This document shows, one piece after another, positions 1-64,000 of a stretch of 64,000 bases of DNA. A program made the position numbers and the translations under genes. How positions within the stretch are numbered: the stretch's first letter is position 1; each line of letters begins with the position of its first letter. The notes below the pieces were generated by a model that saw nothing but the letters and a program-made list of their open reading frames with translations, was not told where the DNA came from and searched no databases. Origin of the DNA: Rhodopirellula halodulae (GTDB lineage: Bacteria > Planctomycetota > Planctomycetia > Pirellulales > Pirellulaceae); NCBI RefSeq assembly GCF_020966775.1, contig NZ_JAJKFV010000029.1, forward strand, positions 1,357,001 through 1,421,000. Direction: 5' to 3'.

Positions 1-2103
1 GATGCGGAAGCGGACTATCAAGGGCACGTGACGTTACCGGAATCGGATTGGCGATTCGCTCGCGATCAACCGATGGCGTCGGTCACTTCCAGCACGTTGG
101 CGTCCGCCGGTCGTTCCTCGGAATTGCCGACCCAATCGGTGCCATCGGATCAGGAACTGTATTGGACATTGCAATCCGCGGCGGGAACCAAGCCAAAGAA
201 AGCGGCATCGGAATCGCCGTCTGACGACTCGGCCAAGAAGACCGCTGCGAAGAAACCCGTCGGGCAATTCGATGGCGAGGTGGACTGGAGCCAAATCGAT
301 CTGAGCGAGGATGCTTCCACCGAGAAATCTGCATCGGATTTGGGCAAGGTGGAATTGGTTCCCACGCCGGTTGCGCAAAAAGAGATCGAAGCCGAGATCG
401 TTCCGACGCCTTTGGGCATGCCGGAGAATCATCCTTCCAAGGCGGCGATGGCCAAGTCCGCTGGCGGGCCAGTTGCCAGTATCGCGGGGCGGGCCACGAA
501 CGAGCGACAGCCCGATGCCGCGCCGACGGATCTTGATTTGTCGTTGCCTGAAAACATCGTTGCCAAGCGTCCGGTCAACGAGGCTTCGGACTCCACCGGA
601 TCTCCGTCGACCGAGTTGGATTTGCGAGCAGCGTCCGATGTTAATTTGCAACTGACCGCTCCCGATTCGCCCATCATCCAAGGGTTGGTGGATGCTGAGA
701 CCGTGGCGGGTGGAACCAGCGAACCAGAAGACTACGACGAGTGGCCGAAACCCGCATTGACGTTGTTCGTCACCGGGCAGCAGCACGGCTACATCGAGCC
801 CTGCGGTTGCACCGGACTGGAAAATCAAAAGGGCGGCGTGGCTCGCCGCATGACGTTCCTGAAACAGTTGCGTGAGAAAGGTTGGGAGATGGCTCCCATC
901 GACGCGGGCAACTTGGTGCGGCGTTACGGTCGCCAATCGGAAATCAAATTTCACCGATCGTTGGAAGCTCTTCGGACGATGGGTTATGTCTCCGTCGGCT
1001 TGGGCCCGGACGATGTGCGGCTCAGCGTGAATGAATTGATTTTGGAAGCTTCGCCAGGAGACCCGGACGAGGCCATTTACGTGTCGGCGAATGTTATTCC
1101 GTTTGATCGGTCACTGATGCCGACTCACCGCGTTATCGAAAAAGGTGGGATGAAGTTGGCGGTGACGACCGTCTTGGATCCCGATTCGCTCGAAACAAAA
1201 TTGAGCGATGACATTCAAATGACGGCTCCGATTGATTCGGCCAAAGAAGCGTTGGCGGAGATTCAGAAGCAAAACCCCGATTACACCGTGTTGACGTTTT
1301 ATGGCGACGAGAAAACGGCTCACGAATTGGTGCGTGCGGTTCCCGGATTCGATTTGGTTGTGATCGCGGGTGGCTACGGCGAACCCACTTACCAGCCTCA
1401 AACGATCGAAGGTTCACAAACCAAAGCGATCCTGACAGGTGACAAAGGCATGTACGCCGGATTGGTCGGTCTCTATCCCGACGGTCCCATTCGTTACGCG
1501 CGAGTGCCGCTGACACATGAGTTTGAAGACGCTCCCGAGATGCGTGAGCTGATGAAAGACTATCAATTCCAACTTCGCGATCTGGGGCTGGAAAACTTGG
1601 GATTGAAACCAATTCAGCATCCCTCCGGTGACAAGTTCGTCGGTGCCAAAGTCTGTGGTGAGTGTCACACAACGGCTTATGACATTTGGGAGGGTTCGGC
1701 CCACTTCGAAGCCACGGAGCACTTGGTCAACCCGGGCGAACGCGGCGATGTGCCTCGCCATTTCGATCCCGAGTGCATTTCGTGTCACGTCACCGGTTGG
1801 AACCCGCAAGGCTACTATCCCTACGTCTCCGGCTACTTGGATCTCGAGGCCAGTGCTCACTTGCACGGCAACGGCTGTGAGAATTGTCACGGACCAGGTG
1901 CGGCTCATACCGCGGCCGAACGAGAAGACAGCGGAGTCAGCGAGGCTGAAAAGAAACGCCTTCGCGAAGCGATGCAATTGCCGCTGGAGGAGGCTCGCGA
2001 GTCATGCATGCAGTGCCATGACCTCGACAACAGTCCTGATTTCCACGTTGACGGCGCGTTCAATGACTATTGGGCCGAGATCGAACACTACGGCGTCGAC
2101 TGA
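1..2103 (+). CDS. Multihaem cytochrome c with 5'-nucleotidase/metallophosphatase-like domain (5' end outside window)
   Basis: The frame is open from base 1, so the true start lies upstream; a GTG at 28 is only an internal option. The first 240 or so residues are Ser/Pro/Glu/Asp-rich and low in complexity. A segment around 760-1620 resembles the metallophosphatase/UshA-like domain that planctomycetes attach to cytochromes, with a CGCTG motif followed by GGVARR near 799. The C-terminal part carries four CxxCH haem sites: CGECH at 1654-1668, CISCH at 1774-1788, CENCH at 1876-1890 and CMQCH at 2005-2019, the count typical of cytochrome c554-type domains. It is inferred to be a periplasmic electron carrier; its substrate is unknown. 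It converges on the ABC ATPase gene that follows. Confidence 0.8.
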   Translation, partial: DAEADYQGHVTLPESDWRFARDQPMASVTSSTLASAGRSSELPTQSVPSDQELYWTLQSAAGTKPKKAASESPSDDSAKKTAAKKPVGQFDGEVDWSQIDLSEDASTEKSASDLGKVELVPTPVAQKEIEAEIVPTPLGMPENHPSKAAMAKSAGGPVASIAGRATNERQPDAAPTDLDLSLPENIVAKRPVNEASDSTGSPSTELDLRAASDVNLQLTAPDSPIIQGLVDAETVAGGTSEPEDYDEWPKPALTLFVTGQQHGYIEPCGCTGLENQKGGVARRMTFLKQLREKGWEMAPIDAGNLVRRYGRQSEIKFHRSLEALRTMGYVSVGLGPDDVRLSVNELILEASPGDPDEAIYVSANVIPFDRSLMPTHRVIEKGGMKLAVTTVLDPDSLETKLSDDIQMTAPIDSAKEALAEIQKQNPDYTVLTFYGDEKTAHELVRAVPGFDLVVIAGGYGEPTYQPQTIEGSQTKAILTGDKGMYAGLVGLYPDGPIRYARVPLTHEFEDAPEMRELMKDYQFQLRDLGLENLGLKPIQHPSGDKFVGAKVCGECHTTAYDIWEGSAHFEATEHLVNPGERGDVPRHFDPECISCHVTGWNPQGYYPYVSGYLDLEASAHLHGNGCENCHGPGAAHTAAEREDSGVSEAEKKRLREAMQLPLEEARESCMQCHDLDNSPDFHVDGAFNDYWAEIEHYGVD

Positions 2104-2156
2104 TTTGCTTCGGCGATTGCTTCCACCAATCGGATTGGATGAGAGTCGCGGTACGC

Positions 2157-2933
2157 TCAAGCCGCGGCGGTTGCCAACTTCGTCGAACCTTGTTTGATCC
2201 CAGATTGACCGCTGGAGACGACGGCGTTGTTGCTCTCGAGCAAGCCGTCGCACATTCGATAGCAGCGGTCGGCCGTTTCCGCGATGGCGTCGTCGTGGGT
2301 GATCATCACGATCGTTAAATCGTCTTCTTGATTCAGTTCGCGAAGCAAGCGAAGGATTGTCGCTCCCGTTTCGGTGTCCAAGTTGCCGGTGGGTTCGTCC
2401 GCCAGCAACATCTTTGGGTTGGACATCAACGAACGGGCAATCGCGACGCGTTGCATTTCACCGCCGGACATTTCCGACGGTTGGTGGTGGCTGCGGTTGA
2501 GCAATCCCACTCGGTCGAGCATCGCTTCGGCACGAAGTCGAAGTTGCTTTCGGTCTCGCAAGTAGCCGAGCACGCTGCGACGAATCATGGCCGGGGCCAA
2601 CACGTTCTCAATGGCGCTGAGTTCCGGCAACAAGTGATAGAACTGAAAGATGATGCCGATCTGTGAGTTGCGATACTGGTCGCGTTTGGCTCGGCTTTGG
2701 TTGTCGATGCGATTTCCGTCAAACCAAACTTCGCCCGAGTCGGGGTGGTCAAGCGTCGCGAGCAAGTGCATCAAGGTGCTCTTGCCACTCCCGCTTCGTC
2801 CCACCAACGCGGTCAGTTCGCCCGCAACAAAACCAACATCAACGCCTCGCAAGATCGGCAGTTCGATCTTGTCCTTGTGGTAGCTCTTGCGAATCCCGCG
2901 GGCTTCCAGCAACAGGTCGTTCGAGGAATGCAT
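2157..2933 (-). CDS. ABC transporter ATP-binding protein, LolD/MacB type
   Basis: The 258-residue cytoplasmic ATPase has Walker A GRSGSGKST (residues 45-53), signature MSGGE, and Walker B LLADEP followed by TGNLD, the order of the LolD/FtsE/MacB family. The ATG at 2933 is preferred because the longer frame upstream is Arg/Pro-rich and unlike the family. The gene lies 67 bases downstream of the FtsX-type permease on the same strand, so the pair probably forms one transporter that drives substrate extraction or release at the inner membrane, for example of lipoproteins. The substrate is not visible from sequence. The same strand continues into a short gap and then converges with the cytochrome gene. 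Confidence 0.88.
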   Translation of the reverse strand: MHSSNDLLLEARGIRKSYHKDKIELPILRGVDVGFVAGELTALVGRSGSGKSTLMHLLATLDHPDSGEVWFDGNRIDNQSRAKRDQYRNSQIGIIFQFYHLLPELSAIENVLAPAMIRRSVLGYLRDRKQLRLRAEAMLDRVGLLNRSHHQPSEMSGGEMQRVAIARSLMSNPKMLLADEPTGNLDTETGATILRLLRELNQEDDLTIVMITHDDAIAETADRCYRMCDGLLESNNAVVSSGQSGIKQGSTKLATAAA

Positions 2934-3000
2934 GGATGAACTTCGTGGGGCGAGTGGAGGTTGTGTGGGGTGGAAAGTTGTGGCGTGGAAGCGTGTTCGA

Positions 3001-4665
3001 TCACTCGAAACGCAACGCGGCGACCGGATGCATGCGGGCAGCCCGCAACGCTGGCAGCACGCTGGCGGTGGTGGCGATCGCCACGGCACCAGCCATCACC
3101 CAAGCCAATGTGAATGGGTTCAGAATCGTTGGGATCTCGGTGAAGTAGTAGACCGTTGGGTCAAAGACTTCTTGCCCGGTGATCTTCTCAATGACCGAGG
3201 CGATTTCGTTGATGTTGCGAACAAACGCGATGCCGCCGATCAAGCCAACGCCGCTGCCAACGATGCCCAGCAACAGACCGTAGCTGAGGAAGATGCTCAT
3301 CACGCCGCTGCCGCTGGCACCCAGTGCTTTCAACGTTCCGATGTCACGGGTTTTCTCAACGACGATCATGAAGAACGTGGCCAAGATGCCAAAACCGGCG
3401 ACAGCGATGATCAAGAACAGCAGGATGTTCAGGATGGTGGTTTCCAGTCGAACAGCAGCGAGCAGCGGCCCCTGCATGTCTCGCCAAGTTTGAATACTGT
3501 AGGCGTAGGTGTCGGGCGGAAAGCGACGACGCAGTGCATCGCGAACCGCGTTCAGGTCCGCTCCTTCGACGAGCTTGAGCTGGATGGTGGTGACACTGGT
3601 CGTTCCGGAAATCGGATCGATCATGCCTCGGAAATCTTGCAATTGATCCAGGCGGACAAAGGCGAAGGTGCTGTCGTATTCGCTCATGCCGGATTCATAC
3701 AAATCCACGACGGTGAACTTTTGGTTGACGACCTTCGGGTTGTCCGACGCATTCGGGAACATCATTCGAATGTCATCGCCGGGTCGACAGTAATAGTGAT
3801 CCACGACGTTGCCTTCCGCATCGCGGGTCTTGTTGCTGCAGGTGCTGATGCCGAGGATGATCCCGGGGTATTGCTCATTCTCGGGATCGAACTCAACGGG
3901 TTCCGCGCCGGCTCCCTCGGCACGAAGGCCATCGGGAAGCACGGTCCCCAACGTGGGACCATCGAATCCAATGCTCGGTCCACCGAAGCTGGGCTCTGCA
4001 TTGGCTGATCCGTCACTGGACGACTCTTGACCGTTCAGACCGCTTGTTTCGATCAGTTGATTGTCGGTGTTGGCTCGTGGTGGTTGACCGCTGGCGAGTC
4101 GAGCGGCTTCGCGGCTCATTTGGCGAATGCGTTCCTGTTCGGCTTCCCAGGCCTTTTCCATCCGAGCACGTCCGCGGCGGTATTCCCAACCGGCGGCGGG
4201 GAATCCTGGGCGGGCTTCGTCGTAGCCTTCTTCTCGCAGATCGAACGAGACGGCGGTTTTGTTTTGGGGGTGCAGCAGATAGCGGCCAAATTGGCTGACG
4301 TTGTCATAGGTCTTCGAATCGATTCCTACCAAGTTCACATGATGCGTGATCAGTTGGCCGTTGAAGTCGATTCCCAGCATGCTGGGGACGTGAACGCTGA
4401 CGGAGGAACCTTCGATCTGGTCGCCCGCAATTCGGTTGATTTCTTCCAGGTGAGCTTCCGGATCGGGCATGCCGCCGGACGCGTGGCATTCGATGACGAT
4501 GTCCGACGCCAATCCGTGCAGTCGTTCGTGCATCTCGGCAGAGAAACCCGCCATCACGCTGTTGACGACGATCAACGTCGCCACACCCAGCGTCACGCTG
4601 ATGATCGAAGCCAACGCGATGTAACGCGTTCGCAAGTAGCGGAAACAGAGCAGCAGTCGGTACAT
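3001..4665 (-). CDS. FtsX/LolE-family ABC transporter permease with a long insertion
   Basis: This 554-residue permease has an N-terminal helix (about residues 17-39), a large extracytoplasmic domain and three C-terminal helices ending in the FtsX-type tail ALRAARMHPVAALRFE. LolC/E proteins are usually about 400-415 residues. The excess is a block at about residues 141-262 that is Arg/Glu-rich, then Ser/Gly/Pro-rich, and lies inside the extracytoplasmic domain. The ATG at 4665 is chosen because GGAAGGA stands about seven bases ahead of it and the protein then begins directly with the membrane anchor. It is co-directional with the ATPase gene and probably co-transcribed with it. Confidence 0.85.
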   Translation of the reverse strand: MYRLLLCFRYLRTRYIALASIISVTLGVATLIVVNSVMAGFSAEMHERLHGLASDIVIECHASGGMPDPEAHLEEINRIAGDQIEGSSVSVHVPSMLGIDFNGQLITHHVNLVGIDSKTYDNVSQFGRYLLHPQNKTAVSFDLREEGYDEARPGFPAAGWEYRRGRARMEKAWEAEQERIRQMSREAARLASGQPPRANTDNQLIETSGLNGQESSSDGSANAEPSFGGPSIGFDGPTLGTVLPDGLRAEGAGAEPVEFDPENEQYPGIILGISTCSNKTRDAEGNVVDHYYCRPGDDIRMMFPNASDNPKVVNQKFTVVDLYESGMSEYDSTFAFVRLDQLQDFRGMIDPISGTTSVTTIQLKLVEGADLNAVRDALRRRFPPDTYAYSIQTWRDMQGPLLAAVRLETTILNILLFLIIAVAGFGILATFFMIVVEKTRDIGTLKALGASGSGVMSIFLSYGLLLGIVGSGVGLIGGIAFVRNINEIASVIEKITGQEVFDPTVYYFTEIPTILNPFTLAWVMAGAVAIATTASVLPALRAARMHPVAALRFE

Positions 4666-4991
4666 CCGAATTCCTTCCCGGAGTCGATCTTCGGTGGGCC
4701 TGAGATTGGCCGTGGGGTGATCGGTTGATTCAAGCGGAACGGTCCATCGCTCCAAAGGGTGTTTGTACCGACCCGGCGGAATCCGCGACAACGCCATTTC
4801 GCTGAAATTCGCTCAAGTTCGCGGGCTGAATGACCGACGAGCCGCACGGCGTGCTGGTTTGTCCGCAAAATCGGATCGGTCCGCGAAGGGGGGCAAGGTG
4901 CCGAAAAACAGGTTCGGAAGCCGCGAAGTCGTCTTTTCAAGCCTGCCGGATTCGCCTACATTCTCGCCCTCTCGAAATTCACATTTCGATC
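4666..4991. other. Intergenic region between permease and tRNA
   Basis: No convincing gene is seen. It must hold the promoter of the minus-strand transporter operon and, at its right end, that of the tRNA. Confidence 0.5.
4935..4962 (+). promoter_or_regulatory. Possible promoter of the tRNA gene
   Basis: TTTCAA (4935-4940) and TACATT (4957-4962) are separated by 16 bases and sit about 30 bases before the tRNA. Both boxes match the sigma-70 consensus only partly, so this is a weak prediction. Confidence 0.25.
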
Positions 4992-5065
4992 GGCGGCATA
5001 GCTCAGCTGGTTAGAGCAGCGGAATCATAATCCGCGTGTCGGGGGTTCGAGTCCCTCTGCCGCTA
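4992..5065 (+). tRNA. tRNA-Met (anticodon CAU)
   Basis: The 74-nt cloverleaf has a seven-pair acceptor stem (GGCGGCA with TGCCGCT, first pair G-U), D arm AGCTCAGCTGGTTAGAGC, anticodon stem GCGGA/TCCGC with loop ATCATAA giving CAU, a five-base variable loop and T loop TTCGAGT. The anticodon stem lacks the three consecutive G-C pairs of initiator tRNA, so it is most likely elongator Met. A lysidine-modified Ile(CAU) cannot be fully excluded. The 3' CCA is not encoded; CTG follows the discriminator A. Confidence 0.93.
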
Positions 5066-5096
5066 CTGCCGGGTGCAACATCCCGAACCCGAACAG

Positions 5097-5131
5097 GCCG
5101 ACTCCTGCAAGACACAGGTTTCGGCTTTTTT
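5097..5131 (+). terminator. Rho-independent terminator after the tRNA
   Basis: GCCGA..CCTG pairs with CAGG..TCGGC around a seven-base loop with two internal mismatches, followed by six T residues. It lies 31 bases downstream of the tRNA. Confidence 0.75.
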
Positions 5132-5769
5132 CATGCGCGGTCCTTCCCGGATGGAAATCGCCAGCGGCCGCACGCTCACCGAGGGGCGGCACGCTTCGAC
5201 AGAACTATCGCGGTCGCTGCTTCGCGTACATGAGTTGTACTGATTGAGTTGCGGCATCAAGAAGCCGAGAGCAGAGCGAACACGACGACGCTTTGTCGCC
5301 CAGTTCAGACTGTACGCCAGCGGTTGGCAAACTTGTTTTGAGTTGGCATTGTTGTGCAGTCGTGGTTTTCCGTTCATCAAACCAAGCCTTGAGCGGATCG
5401 TTGTCGTCTCGAAAGCTGTCGAGACGCAACCGGTTTTCGTCCTTGTTGGAAGCAACGCAAGCGTCTTCATCGCGGCAGCGAAGTTCAGTCCGGAACGGAC
5501 AGGGCGGTCACGCTCGCAATAAGTTTTCGCTTCGATTGAGTGAATCCAATTTGCCAGCCGTTCGCCAACGCGGTTTGGCACCAACGCGGTTTTAATCTCG
5601 ATTAGAATCGTGGCTTTTTCTGGGGGGCAGCCGTGTCCCGTGGGCTGGTGCCTGCTGAGGAGTCGACGCGGTCCGAAACTCAATGGGGAGCAAGATGTTG
5701 GAAGGCGGATTGGGGCTGGCGTCGGCGAAGGATCGCACTGCGTGGGCGCACTTTGCGAGAAGTTTCGTA
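5132..5769. other. Long intergenic region without a clear gene
   Basis: About 640 bases with no ORF of convincing composition. Near the right end CCAACGCGGTTT occurs twice (5565-5576 and 5581-5592) in a 16-base period. A promoter for the downstream DUF1570 gene is expected here but none is obvious. Confidence 0.4.
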
Positions 5770-7218
5770 ATGAGGGGCGTGTTGGTGGCGTGCTTCGTTT
5801 GCGTTGCCGCATCGTCATCGAACGTCCGAGCGGACTACGCGATTTATCGGATTCCAGGCACGGATGAGGTTTTGGTCCTGGAGGGCGCCGTCAATTACAA
5901 CCCCGGCGGAACCGTCACTTTGCGACATCCTCGCGGGACGTTGTATTTCAATGCCCGAGATTTGAAGGTGCTGGAGACGCCGACTCGCGAATCGGTTTAC
6001 AAAAAAGTTTCTCGGGAGTTGCTTCAGGAAGAAACCGTTGACAACTACCTGGAACTGGCCAGGTGGGCGTTGCAACACGGCATGCTGAAAGAATGCAAAT
6101 CGCTGCTGGGCGATGCCTGGAAGCTCGATTCGTCGGATACTCGGATTCGCAAGTTGGCGGCTCTGATGGCACAGATGAATCGACCGGTCCCGAGCGATCC
6201 CGAAAGTGAAGCTGCCGTTCGCAATCTGATCGGTGGCAGCCGAATGCAGGTTTCGCGAAGTCGGCATTTTGCCTTGTTCCACAACCACTACGAGGAAAAG
6301 GATGCGGCGACCAAGATGACTCGCGCCGAGATGCGTTTGGAGTTATTGGAAAAGGTCTACGAGTCATTCTTCTTAACGTTCGCACTGCGTGGTTTCTATC
6401 TCAAACCGCCGCAAGAACCGTTGAACTCGGTGCTGTTCAAAGAGCACAAAGACTTTCTGCTGATGGAACGTCGGCTGCAGATGGATCTGAAGCAGCTCGC
6501 GGGGTTCTACATCCGCGAAGAAAACATATCGTTCTTCTTCGACTCGGGCACGTCGGAAATGTACGCTCGTTTGGTGCAAATGACGGAAGAGCTGGAGAAG
6601 CAAAAAGAGCTCGCCAAGCGGACGCGAAGCCGCAACGCGAGCGCAGTGATCCGCACCGCGAATTCGATTGCCTTGTTGGTCGAGATCCAACACGAAGGCG
6701 AAGATGTGGGGACCGTCTCGCACGAGGCCGTTCATCAATTGGCTGCCAACACAGGACTGTTCCCACGGGATGGCACGCCCATTCGATGGATCCATGAGGG
6801 TTTGGCGTCTTACTTCGAATCTTCTAAGCAAGCGGTTTGGGGCGGGGTCGGAATGGTGGACTCCAACCGCATCGACTACTACCGCGCGTTGGAAGGCGAC
6901 ACGGTTCGCGGGAGTGTGGATTTCATCGTCTCCGATTTCGGATTCATTGTGGAGGCGGCTTTGGGCGACCAGCTTCCCGCCTACGGACAGGCTTGGGCGT
7001 TGACGCACTTTCTCTTCACGGAACGTTTTGAAGATCTGATTCGTTTTTATGGCAAGTCGCGAAGCGTGTCGGCGGACATCCCTCTGGACGAAAAAGGCAG
7101 GGAACTGATCAAGGTTTTCAACGAGTGTTTCGGTGACCCGGTGACATTGGAATTGGAGTGGCGTCGCTACATGAGAACGCTGAAAACGGACATCGAACTG
7201 TTGGTGGAGGAACGATGA
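5770..7218 (+). CDS. DUF1570-type exported putative metallopeptidase
   Basis: From the ATG at 5770 the protein is 482 residues and starts with a signal peptide (MRGVLVACFVCVAASSSNVRA). An in-frame ATG at 5683 would add a poorly hydrophobic extension and is less likely. The C-terminal half carries HEAVH (residues 318-322) and, about 21 residues on, WIHEGLASYFE with Glu343. This is the spacing of gluzincin zinc sites and typical of planctomycete DUF1570 proteins. The N-terminal part includes a short segment reminiscent of a small beta domain and helical repeats. Catalysis is inferred from the motif; the substrate is unknown. The stop overlaps the start of the next gene by ATGA, so the two are translationally coupled. 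Confidence 0.75.
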   Translation: MRGVLVACFVCVAASSSNVRADYAIYRIPGTDEVLVLEGAVNYNPGGTVTLRHPRGTLYFNARDLKVLETPTRESVYKKVSRELLQEETVDNYLELARWALQHGMLKECKSLLGDAWKLDSSDTRIRKLAALMAQMNRPVPSDPESEAAVRNLIGGSRMQVSRSRHFALFHNHYEEKDAATKMTRAEMRLELLEKVYESFFLTFALRGFYLKPPQEPLNSVLFKEHKDFLLMERRLQMDLKQLAGFYIREENISFFFDSGTSEMYARLVQMTEELEKQKELAKRTRSRNASAVIRTANSIALLVEIQHEGEDVGTVSHEAVHQLAANTGLFPRDGTPIRWIHEGLASYFESSKQAVWGGVGMVDSNRIDYYRALEGDTVRGSVDFIVSDFGFIVEAALGDQLPAYGQAWALTHFLFTERFEDLIRFYGKSRSVSADIPLDEKGRELIKVFNECFGDPVTLELEWRRYMRTLKTDIELLVEER

Positions 7219-8705
7219 TGAACCGAACGCAATTTGTCTGGACGAAGACTGGTTTGTCGTTGGCCATTTTGGTTCTATGCGTTGGCGTTGTCTTGCCCGG
7301 GGCCGCGACGAATGCGGAAGACGTTTCGTACTCGCCGAAGGTGGGAGATATTTTTCACTACGGTGTCGAATACCGGATCGTCGAGCGGACGGAAGGCAAT
7401 CGCCAACCGTTGATGGTTCGCCAACGATGTCGACTGAGAATCCAAGTCCTGTCGGCGGCGAGCGATGGATGGGTCGGGAAGTATGACACGCTTCCCTTTG
7501 GCAGCGGCGGACCCATCAAAAACAAACAGCAGGTGGAGCGACGATTAGAAACCGCTGAGGCTGAGTTCAAAGATCCTGCTTCGAGCTTGGGGCCTGCGAT
7601 GCCTGCGGGGGACCCGACGTTTGCACAGATGCGGAATGAAAGTCGTCAACGCATGATGGCGGCGGCAAAAGAGAAGGCTCGTCGAACCTTGCTGGAATTG
7701 AACGCCTACGCGGGGCTCTATCGTCACTGCTCAGGCGAACTTCATTGCAGTCGTCTCGGTGAGATCAAATTCCGTGGCGATGTGGGACCTTTGCCGTTTG
7801 CCACCGGAACCATCGCCGCGTTGATCTTTTTGGAGTTGCCCAGCAACGGAATGACGGAATCTGGTTTCAGCACTCGGACGAATGGATCGTTGACCGTTCG
7901 GTCGGCGTCTTCGGACCAGGAAGCCAAGTCCGATCTGTCGATCCTTTCTCTGCAGCAGCCGCGCGAATCGATCAAGCCAGGCCACTTGGCGTTTGATCGA
8001 GAGGTCGAGATCGCGGGCGGTGTGACGGCGGGCAGCCAATTGACGTTGTCCGGATCGGGGATGTGGGAGTTCTCACCAAAGATGGGGATGCCCTACGCAG
8101 GAAGCGTCGACTACGAAATCGAAGGTTCCAGCTATTACGGCATCGCCGACAAGTTCGATTTACGGGTGGGGTTTCATTATTTGGATCCCGTTCGGATGAG
8201 GTTGTTCGACGCCGGGTTGTTGCCGACTCCCGAAGCTTTGGACGAAGAGAATTTGCCTCGTTTGACGGTGCAGCAGCAGCGTGAAATGGTGAAGCAGTGG
8301 GAGCCCAAGACCAAGTCGCGAAGCAGACTGTCTCGCAACCGCAATCTTGAGAATCAGTTGCGTGTGATTGCCCTCAACAGTGCTCCGCCACCCGAGAATT
8401 CGCGTTTGGAACGCATGATGAAGGACATGCTCGCGGACGATGCGAGTTGGACCGACACGATCGACTTCCAACGGATCCTGGATCGCTGGAAGAATATCCG
8501 AAAGATCGCGACCGGGTTCCCACGGACTTGGTCTGATCCGAGTGGTGAGTTCAAGATCCGAGCCATTCTTCAAACCGTCGACGGCGACGGTGTCTCGCTG
8601 CGGCGATTGGACAACGATCAGGTCATCAAGGTTCCGCTGGAAAAACTTAGCGAGAAGGACGTGGAGTTTGCAAAGACGTTTGGTGTCGCCAAACGCATCG
8701 AATGA
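7215..8705 (+). CDS. Exported protein with C-terminal SHD1-like domain
   Basis: The 496-residue protein begins at ATG 7215, with GGAGG seven bases upstream, and has a signal peptide ending near PGAATNA. The middle is beta-rich and not recognised. The final 60 residues (FKIRAILQTVDGDGVSLRRL followed by a KVPLEKLSEKD segment) resemble the SHD1 (SLA1 homology 1) domain, which planctomycetes carry on many exported proteins. It overlaps the stop of the DUF1570 gene by four bases, which suggests the two act together in the periplasm or at the surface. No catalytic motif was seen. Confidence 0.7.
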   Translation: MMNRTQFVWTKTGLSLAILVLCVGVVLPGAATNAEDVSYSPKVGDIFHYGVEYRIVERTEGNRQPLMVRQRCRLRIQVLSAASDGWVGKYDTLPFGSGGPIKNKQQVERRLETAEAEFKDPASSLGPAMPAGDPTFAQMRNESRQRMMAAAKEKARRTLLELNAYAGLYRHCSGELHCSRLGEIKFRGDVGPLPFATGTIAALIFLELPSNGMTESGFSTRTNGSLTVRSASSDQEAKSDLSILSLQQPRESIKPGHLAFDREVEIAGGVTAGSQLTLSGSGMWEFSPKMGMPYAGSVDYEIEGSSYYGIADKFDLRVGFHYLDPVRMRLFDAGLLPTPEALDEENLPRLTVQQQREMVKQWEPKTKSRSRLSRNRNLENQLRVIALNSAPPPENSRLERMMKDMLADDASWTDTIDFQRILDRWKNIRKIATGFPRTWSDPSGEFKIRAILQTVDGDGVSLRRLDNDQVIKVPLEKLSEKDVEFAKTFGVAKRIE

Positions 8706-8753
8706 ATGAACACGATGTGAATGAAGACGATGGCTTTGAAGGCAGTCTGCACG

Positions 8754-9518
8754 TCACTGGCTGTCTTTGATTCCCAGTCCGTGTTCCATCACCATCCGCC
8801 TCGAGTAAGCCAGGATCTCCACACCGATCTCGGCGACAATGATGCGACCCTTCGCGAGCCACGCGGCCGCGAACGACCACACGGCAATCCATTCGGCCCA
8901 GAACAGAAAATTGTACTCGTTCAACCACGTCTTCCAGTCCGATGGCAGCAGAACCAAATAGGCTCCCATGGCGAAGGTGGTTGCGAGAATGGTCAAACCA
9001 CTGGACCTGAATACAAGCGATCGTTCAAACAGATGCGACTCGGCTTCGCGCGCGGAATCACGAGGAAAGTGGTAGAGCGAATAGAACGCCAGCACGAGGA
9101 AGAACACCACGCCGCTGAATGAATGGATGTAGCCGACCACGGACTTTTGAACCAACGGGTCGCTGTTGTAGTCGAGCGGGAACAGAGCGATCCCAATCGC
9201 GGCCACCGCACCGATGTTCGCGGTCCAATTCTCGACGCGATCGTAGCCGCAGTAGCAGAACAAAAAGATCCCGATGGCGCACAGTGTTCCCACAAACACA
9301 TCACGCAGTGGCGTGTGGTAGTAGCTGCTCATGTTTTCTTGAAATTCGATCCCGAGCAGCCATCCACCCGGACCCAACACCAGCGGAAGAATCAACCCGC
9401 TGAGCCCGATCGCACGGCGAATGTCGAGGTACGACAGCACCAGTCGGTCCACCACGACCGACGACGTCGTATCAGGTTCATGCGTCGGAGACGATTCATT
9501 CATGCGGGGGATAACCAT
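8754..9518 (-). CDS. Six-helix integral membrane protein of unknown function
   Basis: The protein has up to 254 residues with six hydrophobic stretches long enough to span the membrane, for example LSGLILPLVLGPGGWLLG, VGTLCAIGIFLFCYCGY and FSGVVFFLVLAFYSLYHF. A second ATG at 9503 (MNESSPTHEP) may be the true start. Short polar loops and conserved-looking SSYYHTPLRDVFVG and PLDYNSDPLVQK segments stand between helices 1-2 and 3-4. No transporter or enzyme signature is recognised. It is transcribed away from the oxidoreductase gene at 9885 and towards the SHD1 gene. Confidence 0.7.
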   Translation of the reverse strand: MVIPRMNESSPTHEPDTTSSVVVDRLVLSYLDIRRAIGLSGLILPLVLGPGGWLLGIEFQENMSSYYHTPLRDVFVGTLCAIGIFLFCYCGYDRVENWTANIGAVAAIGIALFPLDYNSDPLVQKSVVGYIHSFSGVVFFLVLAFYSLYHFPRDSAREAESHLFERSLVFRSSGLTILATTFAMGAYLVLLPSDWKTWLNEYNFLFWAEWIAVWSFAAAWLAKGRIIVAEIGVEILAYSRRMVMEHGLGIKDSQ

Positions 9519-9884
9519 CGCGTTGGTCGCGGTGAAACGAAGACAGAGCCAGCATGGTGGGAAACAGAGTGACTGATGTCCAGTACAACGATTGGACGCG
9601 AATTCCCATGGCGTTCCAAATCAATCTATACTGCGGGAAACCACTCACCATGCATGAATGAGAATTGCACCGATTTGTTGAGTGCTCATCGAAGCCGACC
9701 TGGTGACCCGTGGTTTCCCACCTTCCTTCCTACCTCCCCGGTTGCCGCGTTTCTCCAACTTAGGCGGCCTTCCACCACCACGCAGATTGCGGATTCGCTT
9801 TTCTCGAATGCGTGTGCTCTTCACTGAGACTCACGCACGGATCGCGAATGCTTGCTCGCTTCACTCCATCGCAGGATCAGCTTC
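9519..9884. other. Divergent intergenic region
   Basis: It separates the membrane protein (minus) from the oxidoreductase (plus) and so should hold both promoters. No confident box or gene is seen. Confidence 0.4.
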
Positions 9885-11207
9885 ATGGACACACGATTTG
9901 AACTGCTCGCCGCCAATCAACAACGCGACCGACGTTTGTTCTTGAAAGCGGGGGCGGCGATGGGGATGGCGGCGATCACACGTCCCGTGATGGCGGACGC
10001 ATCCGCTTCCACCTCGCCCAATGAGACCATTCGGGTCGGCGTGATGGGGGTGAACAATCGAGGAGCCGCGCTGGCGAAAGGCTTTGTCAGCAATCCGGAC
10101 ACCGATGTCGTTGCAATCTGTGACGTTGATTCCAGGGCACTTGACCGTGTGGTCAAACAGGTGAGTGACACTCAAGCCAACTCGCCCAAACGTTTTGTCG
10201 ATGTGCGAAAGATGCTCGACGAAGCGGAACTCGATGCCATCGTGGTTGCCGCGCCCAATCACTGGCACGCACCGGCAACGATTTTGGGGTGTGCCGCAGG
10301 CAAGCATGTTTACGTCGAAAAGCCGTGCAGCCAGACCGCTGAGGAAGGCGAGCTGGCGGTGCAAGCGGCACGGAAGCACAACCGAGTGGTTCAGATGGGA
10401 TCGCAGCGGCGTAGTTGGCCAGCGATTCAGCAGGCGATCGAGTTGGTGCACTCCGGCGGAATCGGAAAGGTGTCCTATTCGCGGACTTGGTACAACAATC
10501 GACGCCCTTCGATCGGTCACGGTCAGTCGACCAGTGTTCCCAGTTGGTTGAACTGGGATTTGTGGCAAGGGCCCGCCCCGCGAAAAGAGTATGTTGACAA
10601 CGTTGTGCACTACAACTGGCATTGGCGTTGGCACTGGGGCAACGGTGAATTGGGCAACAACGGGATCCACATGTTGGATTTGGCTCGTTGGGGATTGCAA
10701 GTGACCACGCCCAATCGCGTTCGTGCTGGCGGCGGCAAGTATCGGCATGAGGATGATCAACAAACGCCGGACACCATGATGGTGACCTACGATTTCCCCG
10801 AGAACAAAACAGCGACGTGGGAAGGTTTGAGTTGGTCACCTCTCGGGCCGCACGATGCTGCCGTTGGAGTGAGTTTCCACGGAACGGAAGGTTCGATCGT
10901 TCTTCGTGGTAATGGATTCACGCGATTTGATGAGAGAAATAAAGAAGTCGAAACCGTGAACGGTGAAGCGGGCGATGCGACGCATTTGGCGGATTTTGTG
11001 GACGCCATCCAAAACGGGCGGCATCCCAATGCCGACATCCTGGAAGCTCATCGCAGCACATTGCTTTGTCACCTGGGCAACATCGCTTACCGAACCGGGA
11101 ACGCATTGGAAATCGATTCGACCACAGGAAAGCCCGTTGGCAATGACGAAGCGTTGTCGATGTGGGGACGCGAGTACGAACCGGGGTGGAAGCCCGTCAT
11201 TGGATGA
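9885..11207 (+). CDS. Tat-exported Gfo/Idh/MocA-family oxidoreductase
   Basis: This 440-residue protein begins MDTRFELL at 9885; AGGATC precedes the ATG. Residues 15-45 form a Tat signal with DRRLFLKAG and an Ala-rich hydrophobic stretch ending MADA. The Rossmann fold follows (VGVMGVNNRGAALAKGF), then the cofactor/substrate loop VYVEKPCSQTAEEGE with the family Lys. The C-terminal half has the family fold with GNGELGNNGIHMLDLARWG. The family uses NAD(P) to oxidise or reduce sugars or related alcohols. Tat export of a pre-folded cofactor-bound enzyme is common in planctomycetes. The substrate is unknown. A second family member follows 52 bases later. Confidence 0.88.
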   Translation: MDTRFELLAANQQRDRRLFLKAGAAMGMAAITRPVMADASASTSPNETIRVGVMGVNNRGAALAKGFVSNPDTDVVAICDVDSRALDRVVKQVSDTQANSPKRFVDVRKMLDEAELDAIVVAAPNHWHAPATILGCAAGKHVYVEKPCSQTAEEGELAVQAARKHNRVVQMGSQRRSWPAIQQAIELVHSGGIGKVSYSRTWYNNRRPSIGHGQSTSVPSWLNWDLWQGPAPRKEYVDNVVHYNWHWRWHWGNGELGNNGIHMLDLARWGLQVTTPNRVRAGGGKYRHEDDQQTPDTMMVTYDFPENKTATWEGLSWSPLGPHDAAVGVSFHGTEGSIVLRGNGFTRFDERNKEVETVNGEAGDATHLADFVDAIQNGRHPNADILEAHRSTLLCHLGNIAYRTGNALEIDSTTGKPVGNDEALSMWGREYEPGWKPVIG

Positions 11208-11259
11208 GACTTAGCCGAACAGACAGTACGATTTGATTCGATGTGCAGAGAGGAACCTG

Positions 11260-12285
11260 ATGATGCGGCGTTTGATTGATTGGATGAGTTTGGTGTTGGT
11301 GCTGATGCTGGGGATCTCGGCCGAGGCAAAAGAGAGCGACGTGATTCGAATTGGAATCATTGGTTTGGACACATCGCATTCCCCCGCGTTCGTGAAGGAG
11401 TTTAATGCGGATCACAACGAAGATGACCCTCTGGCGGGTTTCCGTGTTGTCGCGGCGTACCCCTATGGCAGTTCGCAAATCGAATCCAGTGCTAGCCGAA
11501 TTCCGGCGTACACCGAACAGGTCAAAGGAATGGGCGTGGCGATCGTCGATTCCATCGATGCTTTGCTGGAGCAGGTCGACTGTGTGCTCTTAGAAACCAA
11601 CGATGGCACCCTGCACCACGAACAAGCACTGGCCGTATTTCGCGCGGGCAAGCCGGTCTACATCGATAAACCCGTTGGATCGAACTTGGCCGAAGTGTTA
11701 GCGATCTACGACGCGGCAGAACATTTTCAGGTGCCGATGTTTTCGAGCTCTTCCCTGCGATACAGCAACGGTGCCCAGTCCATTCGCGAGGGAGCCGTGG
11801 GGGCAGTGCTTGGTTGCAGTGCCCATAGCCCATGCAAGCTGGAGCCTTCTCATGTGGATTTGTACTGGTACGGAATCCACGGTGTCGAAATTCTTTACAC
11901 CTGCATGGGAACGGGCTGCGAAGCCGTGTCGCACGTATCCACCGACGAGTTTGAATTGGCAGTGGGGCGTTGGGGCGACGGTCGCATCGGAACGTTTCGT
12001 GGCATTCGCGCGGGATCGTCGGGATACGGAGGACTGGTCTATGGCGAAAAGGCCATTCGCGAAATCGGGAAGTACGACGGTTACCGACCCTTGCTCGTCG
12101 AGATTGCCGAGTTCTTTCGGACGAAGACCTCGCCGATTCAGCGGGATGAAACGATTGAGTTGTACGCGTTCATGCAGGCTGCTTGGGCCAGCAAACGAAA
12201 TGGTGGCCAACCGGTGACCATCGATTCCGTGATGGAAGAGGCGCAAGGCCGGGCTCGTGAGATGAATGCTTCCTTGTACAGGTAA
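11260..12285 (+). CDS. Exported Gfo/Idh/MocA-like oxidoreductase
   Basis: About 341 residues from tandem ATGs at 11260/11263, with AGAGGAA just upstream. The N terminus is a Sec-like signal (MRRLIDWMSLVLVLMLG followed by ISAEAKE) without a twin arginine. A Rossmann start IGIIGLDTSHS follows, and VYIDKPVGSNLAEVL occupies the position of the family EKP motif, with Asp in place of Glu. It is more divergent than its upstream neighbour and may be a family member with altered or lost dehydrogenase activity. The same strand and short gap suggest co-transcription and a shared sugar pathway. Confidence 0.8.
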   Translation: MMRRLIDWMSLVLVLMLGISAEAKESDVIRIGIIGLDTSHSPAFVKEFNADHNEDDPLAGFRVVAAYPYGSSQIESSASRIPAYTEQVKGMGVAIVDSIDALLEQVDCVLLETNDGTLHHEQALAVFRAGKPVYIDKPVGSNLAEVLAIYDAAEHFQVPMFSSSSLRYSNGAQSIREGAVGAVLGCSAHSPCKLEPSHVDLYWYGIHGVEILYTCMGTGCEAVSHVSTDEFELAVGRWGDGRIGTFRGIRAGSSGYGGLVYGEKAIREIGKYDGYRPLLVEIAEFFRTKTSPIQRDETIELYAFMQAAWASKRNGGQPVTIDSVMEEAQGRAREMNASLYR

Positions 12286-12346
12286 AAAGCACTGTACTGA
12301 ACGATGCGGTTGGGATCGGAACGACAAGTTTTCCGAGGTACGGCCC

Positions 12347-12480
12347 GCAAAATATCGCCCAGAAAACAGCACCCTTGTGGGTGGGTTCGAATGTTCTTTC
12401 TGGGGTTTTTGTCGGATTCAGAGACCCATTTCTTCGTTAGCGGCGTTTGCTTGAATATAACGAATGCGAAAATATCGCAT
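12347..12480. repeat. Two copies of a GCAAAATATCGC-like motif upstream of the first DUF1559 gene
   Basis: GCAAAATATCGC at 12347-12358 recurs as GCGAAAATATCGC at 12466-12478. The second copy lies inside the inverted repeat ATGCGA-AAATA-TCGCAT (12464-12480). It may be an operator; there is no other support. Confidence 0.25.
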
Positions 12481-12558
12481 GCCGGGTGGTGTTGTGTGCG
12501 TCTCTTTGGCGTCGCCAACTGCCCTTCGTATCAATTTCAACCAAAGGTCGTTCGTTAA

Positions 12559-13791
12559 ATGTACACAAGTTCACAATCACGACGCGGTTTCACTTTGGTG
12601 GAACTGCTCGTAGTGATCGCCATCATTGGTGTCTTGGTGGGGCTATTGTTGCCCGCCGTTCAAGCCGCACGCGAAGCCGCACGACGGATGTCTTGCAGCA
12701 ACAATTTCAAGCAATTGGGATTGGCGATGCACAACTACCACAGTGCCTACAACGCGATTCCGATGCACGGTGTGGGGACGGATGTGGGGGATACAAGTCA
12801 CAATTGGTGGACCGGATACACCAACCACAACTACTGGCGTTTGAGCGCTTTGGTCGGCTTGACGCCATTCATGGAGCAACAGGCTCTGTGGGAGCAAATT
12901 TCCAATCCCAACTCGGAACGAGTTGACGGCAACGCCGGAGCTGGCATTGGAGTGCCGACCAATCCGTGGCCACCGATGGGGCCAACTCCTGACAACGTGC
13001 AATACAAACCTTGGTCGACGGAATTGCCGACTCTGCGTTGCCCAAGTGATCCCGGCAGTGGTTTGCCCAGTTTGGGCCGCACCAACTACGCCATGTCGAT
13101 GGGGGATTCGTTTTGGTTGACCATGCACGGTGCCCTGCGGCCGTCGAACCCCGGTCTTGCCAGCAGCTATGCACAGGAGTCCCGAGCGGCCGGGCGTGGT
13201 TTCTTTGTGATGCACGGACAGCAAAAGTTCCGTGATGTGTTGGATGGTTTGTCCAACACGATCGCCATGGCGGAAGTTGCGACGGACCTTGCCGATTTGG
13301 ATGTCCGCACTCGGGGGAAAACACACTCGGGCGGTCAGGGTGCCCAAGCATCGATGCGTGACAACCCGCGTTTGTGCATCGAGGACGGTTCACCAATGAT
13401 TGACCCGAATCGCCCTCAATTCTGGGTGGATGGGGGCATTGAGTCCCCGATCAAAGGCCGTGGATTCCGTTGGGCCGATTCGCAAAACGCTCAAAGCAAT
13501 GTGCACACCATTTTGCCGCCCAATGCCGCGTTGTGTGTGCCGCACGATTCGAACGGTAGCTCGATCATGACCGCGTCCAGTCGCCACCAAGGCGGCGTGC
13601 ACGTTTTGATGGGTGACGGGGCGGTGAAGTTCATCACGTCCTCCATCGATGCGGGCAACCAGAACAATCCTGTGGTCTACTTGGGCGGCAACGCTGCCAA
13701 CCGAAACAGCCCAGGATCAAAGAGTCCGTTTGGTTTGTGGGGCTCGCTTGGAACACGTGCCGCGCGAGAAGTCATCGACGGCGAATTCTGA
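12559..13791 (+). CDS. DUF1559 family protein with type IV pilin-like N terminus (copy 1)
   Basis: The 410-residue protein starts with a short basic leader and the prepilin site RRGFTLVELLVVIAIIG, which predicts cleavage after Gly and methylation of Phe, and an N-terminal helix for assembly or anchoring. The hallmark of DUF1559 follows (REAARRMSCSNNFKQLGLA then HNYHSAYN). The C-terminal H-X-G-DG signature reads SSRHQGGVHVLMGDGAVKFI. Planctomycete genomes carry many such proteins and their role is undefined; a pseudopilin of a secretion or surface system is the usual inference. It is a close paralogue of the next gene and is followed by a strong terminator. Confidence 0.93.
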   Translation: MYTSSQSRRGFTLVELLVVIAIIGVLVGLLLPAVQAAREAARRMSCSNNFKQLGLAMHNYHSAYNAIPMHGVGTDVGDTSHNWWTGYTNHNYWRLSALVGLTPFMEQQALWEQISNPNSERVDGNAGAGIGVPTNPWPPMGPTPDNVQYKPWSTELPTLRCPSDPGSGLPSLGRTNYAMSMGDSFWLTMHGALRPSNPGLASSYAQESRAAGRGFFVMHGQQKFRDVLDGLSNTIAMAEVATDLADLDVRTRGKTHSGGQGAQASMRDNPRLCIEDGSPMIDPNRPQFWVDGGIESPIKGRGFRWADSQNAQSNVHTILPPNAALCVPHDSNGSSIMTASSRHQGGVHVLMGDGAVKFITSSIDAGNQNNPVVYLGGNAANRNSPGSKSPFGLWGSLGTRAAREVIDGEF

Positions 13792-13817
13792 GTCTCGATT
13801 GCAATTCGAAGTAACTG

Positions 13818-13858
13818 GCCGGATGGCGAGCTGATCACAGGTCGCCATCCGGCTTTTT
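13818..13858 (+). terminator. Rho-independent terminator after DUF1559 copy 1
   Basis: A perfect 12-bp stem (GCCGGATGGCGA with TCGCCATCCGGC) around a 12-base loop is followed by TTTTT, 27 bases after the stop codon. Confidence 0.92.
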
Positions 13859-14119
13859 CGTTTCTGAAGATTAGTTGTTGCAAAGGTTCCGGTATTTCTA
13901 CGCAAAAGTTCAAGAAAATTTGGAAAAAGTTCTCGTTCTTTTGACACCGGTTTCACCTGTGTTTTAGTCGTTTAACGAGGTGGACTGCGACCATAAAGAG
14001 GCTCTGTGGCACCTCGTTGCTCGTAATGAGCGTGTGAGATTTTTCGTCGAGCGGAATAATCGAAATGTGGGACAGATGTTCCTGTCCTTCATTCGCATTT
14101 CTATCGAGGAAACATTTCG

Positions 14120-15349
14120 ATGACACGAAACATTCGACGCCGTGAAGGCTTTACGTTGGTCGAGCTGTTGGTGGTGATCGCCATCATCGGCGTGCTGGTG
14201 GGATTGTTGCTTCCCGCCGTGCAAGCAGCTCGCGAAGCCGCAAGACGGATGAGCTGCAGCAACAACTTCAAGCAACTCGGTTTGGCAATTCACAATTACC
14301 ATTCCGCTTATAACGGCAACCCGATCCAGGGTGTGGGGACGGACGCGGGGGACGGTTCGCACAATTGGTGGACCAGCTACACGACCCATAACTACTGGCG
14401 TTTGAATGCGTTGGTCGGGATGACTCCGTTCATGGAGCAACAGAGCCTGTGGGAGCAAATCACCAATCCCAACTCGCAGCGAACGGACGGCAACACCGGA
14501 GCCGGTATTGGCACGCCAACCAATCCCTGGCCGCCGATGGGACCGACTCCGCAAAACATTCAGTACATCCCTTGGACGACCGAAATTCCGACGCTCCGTT
14601 GTCCAAGTGACCCGGGCAAAGGTTTGCCAAGTCTGGGGCGAACCAATTACGCCGTTTGCGTTGGTGATTCGTTTTGGCGTTCCATGCATGGTCATTTGCG
14701 TCCCGCCAACCCAGGTGCGGCAAACAACTTTAGCCAACACTCACGGGCCGCCAACCGCGGTTTCTTCGTGAAGCACTTGCAAACTCGATTCCGCGATGTT
14801 CTTGACGGTTTGTCGAACACGATCGCGATGGGTGAAATCGCGACGGATCTTGGCGACTTTGACAATCGGACGCGAGCGAAACGCCACCCCGATCGTCAGC
14901 CTGCTCAAACTGCGATTCGTCAGAATCCCCGACTCTGTATCGAGGACGGAACGATGATCGATCCACAGCGTCCGCAATTTTGGACTCCGGGTGCATTGGA
15001 AGGCGCGAGTAAGGGACGCGGGTTCCGCTGGGCTGATTGCCAAAACGCTCAATCGCAAGTGCACACAATTTTGCCACCCAACAGTCCCACCTGTATCCCT
15101 CACGATTCAAACGGCCCGTCGATCATGACTGTGTCCAGCCGCCACCAAGGCGGTGCTCACGTCTTGATGGGTGATGGAGCGGTGAAGTTCATCACGTCGT
15201 CGATTGAATCAGGCAACCAAAACAATCCCGTCGTTTGGCGAAACGGCAACGACGCCAACAACAACCAGCCGGGAGCGAAAAGTCCGTATGGTTTGTGGGG
15301 AGCCCTTGGTTCACGTGGTGCACGTGAGGTGATTGACGGGGAATTTTGA
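14120..15349 (+). CDS. DUF1559 family protein with type IV pilin-like N terminus (copy 2)
   Basis: The 409-residue protein is nearly collinear with the copy at 12559. The prepilin motif REGFTLVELLVVIAIIG, the MSCSNNFKQLG block, the cysteine-containing LRCPSDPG block and the C-terminal DGAVKFITSSIESGNQNN are shared. Differences cluster in the middle (residues about 200-280) and at the extreme C terminus. The 261-base AT-richer spacer after the copy 1 terminator must hold its own promoter, so the two copies are probably transcribed separately. Recent tandem duplication is the simplest explanation. Its function is unknown beyond the family inference. Confidence 0.93.
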   Translation: MTRNIRRREGFTLVELLVVIAIIGVLVGLLLPAVQAAREAARRMSCSNNFKQLGLAIHNYHSAYNGNPIQGVGTDAGDGSHNWWTSYTTHNYWRLNALVGMTPFMEQQSLWEQITNPNSQRTDGNTGAGIGTPTNPWPPMGPTPQNIQYIPWTTEIPTLRCPSDPGKGLPSLGRTNYAVCVGDSFWRSMHGHLRPANPGAANNFSQHSRAANRGFFVKHLQTRFRDVLDGLSNTIAMGEIATDLGDFDNRTRAKRHPDRQPAQTAIRQNPRLCIEDGTMIDPQRPQFWTPGALEGASKGRGFRWADCQNAQSQVHTILPPNSPTCIPHDSNGPSIMTVSSRHQGGAHVLMGDGAVKFITSSIESGNQNNPVVWRNGNDANNNQPGAKSPYGLWGALGSRGAREVIDGEF

Positions 15350-15426
15350 TCCGCTCGCAAGGGATCATTTTCGAATTCGTTATGAATCGCTGCGTCTGAA
15401 CTCTAACGCAGCTGACCGGCCAAATA

Positions 15427-15458
15427 AAAACGCCACGTTGTTTTCAACGTGGCGTTTT
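15427..15458. terminator. Bidirectional terminator between DUF1559 copy 2 and the lipoprotein gene
   Basis: AAAACGCCACGTTG and CAACGTGGCGTTTT form a perfect 14-bp stem with a TTTT loop. Flanking A and T runs let it work on both strands, and it lies between convergent genes. Confidence 0.9.
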
Positions 15459-15480
15459 GCGTTGGCTCATGCTGTGAAAC

Positions 15481-15672
15481 TCACTGCGAAGCTTCCATGC
15501 CCTCTTGGGCAGCTTTCTCTTCTTCTGCGATCATTCGCTCGTATTCTTGGATCGCATCCAAGTCTTCTGAATCGACCACGCTAGCAGCTTCGTCCGAGCC
15601 ACAGCCCGTGAATCCGCCGATCCCCAAAGCGATCATGGAGGTGAGGCACACGGCGCGAAAAACATTGTTCAT
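15481..15672 (-). CDS. Small putative lipoprotein
   Basis: From the ATG at 15672 the product is 63 residues: a basic N terminus, a hydrophobic stretch and a lipobox-like FTGC, then an acidic, Glu-rich mature part (SEDLDAIQEYERMIAEEEKA). An in-frame ATG at 15684 is an alternative start. A lipobox Gly at -1 before Cys is normal; Phe at -3 is less common than Leu. Similar tiny lipoproteins often stand beside DUF1559 genes in planctomycetes, so a role with the pseudopilin-like proteins is possible but unproven. Confidence 0.6.
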   Translation of the reverse strand: MNNVFRAVCLTSMIALGIGGFTGCGSDEAASVVDSEDLDAIQEYERMIAEEEKAAQEGMEASQ

Positions 15673-16208
15673 TTGACTGACCATCAAGTGGGAGGGGCGG
15701 TTGCTTCGACATCGGCAAGGAATGCTGGGAAGCAATGCAAAATCACTTGAATTCCGCTGGCCTCTTCTGTGGGTAACCAAGAAGCAGTCTGCAAGAATTT
15801 CAAGTTGGAACATCGCTCCAGGATACCAGCTAACAAGCAAAATGAGAATTGTTACGCGGAATCTTTGGATGGTTTCTGGTGAGTTTCACGTCGCTTTTGG
15901 GCATCGTTGGGACCGGGGTTCATGCACTTGCAGACGGCTTTGGACGCTCCCATCACGGCCAAGGCCAAATGACGGTTTGACAGGTCGATAGTCATCCAGC
16001 GTGAAACGGGTCGGTGAAACCGAGACATGCTGACGGGAAGGGCCGATCCGTCTTGTTGCCGCCCGCAAAGTTTCGCTATTCCGAATTTTCTTCAAGACCG
16101 TTTCGTTTTGATGTCGATCGGTGGAGAGGAGACGTTGCGCCTGGAGAGTCCTGTACGTGGAGGGATGTTTCCGTCGACCACTCACGTTCCATGACGAGAG
16201 AAGTACGC
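15673..16208. other. Intergenic region without a clear gene
   Basis: It lies between divergent genes. A frame open on the plus strand from 16014 merges into the next gene, but its first 60 residues look non-coding. No confident promoter was found. Confidence 0.35.
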
Positions 16209-17714
16209 ATGACAACCGCGTCCAAAACCACAGCATCCGGTAATCGCTCCCATTCGTCGCGATCTCGAGAAGAGATTGCGCCGACGTTGTTGCGATTGCC
16301 TGATCTGGATCCACCAATCGAGGATCAAACACCCGAGGCGTTTGAGGCGGAGGACATCGCTGCGCCAACGTCGGCTGGCCAGATCCGAATGGATGATCCG
16401 GTGGCAGAGCCCACGGAAGCTGTGAATCCTGAAGCGGCAATCGCCTCCGACGAAGAGCCAGCTGTCGCCGCAACGGCGCATGGGACACCCGCTTTTTCGT
16501 TGCGAGAAGCCTCGGCGGACGCCGCGTTTTCTCGTCCAGTCGCCGTGCCGAATTCAGTCTCCGCGCCGAATTCAGTCACGGTGCCAAAACCAGAACCGGA
16601 AGTGATCCCGCCGGAACCAACTCGGACCGCTCGCGAACGATTGCAAGGCGTTCGGGAAGCCACGGAATCGTTTGGTACAAAAGCCTTGGCCGTCGCCGGA
16701 TCACGCAATGCTCTCTTGGTGGTCTTGGGTCTGCTCGCTTGTTGGGCGATCTTTGCTCCACGCCGTCATCCCAATGCGGAACGTGATTCCGAAGCGTTGA
16801 TCGCGAAGACTCCGCCAGTCGAACAAACCACCGCAAACCAGCCTGCCCTATCGCAAGCCAACGACGCCTTGGTTCAATCCGGCCGCCAGATGCCGTCAAG
16901 TTCATCTGCCAACGATGCGATGGCCGAAGCCATGGCTGCCAATCCGAAACCGAATACGGCAGTTCTTTCGAACGACAAACGAAGTGTTGATCCACAACCC
17001 GGGTTGAACGCTCCTCGAACGGAGCAATTCGCAGGCGGACCATCGGCCGCGGCTCAGTTGGGCGTGCCGACGCACTCCGCCATGCAATCGAAGTTCGGAT
17101 CCAATTCATCGCCCATCGATCTGCCCGCAGGTTTCGCGGAAGGACCTTCATCGGATGCGTTGCCCGTGAAGCAAGCCAAACCCATGTTGAACGATGGTGA
17201 CTTGGCTGGATTGAACGCACTGAACGATCAGAAACCCGTCACAGCATTCTTCAACCCGGATTCCGTCGACGGAACTACCGTCGGCAAACAGCCCGTCGCT
17301 GATACTGCGGCAACCGCGAACGCACCGTCAGCGGGCAACACGCCCGCTGCGACTCAGCCGCCGGTCCAAGGGTTCGCGAATGAGATGGAAGCATCCGCGG
17401 CTGAAACATCTGTTCCCGTTCCAGTGCAAACGGGAACCCCCGGTCCGATCACCAATTGGACGGACTATTTGCCGCCGTTGCCTGGAGCAGAAGAAGTGAG
17501 TGATCGCGGCGCAGCGGCGCCCGTCGATTCTGAAATGGAGTCGGACGAGTCGTTCCCAACCACACAATCGCCTCAAACACCTGACTTCCAGTTCGCTTTA
17601 CCTGGCGTTGCTGCGGAGTCGACCACCGCTCCAGCATCGTCGAGTTCGCAGCAAGAACCGGAAGCTCGAGTGGCCGCACCAGCCAATTTCCCCGATTCGT
17701 ATATGCGTCGTTGA
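16209..17714 (+). CDS. Pro/Ala/Ser-rich single-span membrane protein
   Basis: Starting at ATG 16209 (GAGAG about nine bases upstream), the product is 501 residues. Residues 1-165 are acidic and low in complexity. One helix (NALLVVLGLLACWAIFAP, about 166-184) crosses the membrane. The remaining 315 residues are low-complexity Ala/Pro/Ser/Asn-rich sequence without recognisable domains. An ATG at 16191 and a longer frame from 16014 are less likely starts. It precedes the BY-kinase-like ATPase gene by 16 bases and is probably co-transcribed with it, which makes it a candidate membrane partner of that ATPase. No family is recognised. Confidence 0.65.
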   Translation: MTTASKTTASGNRSHSSRSREEIAPTLLRLPDLDPPIEDQTPEAFEAEDIAAPTSAGQIRMDDPVAEPTEAVNPEAAIASDEEPAVAATAHGTPAFSLREASADAAFSRPVAVPNSVSAPNSVTVPKPEPEVIPPEPTRTARERLQGVREATESFGTKALAVAGSRNALLVVLGLLACWAIFAPRRHPNAERDSEALIAKTPPVEQTTANQPALSQANDALVQSGRQMPSSSSANDAMAEAMAANPKPNTAVLSNDKRSVDPQPGLNAPRTEQFAGGPSAAAQLGVPTHSAMQSKFGSNSSPIDLPAGFAEGPSSDALPVKQAKPMLNDGDLAGLNALNDQKPVTAFFNPDSVDGTTVGKQPVADTAATANAPSAGNTPAATQPPVQGFANEMEASAAETSVPVPVQTGTPGPITNWTDYLPPLPGAEEVSDRGAAAPVDSEMESDESFPTTQSPQTPDFQFALPGVAAESTTAPASSSSQQEPEARVAAPANFPDSYMRR

Positions 17715-17730
17715 GTGACAGGGAAACGAA

Positions 17731-19197
17731 ATGAAACAATCCAACAATTTCATACAGTCGCACGCTCGCAACCGTCGTTACGTGTCGAACACCGTGGCGC
17801 AAATGCAAGCCGTCGATTCATTTGACGCCGCCACCGATTCAGCAGAAACGCCAAAGGCGGATTCGCTGAATGACCTTCAGCGTGCGGAAGTCGTCACGCG
17901 TCGGCTGGACGAGGCTGTGTTGCGATTGGATCGAGCCGCTTCGATGCGCCGACTTCGCGAAAAACAGGACTTGGATTCTCAGGCGAGTACCGCTGAATTA
18001 ATCGCGAATCCGGTGGTGGAGTCCGCGACCCCGGTTGTGCCCGCTCCCAAAGCGAACGCGGTTACTCAAGGCGGTTCGGTTTCTCGACCCTCGGAACGCT
18101 TGCGTCCCGCTCTGGGCGATCGTCACGACGAAGCCTCCGGCATGCAACTGGACGCTTCGGTGACCGAAACCACTTCCATCTGGATGGAGACCGAGGATCA
18201 GTCGACTCGCTTGCGGATCGACCGGCCCATCGATGTGGACGAAACGGCGAGACGTTTGGGTGAGCCCTTGATCGTCTCCGGTGTGGCTCGCGTTTCGGAT
18301 GAACCGATCGCACCAACTCAATCACCGGTGGAAAACGTCGTCGAACCAATGGCTCGGTTTGCCCCAGTGCCCCAACAGGTTCCACCAACGGTCGTCGAAC
18401 AGCCAAACGTTGCACCGGAGCCGGTTGTTTCGCCAGCACCTTCGCAGCGGATGCCGATGGATCGTCCTGTCGAAGTGTCGGCTCCGCAAAGCTTCGTACC
18501 GGCAGCTTCTGTCATTCCCGAATCAACGCCATCGGCACCAACCAAGCCAGTTGGCAAGCGACCTTTCATGGCAGCTTGGCAGGTGGATGAATTGGAAATT
18601 CCTGAAACGGTCAGCGAGTTGTTCCTGTGTGGTTCACTGGCTGATCAATTGGGGCAACACATCGTCGATGCGCAGAAAGACGGCCTGAACACCATCGCCG
18701 TGACAAGCGTGCTGCCTGGCGAAGGCCGGTCGACGGTCGCGATGGGGGTTGCACTCAGCGTGGCATTCACCGGCATGAAAGTGGCTTTGGTCGATGCCGA
18801 TAGCACCGGTCCCACGCTGGTCGATGACTTTGCGTTGGAACTGGATCAAGACTGGATCGACGCCGTCCGTGACGGCATTCCCGTGGAAGAGATTGCCGTT
18901 TCCTCCGAAGCGGATGCGTTGACGTTGGTGCCGCTTTTGCACGGTGCGGAAGAGATGGAACCGTCCACCAGCGAATTGGAACAGGTCATCGAACGACTGA
19001 AGCAATCGTTTGATTTGGTGATTGTCGACTGCGGCACATCCGCGTTTGCATCAGCGGGGCTGTGCGACTCGGCTTTGATCGTCCGCGACACCAGCCGCTG
19101 CGAAGCGGATGATGTGGAAACACTGGCTCAAGCACTGCGTCGCCAAGGTGTGACCGGAGTCGGCGTCGTCGAAAACTTCTGCCAAGACATCGATTGA
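17731..19197 (+). CDS. BY-kinase/ParA-like ATPase with Arg in the Walker A motif
   Basis: This 488-residue protein has a long, low-complexity N-terminal half (to about residue 285) and a C-terminal P-loop domain like CpsD/Wzc tyrosine kinases. Walker A reads PGEGRST (residues 329-335), with Arg where the catalytic Lys of GKS/T is normal. Walker A' is VALVDAD and Walker B is LVIVDCG. Classical BY-kinases end in a tyrosine cluster; here the tail after Walker B has no Tyr. It could be a nucleotide-binding regulator of polysaccharide export rather than an autokinase. It forms a pair with the preceding membrane protein gene. Confidence 0.75.
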   Translation: MKQSNNFIQSHARNRRYVSNTVAQMQAVDSFDAATDSAETPKADSLNDLQRAEVVTRRLDEAVLRLDRAASMRRLREKQDLDSQASTAELIANPVVESATPVVPAPKANAVTQGGSVSRPSERLRPALGDRHDEASGMQLDASVTETTSIWMETEDQSTRLRIDRPIDVDETARRLGEPLIVSGVARVSDEPIAPTQSPVENVVEPMARFAPVPQQVPPTVVEQPNVAPEPVVSPAPSQRMPMDRPVEVSAPQSFVPAASVIPESTPSAPTKPVGKRPFMAAWQVDELEIPETVSELFLCGSLADQLGQHIVDAQKDGLNTIAVTSVLPGEGRSTVAMGVALSVAFTGMKVALVDADSTGPTLVDDFALELDQDWIDAVRDGIPVEEIAVSSEADALTLVPLLHGAEEMEPSTSELEQVIERLKQSFDLVIVDCGTSAFASAGLCDSALIVRDTSRCEADDVETLAQALRRQGVTGVGVVENFCQDID

Positions 19198-19221
19198 TCA
19201 TCGACTGAATCAGCAACGCAT

Positions 19222-19265
19222 TTTGCCCCGCGAAAGCAGCGTTATCAATTCTTTCGCAGGGCAAA
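19222..19265. terminator. Hairpin between convergent genes
   Basis: TTTGCCCCGCGAAAG pairs with CTTTCGCAGGGCAAA (15 positions, one mismatch) around a 14-base loop. There is no long T run on either side, so it is a probable rather than certain terminator for both directions. Confidence 0.5.
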
Positions 19266-19281
19266 CGGAGCAATCGTTCCT

Positions 19282-20232
19282 CTATCGTTCGCGAAAAAGT
19301 TCGCTGATCGATTGGTCGTGGTGGATCCGTTTGATGGCCTCGGCCAACAACGGCGCGACGGACAACTGCACCAAATTGGGCAGTTGCTTTTCGCCTGTGA
19401 CCGGAATGGTGTCGGTGACGGTGATGGAGTCGATCGGTGCGTCGCGAAGCCGTTCGATGGCGGGCCCGCAGAGCACGCCGTGGGTGCAGGCGATATGAAT
19501 TTCTTTCGCACCCGCTTCGTGAACCAACCGAGCGGCACCGCAGATCGATCCTGCTGTGCTGATCATGTCGTCGAACATCAACGCAACTCGGCCTTCGACA
19601 GGACCGCCGATGATTGTGTTTTGGCGGACTTCCAGTGCATTTGTTCGACGTTTGTCGACGATGGCGAGGTTTCCGCCCAATCGTTTCGCGTGGCCCAATG
19701 CTCGTTTGATACTCCCCTCGTCCGGGCTGACCACAACCACTTCGTCGCCTTCGAATCGGCGGCTGATGAAGTGATCGTTGATGACGGGTGCGGCGTACAG
19801 GTGATCGACCGGCACGTCAAAGAAGCCTTGAATCTGAGCCGCGTGCAGGTCCATGGTGAGAACTCGATCGGCGCCGGCACGTGTGATCAAGTTCGCGACC
19901 AGTTTCGCGGTGATCGGGACTCGCCCTTCGTCTTTGCGGTCCTGGCGAGCGTAACCAAAGTACGGGATCACGGCGGTGATGCGTTCGGCGCTGGCTCGTT
20001 TGCAGCAGTCGATCATGGTCAACAACTCAATCAAGTTGTCGTTGACCGGTGGGCAGGTGGGCTGCACCAGGAAGACGTCTCGGCCACGCACGTCTTCGTC
20101 GAGTTTGCAGTAGTTTTCGCCGTCGGGAAATTGTCCCAGCGTGATTCGAGCAGGTTTCAGATGCAGGTGGCGACAAAGCTTTTCGGCGAGTTCATGGTTG
20201 GCTCGGCCACTGAAGATTTTCAGTTCACGCAT
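19282..20232 (-). CDS. prs: Ribose-phosphate pyrophosphokinase
   Basis: The 316-residue protein makes PRPP from ribose 5-phosphate and ATP in the cytoplasm, feeding nucleotide, histidine and tryptophan synthesis. Diagnostic blocks are FSGRANHELAEKL at the N terminus, ARQDRKDEGRVPITAKLVA, DLHAAQIQGFF, VSPDEGSIKRA and the PRPP-binding MFDDMISTAGS. The length is normal. The ATG at 20232 is chosen because MRELKIFSG matches the family start; the longer frame is not conserved-looking. Its start overlaps the end of the upstream uridylyltransferase gene by eight bases, so the two are co-translated. Confidence 0.95.
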   Translation of the reverse strand: MRELKIFSGRANHELAEKLCRHLHLKPARITLGQFPDGENYCKLDEDVRGRDVFLVQPTCPPVNDNLIELLTMIDCCKRASAERITAVIPYFGYARQDRKDEGRVPITAKLVANLITRAGADRVLTMDLHAAQIQGFFDVPVDHLYAAPVINDHFISRRFEGDEVVVVSPDEGSIKRALGHAKRLGGNLAIVDKRRTNALEVRQNTIIGGPVEGRVALMFDDMISTAGSICGAARLVHEAGAKEIHIACTHGVLCGPAIERLRDAPIDSITVTDTIPVTGEKQLPNLVQLSVAPLLAEAIKRIHHDQSISELFRER

Positions 20233-21019
20233 AGCCCATCTCTCGCATTGTTTGGTCGACCAATTGGAGTTCCTGCGGGTTGTTGATCGAAAGCGATTCG
20301 CAATCTTGTAGAACCGGCAAGGCTTCGACGGGCCGGCCGGCTTCATGAAGCAAGCGAGCACAGTCGGTCAGATAGTATTCGCCTTGAGCGTTGTCGTTGC
20401 CCAACTTGGAGAGCGAATCCAGAAGATCCGCGTTGTTGAACAAGTAGGTGCTCATGTTGACTTCTTGGATTTCACGCTGCTCCGGTGTGGCATCCTTGTG
20501 CTCCACGATCCCCGTGAATTGGCCTTCCGCGTTGCGGACGATACGGCCCAAGCCGGTTGGGTCGTCTTTGGTCAGCGTGCCCAGCAACAAAGCTGGTCGA
20601 GTGGCGTGGAAGTGTTCGATCAGCTTTTTCAGGCTGGATGGCTGAATCAGCGGCGAGTCGCCCGCAACTACCAAGGTCAGGCCGTCATGGTTGGCCAACT
20701 GTTCACGACACATTTGAACCGCATGTCCGGTTCCGAGTTGCTCCGTTTGTTCGGCGAACCCCAGGGAGTCATCGTTTCGCGTGGCGAGTTCCTGGCGGAC
20801 CAGATCCGCTTGGTATCCCACCACCGCGATTTTTTGGGTGATTCCCGCTTTGTCGGCGGCATCCAAGACGAAATGAATCATGGGGCGGTCGACGACCGGG
20901 CACAACACTTTGGGCAGTTCGCTATTCATGCGAGTGCCTTTGCCAGCGGCCAGAACGACCAACCAGACTTCGGATCCAGCATCCGATGTCTGTGGGGGGG
21001 AAGGTTCTGTCTTCGTCAT
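20225..21019 (-). CDS. GlmU-type nucleotidyltransferase lacking the acetyltransferase domain
   Basis: The 264-residue protein has the GlmU N-terminal signature LAAGKGTRMNSELPKVLCPV (about residues 18-37), the QLGTGHAVQM block, VAGDSPLI (where GlmU has GDxPL) and GEYYLTD. These indicate UTP:GlcNAc-1-phosphate uridylyltransferase chemistry. Bifunctional GlmU is about 455 residues with a left-handed beta-helix acetyltransferase at the C terminus; this protein ends right after the pyrophosphorylase domain. It overlaps prs, the same gene order as gcaD-prs in Bacillus. A separate acetyltransferase would be needed elsewhere for UDP-GlcNAc synthesis. A different sugar-1-phosphate substrate is also possible. 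Confidence 0.82.
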   Translation of the reverse strand: MTKTEPSPPQTSDAGSEVWLVVLAAGKGTRMNSELPKVLCPVVDRPMIHFVLDAADKAGITQKIAVVGYQADLVRQELATRNDDSLGFAEQTEQLGTGHAVQMCREQLANHDGLTLVVAGDSPLIQPSSLKKLIEHFHATRPALLLGTLTKDDPTGLGRIVRNAEGQFTGIVEHKDATPEQREIQEVNMSTYLFNNADLLDSLSKLGNDNAQGEYYLTDCARLLHEAGRPVEALPVLQDCESLSINNPQELQLVDQTMREMGYA

Positions 21020-21492
21020 CGGATGTCCAAGATTGCCTTTGTCCAAGATTGTCTTGTGAGACACGAGGGGAAGAGCGGATGAGGAGCTTGTAGGTGCACA
21101 TCGTCCCCTGCCAATACCTTTCGGGCAAGGCGGGGGCTCCAGCGAAGCCCTTCGCTGTGGCGATGCAAACGGGCAACGCCGGGCAATCAATGCAAATGGG
21201 GACGTTCGTCAGGTAACCAGCAGGGCCTGAAGCAAATCGTCAGTAAAAGAGGATTTTTTTGGCTGCGTTGACCTTGCCGCCGGTTTCACGCGATTGCTAG
21301 TGTGGACGAACAAAGGTTTGCCCAGAAACTTTCGGCCAGAATCCCAAGACAGACTGCAGGTACGCGGCAATTGAAGCCGATACATCAGGTGTTCTCGAAA
21401 CCTGCGCTTGCGAAGTCTCCACCGATTCTGATGGATTGATTCCTGGGACAAGGATTGCAAGGCTGATGACCGAGTCGAGAGTTTTTAGATGC
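21020..21492. other. Divergent intergenic region
   Basis: This part of the 629-base gap between the uridylyltransferase and the FlgM-like gene has no credible ORF. It should contain the promoter of the minus-strand operon. Confidence 0.4.
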
Positions 21493-21511
21493 GAACGATT
21501 TGATATCGTTC
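21493..21511. repeat. Inverted repeat upstream of the FlgM-like gene
   Basis: GAACGAT (21493-21499) and ATCGTTC (21505-21511) are perfect inverted copies around a five-base spacer. It is a candidate operator. Confidence 0.3.
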
Positions 21512-21558
21512 CCATTTAGGATCGGTCGTCGCACCCAACACAATCCTTTCTGAACTTT

Positions 21559-21574
21559 TGTCGATCGATCGACA
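21559..21574. promoter_or_regulatory. 16-bp perfect palindrome before the FlgM-like gene
   Basis: TGTCGATCGATCGACA is a perfect palindrome and lies 75 bases ahead of the ATG at 21649. It is a plausible site for a dimeric regulator, although repeats of GATC also arise by chance. Confidence 0.35.
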
Positions 21575-21648
21575 TGCCAAGAGGCCACGACGGTCCGGTG
21601 TGTCATCCGGTTGCCAATTCCGCTTTCCTCCCGGGAGCAAACGTCACG

Positions 21649-21969
21649 ATGCAAATCTACGGTCCATTTCGACTTTCTACGAGCCAAGCTGCCTCGTCGG
21701 TTTCTAAGCCTGCTGCGAATGCTGGCGCGAACCGACTCGGCGCTGAAAACAACACGCAACGGACCTCCGCGGCACCTGTGGACCAACTCGATCTGTCCAG
21801 CGCCGCGACATCAGTCAATCGTCTGGATTCGACCTCGCCGGTTGCCGGTGGTGGCGAGATCCGAATCGATCGCGTGGCTGAAATTCGCCGCCAAATTGCC
21901 GACGGAAGCTACGACACGCCCGAGAAAATGGACGCGGCTCTGGACCGCTTCCTCGACGAATTAGCGTGA
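21649..21969 (+). CDS. FlgM-like anti-sigma-28 factor
   Basis: The 106-residue protein starts at ATG 21649 (GGGAGCAA upstream). Its first 70 residues are Ala/Ser/Asn-rich and probably disordered. The C-terminal segment, RIDRVAEIRRQIADGSYDT followed by PEKMDAALDRFLDELA, matches the sigma-28-binding helices of FlgM, including the conserved I--I-xGxY pattern. FlgM holds the flagellar sigma factor FliA inactive until hook completion. A longer frame from 21574 is less likely. The next gene starts 16 bases on. No other flagellar gene is present in the window. Confidence 0.75.
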   Translation: MQIYGPFRLSTSQAASSVSKPAANAGANRLGAENNTQRTSAAPVDQLDLSSAATSVNRLDSTSPVAGGGEIRIDRVAEIRRQIADGSYDTPEKMDAALDRFLDELA

Positions 21970-21985
21970 CACCCCCTGTCCTCGC

Positions 21986-22471
21986 GTGACGCACAGCGAC
22001 GTCCGAGACATTGATTCGCTCGACCAGCTTCGGTTGGCGGTCGAGCGACTGGCCGACAGATTGACTCTGTCCAGCCAAGCTTTGCACGCGACCATCCATC
22101 GCGTGGAAGAGCACTTCTCCATCGAGCAACCGGCGTACTGGCGTGAACAGATTCGACGTGCCGAACGCGAATTGACCGCTGCCCAGGATCAGTTGAGCCG
22201 AAAGCGTTCCACCGTCCGTTCGGGCGATCGAGTTCCCGCCACGGAAGAGTTCAAAATCGTCGCGAGATGGAAAACGCGATTGCGATTCTGCCAAGACCGC
22301 GAACGACTGGCACGTCGAGTCGCCATTGAATTGAATCAAGAGTGCGAGAAGGTTCGCGGCCCCATCGCGGCACTGGTGGAACAAGGCGAAGTGTCTTTGC
22401 CGAAGGCGGCTCAGCGACTGCTGTCACTGATCGATCGACTGCGAGCGTATCAAGACGGACAAAGTGGCTGA
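21986..22471 (+). CDS. Coiled-coil protein downstream of the FlgM-like gene
   Basis: The 161-residue, GTG-started protein is almost entirely helical with Arg/Glu/Gln-rich heptads (for example YWREQIRRAERELTAAQDQL). By position it could be a flagellar FlgN-type chaperone or another export partner, but its sequence does not clearly match FlgN. The 16-base spacing from the FlgM-like gene indicates one transcript. No cysteine cluster, membrane helix or catalytic motif was seen. Confidence 0.6.
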   Translation: MTHSDVRDIDSLDQLRLAVERLADRLTLSSQALHATIHRVEEHFSIEQPAYWREQIRRAERELTAAQDQLSRKRSTVRSGDRVPATEEFKIVARWKTRLRFCQDRERLARRVAIELNQECEKVRGPIAALVEQGEVSLPKAAQRLLSLIDRLRAYQDGQSG

Positions 22472-22535
22472 TGTTCGTATCGCCCTCTTTGGTTCATCGG
22501 GGGAACGCCCGCTTCGCTTCCGTCTCACCGCGATC

Positions 22536-23855
22536 TTAGAGTGACTTAAGAACCTTCTCCGCAGCGGCGATCGTTTCGTCGATCATGGCTTCGGTGTGTT
22601 GTTGGCTGAAGAACAACGCTTCGAATTGGCTGCAGGGCATGTAGATGCCTTCACCGATCAGTCCCCAGAAATAGCGGCCAAATGCCTCGCGGTCGCAGCG
22701 GTCGGCTTCGTTCCAACTGGTGACCGGATCGCCGTTGAAGAAGAGCGTCAACATCGCGCCGGCTTTGGCAACGGTGTGAGGGATGCCCGCCGATGTGGCC
22801 GCTTGGTCGAGGCCCTTTGCCAGACGATCCGCCAATTGTTCGAGTCGTTCGTAAGGTGGTTGCTCTTTCAACAAACGCAGCGTTGCCGAACCAGCAGCAA
22901 CCGCGACCGGATTGCCGCTCAACGTTCCAGCTTGGAACACTTTCCCGGCGGGAAGCACTTGATTCATGATCTCCGCTTTGCCGCCGTAGGCACCCAAAGG
23001 CATTCCGCCGCCGACAATTTTGCCGAGCGTCGTCATGTCCGGCGTGATTCCAAATCGTTCCTGAGCCCCACCAAAGGCGACTCGGAAACCAGTCATGACT
23101 TCATCGAAGATCAGAATCGAACCGTGCTGCGTGGTCAGGTCGCGAGCCGCTTGCAAGAACGCCATGGTCGGAACCACGCACCCCATGTTGCCAACGACGG
23201 GCTCCAAGATCACCGCGGCGATATCGGGACCATGTTCGGCGAAAGCGTTTTGCAATCCAGCGACATCGTTGTAGGAAAGCACCAACGTGTCCTCAGCCGC
23301 ACCCGGGGTAACACCGGGGGAATCCGGGGCACCGAGCGTCGCCGCCGCGCTGCCCGCTGCGACCAACAGCGAATCGACGTGGCCGTGATAGTTGCCCGCG
23401 AACTTGATGACTTTCTTTCGGCCGGTTGCACCGCGAGCCACTCGCAGTGCGCTCATGGTGGCTTCTGTGCCGCTGTTGACGAGCCGTACTTTTTCAATGC
23501 TAGGGACGGCGTCGATAATTTGTTCCGCCAAACGTGATTCCGCTTCGGTCGGGGCACCGTAACTGGTCCCCTTTGCAGCGGCTTCGGTGATGGCGGCGAT
23601 GACTTCGGGGTGAGCGTGACCCAGGATCATCGGTCCCCACGATCCGATGTAGTCGATGTAACGATTGCCATCGATGTCAAACAGATAGGGGCCATCGGCT
23701 CGTTCGATGAACAGAGGTGTGCCGCCAACCGCACCGAAAGCTCGGGCGGGCGAGTTCACGCCGCCGGGCATCAATTGCGTGGCTCGTTCAAAAGCTGCGA
23801 CACTCTTGGGACCAGCGGAGGAAGACTGCGAGTTGGCTTGGTTGGCAGATGTCAT
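22536..23855 (-). CDS. hemL: Glutamate-1-semialdehyde 2,1-aminomutase
   Basis: This 439-residue PLP enzyme converts glutamate 1-semialdehyde to 5-aminolevulinate, the C5 route to tetrapyrroles. It shows GGVNSPARAF at the N terminus, NSGTEATMSALRVARG, GNYHGHVDSLL, IFDEVMTGFRV (PLP aspartate) and TTLGKIVGGGMPLGAYGG, in which Lys279 is the expected Schiff-base lysine. Length and order are normal. It lies 116 bases downstream of hemC on the same strand, so a small heme operon is likely. Confidence 0.96.
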   Translation of the reverse strand: MTSANQANSQSSSAGPKSVAAFERATQLMPGGVNSPARAFGAVGGTPLFIERADGPYLFDIDGNRYIDYIGSWGPMILGHAHPEVIAAITEAAAKGTSYGAPTEAESRLAEQIIDAVPSIEKVRLVNSGTEATMSALRVARGATGRKKVIKFAGNYHGHVDSLLVAAGSAAATLGAPDSPGVTPGAAEDTLVLSYNDVAGLQNAFAEHGPDIAAVILEPVVGNMGCVVPTMAFLQAARDLTTQHGSILIFDEVMTGFRVAFGGAQERFGITPDMTTLGKIVGGGMPLGAYGGKAEIMNQVLPAGKVFQAGTLSGNPVAVAAGSATLRLLKEQPPYERLEQLADRLAKGLDQAATSAGIPHTVAKAGAMLTLFFNGDPVTSWNEADRCDREAFGRYFWGLIGEGIYMPCSQFEALFFSQQHTEAMIDETIAAAEKVLKSL

Positions 23856-23971
23856 GAATGATCAGAGCAAGTGTCGAGACGGGAGTGTTCAGGATGGTTT
23901 CTGGTCGTGTTGAGCCCCGGTGCACGGTTTGGTCAACGTACCAGGGACGCAGCGGCTTGTTGGCTGTTTGG

Positions 23972-25006
23972 CTAATTCGAATGATTGTCGCGAACAGTTC
24001 GGATCAGTTCATCGGCTCCTTGCTGTCGCATGCTTCGAGCCACATCCACGCCCAGTTGTCTTGCCGCCGCCGTTTCTAGATCGGAATCGATCAGTTCGAT
24101 GTCCGAAGTGGCGACTTCGTGGATGCGCCGCGAACCGTCGGCCGACATGACCACCGCTTCCAATCGCAGAGATGCGGTGCGTTCAGCAGTGCCAGTCGAC
24201 TGCACTGTGGCATGACACGCGATGGGGGCCAAGCAACCTCCGTGCAGTTCTGACAACACAGTTCGCTCGGCGGTGGTGGCGGCTCGAGCGGGAGCATGGT
24301 TGAGCCGCGAAATTGCATCGCGAGCCACCGCGTCCTCGCTGCGGACCTCAATTCCAAGGGCTCCCTGTCCGGGAGCGGGTAGCATCTCAGTGAGCGGGAA
24401 CAATCGGAACGGTAATTTGGTCATCTCCAAACGGAGGATTCCTGCGTGGGCGAGAACAATCGCGTCAAACTCACCGGCGTTCAGCTTTGCCAATCGTGTT
24501 TGGACGTTGCCGCGGATCGGAGAAATTTGCAGGTCAGGACGAAGATACATCAGTTGTGCGAGCCGTCGCGTGCTGCCGGTCCCGATGCGAGCTCCTTGCG
24601 GGAGCAGCGGCAGCGGCGATTCAATGATTTCGGAATCTGTGTTTTCGGGCAGCGAACGATCGTCTGGAAAAACCAGCCCATCCAAGACGGATTCGCGAGG
24701 TGGAACCGCGGCCAACAAGAAACGATCGTCCGGTTCTGTTGGCAGGTCTTTTAGCGAGTGCACCGCAACGTCCGCCTCACCGTCGACGAGGGCCTGCTGA
24801 ATTCTTTTGGTGAATAATCCCACCTGACGGGTGGCGTCGATCGGACGCATGTCCGTGTCGCCTTTGCTGACCAGCGGCACAATATCGGTTGAAATCCCGA
24901 GCTTTTTCAGGCTTTCGGCGACATGCTCTGCTTGCCACATGGCCAGCGGACTCTCCCGCGTCGCGATTCGCAGGCGGGGTGATTCGTGTGATGAGGAGGA
25001 TGCCAC
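23972..25006 (-). CDS. hemC: Hydroxymethylbilane synthase (porphobilinogen deaminase)
   Basis: The 344-residue enzyme polymerises four porphobilinogens into hydroxymethylbilane. Visible family blocks are [64 protein letters not shown] and HGGCLAPI, where Cys258 should carry the dipyrromethane cofactor. Translation appears to start at a GTG (25006); no strong ribosome site is seen there, so the exact start is uncertain by a few residues. It is probably the first gene of a hemC-hemL transcript. Confidence 0.95.
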
Positions 25007-25228
25007 GGGTGCGGATGATTCAGAGGAAGGGTGGACGGACCGGCCGAAAATGCGAAAATCTTGGCGGAAATTCTCCCGCTGTCTCGTTACGCTAGGGTTG
25101 TCGATTTTAGGCGGGAAATGGCGATTCCGGAACCAAGTGGGGCGGGGCTTGGGAGCGGTCTCGGCTAGAAATCACGGTGTCGATGTGTCCGATCGGCGGC
25201 TTGGGCCGTTGTTCTCTTGTCCCCATCG

Positions 25229-28120
25229 ATGCATCCGACCCTGGCTCGTCTTGCGAGGGGCGGATGGATCGCATTCCTTTTCCTTCGTCCGCTCTTGTCC
25301 AATTCTTCTGACGAATCGAAAGCGATTGGCCAACCCGCCAATCCACCACGAGGTCTCTCCGACGGGTCTTTGGACCGGAGCGGGGATGGCGATAGTTCGT
25401 GGGCAGAAGTGTTGGATCCTTCGCTGTCGGAAGTTCGTGGCGATCTGACCCGCGACCATTCTCATGCTGAGGTCGAGTTTGATTTTGACGGCGAGCAACC
25501 GTCCATCCCCGAGATTGTCGGCGGTTACAAAGTCGGACGACCCATCGGCCGCGGAGGAATGGGCGAGGTCTTTTTGGCCGAGCACCGATCGATGGGACGC
25601 GTGGTGGCACTCAAAATCCTGCCCACACGATGGTTGGACCGCGCGGAATCCGTGAATCGGTTTTACGAGGAAGTCCGTGCGGCGTCGCGATTGATGCATC
25701 CCAACATCGTGACCGCATTTGACGCTGGTGAAGCGGACGGGATTCACTTCTTGGCGATGGAATACGTCGAGGGCCGAACGCTTTCACAGTGGGTCAATGA
25801 ACAAGGCCCCATGTCCATTGGTGACGCCGCGTCGGCGATTCGTCAGGCAGCCTTTGCGTTGCACCATGCTCACGCGGCGGGCATCGTTCACCGGGACGTG
25901 AAGCCGGGGAATTTGATGCGAGCCAACGATGGGACGATCAAACTGTTGGATCTGGGGTTGGCCCGTTTCTCGGCGGATTGGTACCCGTCCCCGAAAGAGA
26001 TCGCACCTCGAGAAGTCGAACTGCGTGACGGACAAGGCTCGCACAGCAATTCCCACTCGACCGAAGCCAAGAACCGACCGCTCCTGGGGACACTGTCGTT
26101 CATTTCACCCGAGCAATTGGAGGACGCGAATTCCGCAGATTCGCGAAGTGATCAATACTCGTTGGGAGCGACTTTGTTCTACCTGTTGCTGGGGCATCCG
26201 CCGTTCACGGGGGATTTGGTGGAACAGGTTTACGGGCACCGTCATGGTGAAGTACCCGATTTGATGACGCTTCGAAACGACGTCGATTTGAAATTGGCCG
26301 ACATCGTTCGTCGAATGCTCGCCAAAGATCCGGCCGAACGATACGGGTCGATGGACGAAGTCGCTCGGGCGATGGCACCCTACGACAACGATCGTTCCAC
26401 GCCCGCTTGGGTGCTGGACTTCGCGCGTCGAGAAACGGGTGAGGACCACACGACGGTCGGCGGCGAAAGCACGCGTCGCGGTCTTCTCAGCGTTGTGGGG
26501 ATCGAGCTGGGGATGACTCACGCCGCGACCGCCATCACCCAGTCCGACGGAACCATGGTGTCGGGGTGGCCTGGCATCTCTGAGTCTGGACCACGGGCGT
26601 TGTGTCGGATCGCCGCTGCCGAAAAGACGGATCGAGAAACAGGTCAATCGGTCGTGTTGTTTGGCGATGCCGCCTATGAACGGCGAGAGCGACATCCGCA
26701 GCGGGTCGCACACTGTCAAATGATGTACTTCGGTCGCGAAGACATGATGCGACGGATTGGTGGACGGTTGTGTCCACCTGAGGTGACCATGGGTTTGTGC
26801 ATGCGTCGATTGCTCGGCAACACGCTGACTCAAATGGACACACCCGATTCCGCGGACGGCGATTCGTCTGCTGCAATGCAGCTGGGGACCAGTTGGCGGC
26901 GTCACGAACGTTGGCCTGATGCCGTCGCGATCACGGTGCCGTCCAGCTACGACCAATTGCACCGCCGAGCGATCTATCAATCGGCTCAATTGGCCGGCTT
27001 GCCCGCGGTTCGCTTGATTGAACGCAGCATTGCCGTGACACGTTTCGCCATGACCGAGCCACCGCGTACCAGCCACGCGGAGGTGCCGTTGTCGCCGATC
27101 GACCCTCAGTCCTCGGCACCAATTTTGTACGTGGGTTTGACAGGGCAGTCGTTGGATGTTTCGATCCTGCAAGTGTACGGGGGCCAGATCCGTCAAATTT
27201 CCACGGCCGGGCATTGGTGTCACAGCACGATGGCGTGGGCTCGTCGATTGGTGGAGATGATTTCTAATCGGTTGCCGACGACTCCGCCGCGAATTCAGGG
27301 GGTGCCGGCCAATCGAAAGGAACTGATTCATCTGACGCGAATTCAGATGGCCGGTGAGCGAGCGATGAATCAGTTGCTGCTGATGCCCGAGACGAAGGTC
27401 GATATTGCACACGAAAACCATGTTGATTCCGTGACGATCAGTCGCGACGAATGGTTAGGCAACTGTGAGGACTTGATCGAGTCCATCGAAGAAAACATTC
27501 GATTGGCATGTCAACGAGCCGGCATCCTGCCAACCGATCTGCGTCATTGTTTGGCCATGGGGCCGTTGTTGCGTTTGCCCGTCATTCGTGATCGCGTTCT
27601 GATCGGTACCGCTCCCAATGCGGGCGTGGCGTTTTTCGATCAAGTCGACGCGGCTCATGGCGCCGCCGCATGCGTCGCATCGGAATTGCCCGGGCAACTG
27701 TGCAGCGAGCCGCCCGCGAAAAGTGTGGCGGGGCACTCAATCGGATTTGTGGTCGCCGACCGAGATGGCAAACGGCGAATTCTTCCTATCATTCCGCGAG
27801 GAACTCCAACGCCAGCCCGAACCAACCGTCAACTCAACGGAACCGCGCGCGACAATCGGATGACGTTGTCGTTGGTTGAATCGTCCGGCAAGAACGGTGA
27901 GAACTGGCAAACGCTGGGCCGGCACATCATTGAGGTCTCGCCGGATGAAGTGAATCCAATGCGACGCCTGGGTTTCGAATTGGATATCAACGGATTGCTA
28001 TCCGTTCACCTGGAACGCCCGGATTTGGGACGCACCGTGATGCTGCCGCCGCTGCCGGTGAACGCGATGGAGGAAGCGCAGTGGCAGGATTGGCGAGAAT
28101 GGATCGAGGCGACCTTGTAG
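25229..28120 (+). CDS. Ser/Thr protein kinase fused to a degenerate Hsp70-like domain
   Basis: The 963-residue protein begins at ATG 25229; a TTG at 25217 would add four residues. Residues about 100-370 form a complete Hanks-type kinase: glycine loop IGRGGMGEV, Lys129 in VALKIL, HRDVKPGN with Asp223, DLG in place of DFG, and SPEQ. From about 420 to the end the order of Hsp70 is followed. GIELGMTH (424-431) stands for the phosphate-1 loop DLGTTN. AITVPSSYDQLHRRA resembles the lobe I TVP block. VGLTGQS (635-641) replaces DLGGGT. Near 914, GFELDINGLLSV matches the Hsp70 substrate domain. Loss of the acidic and glycine residues in both phosphate loops suggests the ATPase is inactive. It is probably a cytoplasmic signalling protein; its targets are unknown. 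Confidence 0.88.
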   Translation: MHPTLARLARGGWIAFLFLRPLLSNSSDESKAIGQPANPPRGLSDGSLDRSGDGDSSWAEVLDPSLSEVRGDLTRDHSHAEVEFDFDGEQPSIPEIVGGYKVGRPIGRGGMGEVFLAEHRSMGRVVALKILPTRWLDRAESVNRFYEEVRAASRLMHPNIVTAFDAGEADGIHFLAMEYVEGRTLSQWVNEQGPMSIGDAASAIRQAAFALHHAHAAGIVHRDVKPGNLMRANDGTIKLLDLGLARFSADWYPSPKEIAPREVELRDGQGSHSNSHSTEAKNRPLLGTLSFISPEQLEDANSADSRSDQYSLGATLFYLLLGHPPFTGDLVEQVYGHRHGEVPDLMTLRNDVDLKLADIVRRMLAKDPAERYGSMDEVARAMAPYDNDRSTPAWVLDFARRETGEDHTTVGGESTRRGLLSVVGIELGMTHAATAITQSDGTMVSGWPGISESGPRALCRIAAAEKTDRETGQSVVLFGDAAYERRERHPQRVAHCQMMYFGREDMMRRIGGRLCPPEVTMGLCMRRLLGNTLTQMDTPDSADGDSSAAMQLGTSWRRHERWPDAVAITVPSSYDQLHRRAIYQSAQLAGLPAVRLIERSIAVTRFAMTEPPRTSHAEVPLSPIDPQSSAPILYVGLTGQSLDVSILQVYGGQIRQISTAGHWCHSTMAWARRLVEMISNRLPTTPPRIQGVPANRKELIHLTRIQMAGERAMNQLLLMPETKVDIAHENHVDSVTISRDEWLGNCEDLIESIEENIRLACQRAGILPTDLRHCLAMGPLLRLPVIRDRVLIGTAPNAGVAFFDQVDAAHGAAACVASELPGQLCSEPPAKSVAGHSIGFVVADRDGKRRILPIIPRGTPTPARTNRQLNGTARDNRMTLSLVESSGKNGENWQTLGRHIIEVSPDEVNPMRRLGFELDINGLLSVHLERPDLGRTVMLPPLPVNAMEEAQWQDWREWIEATL

Positions 28121-28171
28121 CCTCCGCCACAACAAACGTTGCTGATCATCGTGATGAGAATCGCCGGTGGT

Positions 28172-31100
28172 TCATGAACCAATTGGAACCAGCCGATTTA
28201 GCAATTCGCGGTTCTGTTTGCGAACCTTGTCACAATGATCGATCAAAGCCGCGGGCGATTCGTGCTGAGTCAACCGAGCGAGTTGTTCCAATTCCAGCGT
28301 CGCATCGGCATCGTCCAGTTCGTGCGGAAGTTCGTGGCGAGCAACCGTGTTGAGCAACCGCAGTTTGTCTTCGATGACGCGAAGAAAACGATAGTTGTCG
28401 ATCAACGTTTGGATTGTCTCGGATGGGGATTCCTCGAATTTGCGAAGCTCCTCCAAACACTGAATCGTGTTGGAGTGCGGCTGGAACTCTGCGTCTTTGG
28501 CATGTTGCATGATTCCGGATGCGGCCACTAATTCCACATCCAACAAACCACCCGCTCCTCGTTTCAGGTTGCTGGGGCCCGCCGTGGATTCGTTGTTGTC
28601 ACGCCAGTCTCGGAGGGACGCGAACATGCTCTCACGCCAACTGACACTTTGGATTGCCCGCTGCAACGCCTTGCCAACCATTTCGCGGGCTTCACGCGAA
28701 CCGGAAATCGGACGTGATTTGCAGAGCGTGACCAATTGCCAAAGAGGAGCCGTGCGTTGGCGGAACGGTTTTAGGAATTGATCGCACGACATGGCGAGGA
28801 CCGATTCATCCGCACCGCCCGCGAACGGCAGGTCCATTTCGTACAGCCGTCCTTCTGGCGTTTGGTCCATCCGGCGAAGGATGTTTTGTGCAAGTTGGTT
28901 GAAGAATTGTCGGTTCGACAACGTTGACCGTGGCCCACCAACACGTCGCTTTGTATCGCCCTCAGAGGTGTAGACAAACGTCAGGTCCAAGTCGCTGTGA
29001 TAATTCAATTCACCGCCAGCGAATCGTCCCAGCGCCACCGCAACCAATTCGGCCGGGTTTCCTTCGGCATCCATCGGATCGCCATAACGCTGAGCGAGCA
29101 ACTCTTGTTCACGTTCCATGACCCGCCTCAAGGAGGCTTCCGCCGTGTCGGTCAATGAAAGACTGATGGAGTCGATCGATTCCTTGCCAAGCAAATCGCG
29201 AACGCCGATCATGAGATGAGCGCTGGCCTTCACGTGACGCAGGACCTCCACAATCTCTTCGACGCCGTCGCAAAGATGCAACGTCTGCGCGTCCAGACGT
29301 TCTTTGGTTGGCAATCGGTCCATGACCAACGAATCAATCAGCTCATCAATCATGCCTGGGTGATCGATCAGGATGTTGGTCAGGTAGGGTGCCAGTGAGC
29401 ACATTGAAATCGTCAGGCTCAACGTGGCGTCGTTGGTGCGCAAAAGTTCCCACAGCGTTGCTTTGGCACCAATGGAATCCGTGACCGCCACCAATCTGGC
29501 CAAAGTGGAATCAGGGTCGGGCGATGCCGAGATTTCTTGCAGAACGCGTGGAGCTACCGCGGCAAAGAAATGCCGACAGCGGCGTGGCGACAAAAACGAA
29601 ACCGTTTCTTGACTGAGCGCGATCACGTTGGAGATCGCTTGAGGCACATTCGTGAACTGGTAGCGCGCGATCGTTTCTTGGAACACATCCATGTCGGGAT
29701 CTGGATCCAAGATCAGCTCGGTGATCAGGGCGAAATCTTGCTGTAGTTCGTCTGGTGATTCGCTCGCCTCTTCGCCATCGCTGTCCGACGCTGGGAATTC
29801 GCTGGGCGGTTCTTCATCGACCATCAAGTGATTGATGATCTTGCGGTTCACGTCGAAGGTTTCTTGCAGCATCTTTTCGAATTTGGCTGCATCGCCCGTC
29901 GATTGGTTGCCCACGGCGTCTTGGTTTTCGGTTCGGACGCCCAATCGCCATGCCAAGCGAGCGCGAACGTCTGGATCGTCAGGCAAGTGCGAGATGCGAT
30001 GGTCAAAGAGAACCGCCAACAGGTGCTCGAGTCGACAAAGTTTCGCGTGGTTGTTCGACAGAATCGACGCTTCTTGGGAGGTCAAACAACCATGTCGTGA
30101 AAGTTCGTTGATGGCGGGCAGCGTGCCAGTCACGCGGACGTCGGGCAGATCGCTGCCGTGTAGCAGTTGCAAGAACTGAATGGTGAATTCAATGTCCCGT
30201 CGTCCACCGGGGACATCCGCGATGGGCGTGCTGTCGGAGGCAGCGGTGGCATGAGCACGCTTTTCGAGTTTGCGACGCAGCACTCGGATGTCGGCGATTT
30301 CGCTGCGAGTCAGCAAATGATGATAGACCCAAGGTTCAATTCGTTGCAGAAACGTCTTGGAGAGAGACTCGTCGCCGGCGGCATGACGAGCTTTGACAAA
30401 CGCCAAACGCTGCCAAGTTCGACCGTTTCGTTCGTAGTGGGTGGCCGCTTCGCTGATGCCAAAGAAATCGAGATCTCGCGAAGGTTCGATGGCGGTCCGA
30501 CGACCCAGTGCTGATTGCTTGCGAGTCGATTGAACGCCCAGTCGTTGGGTGTCAGAAAACGACACTTCGTGACGGGTGGGTTGATGATCGAAACGCAGCG
30601 TGAATGGGATGACTTGGCTGCCGTGAGATTGCAGGATCTCGACCAAGTTCACCGCGACTTGGCGATGAAACTCAACGTGGCTGGCGTTCTTGCGATCGAT
30701 TTGGTCGCAAAGAAGTAGCAAGTCCAGTTGCGATTCGTATCCAATTTCTTGGCCGCCGTAGTTGCCCAGAGCGATGATCGAAAAGGTGGGCTGGCTACCA
30801 TCGATTCGCTGGGGGATCGGTCGCTTACCGCTGACATGCCCGATCGCGAATCCAAGGGCGGCTTCCAGGATCGCATCGGTGACAAAACTGATCTGCGATT
30901 GGACTTTGTCAGGACTGAGTCCTCGGACAAATTCGCCGTAGGCAATTCGCAAAATTTCGCGACTGGCAAATCGGCGGATCGCAAAGGACGCCCGGCGTGG
31001 CGATTGGATGGAGGCCATTTCGCCGGTCAATTCATCGACTAAAACGGATCGCTGAGCGGGAGAACCGTCGCTGGCCCGGATGAGGTCGAAGCTTTCCGGA

Positions 31101-31426
31101 TCGTTGATCAACAACTTGGCGATGGCGGGACTGGTGCTCAGAACCTGCAGCAACGCGGGCAACATCATCGGATCTCGCTCGAACAGGGCGAGCAACGCCA
31201 TCGGGCTCCGCGAAACGCGAATGAATTGGCTCAGCCGATCGATGGATTCGTCGGGCGTGTCCGTCAGATGCAAGTGTTCCGCCAGGGTGGACCAGAGCGT
31301 TTGCAGCAGGTCGTCCGAAATGCCGCATTCCACAATCGCGGCCAGCGATCGAGCGACGCGTTCCGGATCGGTGACATGTTCCGGGCTCAGCGGCGCGTAG
31401 TCAGCCCAATCACTCATCCAATCCAT
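28172..31426 (-). CDS. glnE: Bifunctional glutamine synthetase adenylyltransferase/deadenylylase
   Basis: This 1084-residue protein shows the tandem nucleotidyltransferase layout of GlnE, which adenylylates and deadenylylates glutamine synthetase in response to PII and glutamine. The C-terminal domain has a complete GGELNYHSDLD motif (about residues 806-816) and a later GGLLDVE. The N-terminal domain has GGQEIGYESQLD (224-235), in which the first acidic residue of the S-D-x-D pair is Gln, together with PGGRRDIEF further on. The length is above the usual 930-950 residues. Its gene stands alone, convergent with the kinase-Hsp70 gene. Confidence 0.93.
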   Translation of the reverse strand: MDWMSDWADYAPLSPEHVTDPERVARSLAAIVECGISDDLLQTLWSTLAEHLHLTDTPDESIDRLSQFIRVSRSPMALLALFERDPMMLPALLQVLSTSPAIAKLLINDPESFDLIRASDGSPAQRSVLVDELTGEMASIQSPRRASFAIRRFASREILRIAYGEFVRGLSPDKVQSQISFVTDAILEAALGFAIGHVSGKRPIPQRIDGSQPTFSIIALGNYGGQEIGYESQLDLLLLCDQIDRKNASHVEFHRQVAVNLVEILQSHGSQVIPFTLRFDHQPTRHEVSFSDTQRLGVQSTRKQSALGRRTAIEPSRDLDFFGISEAATHYERNGRTWQRLAFVKARHAAGDESLSKTFLQRIEPWVYHHLLTRSEIADIRVLRRKLEKRAHATAASDSTPIADVPGGRRDIEFTIQFLQLLHGSDLPDVRVTGTLPAINELSRHGCLTSQEASILSNNHAKLCRLEHLLAVLFDHRISHLPDDPDVRARLAWRLGVRTENQDAVGNQSTGDAAKFEKMLQETFDVNRKIINHLMVDEEPPSEFPASDSDGEEASESPDELQQDFALITELILDPDPDMDVFQETIARYQFTNVPQAISNVIALSQETVSFLSPRRCRHFFAAVAPRVLQEISASPDPDSTLARLVAVTDSIGAKATLWELLRTNDATLSLTISMCSLAPYLTNILIDHPGMIDELIDSLVMDRLPTKERLDAQTLHLCDGVEEIVEVLRHVKASAHLMIGVRDLLGKESIDSISLSLTDTAEASLRRVMEREQELLAQRYGDPMDAEGNPAELVAVALGRFAGGELNYHSDLDLTFVYTSEGDTKRRVGGPRSTLSNRQFFNQLAQNILRRMDQTPEGRLYEMDLPFAGGADESVLAMSCDQFLKPFRQRTAPLWQLVTLCKSRPISGSREAREMVGKALQRAIQSVSWRESMFASLRDWRDNNESTAGPSNLKRGAGGLLDVELVAASGIMQHAKDAEFQPHSNTIQCLEELRKFEESPSETIQTLIDNYRFLRVIEDKLRLLNTVARHELPHELDDADATLELEQLARLTQHESPAALIDHCDKVRKQNRELLNRLVPIGS

Positions 31427-32013
31427 CCATTCGCATTCGAGATACCTCCACGGAACTTCGCGGCAACGAGTTGCGTCTCAATCAATGGACCGCCTGCGCG
31501 ATTGAACGCTTCGTTTTGACGCGATTGGCGAGTTTAAACGGTGGGTGGGGATCGTTGTAGCGGACGGTGGGGCACTCCGAGTCACCGAGACAAAGTGGCG
31601 TTTGCAAGGTTGGACAGGGCGGGTGGATTGAGTTCCCCGCGAATGTCCGTTTGTGGACCGAATCTCGGAGCAAAATGATGACATGGATTTCTGAATCTTC
31701 AGTGCCCACGCTCAGATGTAACCTAGGTTTGGATATGCGAGGCGGGGGAACGTCGTGCATCCAATGACCACGGTGTTGAGGCATGTGGCGGTTTTTCATC
31801 GAGTGTTGCGCAAACGCAACATCGGTGTTGTCTGCAACCCACATGTCACGTCGCAAGCTCATCCTCCCCGCGGGCGGTCTGTCCGCCTAAACTCTTCTGC
31901 GACAACGGTTTGCTATGATTTATGCGTTGCCTCAACAGGCGACTGGCACCGACGGTGCTTGGTCTCTTTCACCCAATCGTGTTGATGTTGTTTCGGGTGT
32001 CGAGGAGACCTTG
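31427..32013. other. Divergent intergenic region glnE/sigA
   Basis: There are 587 bases without a convincing gene. It should contain the promoters of both flanking genes. The hairpin at 31804-31821 is listed separately; a weaker one (GGCGG/CCGCC) lies near 31877. Confidence 0.45.
31804..31821. repeat. Short inverted repeat upstream of the sigma factor gene
   Basis: TGTTGCG-CAAA-CGCAACA is a perfect seven-pair hairpin about 193 bases before the sigma factor start. It has no T run; a regulatory role is only a guess. Confidence 0.25.
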
Positions 32014-33603
32014 ATGGGAAAGAAGCTCAGCCGCCGTAGCTTGCAGGACGACGCCTTTGATGCGGAAGATTCGGTCAGTCGCCGATCACGCACCATGGGA
32101 CAAGAATTCTCGGATTCTATCTCCGAGGAGATCGAGGTCGGTGCGACGGGGGATGACGACGCGATTGCACGCCGAGACGAATTCCCCACCGATCCGACCG
32201 AAGATCCGGTGCGGATGTATCTGATGCAGATGGGGCAAATCCCACTGCTCTCGCGAGACCAAGAAGTCGCAGCGGCGAAGCAGATCGAAGCGACACGCGA
32301 TCGATACCGGCACTGCATGATGGCCACCGACTTCATGCTGCAGTCCGCGTTGAAATTGCTGCAACAAGTCCGCGACAAGCAATTGCGTTTGGACCGCACG
32401 ATCGAAGTCAGCGTGACCAATGCGGCTGAGAAAAAGGCGATCATGAAACGGATCGTTCCAAACACACGCACACTGGATTATCTGCTGCGTCAAAACCGTA
32501 GCGATTACATGGTCGCCATCAATTCGTCGATGCCGATGCGTCGTCGTCGTGCGGCGTGGCGAAATCTGGTCATCCGTCGCAACAAAGCGGTTCGTTTGGT
32601 CGAGGAGATGAACCTCCGCACCAACAAGCTGCAACCAATTTTCGAAAAGCTGCGTCGCAGTTGCGAACGCATGCAGGAGATCAAAGCGATCTTGGCCGAC
32701 GAACAACGCGTGACCATGCCAGGCATGCCAACGGTCGACGAGCTGCGATCAGAACTCCGCAGCTTGATGCGTCTGACCTACGAAACACCTCGCACGCTGG
32801 CTCGGCGAGTGGAACGTTGCGATACGTTCCGCGATGACTACGACGCGGCGAAACGTGTTCTGTCCGCTGGTAACTTGCGTTTGGTTGTTTCGATTGCCAA
32901 AAAGTACCGCAATCGTGGTTTGTCATTCTTGGATTTGATCCAAGAAGGCAATACCGGTTTGATGCGTGCTGTCGACAAATTCGAGCATGCTCGAGGTTAC
33001 AAGTTCAGCACCTACGCAACATGGTGGATTCGTCAAGCGATCACCCGAGCGATCGCGGATCAAAGCCGAACGATTCGCGTGCCGGTTCACATGATCGACA
33101 CGATGAACAAGATTCGTCAGATCACTCGCGATTTGGTGCAAGAACACGGACGCGAACCCACCGCAGAAGAAGTTTCCAAACGCAGCGGGTTGTCGCTGGA
33201 CGACACGCGAGTGATCCTGAAGATGAGCCGTCAGCCGTTGTCGTTGGATCAGCCGGTGGGCGATCACGACGACAGTGCGTTTGGCGAGTTCCTGCAAGAT
33301 CACCGCGACGATGATCCATTGGTGGAAACCAACCGCGAAGCTCTCAAGCATCAAATCGATTTGGCGATGGAAACGCTGAACTATCGTGAACGAGAGATTT
33401 TGCGTCTGCGATACGGTCTGGCCGATGGCTACACCTACACGTTGGAAGAAGTCGGTCGCATCTTCCAGGTGACTCGCGAACGTGTTCGTCAGATCGAAAG
33501 CAAAGCCGTTCGAAAGCTTCAGCAACCTTACCGAGCGAAGTCGCTGGTGAGCTTTCTGGACGGTGCCGAAGTTTCGCTGTTTGAAGGCAGCGAAGCGATC
33601 TGA
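32014..33603 (+). CDS. rpoD: Primary RNA polymerase sigma factor (RpoD/SigA)
   Basis: The 529-residue sigma-70 factor starts at ATG 32014, with GAGGAG eight bases upstream. Region 1.2 ([18 protein letters not shown], 64-81) is followed by a long non-conserved block. Region 2 ([19 protein letters not shown] to TWWIRQAI, 287-343) contains the -10 recognition helix. Region 3 spans about 360-415. Region 4 is about 455-505, with the -35 helix [10 protein letters not shown]. The typical housekeeping FLED-type element between regions 3 and 4 is modified (FGEFLQDH), which is normal in this phylum. It should direct most transcription. It ends six bases before the convergent aroC stop. Confidence 0.93.
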
Positions 33604-33609
33604 CTCGGA

Positions 33610-34830
33610 TCAGTTCTTGAATAGTTCAATCGAGTCACCGCAATGGGCGGTGGCTTGATAGGCCAGCACGGCGTTGAGCAATTCAATCGCCATGCGTGAT
33701 TCCAGCGTGACTCCCGCGCGGACGCCAACGCAGGGATCGTGTCGGCCCTTGGCCAATTCGAACTCGATGTCATCGAGTTGCTTATTGACCGATTGCTGAG
33801 GCAAATTGATTGTCGAGGTGGGCTTGAATCCAACGCGAGCAACGAGCGGACTGCCCGTGGTGATTCCACCGATCAAGCCGCCGTGCGTGTTGGATTGATA
33901 GCCATCGTGACGGATTGGATCGTTGTTTTCGCTGCCGGTCCGTGGAATGACATCGGTTCCGGAGCCAATCTCGCAGGACTGCACTGCATTGAGTCCGCCG
34001 AGGGCGCCCATTAGACGCACCTTCAAACTTTGGTACAGCGGTTGACCCAATAACGGTGGGACTCCGACGGCAACCACTTCGACCGCGGCGCCGAGCGAGT
34101 CGCCTCGTTTACGAGTTTCCTTGATCAACTCGGCGGCTTCGTTGGCAAAGTCCGAATCGATGGAAGCGATCTCGGCACTGGCAAGTTGGGTCTCGATCGA
34201 ATCGATGTTGTCCTGGCTCAGCGTATCGCTCAGTTTTTGCTTGGCTTTGAGCGAACCCACTTGGCAAATCGACGAGACGAATCGCGTCCCAAAGCACTCA
34301 TGCAGGATCGATCGTGCGACACTGCCCCCAATCACATCGGTGATGGTGGAGCGATAGCTCGAGCGTCCTCCGCCACGAACATCAACGTAGCCCTTGGACT
34401 GATGGAATTTCACCAAGTCCGTGTGCCCGGGACGGACTTCACCGGTCGGGCCACTGAACTGTGTGTAGTCGCCCGACTTCTTGCTGGTCGACAGGACGAT
34501 CGCGGCGACGGGTTCACCGGTGGTGAAGCCGTCCTCGTAGCCCTCGGTTGCGAACGATTGGCCGTCGACGTCCACGGACAAGGTGGATCCCGTCAGCAGG
34601 GTTTCCGTATCGTCACGATAAAGACCGGACAGGAACACGACCTTGTCCTTCTCGTTGCGAGGAGTGCCGTGTTTGTTGCCGCCCGGGCGTCGACGATCGA
34701 GGTACTGCTGAACCTCGGATCGACGGATGCGATATCCCGGCGGGCAACCATGAATGATGGTTGTGACCGCTGGACCGTGGCTTTCACCCGCACCCGCGAC
34801 TGCGAAGTGAGGTCCGCCTAGGATTTCCAT
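33610..34830 (-). CDS. aroC: Chorismate synthase
   Basis: The 406-residue enzyme makes chorismate from 5-enolpyruvylshikimate 3-phosphate, using reduced FMN. Family blocks are GESHGPAVTTIIHGCPPG at the N terminus, DVRGGGRSSYRST, RPGHTDLVK and NTHGGLIGGITTGSPL. It begins MEILGGPHFA at 34830; the longer frame upstream is Arg-rich and not family-like. The start lies inside the last codons of the upstream aminotransferase gene (13-base overlap), so the two are translationally coupled and the operon joins aromatic and lysine synthesis. Confidence 0.96.
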   Translation of the reverse strand: MEILGGPHFAVAGAGESHGPAVTTIIHGCPPGYRIRRSEVQQYLDRRRPGGNKHGTPRNEKDKVVFLSGLYRDDTETLLTGSTLSVDVDGQSFATEGYEDGFTTGEPVAAIVLSTSKKSGDYTQFSGPTGEVRPGHTDLVKFHQSKGYVDVRGGGRSSYRSTITDVIGGSVARSILHECFGTRFVSSICQVGSLKAKQKLSDTLSQDNIDSIETQLASAEIASIDSDFANEAAELIKETRKRGDSLGAAVEVVAVGVPPLLGQPLYQSLKVRLMGALGGLNAVQSCEIGSGTDVIPRTGSENNDPIRHDGYQSNTHGGLIGGITTGSPLVARVGFKPTSTINLPQQSVNKQLDDIEFELAKGRHDPCVGVRAGVTLESRMAIELLNAVLAYQATAHCGDSIELFKN

Positions 34831-36092
34831 TGCAAACCGGCTCCGCTCAGCCGCGCGGCGGTTTCGGCCATCAATGCGTCTTCCGCCGCTTCGTCTTCCG
34901 CAATGTAGGTCACGCTGAAACGGAGGAACGAACCAGCGTCGTCCCAAGGCACGGTGACGATCCCGAGTTCTTCGATCAGGTAACGAGTTGCGTCTTCGGC
35001 GGCAGCGAAAGTTTCGCCACCAGCGGTTCCTGACGGCGACTTGGTGTACAGGAAGTACGTGCCGCCGGGCATCTCGGCTTCGAAGCCGCATTCGCGAAGC
35101 ACTTTTACCAGCTTCTCCATGCGGCGACGATACTTCGTGCGAATGGCTTCTGGAATGCTGTCGTCGTCCAATGCCGCGGCGGCAGCTTTTTGGGTCGCGA
35201 TGAACTGGCCGCTGTCACTGTTGTCTTTGACATCCGAGAACGCTTTGACTACCAGAGGATGACCGGCGACGAAGCCCATTCGCCATCCGATCATGTCGTA
35301 GCCTTTGCTCATCGAGTGAACTTCGACGCCGACGTCCATGGCACCGGGAACTTCCAGGAAGCTGAAGGGTTTGCCATCGAAGGTCAGCATGATGTGAGCG
35401 GCGTCGTTGACAACGACAAACTCTTTTTCCTTCGCCAAGGCGACGACCTTTTCGAAGAACTCCTTGGGAGCCGTTCCGCCGGTCGGCGAATTGGGATAGT
35501 TCAAGATCATCAATTTGGTGCGACGATAAATGTCGTCTGGGATCGCATCCAAATCGGGCAAGAAGTTGTTCTCGGCCAACAAGGGCAAGCGATAGACTTC
35601 GCCGCCGTAGTAACGCGTGTGAGTTCCCGCGACGGGATAACCCGGCACGGTCATCATCGTGACGTCGCCTGGATTGATGAAGCAGGCGGGCAGCATTGCG
35701 TAGGCTGGTTTGCTGCCGATGCAGTGGTTGATCTGCGTTTCGGGATCCAGCGTGACACCGAATTGACGCTGCATGAATCGAGCGGCTGCTTCTTTGTATT
35801 CCGCCACGCCGTTGTCCGCGTAGCCGCGATTTTCGACTTGGTTGATTTCGGTTCCCATGACCTCACGAACCGACGCGGGGGCCATCGAATCGTTCTCGCC
35901 AATGCCGAAGTCCAACAATTGACGATCGGGGTGATCGGAGAGGGCTTTGCGTTTGGCGCGTTTGATCTTTTCGAACTTGTAGATCTCGGTGCTCTTGCCG
36001 TAGTTCGCCCCGCCAATTCGCTCGGCAAATAGCGATTGAATGTACGGGTCGGAGGTCTGAGCGGTTTCGGAAGCGGCGGCAGCGGATGACAT
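34818..36092 (-). CDS. dapL: Class I/II aminotransferase, LL-diaminopimelate aminotransferase-like
   Basis: The 424-residue PLP enzyme has the fold-type I signature VHSMSKGYDMIGWRMGF with Lys263, the substrate arginine near the end (SFLRFSVTYIAEDE) and a GENDSMAP N-terminal block as in DapL-like enzymes. DapL converts tetrahydrodipicolinate to LL-diaminopimelate in one step and is the usual route in planctomycetes. The start at 36092 is chosen because the longer frame has no family-like residues. The overlap with aroC supports a biosynthetic role. A neighbouring class I aminotransferase activity cannot be excluded from sequence alone. Confidence 0.75.
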   Translation of the reverse strand: MSSAAAASETAQTSDPYIQSLFAERIGGANYGKSTEIYKFEKIKRAKRKALSDHPDRQLLDFGIGENDSMAPASVREVMGTEINQVENRGYADNGVAEYKEAAARFMQRQFGVTLDPETQINHCIGSKPAYAMLPACFINPGDVTMMTVPGYPVAGTHTRYYGGEVYRLPLLAENNFLPDLDAIPDDIYRRTKLMILNYPNSPTGGTAPKEFFEKVVALAKEKEFVVVNDAAHIMLTFDGKPFSFLEVPGAMDVGVEVHSMSKGYDMIGWRMGFVAGHPLVVKAFSDVKDNSDSGQFIATQKAAAAALDDDSIPEAIRTKYRRRMEKLVKVLRECGFEAEMPGGTYFLYTKSPSGTAGGETFAAAEDATRYLIEELGIVTVPWDDAGSFLRFSVTYIAEDEAAEDALMAETAARLSGAGLQWKS

Positions 36093-36142
36093 GTGCGACC
36101 CATCGAGATCGTTCGGGGAATGAAATGAGCGAGCCAAATGTT

Positions 36143-36403
36143 TTAGCTGCGACGATCCTTTTCGTCGAGGTCGTGGGGCGTCGCGGCATCGGAGTCGTGA
36201 CCGGGATGAATATTCTGGTGGCACAATCGGCAACGTGCCGAAGGAGCGATACAATCGGCAGCGAAGTCGCTCAATCCAAACCGCCGAATGATTCGTTGAT
36301 TGAATTCGTCGGCGGTTGAGGCTTCGACCAGCCGCCAGCCGAATTCGTTGACCACCGGCTCCGATCCCTTCCGACACGCACTCCACGATGTCTGAGCATT
36401 CAT
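36143..36403 (-). CDS. Possible small CxxCH-containing protein
   Basis: The 86-residue frame from ATG 36403 reads MNAQTSWSACRKGSEP and later FGLSDFAADCIAPSARCRLCHQ, with a CRLCH motif and an acidic tail. Codon choice resembles the surrounding genes, which is why it is listed. It lies 50 bases upstream of dapL on the same strand and overlaps the histidine kinase start by 16 bases on the opposite strand. There is no signal peptide, so haem attachment is unlikely and a metal site is possible. It may be a false ORF. Confidence 0.4.
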   Translation of the reverse strand: MNAQTSWSACRKGSEPVVNEFGWRLVEASTADEFNQRIIRRFGLSDFAADCIAPSARCRLCHQNIHPGHDSDAATPHDLDEKDRRS

Positions 36404-37203
36404 TCTCCAGCCGTGAACAAGCCTTCCCGTCCCCGGATTCCGGTGCGGACTTGGGGGGCGGCCGCGCGAATCGCTCACGAGAGGAGGCTCGGCACGAAGC
36501 GGAAATGAGGGAGGTCCGGGGCCAGTACGAAGAATTGGCGGAACTGGCCGGTTCCCTGGCTCACGAAATCAAGAATCCGCTGTCGATCATTCACATGAAC
36601 ATCGATCTGCTCAGCGAAGATTTGATGGAGATCGAGTCACCGTCGAGCCGTCGATGTCAGAACCGAGTCGATATGGTTCGCAATCAGTGCGAACGCATGG
36701 AAGGGTTGCTGCGGGACTTTCTGAGATTTGCTCGATTGCGGCACATCGATTTGGTGCCTGGAAGCCTGAATGATCAGGTGCAGCAGGTGCTCAACGCCTA
36801 TCAGGCACAAGCGGATTCACAGGACGTCGAGCTGCAGCGATATCTGGATCCTGACCTGCCCTCCATTCGGCTGCACAGCGATTCGCTGCAATCCGCGCTG
36901 ATGAATTTGGTGAAAAACGCGTTGGAGGCCATGCCCGACGGCGGCCAACTTTGGGCCAGAACCTATAGCACCCGAGGCGGTGTGAATTTGGATTTGATCG
37001 ACACCGGAACCGGCGTCGACGACAACACCGTCCTGCACATGTTCGAACCGTTTTACAGCACCAAGGACGGCGGATCGGGTTTAGGGCTTCCGACCGCTCG
37101 GAAAATCATTGAAGCGCACGGTGCACGCATCACGGTCCAAAGCGAAATCGGACGCGGTACGAAATTCAGCCTCCAGTTCCCGGTGCCTGCCCGCCTGGGC
37201 TGA
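36388..37203 (+). CDS. Soluble sensor histidine kinase
   Basis: This 271-residue cytoplasmic kinase has no membrane helix. After a polar N terminus of about 50 residues comes a HisKA domain with LAHEIKNPLS (phosphoacceptor His59). A HATPase_c domain follows: N box LVKNALEAMPDGG, G1 DTGTGVDD, F box FEPFYSTK, G2 GGSGLGLPTARKIIEAHG. The architecture resembles NtrB-type kinases but with no PAS domain visible. No response regulator gene is adjacent, so its partner lies elsewhere. No clear ribosome site precedes ATG 36388. Confidence 0.9.
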   Translation: MSEHSFSSREQAFPSPDSGADLGGGRANRSREEARHEAEMREVRGQYEELAELAGSLAHEIKNPLSIIHMNIDLLSEDLMEIESPSSRRCQNRVDMVRNQCERMEGLLRDFLRFARLRHIDLVPGSLNDQVQQVLNAYQAQADSQDVELQRYLDPDLPSIRLHSDSLQSALMNLVKNALEAMPDGGQLWARTYSTRGGVNLDLIDTGTGVDDNTVLHMFEPFYSTKDGGSGLGLPTARKIIEAHGARITVQSEIGRGTKFSLQFPVPARLG

Positions 37204-37216
37204 GCTAATTTCAGTC

Positions 37217-37395
37217 TTAGAGAGCCGCTTCAATTTTCAGGTGCAATAAGCGGCGGTCGTTGGGTGCAAACAACCATTGCCGTTGGGGGACGGGCGGCAA
37301 GCTGCGGAACGGAGGAGCAGCCAACCCCAATGAAGTCGACCAAGCGGGCCACTCGGCGGATCGGTCCACGCTGAAGGACCGATCGACGCGAAACA
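37217..37395 (-). CDS. Possible small protein of unknown function
   Basis: The 59-residue frame starts MFRVDRSFSVDRSAEWPAW; GAGGAA lies eight bases before its ATG. Its codon choice is like that of neighbours. It is divergent from the redoxin gene at 37428 and close to the end of the histidine kinase. No motif is recognised and it may be spurious. Confidence 0.3.
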
Positions 37396-37427
37396 TTCTT
37401 TTCATTTCCTCATCGTGAGACTCTGTG

Positions 37428-38537
37428 ATGTCGGCTCGTTCACTTTGGATGATGACGTTTTGGGTGTTGGCCTTTGGAACTACCGTGGGCCTTCCAGGCG
37501 ACGTCTCAACCGTCAATGCGGCGGAGGACACGGAAACGCCGGCTCAGCCATACGTCTTGCAAATGATTCGTGATGATTCGGTTCATGCAGAGCTGCAGCT
37601 GTCGACGGAACAGGTCGATCAAGTCTACGAGGCATTGGCCGAGGTCGATCCCCGTTGGTGGGTCAATCGGATCGCCCCGCAGCCTCGACAGCAAAACGAA
37701 ATTCGCGAACTGACGTCGCTGCTGAAACAGCGTTTGTCTGGCATTCTCAACGCGGATCAAATGAAGCGGTTGAATCAACTGGAAAAGCAGGCCGCGGGAA
37801 CTCGATTCGTAGTTTTGCCCGACGCTGCCGAAACGCTCGGCCTCAGCGAAACTCAAGTGACGCGACTGAAAGAAACCTTCGCAAAAACCGATGAGGAAGT
37901 CGCGAAGTTGCAGAAGCAAGTCGCCAGCAAAGAAATTGAAGCCAGCGATGCAGCGAAGGACGTGGCTGCAATTCAGTCGCGTGAGCGTCAAAGTTTGGTG
38001 AGCCAACTGTCACGCGACCAACAGGTGAAAGTCGGTTCGATGTTGGGGAAGACCTTTGACTTTTCCAAGGTGAAACGCACCTATCCGCGAGCACCTGAGT
38101 TTGTCTTGGAAGGTGCCCAGTGGATCCAGGGCGAGCCGGTGCGGATGGAAGACCTGCGGGGCAAAGTTGTGGCGGTGTACTTCTACGCTTTTCAGTGCAT
38201 CAATTGCCAACGCAACTTCCCGCACTACGAAGGGTGGCATCAAGATTTGGCCGACGAGGGATTGGTGGTGATCGGAATTCAGACTCCAGAAACCCCGGCG
38301 GAACGAAGCTTGGACCGCGTGACAGAAGCCGCCAAGAAGGACGGATTCGAGTACCGCGTTTTGTTTGATGAAAAGTCCGGTAACTGGCGTTCTTGGGGCA
38401 ACACCATGTGGCCAACGACTTACCTGGTCGACAAAGACGGTTTCATCCGCCGTTGGTGGCAGGGCGAAATGAATTGGCAAGGAACGCCTGGCGAGCAACA
38501 GATGCGGGAAACCATTCAGCAATTGCTGGCGGAGTGA
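37428..38537 (+). CDS. Exported thioredoxin-fold (TlpA/AhpC-type) redoxin with helical N-terminal domain
   Basis: The 369-residue protein begins at ATG 37428 (a GTG at 37425 is adjacent). A signal peptide is followed by a 180-residue helical, Gln/Glu/Lys-rich segment. The redoxin domain begins near residue 215 (RAPEFVLEGAQWIQGEPVRM), with the active-site CINC at 257-260 after VVAVYFYAFQ. The fold continues to TMWPTTYLVDKDGFIRRWWQG. Exported TlpA-like proteins reduce or maintain disulfides, for example in cytochrome c maturation. The partner and exact redox role are not visible. Its gene is flanked by short gaps. Confidence 0.8.
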   Translation: MSARSLWMMTFWVLAFGTTVGLPGDVSTVNAAEDTETPAQPYVLQMIRDDSVHAELQLSTEQVDQVYEALAEVDPRWWVNRIAPQPRQQNEIRELTSLLKQRLSGILNADQMKRLNQLEKQAAGTRFVVLPDAAETLGLSETQVTRLKETFAKTDEEVAKLQKQVASKEIEASDAAKDVAAIQSRERQSLVSQLSRDQQVKVGSMLGKTFDFSKVKRTYPRAPEFVLEGAQWIQGEPVRMEDLRGKVVAVYFYAFQCINCQRNFPHYEGWHQDLADEGLVVIGIQTPETPAERSLDRVTEAAKKDGFEYRVLFDEKSGNWRSWGNTMWPTTYLVDKDGFIRRWWQGEMNWQGTPGEQQMRETIQQLLAE

Positions 38538-38754
38538 TCTCAATCCAGTTTTTATTGCTGAGCTGAAAGCTGCCGAAACGTTGGGAGCAATCTGAGTCTG
38601 GGCCGCCTGCTGATAGGCGAACGGAACGTTGACGACAGGCGGTTGCACGAAACGCGTGGGCTTATCAATCTGATGTGCCGCGTTCCGATGTCCCGTTTGA
38701 GACGCCGTTTCACGGCCCGCAACCTCCCCGCCCATAGCCCTTCAGTGATCCAGC

Positions 38755-39699
38755 ATGGAACAGTCTTTTCTCGCCTACCTTCGCGGACGCACCCGTCAAC
38801 TTCCGCAAGTGGCCGTGGGCATTGGTGATGACGCGGCGGTCATCGATTGGCCGGAACCGTCCGTTTCTAACGGGCTGCAGCAGATCGCCTGCACGGATCA
38901 AATCATTGACGGTGTCGACTTCCGTTCGGATGAACAATCGCTGGTGGACATCGGTTTCAAATCCATGGCGATCAACCTGAGCGACATCGCCGCGATGGGG
39001 GCTCGACCCGCTTCGGCTCTCGTCACGTTGGCATTGCCCAGCGACAACGCGACCGAGATTGCTGGTGAAGTTTATGAAGGCATTTTGGAAGCCGCCCAAC
39101 GCTATCAAGTTGCGGTTGCGGGCGGAGATCTGTCGACCTACGACGGTCCGCTATCGATCAGCATTACGATCCTGGGATGGGCCGAGCAACCTTGGTTGCG
39201 CAGCGGAGCTGAGGAAGGTGATGCGTTGTTCGTCACTGGGGCACTCGGGGGAAGTTTGCTTGGCCGCCACTTGCGTCCGGAACCTCGCGTGGAACTCGCG
39301 GCAAAACTCAATGAGACAGTGAAGGTGCATGCTGCGATCGATGTCAGTGACGGATTCAGTTTGGACCTGGATCGAATGCTGGCCGCCAGCCGCATGGGAG
39401 CGGAGCTCAGTTTGGAGTCGCTACCGATTTCGGACGCTGCTCACGAATTTGCAAAAACGAGCGGACGCACGCCGTTGCAGCACGCATGGAGCGATGGCGA
39501 AGACTTTGAGTTGATCTTCTGCGTTTCTTCGGAAGACGCCGAAGTGATTGAAAAGACGGATTGGGGCGTGCCCGTGACCCGCGTCGGCAAAGTTGTCGGA
39601 CGCACGGGGCTGTGGAAACGGGTCGAAACCAGCAAGTTCGAACGAGTGTTTCCTCAAGGCTTTGTCCACGGTGAAACGGACACGGCCGCCGCAGAGTGA
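38755..39699 (+). CDS. thiL: Thiamine-monophosphate kinase
   Basis: The 314-residue ATP-dependent kinase turns thiamine phosphate into thiamine diphosphate. It has the GIGDDAAVI N-terminal Mg/ATP block, MAINLSDIAAMGA, VAGGDLSTYDGPLSIS, FVTGALGGSLLG, AIDVSDGFSLDLDRM and WSDGEDFELIF, all in the ThiL order and at normal length. The next gene, a GcvH-like protein, starts 54 bases on and may share its transcript. Confidence 0.92.
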   Translation: MEQSFLAYLRGRTRQLPQVAVGIGDDAAVIDWPEPSVSNGLQQIACTDQIIDGVDFRSDEQSLVDIGFKSMAINLSDIAAMGARPASALVTLALPSDNATEIAGEVYEGILEAAQRYQVAVAGGDLSTYDGPLSISITILGWAEQPWLRSGAEEGDALFVTGALGGSLLGRHLRPEPRVELAAKLNETVKVHAAIDVSDGFSLDLDRMLAASRMGAELSLESLPISDAAHEFAKTSGRTPLQHAWSDGEDFELIFCVSSEDAEVIEKTDWGVPVTRVGKVVGRTGLWKRVETSKFERVFPQGFVHGETDTAAAE

Positions 39700-39753
39700 G
39701 CGAAGTCAACGCGGGGTGAGCAGAGCCAGCTTGAGCCAAACGATCGGGGAATC

Positions 39754-40266
39754 ATGAACGAAAACGAATCCGCTGCTGAAGACACGTTCCTTTTCGCGAT
39801 GGGCGAATTTGAGGCGTCTTTTCCGAGGGGCTATCGCTATGCAAAGAACCACATGTGGGCCGCCCCGTCTCCTGATCAATCCGCGGTGGACGATTCAAAA
39901 AAATGTGTCTGGAGATTCGGTTTGTCCGCTTACGCGGTGCGGCTGTTGCAGGATGTTTATTTTCTAGACTGGATCGTCGAGCCTGGAACGTTGCTTCAAC
40001 ACCGCAAGACCATCGGATCAATTGAGAGCAAGAAAGCCGAAAGCGATTTGTTCTCACCGATTGAGGGTGAGTTGCTGTGTATCAACGAAGCTGCGATGGA
40101 TGAGCCGTCCGTGATCAACGCATCGCCGTATCAGGACGGGTGGCTATTTGAGATCCTCGGTGCAACCACCGACGAACATCTGCTCGCGTCGGAGGCGTAC
40201 GCCGATCATTTGAATGAAGCGTGGGAAGTGGCTCAGCGAACCATCAAGGGCCAAGCCAATCACTGA
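39754..40266 (+). CDS. GcvH-like lipoyl-domain protein
   Basis: The 170-residue protein carries the GcvH core: YRYAKNHMW, FGLSAYAVRLLQDVYFLDW, then IGSIESKKAESDLFSPIEGE in which Lys94 is the expected lipoylation site, and INASPYQDGWLFEI. It is longer than the usual 125-130 residues, with extra sequence before the core and a SPDQSAVDDSKKC insertion. It could carry aminomethyl groups in glycine cleavage or act as a lipoyl relay in another pathway. No T, P or L protein gene is nearby. CGGGGA precedes the ATG at 39754. Confidence 0.8.
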   Translation: MNENESAAEDTFLFAMGEFEASFPRGYRYAKNHMWAAPSPDQSAVDDSKKCVWRFGLSAYAVRLLQDVYFLDWIVEPGTLLQHRKTIGSIESKKAESDLFSPIEGELLCINEAAMDEPSVINASPYQDGWLFEILGATTDEHLLASEAYADHLNEAWEVAQRTIKGQANH

Positions 40267-40318
40267 TCAGAACGATTGGTCAAAATTATTGATTTGAACC
40301 GCTGATCAAAACCGCAGT

Positions 40319-42535
40319 TCAGTTCGCTGGACGAACAAAGACTTTCAGCGATTTCGCTTCGTACTGTGACGCGTTGCTGGTGAAGGTCCAATCTTTGTGC
40401 TCGCCCGAATGATTGCCGATCCCTAGGTCGGCACCGGTTCCGCTCTTCCAGTTGTTGATTGCGAAAATTGTTTGTTTGGCGTCAACATGGTGTACTTGCA
40501 TGCATCCGTAGCCTTCCGTCGGCGGCCCGGGTTGATCTCCGAAATCAAACGCGGTTCCCGAGGCACCGGGCACTTTGTCGCCGTTGCTTGGGCTGTAGTT
40601 GTTGGGCCAAAACTCAATGCGGCCGGAGGTGAGGTTTTCGCCAGACTTCACGGAGTCGTCACTGCAACGCACATTCATGCCGGAGACGGATTGATGGAAA
40701 GCGGCCTCGGAGGTGACCGTTGGGACACCGATTTTCTGAACGTCGTCCGTGAAAGCATCCATGCTGACAAACACGGAACGAGTCTCGCCATTGGGCGATT
40801 CCAAAGTGACGAGATAGGCAATTCGGTTGAAGTCACCAACGGACGACGATTGATCGACTTCGTACTGAATGTTGGATGCAAGTTTGCCCAGGTCCAACTC
40901 GTAGACCAGATCGTACTGATTCAGTTCGGGGATGGTTTGCGCGAACGAGGGAACCTCTCCCATTCGGAACGCGGAAACGGGCAAGCCCGACTGGCCTTGC
41001 AAATTGGGTTCGGCGGTCTTGTCCCACGCGAATCGCATGGCGACGGGATGAGCCACCTTAGGCGACGACAACACGATGTCATTGCCATCGATGACGGCAT
41101 CCGCTTTTTGAAAACCGCCGGACTCGGGGCCAATCAATTCAAACCAATCCGGCGTGTTGCCATCGCGGGTTTTCAGCGCGCCGCCGGTGTTTCGGAAACT
41201 CAGTCGCAGTTTTTCACCCTCGATGTTCATCGCGTCCGCTTCCGGGCTGTTTGCCTCGATGGCTTCGCGTCCGTAATCGTATTTCAAAGCGAGGTTAGCC
41301 AACCGAAGACCGACATCTTGTTTGTTTGGCGGGTGAATGTCACCGACCGTCGCGATGTCATTGGTCACGACCATCGCGGTGTTGGGAATCTCCTGAGCCA
41401 TCGCTTGAGCTTCCCAAAATTTCGCGAGGATCGTGCCTGACTCATTCCCATACTGATAGGGAGCGATCTGCACGAAATAGAACGGGAAGTCACCCTGGTT
41501 CCAAAGTTGCCGCCAACCGCCGATCAACGCTTGCATTTTGGTTTTGTAGAGCATGCCTTCGCGATGATTGGCCTCGCCCTGATACCAGATCGCACCTCGG
41601 ATCGGCATCCGCAACAGAGGATGAATCATGCCGTTGTACAGCGTGGTTGGTTGGCCGCGATCCGTGAACGGAGTGAGTGAATTCGGGTAATTCGGGGCCG
41701 GTTCGAGGTGCGACTTGCTGGCGAGAGCTTGTTCGGCTTTGGCGACCCACGCCTTGCTGCGTTGCAGGTACCGAGAAAGGGTTGCTTGGTAGATTTCCGT
41801 ACCGGGAGTCCGTTCGATGATGGACTTCGAGATGTCGGACAGCTCGGGCAAACCTTCAAACCCAACCGGTGGCGTCCAGGGCTCGATCCGAGTCCCGCCC
41901 CATGAGGAATTGACCAATCCGATAGGGACCCCAAGTTCCTTGTGCAGTCGACGAGCCATGAAGTAGCCCGCGGCGGTGAATTGGCCGGCGGTTTCAGGTG
42001 AGCACACCTGCCAGGGTGCATCAGCGTCCGATTGAGGTTGGGGAGATGCCGTTCGAGGAACCTTCATGTGACGGATCATCGGGTAATTCGCGGCCGCGAT
42101 TTCGGCCTCCGCGTTGACGCTGGATAGCACTCGCCATTCCATATTGGATTGCCCCGAGCACAACCACACCTCACCGACCAACACGTCGTTCAAGGTGATT
42201 TGATTCTTGCCACGAATGTGGATGGCGAGTGGAGTTTCGCTCGCGTCACGCGAGGGCAGTTCGACAAGCCAGTTACCATTTTTGTCCGCAACGGTCTTGG
42301 CTGAGTCATCACCGATTTGGACCTCCACGGCTTCGGCTGGCTCCGCCCAACCCCACATGCGAATGGGTTTCTGCTGCTGGACGACCATGTGATCTGTTAG
42401 GAATCCCGGAAGTTTGACATCGGCTTGCAAGGACGGCGCTAGGCTCAAGCTCAAAACCAAACTAACGAGGAAGAAAAGCCTTTGCGGGATGGTTCGGCGT
42501 CGTGGACGAGACGGTGAAGATTGAGTGTTCAACAT
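40319..42535 (-). CDS. Sialate O-acetylesterase (SASA family)
   Basis: The 738-residue exported protein has a signal peptide (RLFFLVSLVLSLSLAPSLQA). A SASA/SGNH esterase domain follows, with LCSGQSNMEW (nucleophile Ser130), IWYQGEANHREG and the Asp/His element GDIHPPNKQD. An accessory C-terminal region of about 220 residues, of unclear fold, completes it. It removes acetyl groups from sialic acids or similar acetylated glycans. It is the last gene of a three-gene minus-strand cluster with an SDR and a PmoA-family protein, so a role in degrading acetylated polysaccharide is inferred. Confidence 0.85.
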   Translation of the reverse strand: MLNTQSSPSRPRRRTIPQRLFFLVSLVLSLSLAPSLQADVKLPGFLTDHMVVQQQKPIRMWGWAEPAEAVEVQIGDDSAKTVADKNGNWLVELPSRDASETPLAIHIRGKNQITLNDVLVGEVWLCSGQSNMEWRVLSSVNAEAEIAAANYPMIRHMKVPRTASPQPQSDADAPWQVCSPETAGQFTAAGYFMARRLHKELGVPIGLVNSSWGGTRIEPWTPPVGFEGLPELSDISKSIIERTPGTEIYQATLSRYLQRSKAWVAKAEQALASKSHLEPAPNYPNSLTPFTDRGQPTTLYNGMIHPLLRMPIRGAIWYQGEANHREGMLYKTKMQALIGGWRQLWNQGDFPFYFVQIAPYQYGNESGTILAKFWEAQAMAQEIPNTAMVVTNDIATVGDIHPPNKQDVGLRLANLALKYDYGREAIEANSPEADAMNIEGEKLRLSFRNTGGALKTRDGNTPDWFELIGPESGGFQKADAVIDGNDIVLSSPKVAHPVAMRFAWDKTAEPNLQGQSGLPVSAFRMGEVPSFAQTIPELNQYDLVYELDLGKLASNIQYEVDQSSSVGDFNRIAYLVTLESPNGETRSVFVSMDAFTDDVQKIGVPTVTSEAAFHQSVSGMNVRCSDDSVKSGENLTSGRIEFWPNNYSPSNGDKVPGASGTAFDFGDQPGPPTEGYGCMQVHHVDAKQTIFAINNWKSGTGADLGIGNHSGEHKDWTFTSNASQYEAKSLKVFVRPAN

Positions 42536-42610
42536 GGTGTATACGTCAGGCAGGAGAGCTGGGACGGAGGGAAATGGGGAAAGAAAATGGGAGGGAGTAG
42601 GCGAGTATGA

Positions 42611-43453
42611 TCAGGTTGGGGGCGGATCCGGCTGCTGCCAGGTGCTCATTCCGCCGTCGACCAACAGAGTTTGTCCATGAACGTGTTCCGCAACGTCGCT
42701 GATCAGAAAAATCGCGGCTCCGACACAGGCATCCGGGGAAGGCACCTGGCCGTTGGGTGTGTGGGCCTGCATCCAGGATTCGACTTTGCGGTCTTGGTTC
42801 ACGATGTCGGTGAGCGGAGTGCGAACCAGACCGGGGGCCATCGAGTTCACGCGAATTCCGAGCGGCGCAAGCGAAACGCAGAGTGATCGAACCATCGCCG
42901 CGACAGCCCCTTTGGACGTGTCATAGGCGGTGTGATCAGGTTCCGCCAAAAATCCATTGATCGAACCGGTGAACAGCACTCGGCCGGCGTTGGAATCCGC
43001 CACCCAACGTTTCGCGAAAGCTTGGGTCAGAAAGTATCCCGCGGAGACGTTCAAGTTCATGGTCTTCTCGTAACGCTCCGCCGTCATTTCCAAGTATGGC
43101 ACGTCGATGAATGTTCCAGCGTTGTTGATCAACGTGTCGCATCCCGGCAGGACTGCATCGATTTGCCTCATTAAATCGTCGAGCCAAATCGTGGGCGGTT
43201 CAGAGAGGTCCGCCAGCAACAGCTCCGCCCGCCGCCCAGTCTGTCGACAGGCGTCCAGGGTGGCTTCTGCCGCGGCATCTCGACGAAGACCAATCAGGAC
43301 GACATCGGCACCAGCAAGTGTCACGCCTCGCGCGATCGCCGCACCGACGCCCTGCGTCCCCCCGGTGAGCACGATCCGCCTGCCATCCAAACGGAAACCA
43401 TCGGGACGGAAGGCGAATGGATCCGCTGGGGGCTGAGTTGGGTCCGAAGGCAT
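42611..43453 (-). CDS. Short-chain dehydrogenase/reductase
   Basis: The 280-residue SDR has the nucleotide loop TGGTQGVG (30-37), NNAG (110-113) and a Ser-Tyr-Lys triad at S164, Y177 and K181 (YDTSK). The end QTLLVDGGMSTW is typical of the classical gluconate 5-dehydrogenase-like group. It lies between the PmoA-family and sialate esterase genes (81- and 75-base gaps), so it probably oxidises a sugar acid or polyol released in the same pathway. The start at 43453 matches family length. Confidence 0.85.
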   Translation of the reverse strand: MPSDPTQPPADPFAFRPDGFRLDGRRIVLTGGTQGVGAAIARGVTLAGADVVLIGLRRDAAAEATLDACRQTGRRAELLLADLSEPPTIWLDDLMRQIDAVLPGCDTLINNAGTFIDVPYLEMTAERYEKTMNLNVSAGYFLTQAFAKRWVADSNAGRVLFTGSINGFLAEPDHTAYDTSKGAVAAMVRSLCVSLAPLGIRVNSMAPGLVRTPLTDIVNQDRKVESWMQAHTPNGQVPSPDACVGAAIFLISDVAEHVHGQTLLVDGGMSTWQQPDPPPT

Positions 43454-43534
43454 GGACAACCTGAGGCGAGACGAAACGGGCAAAGAAACAAGCAGCGACG
43501 GGGTGACGCTGCAAGACGGGAGATCACGCTTCGC

Positions 43535-44731
43535 TCAAAACGACGGCTGGGTATCCGCGTAGTCAGCAAAGTGTTGCTCCGACTTTTCGCGATCGAAGCC
43601 GCCGTCGTGAAGGACGATTCGGAAATGCAGGTCCATGTGTTCTCCGTCAGCGATCTTCACCCCGTCATACTCAGGCTGGCCAAAGTGGTGACGCCCAAAT
43701 GGGTTGGCGGCGAACAGACCGTAGGTGCGGACGTGCCAGTAGCATTCCTGCAGTTGGTTCTCGGGATGATAGAAGATCGTGATGCCGGCGTTGGGCCACG
43801 TCGAAGGATCATCCGAGTCCGATTGCATGATGGGGCCGCTGTAGTCGACCCAAGAAGAAACTTTGCCCCAGGCCTCGCCGTCTTTAAGTCCTTCCGCGTT
43901 TTGTCCCGTGCCGCCAAGCTTGGAGTCGACCTTCATCGTGCCCGCGACTCGAACGCCCAGCGTGCCTTCTTTTGTGTCACCAAAGACGACGTCACCGTCG
44001 GTCGCTTTTAAACGCACGTCCAAATCGATGACCGTGTCGCCATGTGATTGCGAGAACGTCCAACGACGTTGGTCGCTGAGAACGCGTTTGCCTTCGGGAT
44101 GGTTCCAATCGTTCTCGGTGGTGATGACGACTCCATTCTGAGTTTGGCTTTTCGTCATCGAGGTCTGCACGACGTAGCCGGTGTGCGGGGTTGGCTTGTC
44201 GAGCCAGAAGTCCAGGTCGTTCACGATCCCGTGTGTGAACCATACCGAACGATGGTGATGGTGGTCATCTTTTTCGTACTTTCCTTTCTCTTGCATCGGG
44301 TAGTCGCGGGTGAGCGGCAAGCCGGATGGCGAGAGCAAGGGGTAGAGGCCTGGCGTGCCTTCGAGACTTGCGTGGTGGCGTGCGATCAATTTTCCACCGT
44401 GAGATATCTCCACATCCATTTGTTGGGAGGCTTTATCATCGGAGGCGACTTCCCGAGCGTCCCAGGCCGATTGGGTTGCGGCGGCGTTTGGTGAATCAGC
44501 TGAAACCGTTTGCAGGCTGATCGTTGCAAACGACAGCGCGGCCATCAGGCAGGCAAGCCCACGCGAACCCACTGAGGTTCGGATTTGTGAATCGGATGAA
44601 ACGATTGGAAGGAAAGCCTTCAGCGAAGGGCGAAGACGTTGTGGCTCAGATTGAGTGCTGGCGGGGCCAAATGGGTTCATTGTCACGTTGTGTGCGTTTG
44701 TTTGGAGTGCGTCGTCGGACTGTAGGGGCAT
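43535..44731 (-). CDS. Exported PmoA-family (DUF6807) protein
   Basis: This is about 398 residues from ATG 44731 (GGAAGG nearby); an ATG at 44680 and a longer frame from 44824 are alternatives. A hydrophobic segment (GLACLMAALSFATISLQTVSA) is a signal peptide or anchor. The mature part has the DHHHHRSVWFTHGIVNDLDF block typical of the family named after PmoA, with ENDWNHPEGKRVLSDQRRW and a C-terminal HHFGQPEYDGVKIADGEHMD. Despite the name, it is not methane monooxygenase; the His-rich site suggests a metal enzyme acting on sugar derivatives. It is the first gene of its cluster. Confidence 0.75.
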   Translation of the reverse strand: MPLQSDDALQTNAHNVTMNPFGPASTQSEPQRLRPSLKAFLPIVSSDSQIRTSVGSRGLACLMAALSFATISLQTVSADSPNAAATQSAWDAREVASDDKASQQMDVEISHGGKLIARHHASLEGTPGLYPLLSPSGLPLTRDYPMQEKGKYEKDDHHHHRSVWFTHGIVNDLDFWLDKPTPHTGYVVQTSMTKSQTQNGVVITTENDWNHPEGKRVLSDQRRWTFSQSHGDTVIDLDVRLKATDGDVVFGDTKEGTLGVRVAGTMKVDSKLGGTGQNAEGLKDGEAWGKVSSWVDYSGPIMQSDSDDPSTWPNAGITIFYHPENQLQECYWHVRTYGLFAANPFGRHHFGQPEYDGVKIADGEHMDLHFRIVLHDGGFDREKSEQHFADYADTQPSF

Positions 44732-44859
44732 GTTGTACCAACCTTCCCCCGATGTGGTGGCGTTGTTTTCCACGTCGTTGGAAGTCGATGGATTATGATA
44801 GAGAGGGACGGGGCCGGATGCCATCTTTTCTGATTTCAGGGTTGTGCGGAGCCAATGTG

Positions 44860-46812
44860 ATGAGCCACCGACGTGGTTGGAATTTGCTAATCGCTTTCAT
44901 CGGCGTGCTGTGGTTGGGGGCGTCGCCCGCTTTGGCTCAACGAGCCAACAAGCGGAATGTGAAACAAGCGTCCGCCGCAACCAAGATCCGGTTGCCGGAA
45001 AGCGTTCGCACCAAACAGCGTGTCGACATGGACGTGGCACCCGTTCGCGAATCGAGTCGTGAGGAGATTCGATACGCGGCGAACGAACTCGACACCCTGA
45101 TCGAACGTGAGTTGTTGGCCGAAGGCATTGCACCCAAGGAACTGGCGAGCGACGAGGTGTTCCTTCGCCGGGTTTACTTGGACGTGGCAGGCCGAATTCC
45201 GACGTTGGAAGAGGCTCAGCAATTTCTCGAGTCGACCTCAAAGACACGCCGCGAGGAATTGATCGATCGGTTGTTGTCCAGTCCTGATTACGTCAGCCAT
45301 TCTTACAACTGGTGGGCCGACACGTTGCGGTTGGTGGATCGACCACAACCGAACTTGGTCGCGGATCCATACAACGGATACGTCAAACAGAGCATCGCTG
45401 AAAACAAACCGTACGACAAATGGGTCTACGAGATGCTGACGGCCAGCGGCAAAGTTTGGGACAACCCCGCGACAGGGTTTCAGTTTCGTGACGACGGCAT
45501 GCCGCTTCCCTACATCGACAACACGGTGCGAGTCTTCCTGGGCACGCAAATTGGCTGTGCTCAATGTCACGACCATCCATTCGACGAGTGGTCGCAGTAT
45601 CAGTTTTATCAGCTCGCTGCTTTCACCGCGGGCACCAGCACTCGCATGCGAAAAGGCGACCCCGGTTACGAGAAAACCAATCCGGCCAATGCCCTGATCA
45701 ATCAAGGCAAGGAACACTTTGACAAAGGACGCGTTCCCGGCGAGTTTCAACGGTTGACGCGGGCCAACACCTACGTGGTCAGTGAGAAGCCTCGCAAGTT
45801 GCGTTTGCCCCACGACTATGCCTACCGCAATGCCAAGCCCAAAGACATCGTTGAGCCAGCGGTTTTATGGGGCGAAGTCCCTTCGTCCGCCAAAAACGCG
45901 ACGCCGCGAGAACAATTTGCCGCGTGGGTCACCAGCCCAGAAAACCCACGGTTCAGCAAAACCATCGTCAACCGAGTTTGGAAACGTTTGATGGGCGTCG
46001 GGTTCGTTGAACCGATCGACGATTTTCGCGACGAGAATGTGTGCGTCAATGAAGCGGCCATGGATCACCTTTGCCGAGAATTGGTCCGTCGTGGATTTGA
46101 TTTGAAAGAGCTGACTCGAATGGTTCTTTACAGCCAAACGTATCAACGTCAGGCGACGGACTATGACATCACCAGCGGCGAGTTTTATTACTTCCCTGGA
46201 CCAACCGTTCGTCGGATGACCGCGGAACAGGTTTGGGATTCCATTTTGACTTTGGCGGTGAACAACCCTTGGCCGTTCCAACGTCCCACCGCGGAAGAGA
46301 TGCGTCCGGTAATGGATCTGGATTTTTCCAAGGTAGACTTCGACGAGGTGAAGAAACGTTCGGAGCGATTCAAGGAGACTTACTTCGCTTCGGTTTACAA
46401 GCGTGGGCTGAACCAGCACGCCTATCAGCGAAACATTCTTTGCCGTGCCAGTGAGTTGCCATCGCCGCTGCCCAACGATCATTTCCTGCGGCAATTCGGC
46501 CAGGGCGACCGCGAGGTCATCAATGGTTCGCAGGACGAGGCGACCGTGCCACAAATTTTGGCAATGTTCAATGGTCCGATCACGCATGTGATGTTGGAAC
46601 CCGGATCGGCGCTCGTGGACAATGTCTTGAAAGTTAGCAACACCAAGAAACGCATCGACGCGATTTTCCTGAGTGTGTTGACTCGCAAACCATCCGCGGA
46701 CGATCGAATCATTGCTTCTCGAGAGTTGTCCAGCCGGAATCTCTCCGGTGTTGGGTACGGCAACATCATTTGGGCGCTGCTGAACACTCGCGAATTTTTA
46801 TTCATTCAATGA
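44860..46812 (+). CDS. DUF1549/DUF1553 (PSCyt2/PSD1) exported protein
   Basis: The 650-residue protein starts at ATG 44860 with a signal peptide (MSHRRGWNLLIAFIGVLWL). DUF1549 follows, with VFLRRVYLDVAGRIPT and a CAQCHDHPFDEW haem-like CxxCH segment; DUF1553 then runs to the end. Such proteins are abundant in planctomycetes and nearly always sit beside a DUF1501 gene, as here. Their substrate is unknown; an extracytoplasmic role in glycan breakdown is usually inferred. An ATG at 44818 is a less likely start. Confidence 0.88.
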   Translation: MSHRRGWNLLIAFIGVLWLGASPALAQRANKRNVKQASAATKIRLPESVRTKQRVDMDVAPVRESSREEIRYAANELDTLIERELLAEGIAPKELASDEVFLRRVYLDVAGRIPTLEEAQQFLESTSKTRREELIDRLLSSPDYVSHSYNWWADTLRLVDRPQPNLVADPYNGYVKQSIAENKPYDKWVYEMLTASGKVWDNPATGFQFRDDGMPLPYIDNTVRVFLGTQIGCAQCHDHPFDEWSQYQFYQLAAFTAGTSTRMRKGDPGYEKTNPANALINQGKEHFDKGRVPGEFQRLTRANTYVVSEKPRKLRLPHDYAYRNAKPKDIVEPAVLWGEVPSSAKNATPREQFAAWVTSPENPRFSKTIVNRVWKRLMGVGFVEPIDDFRDENVCVNEAAMDHLCRELVRRGFDLKELTRMVLYSQTYQRQATDYDITSGEFYYFPGPTVRRMTAEQVWDSILTLAVNNPWPFQRPTAEEMRPVMDLDFSKVDFDEVKKRSERFKETYFASVYKRGLNQHAYQRNILCRASELPSPLPNDHFLRQFGQGDREVINGSQDEATVPQILAMFNGPITHVMLEPGSALVDNVLKVSNTKKRIDAIFLSVLTRKPSADDRIIASRELSSRNLSGVGYGNIIWALLNTREFLFIQ

Positions 46813-46970
46813 GCGAAAGCTTGCACGCAATCCATGTCTCCCGAATTTCCCAAATTTCGCGACTAGCCGATTGCTCGAGCCGCTGGCGATCGCAATCACC
46901 AGTTTTTGATTGACCTTCATCATCCACCTCCATTCTTTTCACCCGCGTATCCCCACCGCGAGATCGAATC

Positions 46971-48278
46971 ATGGCCGGAATCGAATTCACTCTGGAAGAC
47001 CGCCGTCGCTTCATCAGTCGATTGGCAAAGCAAACATTGGGCGTGTCCTTCGCTGGGGGCGTTTTGGGCGGTCCATGGTGGGATGAATTGTCTCCATCGG
47101 CGCGGGCCCATGCCGCGTCGGCTTCATCGAAGAAAGCCAAGCACATCATCTATCTGTTCATGGATGGTGCCATGTCTCACCTGGACACCTTTGATCCCAA
47201 GGTGGGTGTGGAGGAAGCGGGTGAGACCAAACCGATCGCCACCCGTGTGCCTGGCATTCACTTTGGCGACCGATTTCCAAAGCTCGCCTATCTCGCCGGC
47301 GCGATCGCGACCGTACGCTCGTTGTCAACGGAAACCGGTGCGCACGAGCAGGGGCGGTATCTGATGCGAACCGCCTACAAACAAATCAATTCAATTCAGC
47401 ATCCCGGGATGGGGGCTTGGATGGTTGATCAGCAAGGACGAACGAACCAGGAACTGCCTGGTAATTTCTTGATCGGCAGTGGTAACCGGCATCCGGGAGC
47501 CGGATTCTTGCCTCCCGCTTTGTCACCGGTCCCAATCGCCAATGTCAATTCAGGTTTGCAGAACATCAAGTTACCAAAGTACCTCGATGAGAAGTTGTTC
47601 TACCGGCGATTGGCGTTGGCAAACCGCTTTGACAAATCGTTCCAATCAAGCCGTAAGAACAACGATGTCGAGGCTTACAACCAACTGTATCTTGAGACGC
47701 GAAAGTTGATGGGCAGTGAGCACCTCAAGGTGTTCGATCTGAACGAGGAAGACGGCAAAGTCCGAGACGCGTACGGCAGGAACTCATTCGGACAGGGATG
47801 CTTGCTCGCACGTCGATTGGTTGAGTCGGGAGCCCGTTTTGTCGAGGTCAACTTTGGTGGCTGGGACATGCACCAGGACCTCTACAATCGATTGGATGAG
47901 AAAGCGAGCCAAGTCGACGATGGGATGGGAGCCCTCCTGCGGGATCTGCATTCCAAAGGACTGCTGGATGAAACCTTGGTTGTTTTGACCACGGAATTCG
48001 GTCGCAAACCAAAGCTGAATGCGAACGCGGGACGTGACCATCATCCGGGCGTGTTCTGCAGCTTGTTGGCGGGGGCCGGGATTCGAGGCGGTCAGGTGTT
48101 GGGGGCGTCAGACAAACACGGCAGTTATGTCGACGATTACCAAGTGAGTGTTTCTGCATTCAATAAAACCATCGCAGCGGCGGCAGGATTGCCGCTGGAT
48201 GAGGAGTTCTATGCACCCAACGGGCGTCCCTTTAAGATCGGCGGCGATGACGATCCCATCCCCGAACTGCTCGCCTGA
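46971..48278 (+). CDS. DUF1501 sulfatase-fold exported protein
   Basis: The 435-residue protein begins with a Tat signal (EDRRRFISRLAKQTLG). The alkaline phosphatase/sulfatase-like core has IIYLFMDGAMSHLDTFDPK with the metal-binding Asp, TEFGRKPKLN and a GRDHHPG histidine motif. DUF1501 lacks the sulfatase formylglycine signature. It pairs with the DUF1549/1553 gene 158 bases upstream, which is the standard planctomycete arrangement. The substrate is unknown. Confidence 0.88.
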   Translation: MAGIEFTLEDRRRFISRLAKQTLGVSFAGGVLGGPWWDELSPSARAHAASASSKKAKHIIYLFMDGAMSHLDTFDPKVGVEEAGETKPIATRVPGIHFGDRFPKLAYLAGAIATVRSLSTETGAHEQGRYLMRTAYKQINSIQHPGMGAWMVDQQGRTNQELPGNFLIGSGNRHPGAGFLPPALSPVPIANVNSGLQNIKLPKYLDEKLFYRRLALANRFDKSFQSSRKNNDVEAYNQLYLETRKLMGSEHLKVFDLNEEDGKVRDAYGRNSFGQGCLLARRLVESGARFVEVNFGGWDMHQDLYNRLDEKASQVDDGMGALLRDLHSKGLLDETLVVLTTEFGRKPKLNANAGRDHHPGVFCSLLAGAGIRGGQVLGASDKHGSYVDDYQVSVSAFNKTIAAAAGLPLDEEFYAPNGRPFKIGGDDDPIPELLA

Positions 48279-48289
48279 AACCGAACGCT

Positions 48290-49363
48290 TTGACCGAATC
48301 TTCCCATCTGGTTTCGTATCGTCGTGCCGTGATGGCGTTGGTTATCGTCAACGTGTTGTGGGGTTCATCGTTTCCTTTTATCAAGACGTTGAACCTGCTG
48401 ACGGATCAGCATTTTGGCGTGGACGAAGCGACCGCGTCCGCGTCGCTACGTGGGGCCGCGTCCGCATGGATGATCGGGTTGCGTTTTGCGGTCGCCCTCG
48501 TCTTGTTCGCGATGATTCGCCGCGACGTGATCCGGCGTTTGCGAAAACCTGAGCTTCTCGCGGGAACGGTGATCGGTGTTTTCTTCTGCATCGGGATGGT
48601 GTTGCAAGTGTCCGGACTGTCAACGATCCCGGCATCTCGGAGCGGGTTTCTGACCAGTCTGGCTGTCGTCTGGACGCCCATTTTAGCAACGGTGTTTGAA
48701 AGACAACGACCCCGCGCGGTCGTTCTCTTAGGCGGCGCGATTTCGCTGGTGGGCGTTTCGATTCTGACCGGCTTGCTCGGTTGGTCCGGTGGCGCTCCAC
48801 GGTTTGCTTCGGACGGATTCAGTCACTGGAAAACGGGCGACACGTTGACGCTATTAGCGGTCTTGTTCTTCAGTGCACAGATCGTCGCGGTGGATTGGTT
48901 TGGCAAGCGTTTGGATTCCCTCGCGTTCACGCCGTCCATGTTCGGGACCACCGCGGCATTGTCGTTAATGTTTTTCGTCTTCCTTCAACCGAACATTCCA
49001 GAGTTGGGCGAGGCAAGTTCCGCTGGCGAAGGCTGGGTTTCGTTGACGACCCAGTTGCCATTTTGGGGACTGATTCTGCTGCTGTCGATCTTTCCTTCGC
49101 TGATCGCGTTCTCACTGATGAATCGGTATCAGCCGAGCGTGACGCCAACGCAGGCTTCTGTGCTCTACACCTTGGAGCCTTTGATGGCTTCCGCGTGGGC
49201 GATGTTCGTTCCCGCGTTGCTCAGTCGTTGGTGTGGCGTCGACTATCAGAACGAACACCTCACGCCGCAGTTGTTGTGCGGCGGTGCGGTGCTGCTGCTC
49301 GCGAATTTTGTGGCGCTGTGGCCGACAAAAACTTCGCGTTCGACGGGGGAAGCGTCTGCCTAA
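48290..49363 (+). CDS. EamA/DMT superfamily transporter
   Basis: The protein has up to 357 residues and ten hydrophobic helices in the two EamA halves, with VNVLWGSSFPFIK at the start and the second repeat near FPSLIAFSLMNRYQ. It is inferred to be a drug/metabolite exporter or sugar/amino-acid permease of unknown substrate. The listed start is a TTG 12 bases after the DUF1501 stop; an ATG at 48332 (MALVIVNVLW) is an equally good option. Its stop codon overlaps that of the convergent sulfatase gene by four bases. Confidence 0.8.
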   Translation: MTESSHLVSYRRAVMALVIVNVLWGSSFPFIKTLNLLTDQHFGVDEATASASLRGAASAWMIGLRFAVALVLFAMIRRDVIRRLRKPELLAGTVIGVFFCIGMVLQVSGLSTIPASRSGFLTSLAVVWTPILATVFERQRPRAVVLLGGAISLVGVSILTGLLGWSGGAPRFASDGFSHWKTGDTLTLLAVLFFSAQIVAVDWFGKRLDSLAFTPSMFGTTAALSLMFFVFLQPNIPELGEASSAGEGWVSLTTQLPFWGLILLLSIFPSLIAFSLMNRYQPSVTPTQASVLYTLEPLMASAWAMFVPALLSRWCGVDYQNEHLTPQLLCGGAVLLLANFVALWPTKTSRSTGEASA

Positions 49364-50793
49364 GAACCAATTAGTTCGGCAGGCAATACCAGTTCATCAC
49401 CGAGTGATGTTTGCAAAATTTGTAGTTGATCAAACAAGTCCTTCACGATGGCAGCCATGGCGGGGTTCGCAGCGAGGTCGTGTTGTTCGAGTGGGTCATT
49501 TAGCATGTCAAAAAGTTGAACGGTCTTGGCTTTGGGAAACACAATCAACTTGTATTGCTCGGTCCGGATGCTCCGTTGCAGATCCAGGTAAGCACCGTAG
49601 ATCGTTGGGTAAGCCGAACGTGCTCCATTCATCAATGGGAGCACGCTGTGGAAATCGATATGAGCGGGTTTTTCGATCTGTGCAAGCTCCAAAGTGGTCG
49701 GCATGACGTCTTGCAAATAAACAGGCTCTTTCACTCGACCGCCTGCCTGCACCCCGGGGCCTTTGACCAGAAACGGCACTCGAACGCTGTGGTCGTATGG
49801 GTTTTGCTTTCCAAGTAATCCATGTTGGCCAACCGCCAAGCCATGATCGGCGGTGAAGAAAATCCAGGTGTTGTCGGCTTCGCCTGATTGGTCGACGGCG
49901 TCCAGGATTCGTCCAATCATCGCATCCATGTGTGTCAACAAAGCGTAATATTCGCGGCGATGAACACGCACCGCGAATTCCGTGCGTGGAAAGGGCGCGA
50001 GTCGCTCGTCTCGCAACGAACGTCCGCAGCCAATTTCTTCGGCATAGGGGTGCAAAGGCTGGTAATTCTGCGGGACCAAGATCTGTTCCGCCGGGTACTT
50101 GTCCAGGAATTCCTGAGGAGCTTGGCGAGGATCATGTGTGGCGTTGAATGCGAGATACATGAACGTGGGCTCGTCATGTTCCGCGGCATCAGCGAAGAAA
50201 TCGTCCGCATGATTCGCGACGACTTCGCTCCAGTGAGTACCGCCTTCCCAAAAACCTCCCCATTTCGGATCCGATGGGGACCATGGATCGGGCTGGCCTT
50301 CGATGGGACGGTTGTAACCTTCAGGAAAGTCTTTTGGCATGCCCGGCCGAACGTCACGCACGACGTCAAACGATTTCTGTGCGTTGGCCCGGCAGTGCCA
50401 TTTGCCGGTCATGTACGTTCGATAGCCGGCGGCCTTCAGCATCTCGCCCCACCAGCGGCCTTCCTCACGTTCTCTTTCTGACTGTTGATAGATCTCTTTC
50501 GCCTGCCAGACGAAACGTCCTGAGTTCAGCATGGTGCGACTGGCCAAACAAACCGCACCGCTCCACGAACCCATGTTGTAGGCGTGCGAAAACGAGGTGC
50601 CCTCGCGTGCCAAGCGGTCCAGATTTGGCGTTTCCACCTCCTCATTGCCCAATTCTGCGATGGAATCAAAGCACAGGTCATCAGCAAAGATGAAGATGAT
50701 ATTGGGCCGGTCGTCAGCCGTCAGTTGTGGCGAACCGAAGACACAAAAAAGCGTGCCCAAGAAAAGGCACGCTAGCGAACGCAAGGAAGGCAT
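49360..50793 (-). CDS. Type I sulfatase
   Basis: The 477-residue exported protein begins with a signal peptide (LRSLACLFLGTLFCVFG). After NIIFIFADDL, with the metal-binding aspartates, comes the formylglycine signature CLASR at C82. It is the C-x-A-x-R variant of C-x-P-x-R. FTADHGLAVGQHG provides the distal metal ligands. Such arylsulfatases hydrolyse sulfate esters of algal polysaccharides in this group. The 3' end overlaps that of the transporter gene by four bases; the 5' side faces the end of the HTH-sigma gene 83 bases away. Confidence 0.9.
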   Translation of the reverse strand: MPSLRSLACLFLGTLFCVFGSPQLTADDRPNIIFIFADDLCFDSIAELGNEEVETPNLDRLAREGTSFSHAYNMGSWSGAVCLASRTMLNSGRFVWQAKEIYQQSEREREEGRWWGEMLKAAGYRTYMTGKWHCRANAQKSFDVVRDVRPGMPKDFPEGYNRPIEGQPDPWSPSDPKWGGFWEGGTHWSEVVANHADDFFADAAEHDEPTFMYLAFNATHDPRQAPQEFLDKYPAEQILVPQNYQPLHPYAEEIGCGRSLRDERLAPFPRTEFAVRVHRREYYALLTHMDAMIGRILDAVDQSGEADNTWIFFTADHGLAVGQHGLLGKQNPYDHSVRVPFLVKGPGVQAGGRVKEPVYLQDVMPTTLELAQIEKPAHIDFHSVLPLMNGARSAYPTIYGAYLDLQRSIRTEQYKLIVFPKAKTVQLFDMLNDPLEQHDLAANPAMAAIVKDLFDQLQILQTSLGDELVLPAELIGS

Positions 50794-50876
50794 GGGCGTG
50801 GGGAGCTAGGTGGGATGTGGGATGGGAAAGTTCCCAGTCTAGCTGAACGCCTTTGCTTTGGGTGGTTCTATGGAGT

Positions 50877-52550
50877 TCAGCTCGCACCCAATTCCACATC
50901 GATTTTGGCATCACGGGCTGCGTCACGAAGCTTGCTCAGTGCTCGAGCCTCAAGCTGCCGCACTCGTTCCTTTGTCACGCCCATTTCCTCACCGACTTCC
51001 TTCAGAGTCAGCGGCTCGACGCCACGTTGCAGTCCGAAGCGGGCGCTGATGATCTTTTGCTCCCGCTCGTCCAATCGATCCAGGATTCGTGCCAGCTCAC
51101 GCTGACGTTGTAGCTGGACCGTTTCCTCCAAGTACGGATCCAAACGCTCGTCTTGGTGGGCGACGAACATCTCGTCCGGAGTCGCTCGGAAGCGATCGCG
51201 GTGTTTGAATTCGTTCGGAATGGTCCGAGCGAAGTTTTTCATGATCGCCCACGATGCATACGTGCTGAACTTGTTTCCGCGGGAGTAATCAAACTTCTCC
51301 ACGGCACGGATCAACGACATGTTGCCGTCACTGATCAGCGAAAAGAAATCTTCCGCCGAAGCCACATGGCGTTTCGCGATCGAGACCACGAGACGCAGGT
51401 TGGCCTGGACGATCTTATTCTTGACCTTCACCGCCTCTTCGTAGAGCGATTGGATTTGGTCCATGACACCAGCGTCCATCTTGTCCGCATCGGTCAACGA
51501 CTGACGCAGCTTGTTGGCTCGGTGCTTCAGGTAATTCATCTTGCGGAACAAATGGCCTTCTTGTTCCCGCGTCAGCAACGGAACGTCGTAGAGCGCGGCC
51601 AAGTAGCTGGGGAGTTCCGACGGTGCACGAACTTTGCGAGCGTTTTCCGACGCGGGCATTTCAGCCAGGTATTCGCTTTCACGCGAGGTGTCTTCAAAGT
51701 CCTCGTTGTAGATGTACTCCAAAGGCATCTCCAGCAACTGCTGCATTCGAACTTCGTTCAAGATGCGCTGAATGCTAGTGCGAGTGCGTTTGAATCGTTT
51801 GCACAGTTGTGGGATGGTCGCGCCGTGAATTTGCAATTGGTGGATGACGCGTTTGTCTTCGTCGCTGAGCGTTTCGCGATGGTGAGGAAATATCGCCAAC
51901 TGGCGATTTCGCGAATCGAAATTCTTCAGCGTGTACCGAACCGTTTCGGGGGATCGGTGCATGATTGAGGCGATTTGCTGGATCACTTCAGCGAAGGTGG
52001 CACCACCTTCCACCAATTGACGGGCACGTTCGACCATCTCGGTCTTTTCGCCGTCGGTCAGTTGGCTGAAGCGTTCGCCGCGACGGACCTTTTCGCGGTT
52101 GTTGGCGATGAAGCGGTCGACGCTGCTGTTGAGGAAGCCGACACGTTTCCGTTTGCCGAACAGGAACTTCCGACTGACCAAACCCGCATCGCGCCAACGG
52201 CTGATGGTCTTGGTGGAAACGTGAAAATTACGGCTCAAATCGGCCACGGTGTGAACATGCTCACCGGCTTCGTCGGCCCGAATGTCCGCCGCGTCCGAGA
52301 GGTCTTCGATCAACAGACGCAGATCATGAGCCAGGTCGGCCGAGGCGATCGTTTGGCGAAGCGAGGATTCGGGGCGGTAATTGGTGATGCGGAACGTAAC
52401 GTAATCCAAGGAATAATCGCGATCGGGTTGAATCTCCGACAGCAATTTTTCGGCCAACAAGGACTGCTCGATCTTCTTGGCACGGGGGCTGAACCGAGCC
52501 AATTGGTCGCGAAGTTCTTTGATAGCAATGTTGCGATAAGACGAATGCAT
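50877..52550 (-). CDS. Sigma-70 factor with three N-terminal HTH segments
   Basis: The 557-residue protein ends in a sigma-70 core. Region 1.2 lies at about 313-348 (SYLAALYDVPLLTREQE). Region 2 is 384-446 ([20 protein letters not shown] to SWAIMKNFAR). Region 4 is 490-543 (VTKERVRQLEARALSKLRD). Region 3 is absent. The first 300 residues are unusual for a sigma factor. They hold a MerR-like HTH near 100-148 (TVADLSRNFHVSTKTISRWR), a second HTH near 185-212 (SPETVRYTLKNF) and a third near 240-268 (GATIPQLCKRFKRTRTSI). The factor may combine promoter selection with sequence-specific DNA binding. It starts at ATG 52550. Confidence 0.85.
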   Translation of the reverse strand: MHSSYRNIAIKELRDQLARFSPRAKKIEQSLLAEKLLSEIQPDRDYSLDYVTFRITNYRPESSLRQTIASADLAHDLRLLIEDLSDAADIRADEAGEHVHTVADLSRNFHVSTKTISRWRDAGLVSRKFLFGKRKRVGFLNSSVDRFIANNREKVRRGERFSQLTDGEKTEMVERARQLVEGGATFAEVIQQIASIMHRSPETVRYTLKNFDSRNRQLAIFPHHRETLSDEDKRVIHQLQIHGATIPQLCKRFKRTRTSIQRILNEVRMQQLLEMPLEYIYNEDFEDTSRESEYLAEMPASENARKVRAPSELPSYLAALYDVPLLTREQEGHLFRKMNYLKHRANKLRQSLTDADKMDAGVMDQIQSLYEEAVKVKNKIVQANLRLVVSIAKRHVASAEDFFSLISDGNMSLIRAVEKFDYSRGNKFSTYASWAIMKNFARTIPNEFKHRDRFRATPDEMFVAHQDERLDPYLEETVQLQRQRELARILDRLDEREQKIISARFGLQRGVEPLTLKEVGEEMGVTKERVRQLEARALSKLRDAARDAKIDVELGAS

Positions 52551-53246
52551 GTTCTTGGTTTCCCAATACAGAACTGTCCGTGCCGTTGTCCTTGCGACCC
52601 CGGCGGGTCGTCAGCACGTCAATTCAATTTGCCCGGGGGCCACCTTATCCGTAAGGCGATCAGTCAGATCGGGCAGAGAGATTTCGTTTCCGTGATCAGC
52701 CGTGACGCTGGACGAAAATCCTCCTCTTTCTCACCACCCGCTCATCCGACGCGACTCCGTGCCACGTCAGTTGAGGTGCAACGTGCTTCGACGACTCCTG
52801 GAAATTCACTCGTCGCTGAAATTCGAGGCACCTCGTGGGCTGCCATGATTAGAGCGTTTGTTCTTGACGAGAGTTCACCAAGACCAACGTGGGACGCGAA
52901 TTTGACGAGTTTTTTCGTCAGATGCATTCCGCCAAGTTTCCCCCGTCGACCTAAATCAACGAGAGCAACGTGTGCGGTCTGCGTGGCGACCTTGCCCGAA
53001 TCAGGACAAGGAAGCAGTAGTGAAATTTCCGGACCAAAAAGTCGCCGGGAAAACGAAAAATCAATTTGACTTTGCAAGTGTCTTGCAAAACGCGGTGTTT
53101 TTGCTTGCACAAAAATTCGAGACCAACTGGAAGTGTCCTCGTCGCTGCCAAAAATGTGCAAACTTTACAATCACTTTGAAACTTTGGCAGTCTCACATTG
53201 AGAATCGAGTCCGCTGGCGTCAAAACCGGTCAACCGGAACAACCGG
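52551..53246. other. Divergent intergenic region, partly AT-richer
   Basis: There are 696 bases without a believable gene. From about 53030 to 53130 it is richer in A and T and contains TTGCA-type words (TTTGCAAGTG, CTTGCAAAAC, CTTGCACAAA). It must contain the promoters of the HTH-sigma gene and of the two-gene operon to its right. Confidence 0.4.
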
Positions 53247-54929
53247 ATGAGCCGAATGAACGAGATGGGACCACTCTCGCCGAGTGATCGCACCATTTCG
53301 ACTCTGACCATTGCTGGACTGAACATGACGAATTCGACTCCCGATCATGATCTTTCGAATTCCTGTCTCGGAAGCCGCCGCGCTTTCTTCGCTCGAATGC
53401 TCGCCACCGGGGCCGCCGTTGCGGCGGGGCCAGTGGCACTGGACAGATCAGTTCACGCCGCGAGGCCGGGACAACAAGACGCGATTCTGCGTCCCAATCT
53501 GGATCGGGATTTGTTCCGAGTCCGCATGGAAATGGATGTCAAAGGCAATGTGAACCTGACCAAGGATCCGTTGCTGGCTCAAACGGCCGACAAACCGACC
53601 AAGCAGCAGTTGCCGATCACCGCCAAGGTGGCGTTGGACTTCGAAGAACGCTATCTGCGTCCGGAACAAGTCGATCGCGAATCACCCATCATCGCGGTGG
53701 AACGACATTACCACACCGCCGAAGGTGTCAGCCGATTGAGTCGCTTGGATCAACGCACTGAGTTGCGTGGTGGCTTGGGGACGATCGTCGCACGTCGCGA
53801 TCAATTGCCCGAGGCGATTTACGCGACGGATGATTACCTGACGCACGATGAGTTGGACCTGTTGCGAACGCCACTCGCCAGCGTTGTCGTGGACCGATTG
53901 GTTCCGACGCAAACGCTTCGTCTGAATGAAAAGGTGGAACTCGACAAGGACGTCCTGGCCTCCGCGTTCAATCTCAGCGGCGTTGCTCAAAGCGACGTGG
54001 AGATCAGCTTGGTCTCCAACGATTCGAAGAATGCGAAGTTGCAGTTTCAGGGCAAAATCGACGGCTTTGCCAACGGTGTCCCGACACAACTGCGAGTGCT
54101 GGGCAAGCTGACCTATCAACACTCCGAACGTGCGGTGACTTGGGCGGCCGTCGCGATTCACGAGACCCGTGAAATCGGAATGGCAGAGCCTGGGTTTGAT
54201 GTCACCGCCACGATTCGAATGATCCGCAAACCGCTTCCGTCGGTTCAGTTTCTGTCGAAGAACGCCGTCGCCGTGGATTTCGATGCACCACCGCCGGCTG
54301 ATCGGCTGCTGATGGCCATCGATTGCGAGAAAATTGGTGTTTCAGCGCTACTGGATCGTCGCTGGAAGATCATGCAGGACGGCGCCGGCCAAGCGGTTTT
54401 GCGAATGATTGAAAACGAACAGAGCATTGCGCAGTGCAATCTGCGGTCGCTTCCGAAGTATCCCGCCGGAAACCAATTGTCGCTGGAGGCCTTCGAAGCT
54501 GACGTGCAAAGGACGCTGGGCAAGCAGTTTGGCCAGCTCGTTCGATCCGAGGAGCAGCTATCCGATTCCGGTTTGCGCGTTTTGCACGTGAATGCCACTG
54601 GTGAGGTGCAGGGAATCCCCATCCAGTGGATCGTGATGCATTTCAGCGACGAGACCGGCCGCCGAATCCAGGCCACACTGACGATGGACAGCGAAAGCGT
54701 GAACAAATTGGACGGTTCCGACGTTCAATTGGCAGCCTCGCTGCAGTGGGATCGTCCCGGAGCATTGGATTCCGAAGAAGCCACAGAAAAATTGGGCCGC
54801 GAGGGAACGGAAACAGCTTCCTCGGGCAAGCAGCAATTAAGATTAAGTCCGGCTGCATCGTCTGGACCGGGCAACAATGGTCCTGAGCATATCATCTCAG
54901 CCAGTGATCTCCCCTCGTCCAAACGTTAA
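53247..54929 (+). CDS. Tat-type exported protein of unknown function
   Basis: The 560-residue protein begins at ATG 53247; an ATG at 53325 (MTNSTPDHDL) is an alternative. SRRAFFARMLATGAAVAAGP resembles a Tat signal ending near VHAARP. The mature part is beta-rich with no recognised domain; RLVPTQTLRLNEKVELDKDV and RVLHVNATGEVQGIPIQWIV are among its clearer segments. The gene runs into the next one after 12 bases, so the two probably work together in the periplasm. No metal-binding or catalytic motif was found. Confidence 0.65.
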   Translation: MSRMNEMGPLSPSDRTISTLTIAGLNMTNSTPDHDLSNSCLGSRRAFFARMLATGAAVAAGPVALDRSVHAARPGQQDAILRPNLDRDLFRVRMEMDVKGNVNLTKDPLLAQTADKPTKQQLPITAKVALDFEERYLRPEQVDRESPIIAVERHYHTAEGVSRLSRLDQRTELRGGLGTIVARRDQLPEAIYATDDYLTHDELDLLRTPLASVVVDRLVPTQTLRLNEKVELDKDVLASAFNLSGVAQSDVEISLVSNDSKNAKLQFQGKIDGFANGVPTQLRVLGKLTYQHSERAVTWAAVAIHETREIGMAEPGFDVTATIRMIRKPLPSVQFLSKNAVAVDFDAPPPADRLLMAIDCEKIGVSALLDRRWKIMQDGAGQAVLRMIENEQSIAQCNLRSLPKYPAGNQLSLEAFEADVQRTLGKQFGQLVRSEEQLSDSGLRVLHVNATGEVQGIPIQWIVMHFSDETGRRIQATLTMDSESVNKLDGSDVQLAASLQWDRPGALDSEEATEKLGREGTETASSGKQQLRLSPAASSGPGNNGPEHIISASDLPSSKR

Positions 54930-54941
54930 CAACGGCTTTTC

Positions 54942-56042
54942 ATGTTGACCTTTGCCACCGCTTCCGCATCCAGCGCCGGTTCCGCCAAACGCTTTCAATG
55001 CGTTTGTGGCGCCGAACGAGCCTGGGTTTCCTTGGGTGATCGCGTGCACCGCCGACTTTCCGCCCTCGTTGTGGCATCGATGGTCGTTTGGGGGGCGAGC
55101 ATTTTCTGCCCCAGCCCTGTTTTCTCGCAAGAATCCGATGCGGATCCCTCGACGCAAGTTCAGACCGAGTTTGCACCGGGAGTGGTGACCGTCATTCCAC
55201 CCGCTCCCGACCCGAAGGAAACCTTCGACGGACCGCTCACGCTGCAGTCGTTGGCTGACAGTCACCCGGAAATCAGCTGGCAAACCGACGATCATCCCGA
55301 CGGGGAGCCGCATTTCGATCCTCGTTCAAGAACGCTGGCCGAAATGGCCAAGCAAGTGATTTTGCGTCGCGAAATTTATTGCTTTGAGTTTTCGTTCAAA
55401 CCTTTGCGTCAAATGTACTTGGACGTTCCTCGTCCTGACGGTCGGATGCAGCGGAAGTTGGTACACTACATGGTGTATCGAGTTCGCTATCGGGGGGGCG
55501 ATTTACGTCCCGCATTTGATGATCCCAAGAATCCGATTTACCAACGAATCGAATCGGTCAGCTACAGCTCACGCCGATTCTTCCCGATGTTGGTCCTGAA
55601 GGATCATGAATCTGACCGCAAATACGTCGATCAGATCCTGCCGATTGCAAAAGAGCGAATCGCGGTCCGTGAGCAAATCACGGCTCCGCTGCACAATTCG
55701 GTGGACATCAGCACCGTGAAAATCCCTCGGACCACGGACGAGAACGCTCCGGGAGTCTGGGGCGTGGCGACTTGGGTGGATGTGGAACCCGGTTTGGATT
55801 TCTTCTCAATCGACGTGTTCGGATTGACGAATGCATTCCAGCAAGACGGCGAAGGCGACGAGGCTCCGTATCGGCGCAAGGCTCTGACGCTGAATTTCTA
55901 TCGTCCCGGCGACGCGATGGACCAAACCGAGGACCGAGTACGCTTTGGCGTGCCGGCCTATTCGGATCCGGAAGAACAAAAATACACCCTGGATCAGTAT
56001 GGGCTGGAACAACGACTTGATTACAAGTGGTCGTTCCGCTAA
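54942..56042 (+). CDS. Exported or membrane-anchored protein of unknown function
   Basis: The 366-residue protein has an N-terminal hydrophobic segment (RLSALVVASMVVWGASIFC) ending in PVFSQES, most likely a signal peptide with a long basic n-region. The mature part contains FKPLRQMYLDVPRPDGRMQR, VYRVRYRGGDLRPAF and SYSSRRFFPMLVL. No domain is recognised. It follows the unknown Tat protein by 12 bases, while rpmA starts 58 bases after it. Its conservation next to rpmA in related genomes would be informative. Confidence 0.65.
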   Translation: MLTFATASASSAGSAKRFQCVCGAERAWVSLGDRVHRRLSALVVASMVVWGASIFCPSPVFSQESDADPSTQVQTEFAPGVVTVIPPAPDPKETFDGPLTLQSLADSHPEISWQTDDHPDGEPHFDPRSRTLAEMAKQVILRREIYCFEFSFKPLRQMYLDVPRPDGRMQRKLVHYMVYRVRYRGGDLRPAFDDPKNPIYQRIESVSYSSRRFFPMLVLKDHESDRKYVDQILPIAKERIAVREQITAPLHNSVDISTVKIPRTTDENAPGVWGVATWVDVEPGLDFFSIDVFGLTNAFQQDGEGDEAPYRRKALTLNFYRPGDAMDQTEDRVRFGVPAYSDPEEQKYTLDQYGLEQRLDYKWSFR

Positions 56043-56100
56043 TCTCTCGCCCTCTCAAAAATCCACATACACTTTTCACTGATCAAAACGCAGAACTTCG

Positions 56101-56346
56101 ATGGCACATAAAAAGGGTCAGGGCAGCAGCCGCAACGGTCGTGACAGCAACGCGCAGCGTCGTGGTGTCAAGAAATATGGTGGTGAAGCTGTGGTCGCCG
56201 GCAACATCTTGGTTCGTCAGGTTGGAACCAAATTCCATCCCGGCGCCGGTGTCGGCATGGGCAACGACTACACGTTGTTCGCATTGGTCGACGGCAAAGT
56301 CCGCTTCGATCGCAAAGGTCGTCGCGTCAACATCGACGTTGCCTGA
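56101..56346 (+). CDS. rpmA: 50S ribosomal protein L27
   Basis: The 81-residue basic protein begins [20 protein letters not shown] and has [20 protein letters not shown] and [14 protein letters not shown], the L27 core near the peptidyl transferase centre. It needs no N-terminal cleavage here, unlike some Firmicutes. Usually rplU (L21) precedes and obgE follows; neither is present, which makes this a detached rpmA. The gene lies 58 bases after an exported unknown and 26 bases before the helicase. Confidence 0.97.
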
Positions 56347-56372
56347 ACTGAAGCTCGGCAGAAAATTCTTCC

Positions 56373-58394
56373 TTGAGCACATTTGATGTTGCGGGTCTGA
56401 ACCCGCCACAAGCCGAGGCGGTCCAGACTTTGTCAGGGCCACTGTTGGTGCTCGCGGGTGCTGGCACGGGCAAAACCCGTGTGGTGACATTCCGCATCGC
56501 GAACCTGATCAAGCACGGCACCCAGCCCGACCGCATTCTGGCGGTGACGTTTACCAACAAAGCCGCCGGCGAAATGCAGGAGCGGGTCGGTGAACTGCTG
56601 GGCCACAAAAAGCAAAAACGTAGACGCGGCGAGAAAGCCCCGCCCAAGCCTGCGATCAGCACGTTCCATGCTCAATGCGTGAGAATCCTGCGTGAACACG
56701 CTCCGGCCATTGGGTTTCCCGCCACCTTCGCGATCTACGACCGCAGCGATCAAGAATCACTTGCGCGAGCGGTGCTGCGTGAACTGCGTTTGCCCACCGC
56801 GGCTCTCAAGCCCAGCGACATGTTGTCGATCATCAGCGGTTGGAAGAACGCCTCGGTCAAACCGGATCAGGCGCTGAGCATCGCCAGCAGTGACAAAGAG
56901 CATTTCGCGGCCTCCGGTTATCGGCGGTATCAAAACGGTTTGCGGGCTCGTGGGGCAATGGATTTCGATGATCTGCTGCTGCACACGGAAACGCTCTTCA
57001 ACGAACACGCCGACATCCGAGATCGCGAAGCCAGCCGCTACGATCACGTCTTGGTCGATGAATACCAAGACACCAATGGTAGCCAGTACCGCATCACCAA
57101 ACACCTGACGCAGGCTCACCGAAATTTGTGCGTGGTCGGCGACGATGATCAGTCGATCTACGCTTGGCGTGGGGCCGACGTGACTCACATTTTGAGCTTC
57201 AGCCAAGACTGGCCCGACGCGAAAGTGGTTTGGTTGGAGGATAACTATCGCAGTACCGGCGCCATTTTGGAGATGGCAAACACGTTGATCGATTTCAACA
57301 CGGTACGTCACGACAAAGTTCTGAAGCCGTACCGTCCGGCGGGCAAGCGACCTCGCATTGTTCAGCACAAAGATGAACAGGCCGAGGCGGAGACCGTGGT
57401 CCGTGAGATCAAGCACCTGATTGAAAACGAGCACATCCAACCCAAAGACATCTCAATTCTGTTCCGCACGAACGAGCAGCCTCGTTTGTTCGAAACCGAA
57501 TTGCGGAAGCATGATGTTCCCTATGTGATGTTGGGAAGCCAGTCGTTCTTTGATCGTCGCGAAGTTCGTGACATCGTGGCTTACCTGAAATGGATCAATC
57601 AGCCGGACGATGAGATTTCTTTGTTGCGTGTGATCAACACGCCGGCACGTGGATTGAGCAACAAGTCCATTCGCATGCTGATTGATCGCGCCGTCTCCAA
57701 GGGCGTTCCGATTTGGCAGGTCATGAACGACCCGGAATCCGTCGCGGATATGACGCCCGCCGCACTTCGGGGCATCGATCAGTTGAAGGAACTGCTCAGC
57801 GATGTGCGTCTGCGGATGGAAAACGAAACGTTACGAGAAGGTTTGGAAACGCTGCTGCAGCGGACGGCCTACGCGGACGAGATCGCTCGATTGTATGACC
57901 AGCCGGACGAACGCGAATCTCGGATGGCGTCGATCGGCGAAGTCAGCAACGCAATCGCGGCGTACGAAGACAAGCATGAGGAACCGGATTTGTCAGGCTT
58001 TCTGTCCGACATTGCGTTGGCCGGGAAAGAGATGGGCAGCGAAAAAGACAAGCTGGCCATGAAGAACGCGGTTTGGTTGTTGACCATGCACGCCGCAAAA
58101 GGGTTGGAGTTCCCCGTCGTTTACATGGTCGGAATGGAAGACGGCATTCTGCCTCACAGCCGAACGTTGAAGATGGGCGTCGATGAAGACATCGCGGAAG
58201 AACGCCGGTTGTGTTACGTCGGGATCACGCGGGCGCAGGACCAACTGACAATGTCACTGGCGCTGACTCGTCGAAAATGGGGCAAGCCTCGTCCGACCAA
58301 ACCCAGCATGTTCCTCTACGAGATCACGGGCCAGGCGGACAATCCCAACAAGTATCGCAAACGCAAACATGGGGCTTCGCGGTCGGCTCGCTAA
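56373..58394 (+). CDS. UvrD/PcrA/Rep-type DNA helicase
   Basis: The 673-residue superfamily 1A helicase unwinds DNA 3' to 5' in repair or replication restart. It has the Q motif LNPPQAEAV, Walker A GAGTGKT (29-35), motif Ia TFTNKAAGEM, motif II VDEYQDTNGSQY, motif III VGDDDQSIYAWRGAD, motif IV LEDNYRST, motif V TMHAAKGLEFPVVYMVG and motif VI YVGITRAQDQL. It is slightly shorter than UvrD (720) and close to Rep. The start is a TTG at 56373. It ends in a basic tail. Confidence 0.93.
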   Translation: MSTFDVAGLNPPQAEAVQTLSGPLLVLAGAGTGKTRVVTFRIANLIKHGTQPDRILAVTFTNKAAGEMQERVGELLGHKKQKRRRGEKAPPKPAISTFHAQCVRILREHAPAIGFPATFAIYDRSDQESLARAVLRELRLPTAALKPSDMLSIISGWKNASVKPDQALSIASSDKEHFAASGYRRYQNGLRARGAMDFDDLLLHTETLFNEHADIRDREASRYDHVLVDEYQDTNGSQYRITKHLTQAHRNLCVVGDDDQSIYAWRGADVTHILSFSQDWPDAKVVWLEDNYRSTGAILEMANTLIDFNTVRHDKVLKPYRPAGKRPRIVQHKDEQAEAETVVREIKHLIENEHIQPKDISILFRTNEQPRLFETELRKHDVPYVMLGSQSFFDRREVRDIVAYLKWINQPDDEISLLRVINTPARGLSNKSIRMLIDRAVSKGVPIWQVMNDPESVADMTPAALRGIDQLKELLSDVRLRMENETLREGLETLLQRTAYADEIARLYDQPDERESRMASIGEVSNAIAAYEDKHEEPDLSGFLSDIALAGKEMGSEKDKLAMKNAVWLLTMHAAKGLEFPVVYMVGMEDGILPHSRTLKMGVDEDIAEERRLCYVGITRAQDQLTMSLALTRRKWGKPRPTKPSMFLYEITGQADNPNKYRKRKHGASRSAR

Positions 58395-58421
58395 CCCGAA
58401 GTTGCTTCAGACGCAATCGCA

Positions 58422-59933
58422 TCATTGCTTCGGTTGCCACGGTTGCTTGCCATCTTTCTCACGAAGAAATTTCGCGTCGACATCAACATACCAATCATGC
58501 AGACGCGATCGCATCTCGGTGACCCGCTCAGGGTGCTTGGCAGCAAGGTCGTTTCGTTCGCCAATGTCCTGGGCAAGGTTGTAAAGGTGCACTCGCCCGT
58601 CTTCGTACCGCTCGACCAATTTCCAGTCGCCTTCACGGATGGCGCCTCCGGGAAAGCCGCCTTGATTGCTGTAGTGAGGGTAGTGCCAGAAAAGCGATTG
58701 GCGATCGAGTGGTTGGCCATTCAGAAGCGGCCGGAGCGATTGCCCGTCGACGACTCGGTCGCTCGGCAAGTCTTGACCGCACAGGTCCAGGATCGTCGGG
58801 TAGAAATCGATGCTGCAGACGGGCGTGTCGTTGGTGGAACCGGACTCTGTGACACCGGGTGCCCGAATCAAAAAGGCCTCTCGGATTCCACCTTCGTAAA
58901 CCCATCCTTTGCCACCGCGAAGCGGCAGATTGGAGGTGGGTGACCCTTCCGACGTGCTGAGTCCACCGTTGTCGGAGGTCAGGATGACAATCGTGTTGGA
59001 CCGTAACTGAAGCGATTCGATTTGGTCCAGGACTTTGCCAACCGCTTGGTCCATGGCTTCGACCATCGCCGCGTACACCGCGTGATTCTGCAGCGTGCGG
59101 ACTCGTCGCGTGGAAGATTTTGCGGATGGAAAAACCTGCTCTTCTTCGCCAAAGGCTTCTCGATCTGCGATACCAAGTCGCTCAGCTTTGGCTAGATACT
59201 TCTTGACTAAGTCCGGTCGTCCCATCAAGGGTGTGTGAACGCTGTAGAAAGACAGGTACGCCAGGAAGGGTTGGTCTTGATGGTCCGCGATGAATGCGGC
59301 AGCTTCTGTCGCCAGTCGATCGGGCAGATGCTCGCCTTCCCCATGATCTTCCAAGCGAGGGTTTTTGAACGGCGAGAAGTATCGATTGCCACTGTACGGC
59401 CCGCCCGCATTGTGTCCGCCTCGGTTGATGTCGAAGCCTTGGTTCTCGGGCCAGTATTCTTCCGATGGACCGAGGTGCCATTTGCCGGCGAAGAACGTCG
59501 CGTAGCCAGCGTCCTTCAATGCTTCGGCGAGTGTGACTTCTTCCAGCGGCATTCGGTTGTTCAGCGGTGCAGGACGAAAACGTCCGGCCCGCGTGCCTGT
59601 GAAGAAGTTGGTGGCATCGACCCGAGAGGGGTATTTGCCCGTCAGAATGCTGTATCGCGTCGGGCTGCAAACGGGATTGGCCGCATAGCCGTTGGTGAAC
59701 CGCATGCCCGATTGGGCGAGTTCGTCAATTCGCGGCGTTTCGTAAAACGTGTCCGGGTTGTTGGCACCGATGTCCATGAAGCCCAAGTCATCAACCAAGA
59801 AAAAGACAACGTTGGGTGGACGTCGATCCTCGGCACGAGAGACCTGCGGTAAAAAGGCTGTCGCAATCAAACATGCGATTGAAACGATTGCGGCGAGGTT
59901 GGACAGCTTTTGCGAGAGCAGCGGACGATTCAT
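58422..59933 (-). CDS. Type I sulfatase
   Basis: The 503-residue exported sulfatase starts with a hydrophobic signal (LAAIVSIACLIATAFLPQVS) followed by FFLVDDLGFMDIGANN. The formylglycine motif is CSPTR with C89, and ILTSDNGGLSTSEGSPTSN supplies metal ligands. It belongs to the arylsulfatase A group and is likely to act on sulfated polysaccharide outside the cytoplasm. It lies 94 bases from the phosphotransferase gene on the same strand. It differs clearly from the other sulfatase at 49360. Confidence 0.92.
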   Translation of the reverse strand: MNRPLLSQKLSNLAAIVSIACLIATAFLPQVSRAEDRRPPNVVFFLVDDLGFMDIGANNPDTFYETPRIDELAQSGMRFTNGYAANPVCSPTRYSILTGKYPSRVDATNFFTGTRAGRFRPAPLNNRMPLEEVTLAEALKDAGYATFFAGKWHLGPSEEYWPENQGFDINRGGHNAGGPYSGNRYFSPFKNPRLEDHGEGEHLPDRLATEAAAFIADHQDQPFLAYLSFYSVHTPLMGRPDLVKKYLAKAERLGIADREAFGEEEQVFPSAKSSTRRVRTLQNHAVYAAMVEAMDQAVGKVLDQIESLQLRSNTIVILTSDNGGLSTSEGSPTSNLPLRGGKGWVYEGGIREAFLIRAPGVTESGSTNDTPVCSIDFYPTILDLCGQDLPSDRVVDGQSLRPLLNGQPLDRQSLFWHYPHYSNQGGFPGGAIREGDWKLVERYEDGRVHLYNLAQDIGERNDLAAKHPERVTEMRSRLHDWYVDVDAKFLREKDGKQPWQPKQ

Positions 59934-60027
59934 TGCGGCGGGTTGGTTGATGGCAGGATGAGGTGGCCAGAATATTGGCCGGAGGGTTCATCCCAGTCTA
60001 GCTCGAGCAACGTCCCGAAGGGGTTGG

Positions 60028-61044
60028 TCAAAGCTTCTGAAGAGCCAACTGCACCATTTTCTGAGTGTGCCCCGTGAGCTTTGCGTGCCCCGGGCACCAG
60101 CCTTCTAGGAAGCGAACGAAGTCCGCCCATGCGAATGGGTAAAGACTTCGCCACTCGGCTTCTAATGAAGTTAGGTGAACCGAGGAACCTTCCCGTCTCG
60201 TCATCGCTTGCCGCAGCGACTGAAAGTAGGAATCCAGGTACTCGTCTTCATGGCGTTCGCACTCGTCTTCGCTGATGCAACTGCTGAAGAAGTATGCGAC
60301 ATCCTTCATGCCACATCCGCGACCGACATACTGGAAGTCGACCATCGCGGGAGCAAGGTTCGGTTCGTGGCGGAAACACATGTTCGCCACCTTGGCATCG
60401 CCATGAACGAGTGTTTGATAGCGGGCGTTACGGAGTCGTTCATCGATCTCAGACGCGGCAAGCTTCAGGTCACCGTGTGGCATCGCGTCCAACTCGTCCG
60501 GTCGCGTGTCCAGATGCCAGTAGGTGCCCACCGGCCACAGTCCCTTCGCAATCGAGCTTGTTGCTTGATCGGCCTCGTGCAAAAAGACTGCGTGAAAAGA
60601 AGCCAGCCACGCCAACCCTTGTTTGACTTGATGAGGGTTGAGCCACCGATGGCGAATGGGGAAGCCGCTCGCATCCAGGTCTTCCAGAATCAAAACTTGT
60701 TTGGACGCGTCGCTGGCGGTCGCGAGACAACGGGCGACCCGGCAATATTCGTCGCAGCGATCTGCAAACGTGGCGTAGAATGCCTGCTCGACTTCATACG
60801 AGCGAAGCTTACGGCGATGCGATAGCGATGTGTTCCAGCCTCGCGGATGTTGACCGTGTTCGCTTGATTGATCTGGAGGAGAAATCTCTTTTACAATCAC
60901 GCTCGAGTGTCGACAGCCTCGAAGCTGGACTCGCACAATTTGTCCGTAGCCACTCCACAGCGATTGGACGATTTGGGCACTTTCGATCGAAGAAGCACCG
61001 AGAGTTGATCGAATCCAATCGCTGAGGTCAGGCGTCAAAATCAA
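60028..61044 (-). CDS. APH/CHK-like phosphotransferase
   Basis: The 338-residue kinase-fold protein has LILEDLDASGFPIRHRW, the catalytic loop LVHGDAKVAN (His214, Asp216, Asn221) and the metal-binding Asp236 in MVDFQYVGRGCG, as in aminoglycoside/choline-type and CHK kinases. The substrate is a small molecule of unknown identity. Translation starts at TTG 61044, whose TTGA overlaps the stop of the redoxin gene by four bases; this is strong translational coupling. No signal peptide, so it is cytoplasmic while its partner is exported. Confidence 0.85.
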   Translation of the reverse strand: MILTPDLSDWIRSTLGASSIESAQIVQSLWSGYGQIVRVQLRGCRHSSVIVKEISPPDQSSEHGQHPRGWNTSLSHRRKLRSYEVEQAFYATFADRCDEYCRVARCLATASDASKQVLILEDLDASGFPIRHRWLNPHQVKQGLAWLASFHAVFLHEADQATSSIAKGLWPVGTYWHLDTRPDELDAMPHGDLKLAASEIDERLRNARYQTLVHGDAKVANMCFRHEPNLAPAMVDFQYVGRGCGMKDVAYFFSSCISEDECERHEDEYLDSYFQSLRQAMTRREGSSVHLTSLEAEWRSLYPFAWADFVRFLEGWCPGHAKLTGHTQKMVQLALQKL

Positions 61045-61637
61045 AGCTGTTCCAAGACAGTGGTGGCGGTGGTGCGGCCGCGATGAGTTCGACTGATGTT
61101 GACGAAGTCGATCTTGCCATCTTCACCCACGACGATCGTTGTGGGGTAAGCCGTTTCGCGGGGGGCATCCCAGCGGAGCCCGTACGCTTCCGTGAAGGAA
61201 TAATCCGGGTCCAATAGCATGGTGAATGGCTTGGGAAGCGACGACCCCTGCAGGAAGTCTTTCGCATGAGCGTGCAACTGTGCCGCCGGTCCGGGGTAAA
61301 TCAGCAACACCTTCGCATTGTGTTCTTGGAACTGTCGTGCATGCTTCACCAAATCTGCGACTTGGCCCACGCACGCCGGGCACTGCTTGCCAGGAAACCC
61401 ACGCAGAACCGCAATGACCACGGGGCCTTCGCCGGTTAGCTCACCGAGTCGGACCAAGTCGGAACTCTGTCCGGCGACGGCTTCGAGGGTAAAGTCTTTG
61501 GCTGGTTGGCCGACCGTGGGTTCTGGCGTCGATCGTGTGGGGCGAGCGTCGTTGGCACCGGTCGGTTGTGGTGAGATCAATGCTGCCAGCAGGAGTGCCG
61601 GTACCATTGATACGACAACAAGAGTCTTGAAATTCAT
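61041..61637 (-). CDS. Exported AhpC/TSA-family redoxin
   Basis: The 198-residue protein has a signal peptide (LVVVSMVPALLLAALI) and a peroxiredoxin-like thioredoxin fold. The active-site block RGFPGKQCPACVGQV holds C86 and C89. The C-terminal part has LLDPDYSFTEAYGLRW and PTTIVVGEDGKIDFVN. It could act as a peroxidase or disulfide reductase in the periplasm. Its gene is coupled to the phosphotransferase gene by a TTGA overlap. Confidence 0.85.
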   Translation of the reverse strand: MNFKTLVVVSMVPALLLAALISPQPTGANDARPTRSTPEPTVGQPAKDFTLEAVAGQSSDLVRLGELTGEGPVVIAVLRGFPGKQCPACVGQVADLVKHARQFQEHNAKVLLIYPGPAAQLHAHAKDFLQGSSLPKPFTMLLDPDYSFTEAYGLRWDAPRETAYPTTIVVGEDGKIDFVNISRTHRGRTTATTVLEQL

Positions 61638-61933
61638 GGTGGTTCTCGAATTCGGGGCTGAAATTCAATGGGCGTGAACAAACGTTGCAGTGAGCGTTGC
61701 GCAGTTGCCCCGTGAGTCGTCGCCGTCTCGGTTCGAGAATGGGCATCGGTCACGGTCAGGCGTTCAAACAGCGAGCGAATACGACGCCCGCAGCGGTTGG
61801 GGGAGTTCGCTTGAGGGCTGCGCGGATTCACTGCATTTGATTTGCTTGAATGTTCATTTTGAGCATCGGTCCGCCGTCTTGGATCGCTTGAGGGCCAATC
61901 GTCAATTGTCCGGTGGGTCGCTAGATTGTGGAC

Positions 61934-62935
61934 ATGAATACCGATGCTCCCCGACTCAATCGCGAAAACTCTCCCAGTCCCGACCTGTGTCGATCGGCGG
62001 TTCGGTGTTTTGACGAGCTTTGGGACGCTGCGCCTCGCATGAATTGCGATCGCGTCACGATCGGTGGGGCTCGCGTGTTGGATGCAGGGGTGAATTGCCT
62101 GGGGTCGCTCGAAGCGGGAATTGGATTGGCTCGGCTTTGCATGGGCGACTTCGCCGACATTTCTTACTCAGCGAAAGATTCCAACGATGTGGTCGACCTG
62201 AGCGTTTCTGTGCGGACTGACCATCCGGTGAAGGCTTGTTTGGCGGGGCAGTACGCCGGTTGGCCCGTGTCGGTGGATGACTTCTTTGCCATGGCCAGCG
62301 GCCCCATGCGGATGTTGCGTGGGAAAGAAGCGATGCTGGAACACCTGGAGCTCGCACGCCCCGCGACGGAGGACGATTTCGCTGTGGGAGTTTTGGAGGC
62401 TGATCGGTTGCCGACCGAGGACGTGATTCAAACGATTGCGAATGAATGCGGCGTCACGACCCATCGTTTGTGTTTGGCGATCGCACCCAGCACCAGTTTG
62501 GCAGGCAGTGCTCAGGTGGTGGCTCGTAGCGTCGAAACTGCGCTTCATAAGCTGCATGCGTTGGATTTCGATGTGACCGCGGTGGTATCAGCACATGGCA
62601 ATGCGCCGCTGCCTCCGCCCGCGAAAGATGGCGACACCATCCAAGGCATCGGTCGAACCAACGATGCGATGCTGTATGGCGCTCGCGTCACATTGTGGGT
62701 CGATGCGGATGACGATGCGATTGCCGATGTGGCGGCAAAGGTGCCAAGCGAATCTTCTGATGATCACGGCAAACCCTTTGCTCAGATCTTCAAGCAATAC
62801 GACTACGACTTCTACAAAGTCGACCCCATGCTGTTCAGCCCGGCTGTGGTGACGATGCATTCGCTCCGCAGTGGCAAATCATGGCGTCATGGTCGATTGA
62901 TGCCTGATGTCTTGCGAGAATCCTTCTCGCTATGA
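61934..62935 (+). CDS. mch: Methenyltetrahydromethanopterin cyclohydrolase
   Basis: The 333-residue enzyme hydrolyses N5,N10-methenyl-H4MPT to formyl-H4MPT in the H4MPT-linked C1 pathway. Diagnostic segments are GGARVLDAGVNCLGSLEAGI, GPMRMLRGKEAML, IAPSTSLAGSAQVVARSVET, GIGRTNDAMLYGA and QYDYDFYKVDPMLFSPA. The GTG at 61928 is an alternative start six bases earlier. ATGA overlap with the next gene indicates an operon. Planctomycetes are known to carry this pathway, probably for formaldehyde oxidation or detoxification. Confidence 0.95.
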   Translation: MNTDAPRLNRENSPSPDLCRSAVRCFDELWDAAPRMNCDRVTIGGARVLDAGVNCLGSLEAGIGLARLCMGDFADISYSAKDSNDVVDLSVSVRTDHPVKACLAGQYAGWPVSVDDFFAMASGPMRMLRGKEAMLEHLELARPATEDDFAVGVLEADRLPTEDVIQTIANECGVTTHRLCLAIAPSTSLAGSAQVVARSVETALHKLHALDFDVTAVVSAHGNAPLPPPAKDGDTIQGIGRTNDAMLYGARVTLWVDADDDAIADVAAKVPSESSDDHGKPFAQIFKQYDYDFYKVDPMLFSPAVVTMHSLRSGKSWRHGRLMPDVLRESFSL

Positions 62936-63933
62936 GTCGACCGAGAATATTGGTTCTCGGAGGCAGAGACGCTGCTCGGCAACCGGCAATCAGCCGATCC
63001 AATGAAACGTCGTTCAAGCTGGGATGGCATTTGTCTCAGCTGAGCGAAGCCGCGACTCGGCATGACGCGGAAATTTTGTTTGCCGACTACGAGTCCTTGC
63101 GTGGTCACATCGCCGCCTCCAATGACCAGGCGAATCATCTGAGCACGGGCCAAGCTGGGCATGCGACGGCTTGGTGTTATCGCGGCGATGGAGAAACGGC
63201 AGGCGAAGTCTCCCTCTCGCAATTCGACGCTATCCTGACGCGAACGATGCCGGCTGGATCGTTGGAACAGGTGACGTTTCGATTGGCGGTGCTGCACGAT
63301 CTGGTGTCGGCGAAAACTGGGCCTCGTGTGATCAATTCTCCGCGAGGTTTGGAACTTGCCATCGACAAATTTGCCACGTTGACACTCGCTCGCCGATTGG
63401 AACTGCCGACGCCAAGGACCCAGGTGGTGCAGTCGCGAACGGCGGCGATGGAGGCGTTTGAACAACTAGGGGGCGACGTGGTCGTCAAACCGATCTTCGG
63501 TGGCGAAGGGCGGGGTGTGATGCGTCTGCGGGATACCGAGTTGGCTTGGACGGTGTTCTCGACGCTGACTCAGATGGATGCGGTTTGTTATCTGCAGGAG
63601 TTTGTTGGGCCCGGCGGAGTGGATCTGCGGGTATTGATCGTCGGTGATCATGCTCATGCCGTTCGTCGCACCAGCGAAAACGATTTCCGGACCAACGTTC
63701 GCGGTGGAGGCCAGAGTACAAGAGTGGAGTTGTTGCCGAAGTGGGAGTCCGCGTCGCGTTTGTTGTGTCGCGACATGGGACTGACGTTTGCAGCCGTCGA
63801 TTGGATCGAGTCGGCGACGGGCGAGTTGCAATTGATCGAAGTCAACGGTATCCCCGGTTGGAAAGGGGCTCAGAAGGTCGTCCCGGTTCGCATCGCGGAT
63901 CAAATCATTGAGGAATTGGTGAAGCAGTCATGA
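62932..63933 (+). CDS. RimK-type ATP-grasp ligase of the C1 operon
   Basis: The 333-residue ATP-grasp ligase has VVVKPIFGGEGRGVM (ATP-binding Lys and Gly loop), LQEFVGPGGVDLRVLIVGDHA and, near the end, LQLIEVNGIPGWKGAQKV. RimK-like enzymes in H4MPT operons add glutamate to the methanopterin side chain or to a related cofactor (MptN-like). It overlaps mch and the following gene by ATGA on both sides, so all three are translated together. The exact acceptor is inferred from context only. Confidence 0.85.
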   Translation: MSRPRILVLGGRDAARQPAISRSNETSFKLGWHLSQLSEAATRHDAEILFADYESLRGHIAASNDQANHLSTGQAGHATAWCYRGDGETAGEVSLSQFDAILTRTMPAGSLEQVTFRLAVLHDLVSAKTGPRVINSPRGLELAIDKFATLTLARRLELPTPRTQVVQSRTAAMEAFEQLGGDVVVKPIFGGEGRGVMRLRDTELAWTVFSTLTQMDAVCYLQEFVGPGGVDLRVLIVGDHAHAVRRTSENDFRTNVRGGGQSTRVELLPKWESASRLLCRDMGLTFAAVDWIESATGELQLIEVNGIPGWKGAQKVVPVRIADQIIEELVKQS

Positions 63934-64000
63934 GTGAAGGTCCCTGCAACCGAGAGTCCACGCGTCTGCGCGCGGAAACCGATCGGGCATCAGGCAATGT
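63930..64000 (+). CDS. Third gene of the C1 operon (truncated by window end)
   Basis: The frame opens at ATG 63930, overlapping the stop of the ATP-grasp gene by ATGA, and reads MSEGPCNRESTRLRAETDR before running off the window. Too little is present to name it. In other H4MPT operons the gene here is often a CitG-like protein or another cofactor enzyme; this is only inference from context. Confidence 0.55.
   Translation, partial: MSEGPCNRESTRLRAETDRASGN

Follow-up and report, generated by a model that had tools for sequence, protein, structure and literature searches.

Hsp70 is usually regarded as tied to its ATP cycle. The locus described here, in a stretch of 64,000 nucleotides of Rhodopirellula halodulae DNA (the window), raises the question of what an Hsp70-like protein part does when it is joined to a protein kinase and its ATPase site is degraded. 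The fusion gene and its kinase domain lie at:

25217..28120, + strand: kinase-pseudo-Hsp70 fusion frame, up to 967 aa from a TTG codon, true start uncertain
25526..26353, + strand: Ser/Thr kinase domain, aa 104-379 (Pfam Pkinase PF00069, E 8e-44)

Candidate starts are the TTG at 25217, the ATG at 25229, which was the start taken in an earlier sequence-only reading and is codon 5 of the TTG-started frame, or a TTG further on, close to a conserved LSNS. That reading had described a complete Ser/Thr kinase followed by an Hsp70-like half in a single frame, and profile searches recovered both halves (Pkinase 8e-44, HSP70 1e-15). Fusion orthologs without inner stops were present in all 12 other genomes of the genus, which together with the E-values rules out a chance or wrong-frame match. 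The kinase residues K133, E152, H225-R226-D227, N232, D245 and E299 are all retained, as had been claimed, although the DFG motif reads DLG (D245). The fold match together with the catalytic Lys, Glu, HRD, Asn and DFG Asp identifies a Hanks-type Ser/Thr kinase. The top NCBIfam kinase model was NF033483 (PknB/Stk1 PASTA kinases, E 3.1e-74), but the score of 251 bits against a cut-off of 450 places the protein outside that family.

The C-terminal half was compared with Pfam families and with solved structures, a profile search having been proposed as a check on its Hsp70 character, and the match was significant. Pfam HSP70 (PF00012) was matched at aa 570-932 with an E-value of 1e-15 and 57.5 bits against a cut-off of 20.6, indicating membership of the family. 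Among solved structures the tail as a single sequence matched DnaK 2v7y (3.8e-12), and a 14-sequence tail profile matched BiP (1.4e-31) and, over profile positions 8-538, E. coli DnaK (about 1e-27). Another actin-fold family was considered and rejected, MreB being matched only at 0.056. Two parts of the tail could be placed:

26930..26968, + strand: ITVPSSYDQLHRR block (DnaK ITVPAYFNDAQRQ)
27722..28087, + strand: SBD-beta-like part, homology by profile, limits approximate, with no alpha lid after it

A profile of the last 152 residues matched solved Hsp70 substrate-binding domains (best E 4e-7), indicating SBD-beta homology, and homology only; as a single sequence the SBD-like part of the window gave no Pfam match. 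The SBD-like profile also weakly matched three chains titled 'Putative heat shock protein' (best 0.014), which we take to be Ssz1. Lid and linker were compared in L042, an ortholog of about 85% identity to the window protein. The alpha lid is missing, 41 residues following the start of the last SBD-beta strand in L042 versus 159 in DnaK, and the hydrophobic VLLLDV-type linker is absent from L042 and the other degenerate rows displayed; the window protein reads AKSVAGHS at this position.

The state of the ATPase site was determined by comparison with the same genome's own DnaK (L002), and close orthologs were compared at the same columns. The altered sites are:

26498..26521, + strand: degraded phosphate-1 loop GIELGMTH (DnaK GIDLGTTN)
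26720..26722, + strand: Met at the DnaK K70 site (AKRFMGR to QMMYFGR)
27023..27025, + strand: Arg at the DnaK E171 site (NEPT to ERSI)
27134..27151, + strand: degraded phosphate-2 loop GLTGQS (DnaK DLGGGT; D194 to G, T199 to S)
27560..27574, + strand: degraded adenosine loop GPLLR (DnaK GGSTR)

K70, E171, D194 and T199 are therefore M, R, G and S, and the window protein lacks the ATPase residues of an Hsp70. The two degraded loops pointed out beforehand, GIELGMTH and GLTGQS, were borne out by this comparison. Having lost the catalytic residues and the nucleotide loops as well as the canonical linker and the lid, the tail is not expected to go through the ATP cycle of an Hsp70; as judged from these residues, it would neither bind nor hydrolyze ATP.

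To place this loss, 84 fusions were classified at the same four positions. The sample was chosen and is not random (genus relatives, 19 named loci and 60 stretches from the family listing); identical rows were counted once, and the set excludes the window protein (L001/L005), L004, the truncated L023 and four rows that are not fusions (L002, L003, L095, L109). Seventeen fusions are intact at K70, E171, D194 and T199, six are intermediate and 61 are degenerate, as is the window's protein. Five of the intermediates keep K70, E171 and D194 but carry Lys at T199; the sixth, L108, ends early and is 'intermediate' merely for want of letters. All 61 degenerate fusions have Arg or Lys in place of E171 and none keeps K70, while D194 is kept in one (L107, a doubtful row) and T199 in two (L088, L091). 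On the kinase side E152, D227, N232 and D245 are kept in 84/84 fusions and K133 in all 82 that cover it. As read from these positions, the loss is confined to the Hsp70 half and the kinase half is spared. The five intermediates with Lys (L102, L103, L105, L106, L119) read DLGAGK where Hsp70 has DLGGGT, which accounts for the Lys at T199; they may possibly represent a half-way state of the ATPase.

The distribution of the fusion was determined with a 10-row alignment of whole fusions as query. Kinase plus Hsp70 matches were found in at least 143 of the 241 genomes of the window's family, Pirellulaceae, with three candidates scored per genome and some of the rows covering just part of a domain, so that the same fusion, which the sequence-only reading had suggested looking for in other planctomycetes, is indeed widespread there. 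Outside the family, no match spanning both domains in one open frame was present among the matches listed for the phylum (392 genomes, E 1e-140) or the class (297 genomes, E 1e-105); because scoring was limited to two candidates for each genome and the listing was thresholded, diverged fusions may be missed in these searches. Other families gave kinase-only or Hsp70-only matches, again among the matches listed. In one genome outside the family (G029) the model was matched from 328 to 914, but across four stop codons, and this was not counted as a fusion.

When the degenerate tail alone was used as query, 19 loci were found in a collection of named genomes, all kinase-fused (19/19), with titles naming Rhodopirellula, Aporhodopirellula, Neorhodopirellula, Rubripirellula, Roseimaritima and less precisely named planctomycetes. 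Among the 241 family genomes 120 matched at 1e-50 and 112 at 1e-60. Every frame at 1e-60 or better was of at least 600 aa, with two exceptions: in G196 the match is a fragment lying at the start of a contig, and in G176 a gene is broken into two frames, of which the second half is matched. It was at 1e-55 and weaker that stand-alone frames (520-590 aa) appeared, and the two tabulated proteins from these genomes (L095, L109) are both ATPase-intact. No stand-alone degenerate tail was seen in the 19 named loci or in the family genomes at 1e-60 or better. Three degenerate fusions, L080 (1253 aa), L085 (1160 aa) and L086 (1185 aa), carry about 350-415 extra residues of open frame before the kinase. 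In three genomes that belong to the same taxonomic order but not to the window's family, a short lidless Hsp70-like gene (about 515-570 aa) lies close to a different, longer one (about 680-840 aa) on the same strand (L126+L135 in G842:C40, G039:C9 and G824:C217).

The history of the tail was analyzed in two Hsp70 trees and one kinase tree. In the first Hsp70 tree (70 of 88 rows, near-copies and pieces being dropped) all 46 degenerate rows formed one clade (SH-aLRT 100) adjoining the intermediates (89). A second, more careful tree of 53 rows, including stand-alone Hsp70s and 10 chosen degenerate rows, again united 10/10 degenerate rows (100/100) next to the intermediates (94/96), the clade standing on a long stem for which the program warns of long branches. 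In the kinase tree (63 rows) 29 of 30 degenerate rows grouped together (96), and the four intermediate rows formed their sister group (86); the remaining degenerate row, L085, was badly trimmed and fell among other kinases, where its place is meaningless. The degenerate fusions are a single clade. The 17 intact fusions, on the other hand, were interleaved with 20 stand-alone lidless Hsp70s in the 53-row tree, suggesting that the two parts may have been joined, or separated again, on more than one occasion; a single fusion clade forced on the kinase tree cost 12 log units and was not rejected (p-AU 0.309). The stand-alone proteins, from Pirellulales and kin (L095, L109, L121-L138), are mostly of about 510-590 aa, lidless like the tail and closer to it than DnaK is in the 53-row tree, but their frames encode no kinase; L095 and L109 retain the ATPase residues that the degenerate tail has lost. 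Profiles, residue comparison with ATPase-intact relatives and trees all support the proposal of a kinase fused to an ATPase-degraded Hsp70.

Selection on the parts of the protein was estimated from eight species pairs, most of them nearly saturated at silent sites. The replacement-to-silent substitution ratio was 0.021-0.069 for the kinase, 0.021-0.096 for the NBD-like part and 0.004-0.082 for the SBD-like part; for the N-terminal stretch, part of which may not be translated, it was 0.199-0.509 in the seven computable pairs. Strong purifying selection acts on the kinase and on both the NBD-like and the SBD-like part of the tail. The SBD-beta-like part was more identical than the NBD-like part in 8/8 pairs.

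On balance we lean towards the explanation that the protein is a kinase carrying a once-decayed but selected pseudo-Hsp70 tail that acts as an ATP-independent binding or regulatory module. The tail would descend from a lidless planctomycete Hsp70, the ATPase site would have been lost once, in the ancestor of a Pirellulaceae fusion clade, and selection would then have retained the ATPase-dead tail. Its conserved SBD-beta-like part would bind a peptide or a partner, and this binding would gate the kinase or bring it a substrate. As many planctomycete relatives have the same arrangement, control or targeting of the kinase is probably the present role of the dead chaperone. The earlier idea that a pseudo-chaperone steers the kinase through peptide or client binding is plausible because conservation is higher in the SBD-beta-like part than in the NBD-like part in every pair; the SBD-like part would be expected to bind a ligand and to be coupled to the kinase.

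Alternatively, the tail could bind ATP or another nucleotide without hydrolysis and serve as a nucleotide-sensing switch on the kinase, much as Ssz1 keeps ATP that it cannot hydrolyze (PMC7083937). Purifying selection on the NBD-like part is in line with such a switch, as are new motifs, for example GLTGQ and DRS, that are conserved across the window's subclade. However, changes are found in the two phosphate loops and in the adenosine loop (GGSTR), and the charge at E171 is reversed in 61/61 degenerate fusions, and we consider a nucleotide switch rather unlikely. The tail could also be mainly a scaffold for oligomerization or localization, offering the surface of an actin-like fold, so that dimerization activates the kinase and no peptide is bound. 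Dimerization is an established trigger for many bacterial Ser/Thr kinases and most of the tail is NBD-like, but a pure NBD scaffold leaves the higher identity of the SBD-beta-like part in 8/8 pairs unexplained, and we give the scaffold a minor chance. That the tail is decaying and functionless, as its degraded ATPase site might suggest, is extremely improbable in view of the substitution ratios for both of its parts, the orthologs free of inner stops in 12/12 other genus genomes and the new conserved motifs.

The neighboring genes of the fusion are:

22536..23855, - strand: hemL, next after hemC (TIGR00713, E 2.8e-185)
23972..25006, - strand: hemC, divergent and conserved neighbor (TIGR00212, E 1.2e-84)
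28172-31426, - strand: glnE, downstream of the fusion
31915-33603, + strand: RpoD-like sigma factor gene, downstream

The divergent spacer between hemC and the fusion is window 25007-25300. In the window's subclade (31 rows of the 70-row Hsp70 tree) hemC is head-to-head with the fusion in 22 of the 27 loci having enough flank and is absent beside it in five (L053, L087, L088, L091, L093); four loci (L017, L062, L065, L073) are short of flank. Beside intact (0/16), intermediate (0/6) and other-subclade (0/14) loci hemC was not found, some of these flanks being short. At three loci (L069, L114, L115) a sigma-70 gene of the window's type is likewise found close to the fusion; given this recurrence, the hemC pairing may reflect old gene order and not function. 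At L057/L110 an other-subclade degenerate fusion without adjoining hemC has a gene similar to the window's hemL about 2.7 kb away. A neighboring chaperone partner was also sought, and no DnaJ or GrpE was present among 20 neighbor proteins of 15 loci (intact, intermediate, other-subclade and one stand-alone; Pfam at 1e-6). One neighbor (L072) has a cyclophilin domain within a large cadherin-like protein.

A bolder form of the binding-module explanation, which we put forward as speculative and very doubtful, is a kinase gated by its pseudochaperone, in which the dead Hsp70 would sense how far a client is folded or assembled and convert this into phosphorylation. Given hemC as a conserved head-to-head neighbor with hemL beside it, an early tetrapyrrole enzyme is a possible client in the window's subclade. 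If such gating were true, an abandoned chaperone cycle would have become a signaling input, and the ATPase-intact fusions of sister genera would preserve the ancestral condition in living species, with a kinase wired to a chaperone that cycles ATP. One bacterial family holds ATPase-intact, intermediate and ATPase-dead versions of one architecture, and every version that was read has retained the kinase residues. This natural series, which includes orthologs in Rhodopirellula species, bears on what Hsp70 can do without ATP and on how a chaperone becomes a kinase regulator.

The one fusion listed for G004 is the window protein's 85% ortholog, which is probably gi|32474490. Under that accession Krupa and Srinivasan (2005; PMC1262709) reported a Kinase + HSP70 protein of Pirellula sp., the C-terminal domain being termed homologous to HSP70 in their section 11, a section that mentions neither loss of the ATPase site nor intact relatives nor how widely the fusion occurs. 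The window protein has the same domain order and agrees with that architecture in its N-terminal kinase, its C-terminal HSP70 homology and its place in the Pirellula group. The sequence-only reading had known of no characterized bacterial protein with this layout: no experimental characterization was found among the papers searched, but the layout itself has been in print since 2005 (PMC1262709). The degenerate ATPase site and the family-wide spread were found described nowhere in a literature search confined to papers outside subscription. The layout is already known; its spread and ATPase decay were not found in print. The words 'Hsp70' and 'DnaK' are absent from the main text of a planctomycete kinase survey (PMC11032199), and the passages on HSP70 in conflict systems in PMC7159879 and PMC8195603 do not mention this fusion. 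In a check on expression of the R. baltica gene, kinases were found designated by RB number in PMC2754498, and none was tied to the fusion gene.

Two further known systems resemble the fusion. In the PASTA kinases (NF033483) a sensor part stands where the fusion has its Hsp70-like tail. Ssz1, of the fungal RAC, is lidless with an odd linker, binds ATP but cannot hydrolyze it, and its SBD-beta binds chains without ATP hydrolysis (PMC7083937). The fusion tail is likewise lidless, has a non-canonical linker and keeps SBD-beta. Ssz1 runs no ATP cycle (PMC7083937), and the same is expected of the tail from its residues. The partners differ, being Zuo1 and the ribosome for Ssz1 and a covalently joined kinase for the tail, and on the best reading by analogy the fusion tail would be Ssz1-like in kind and not a member of that group.
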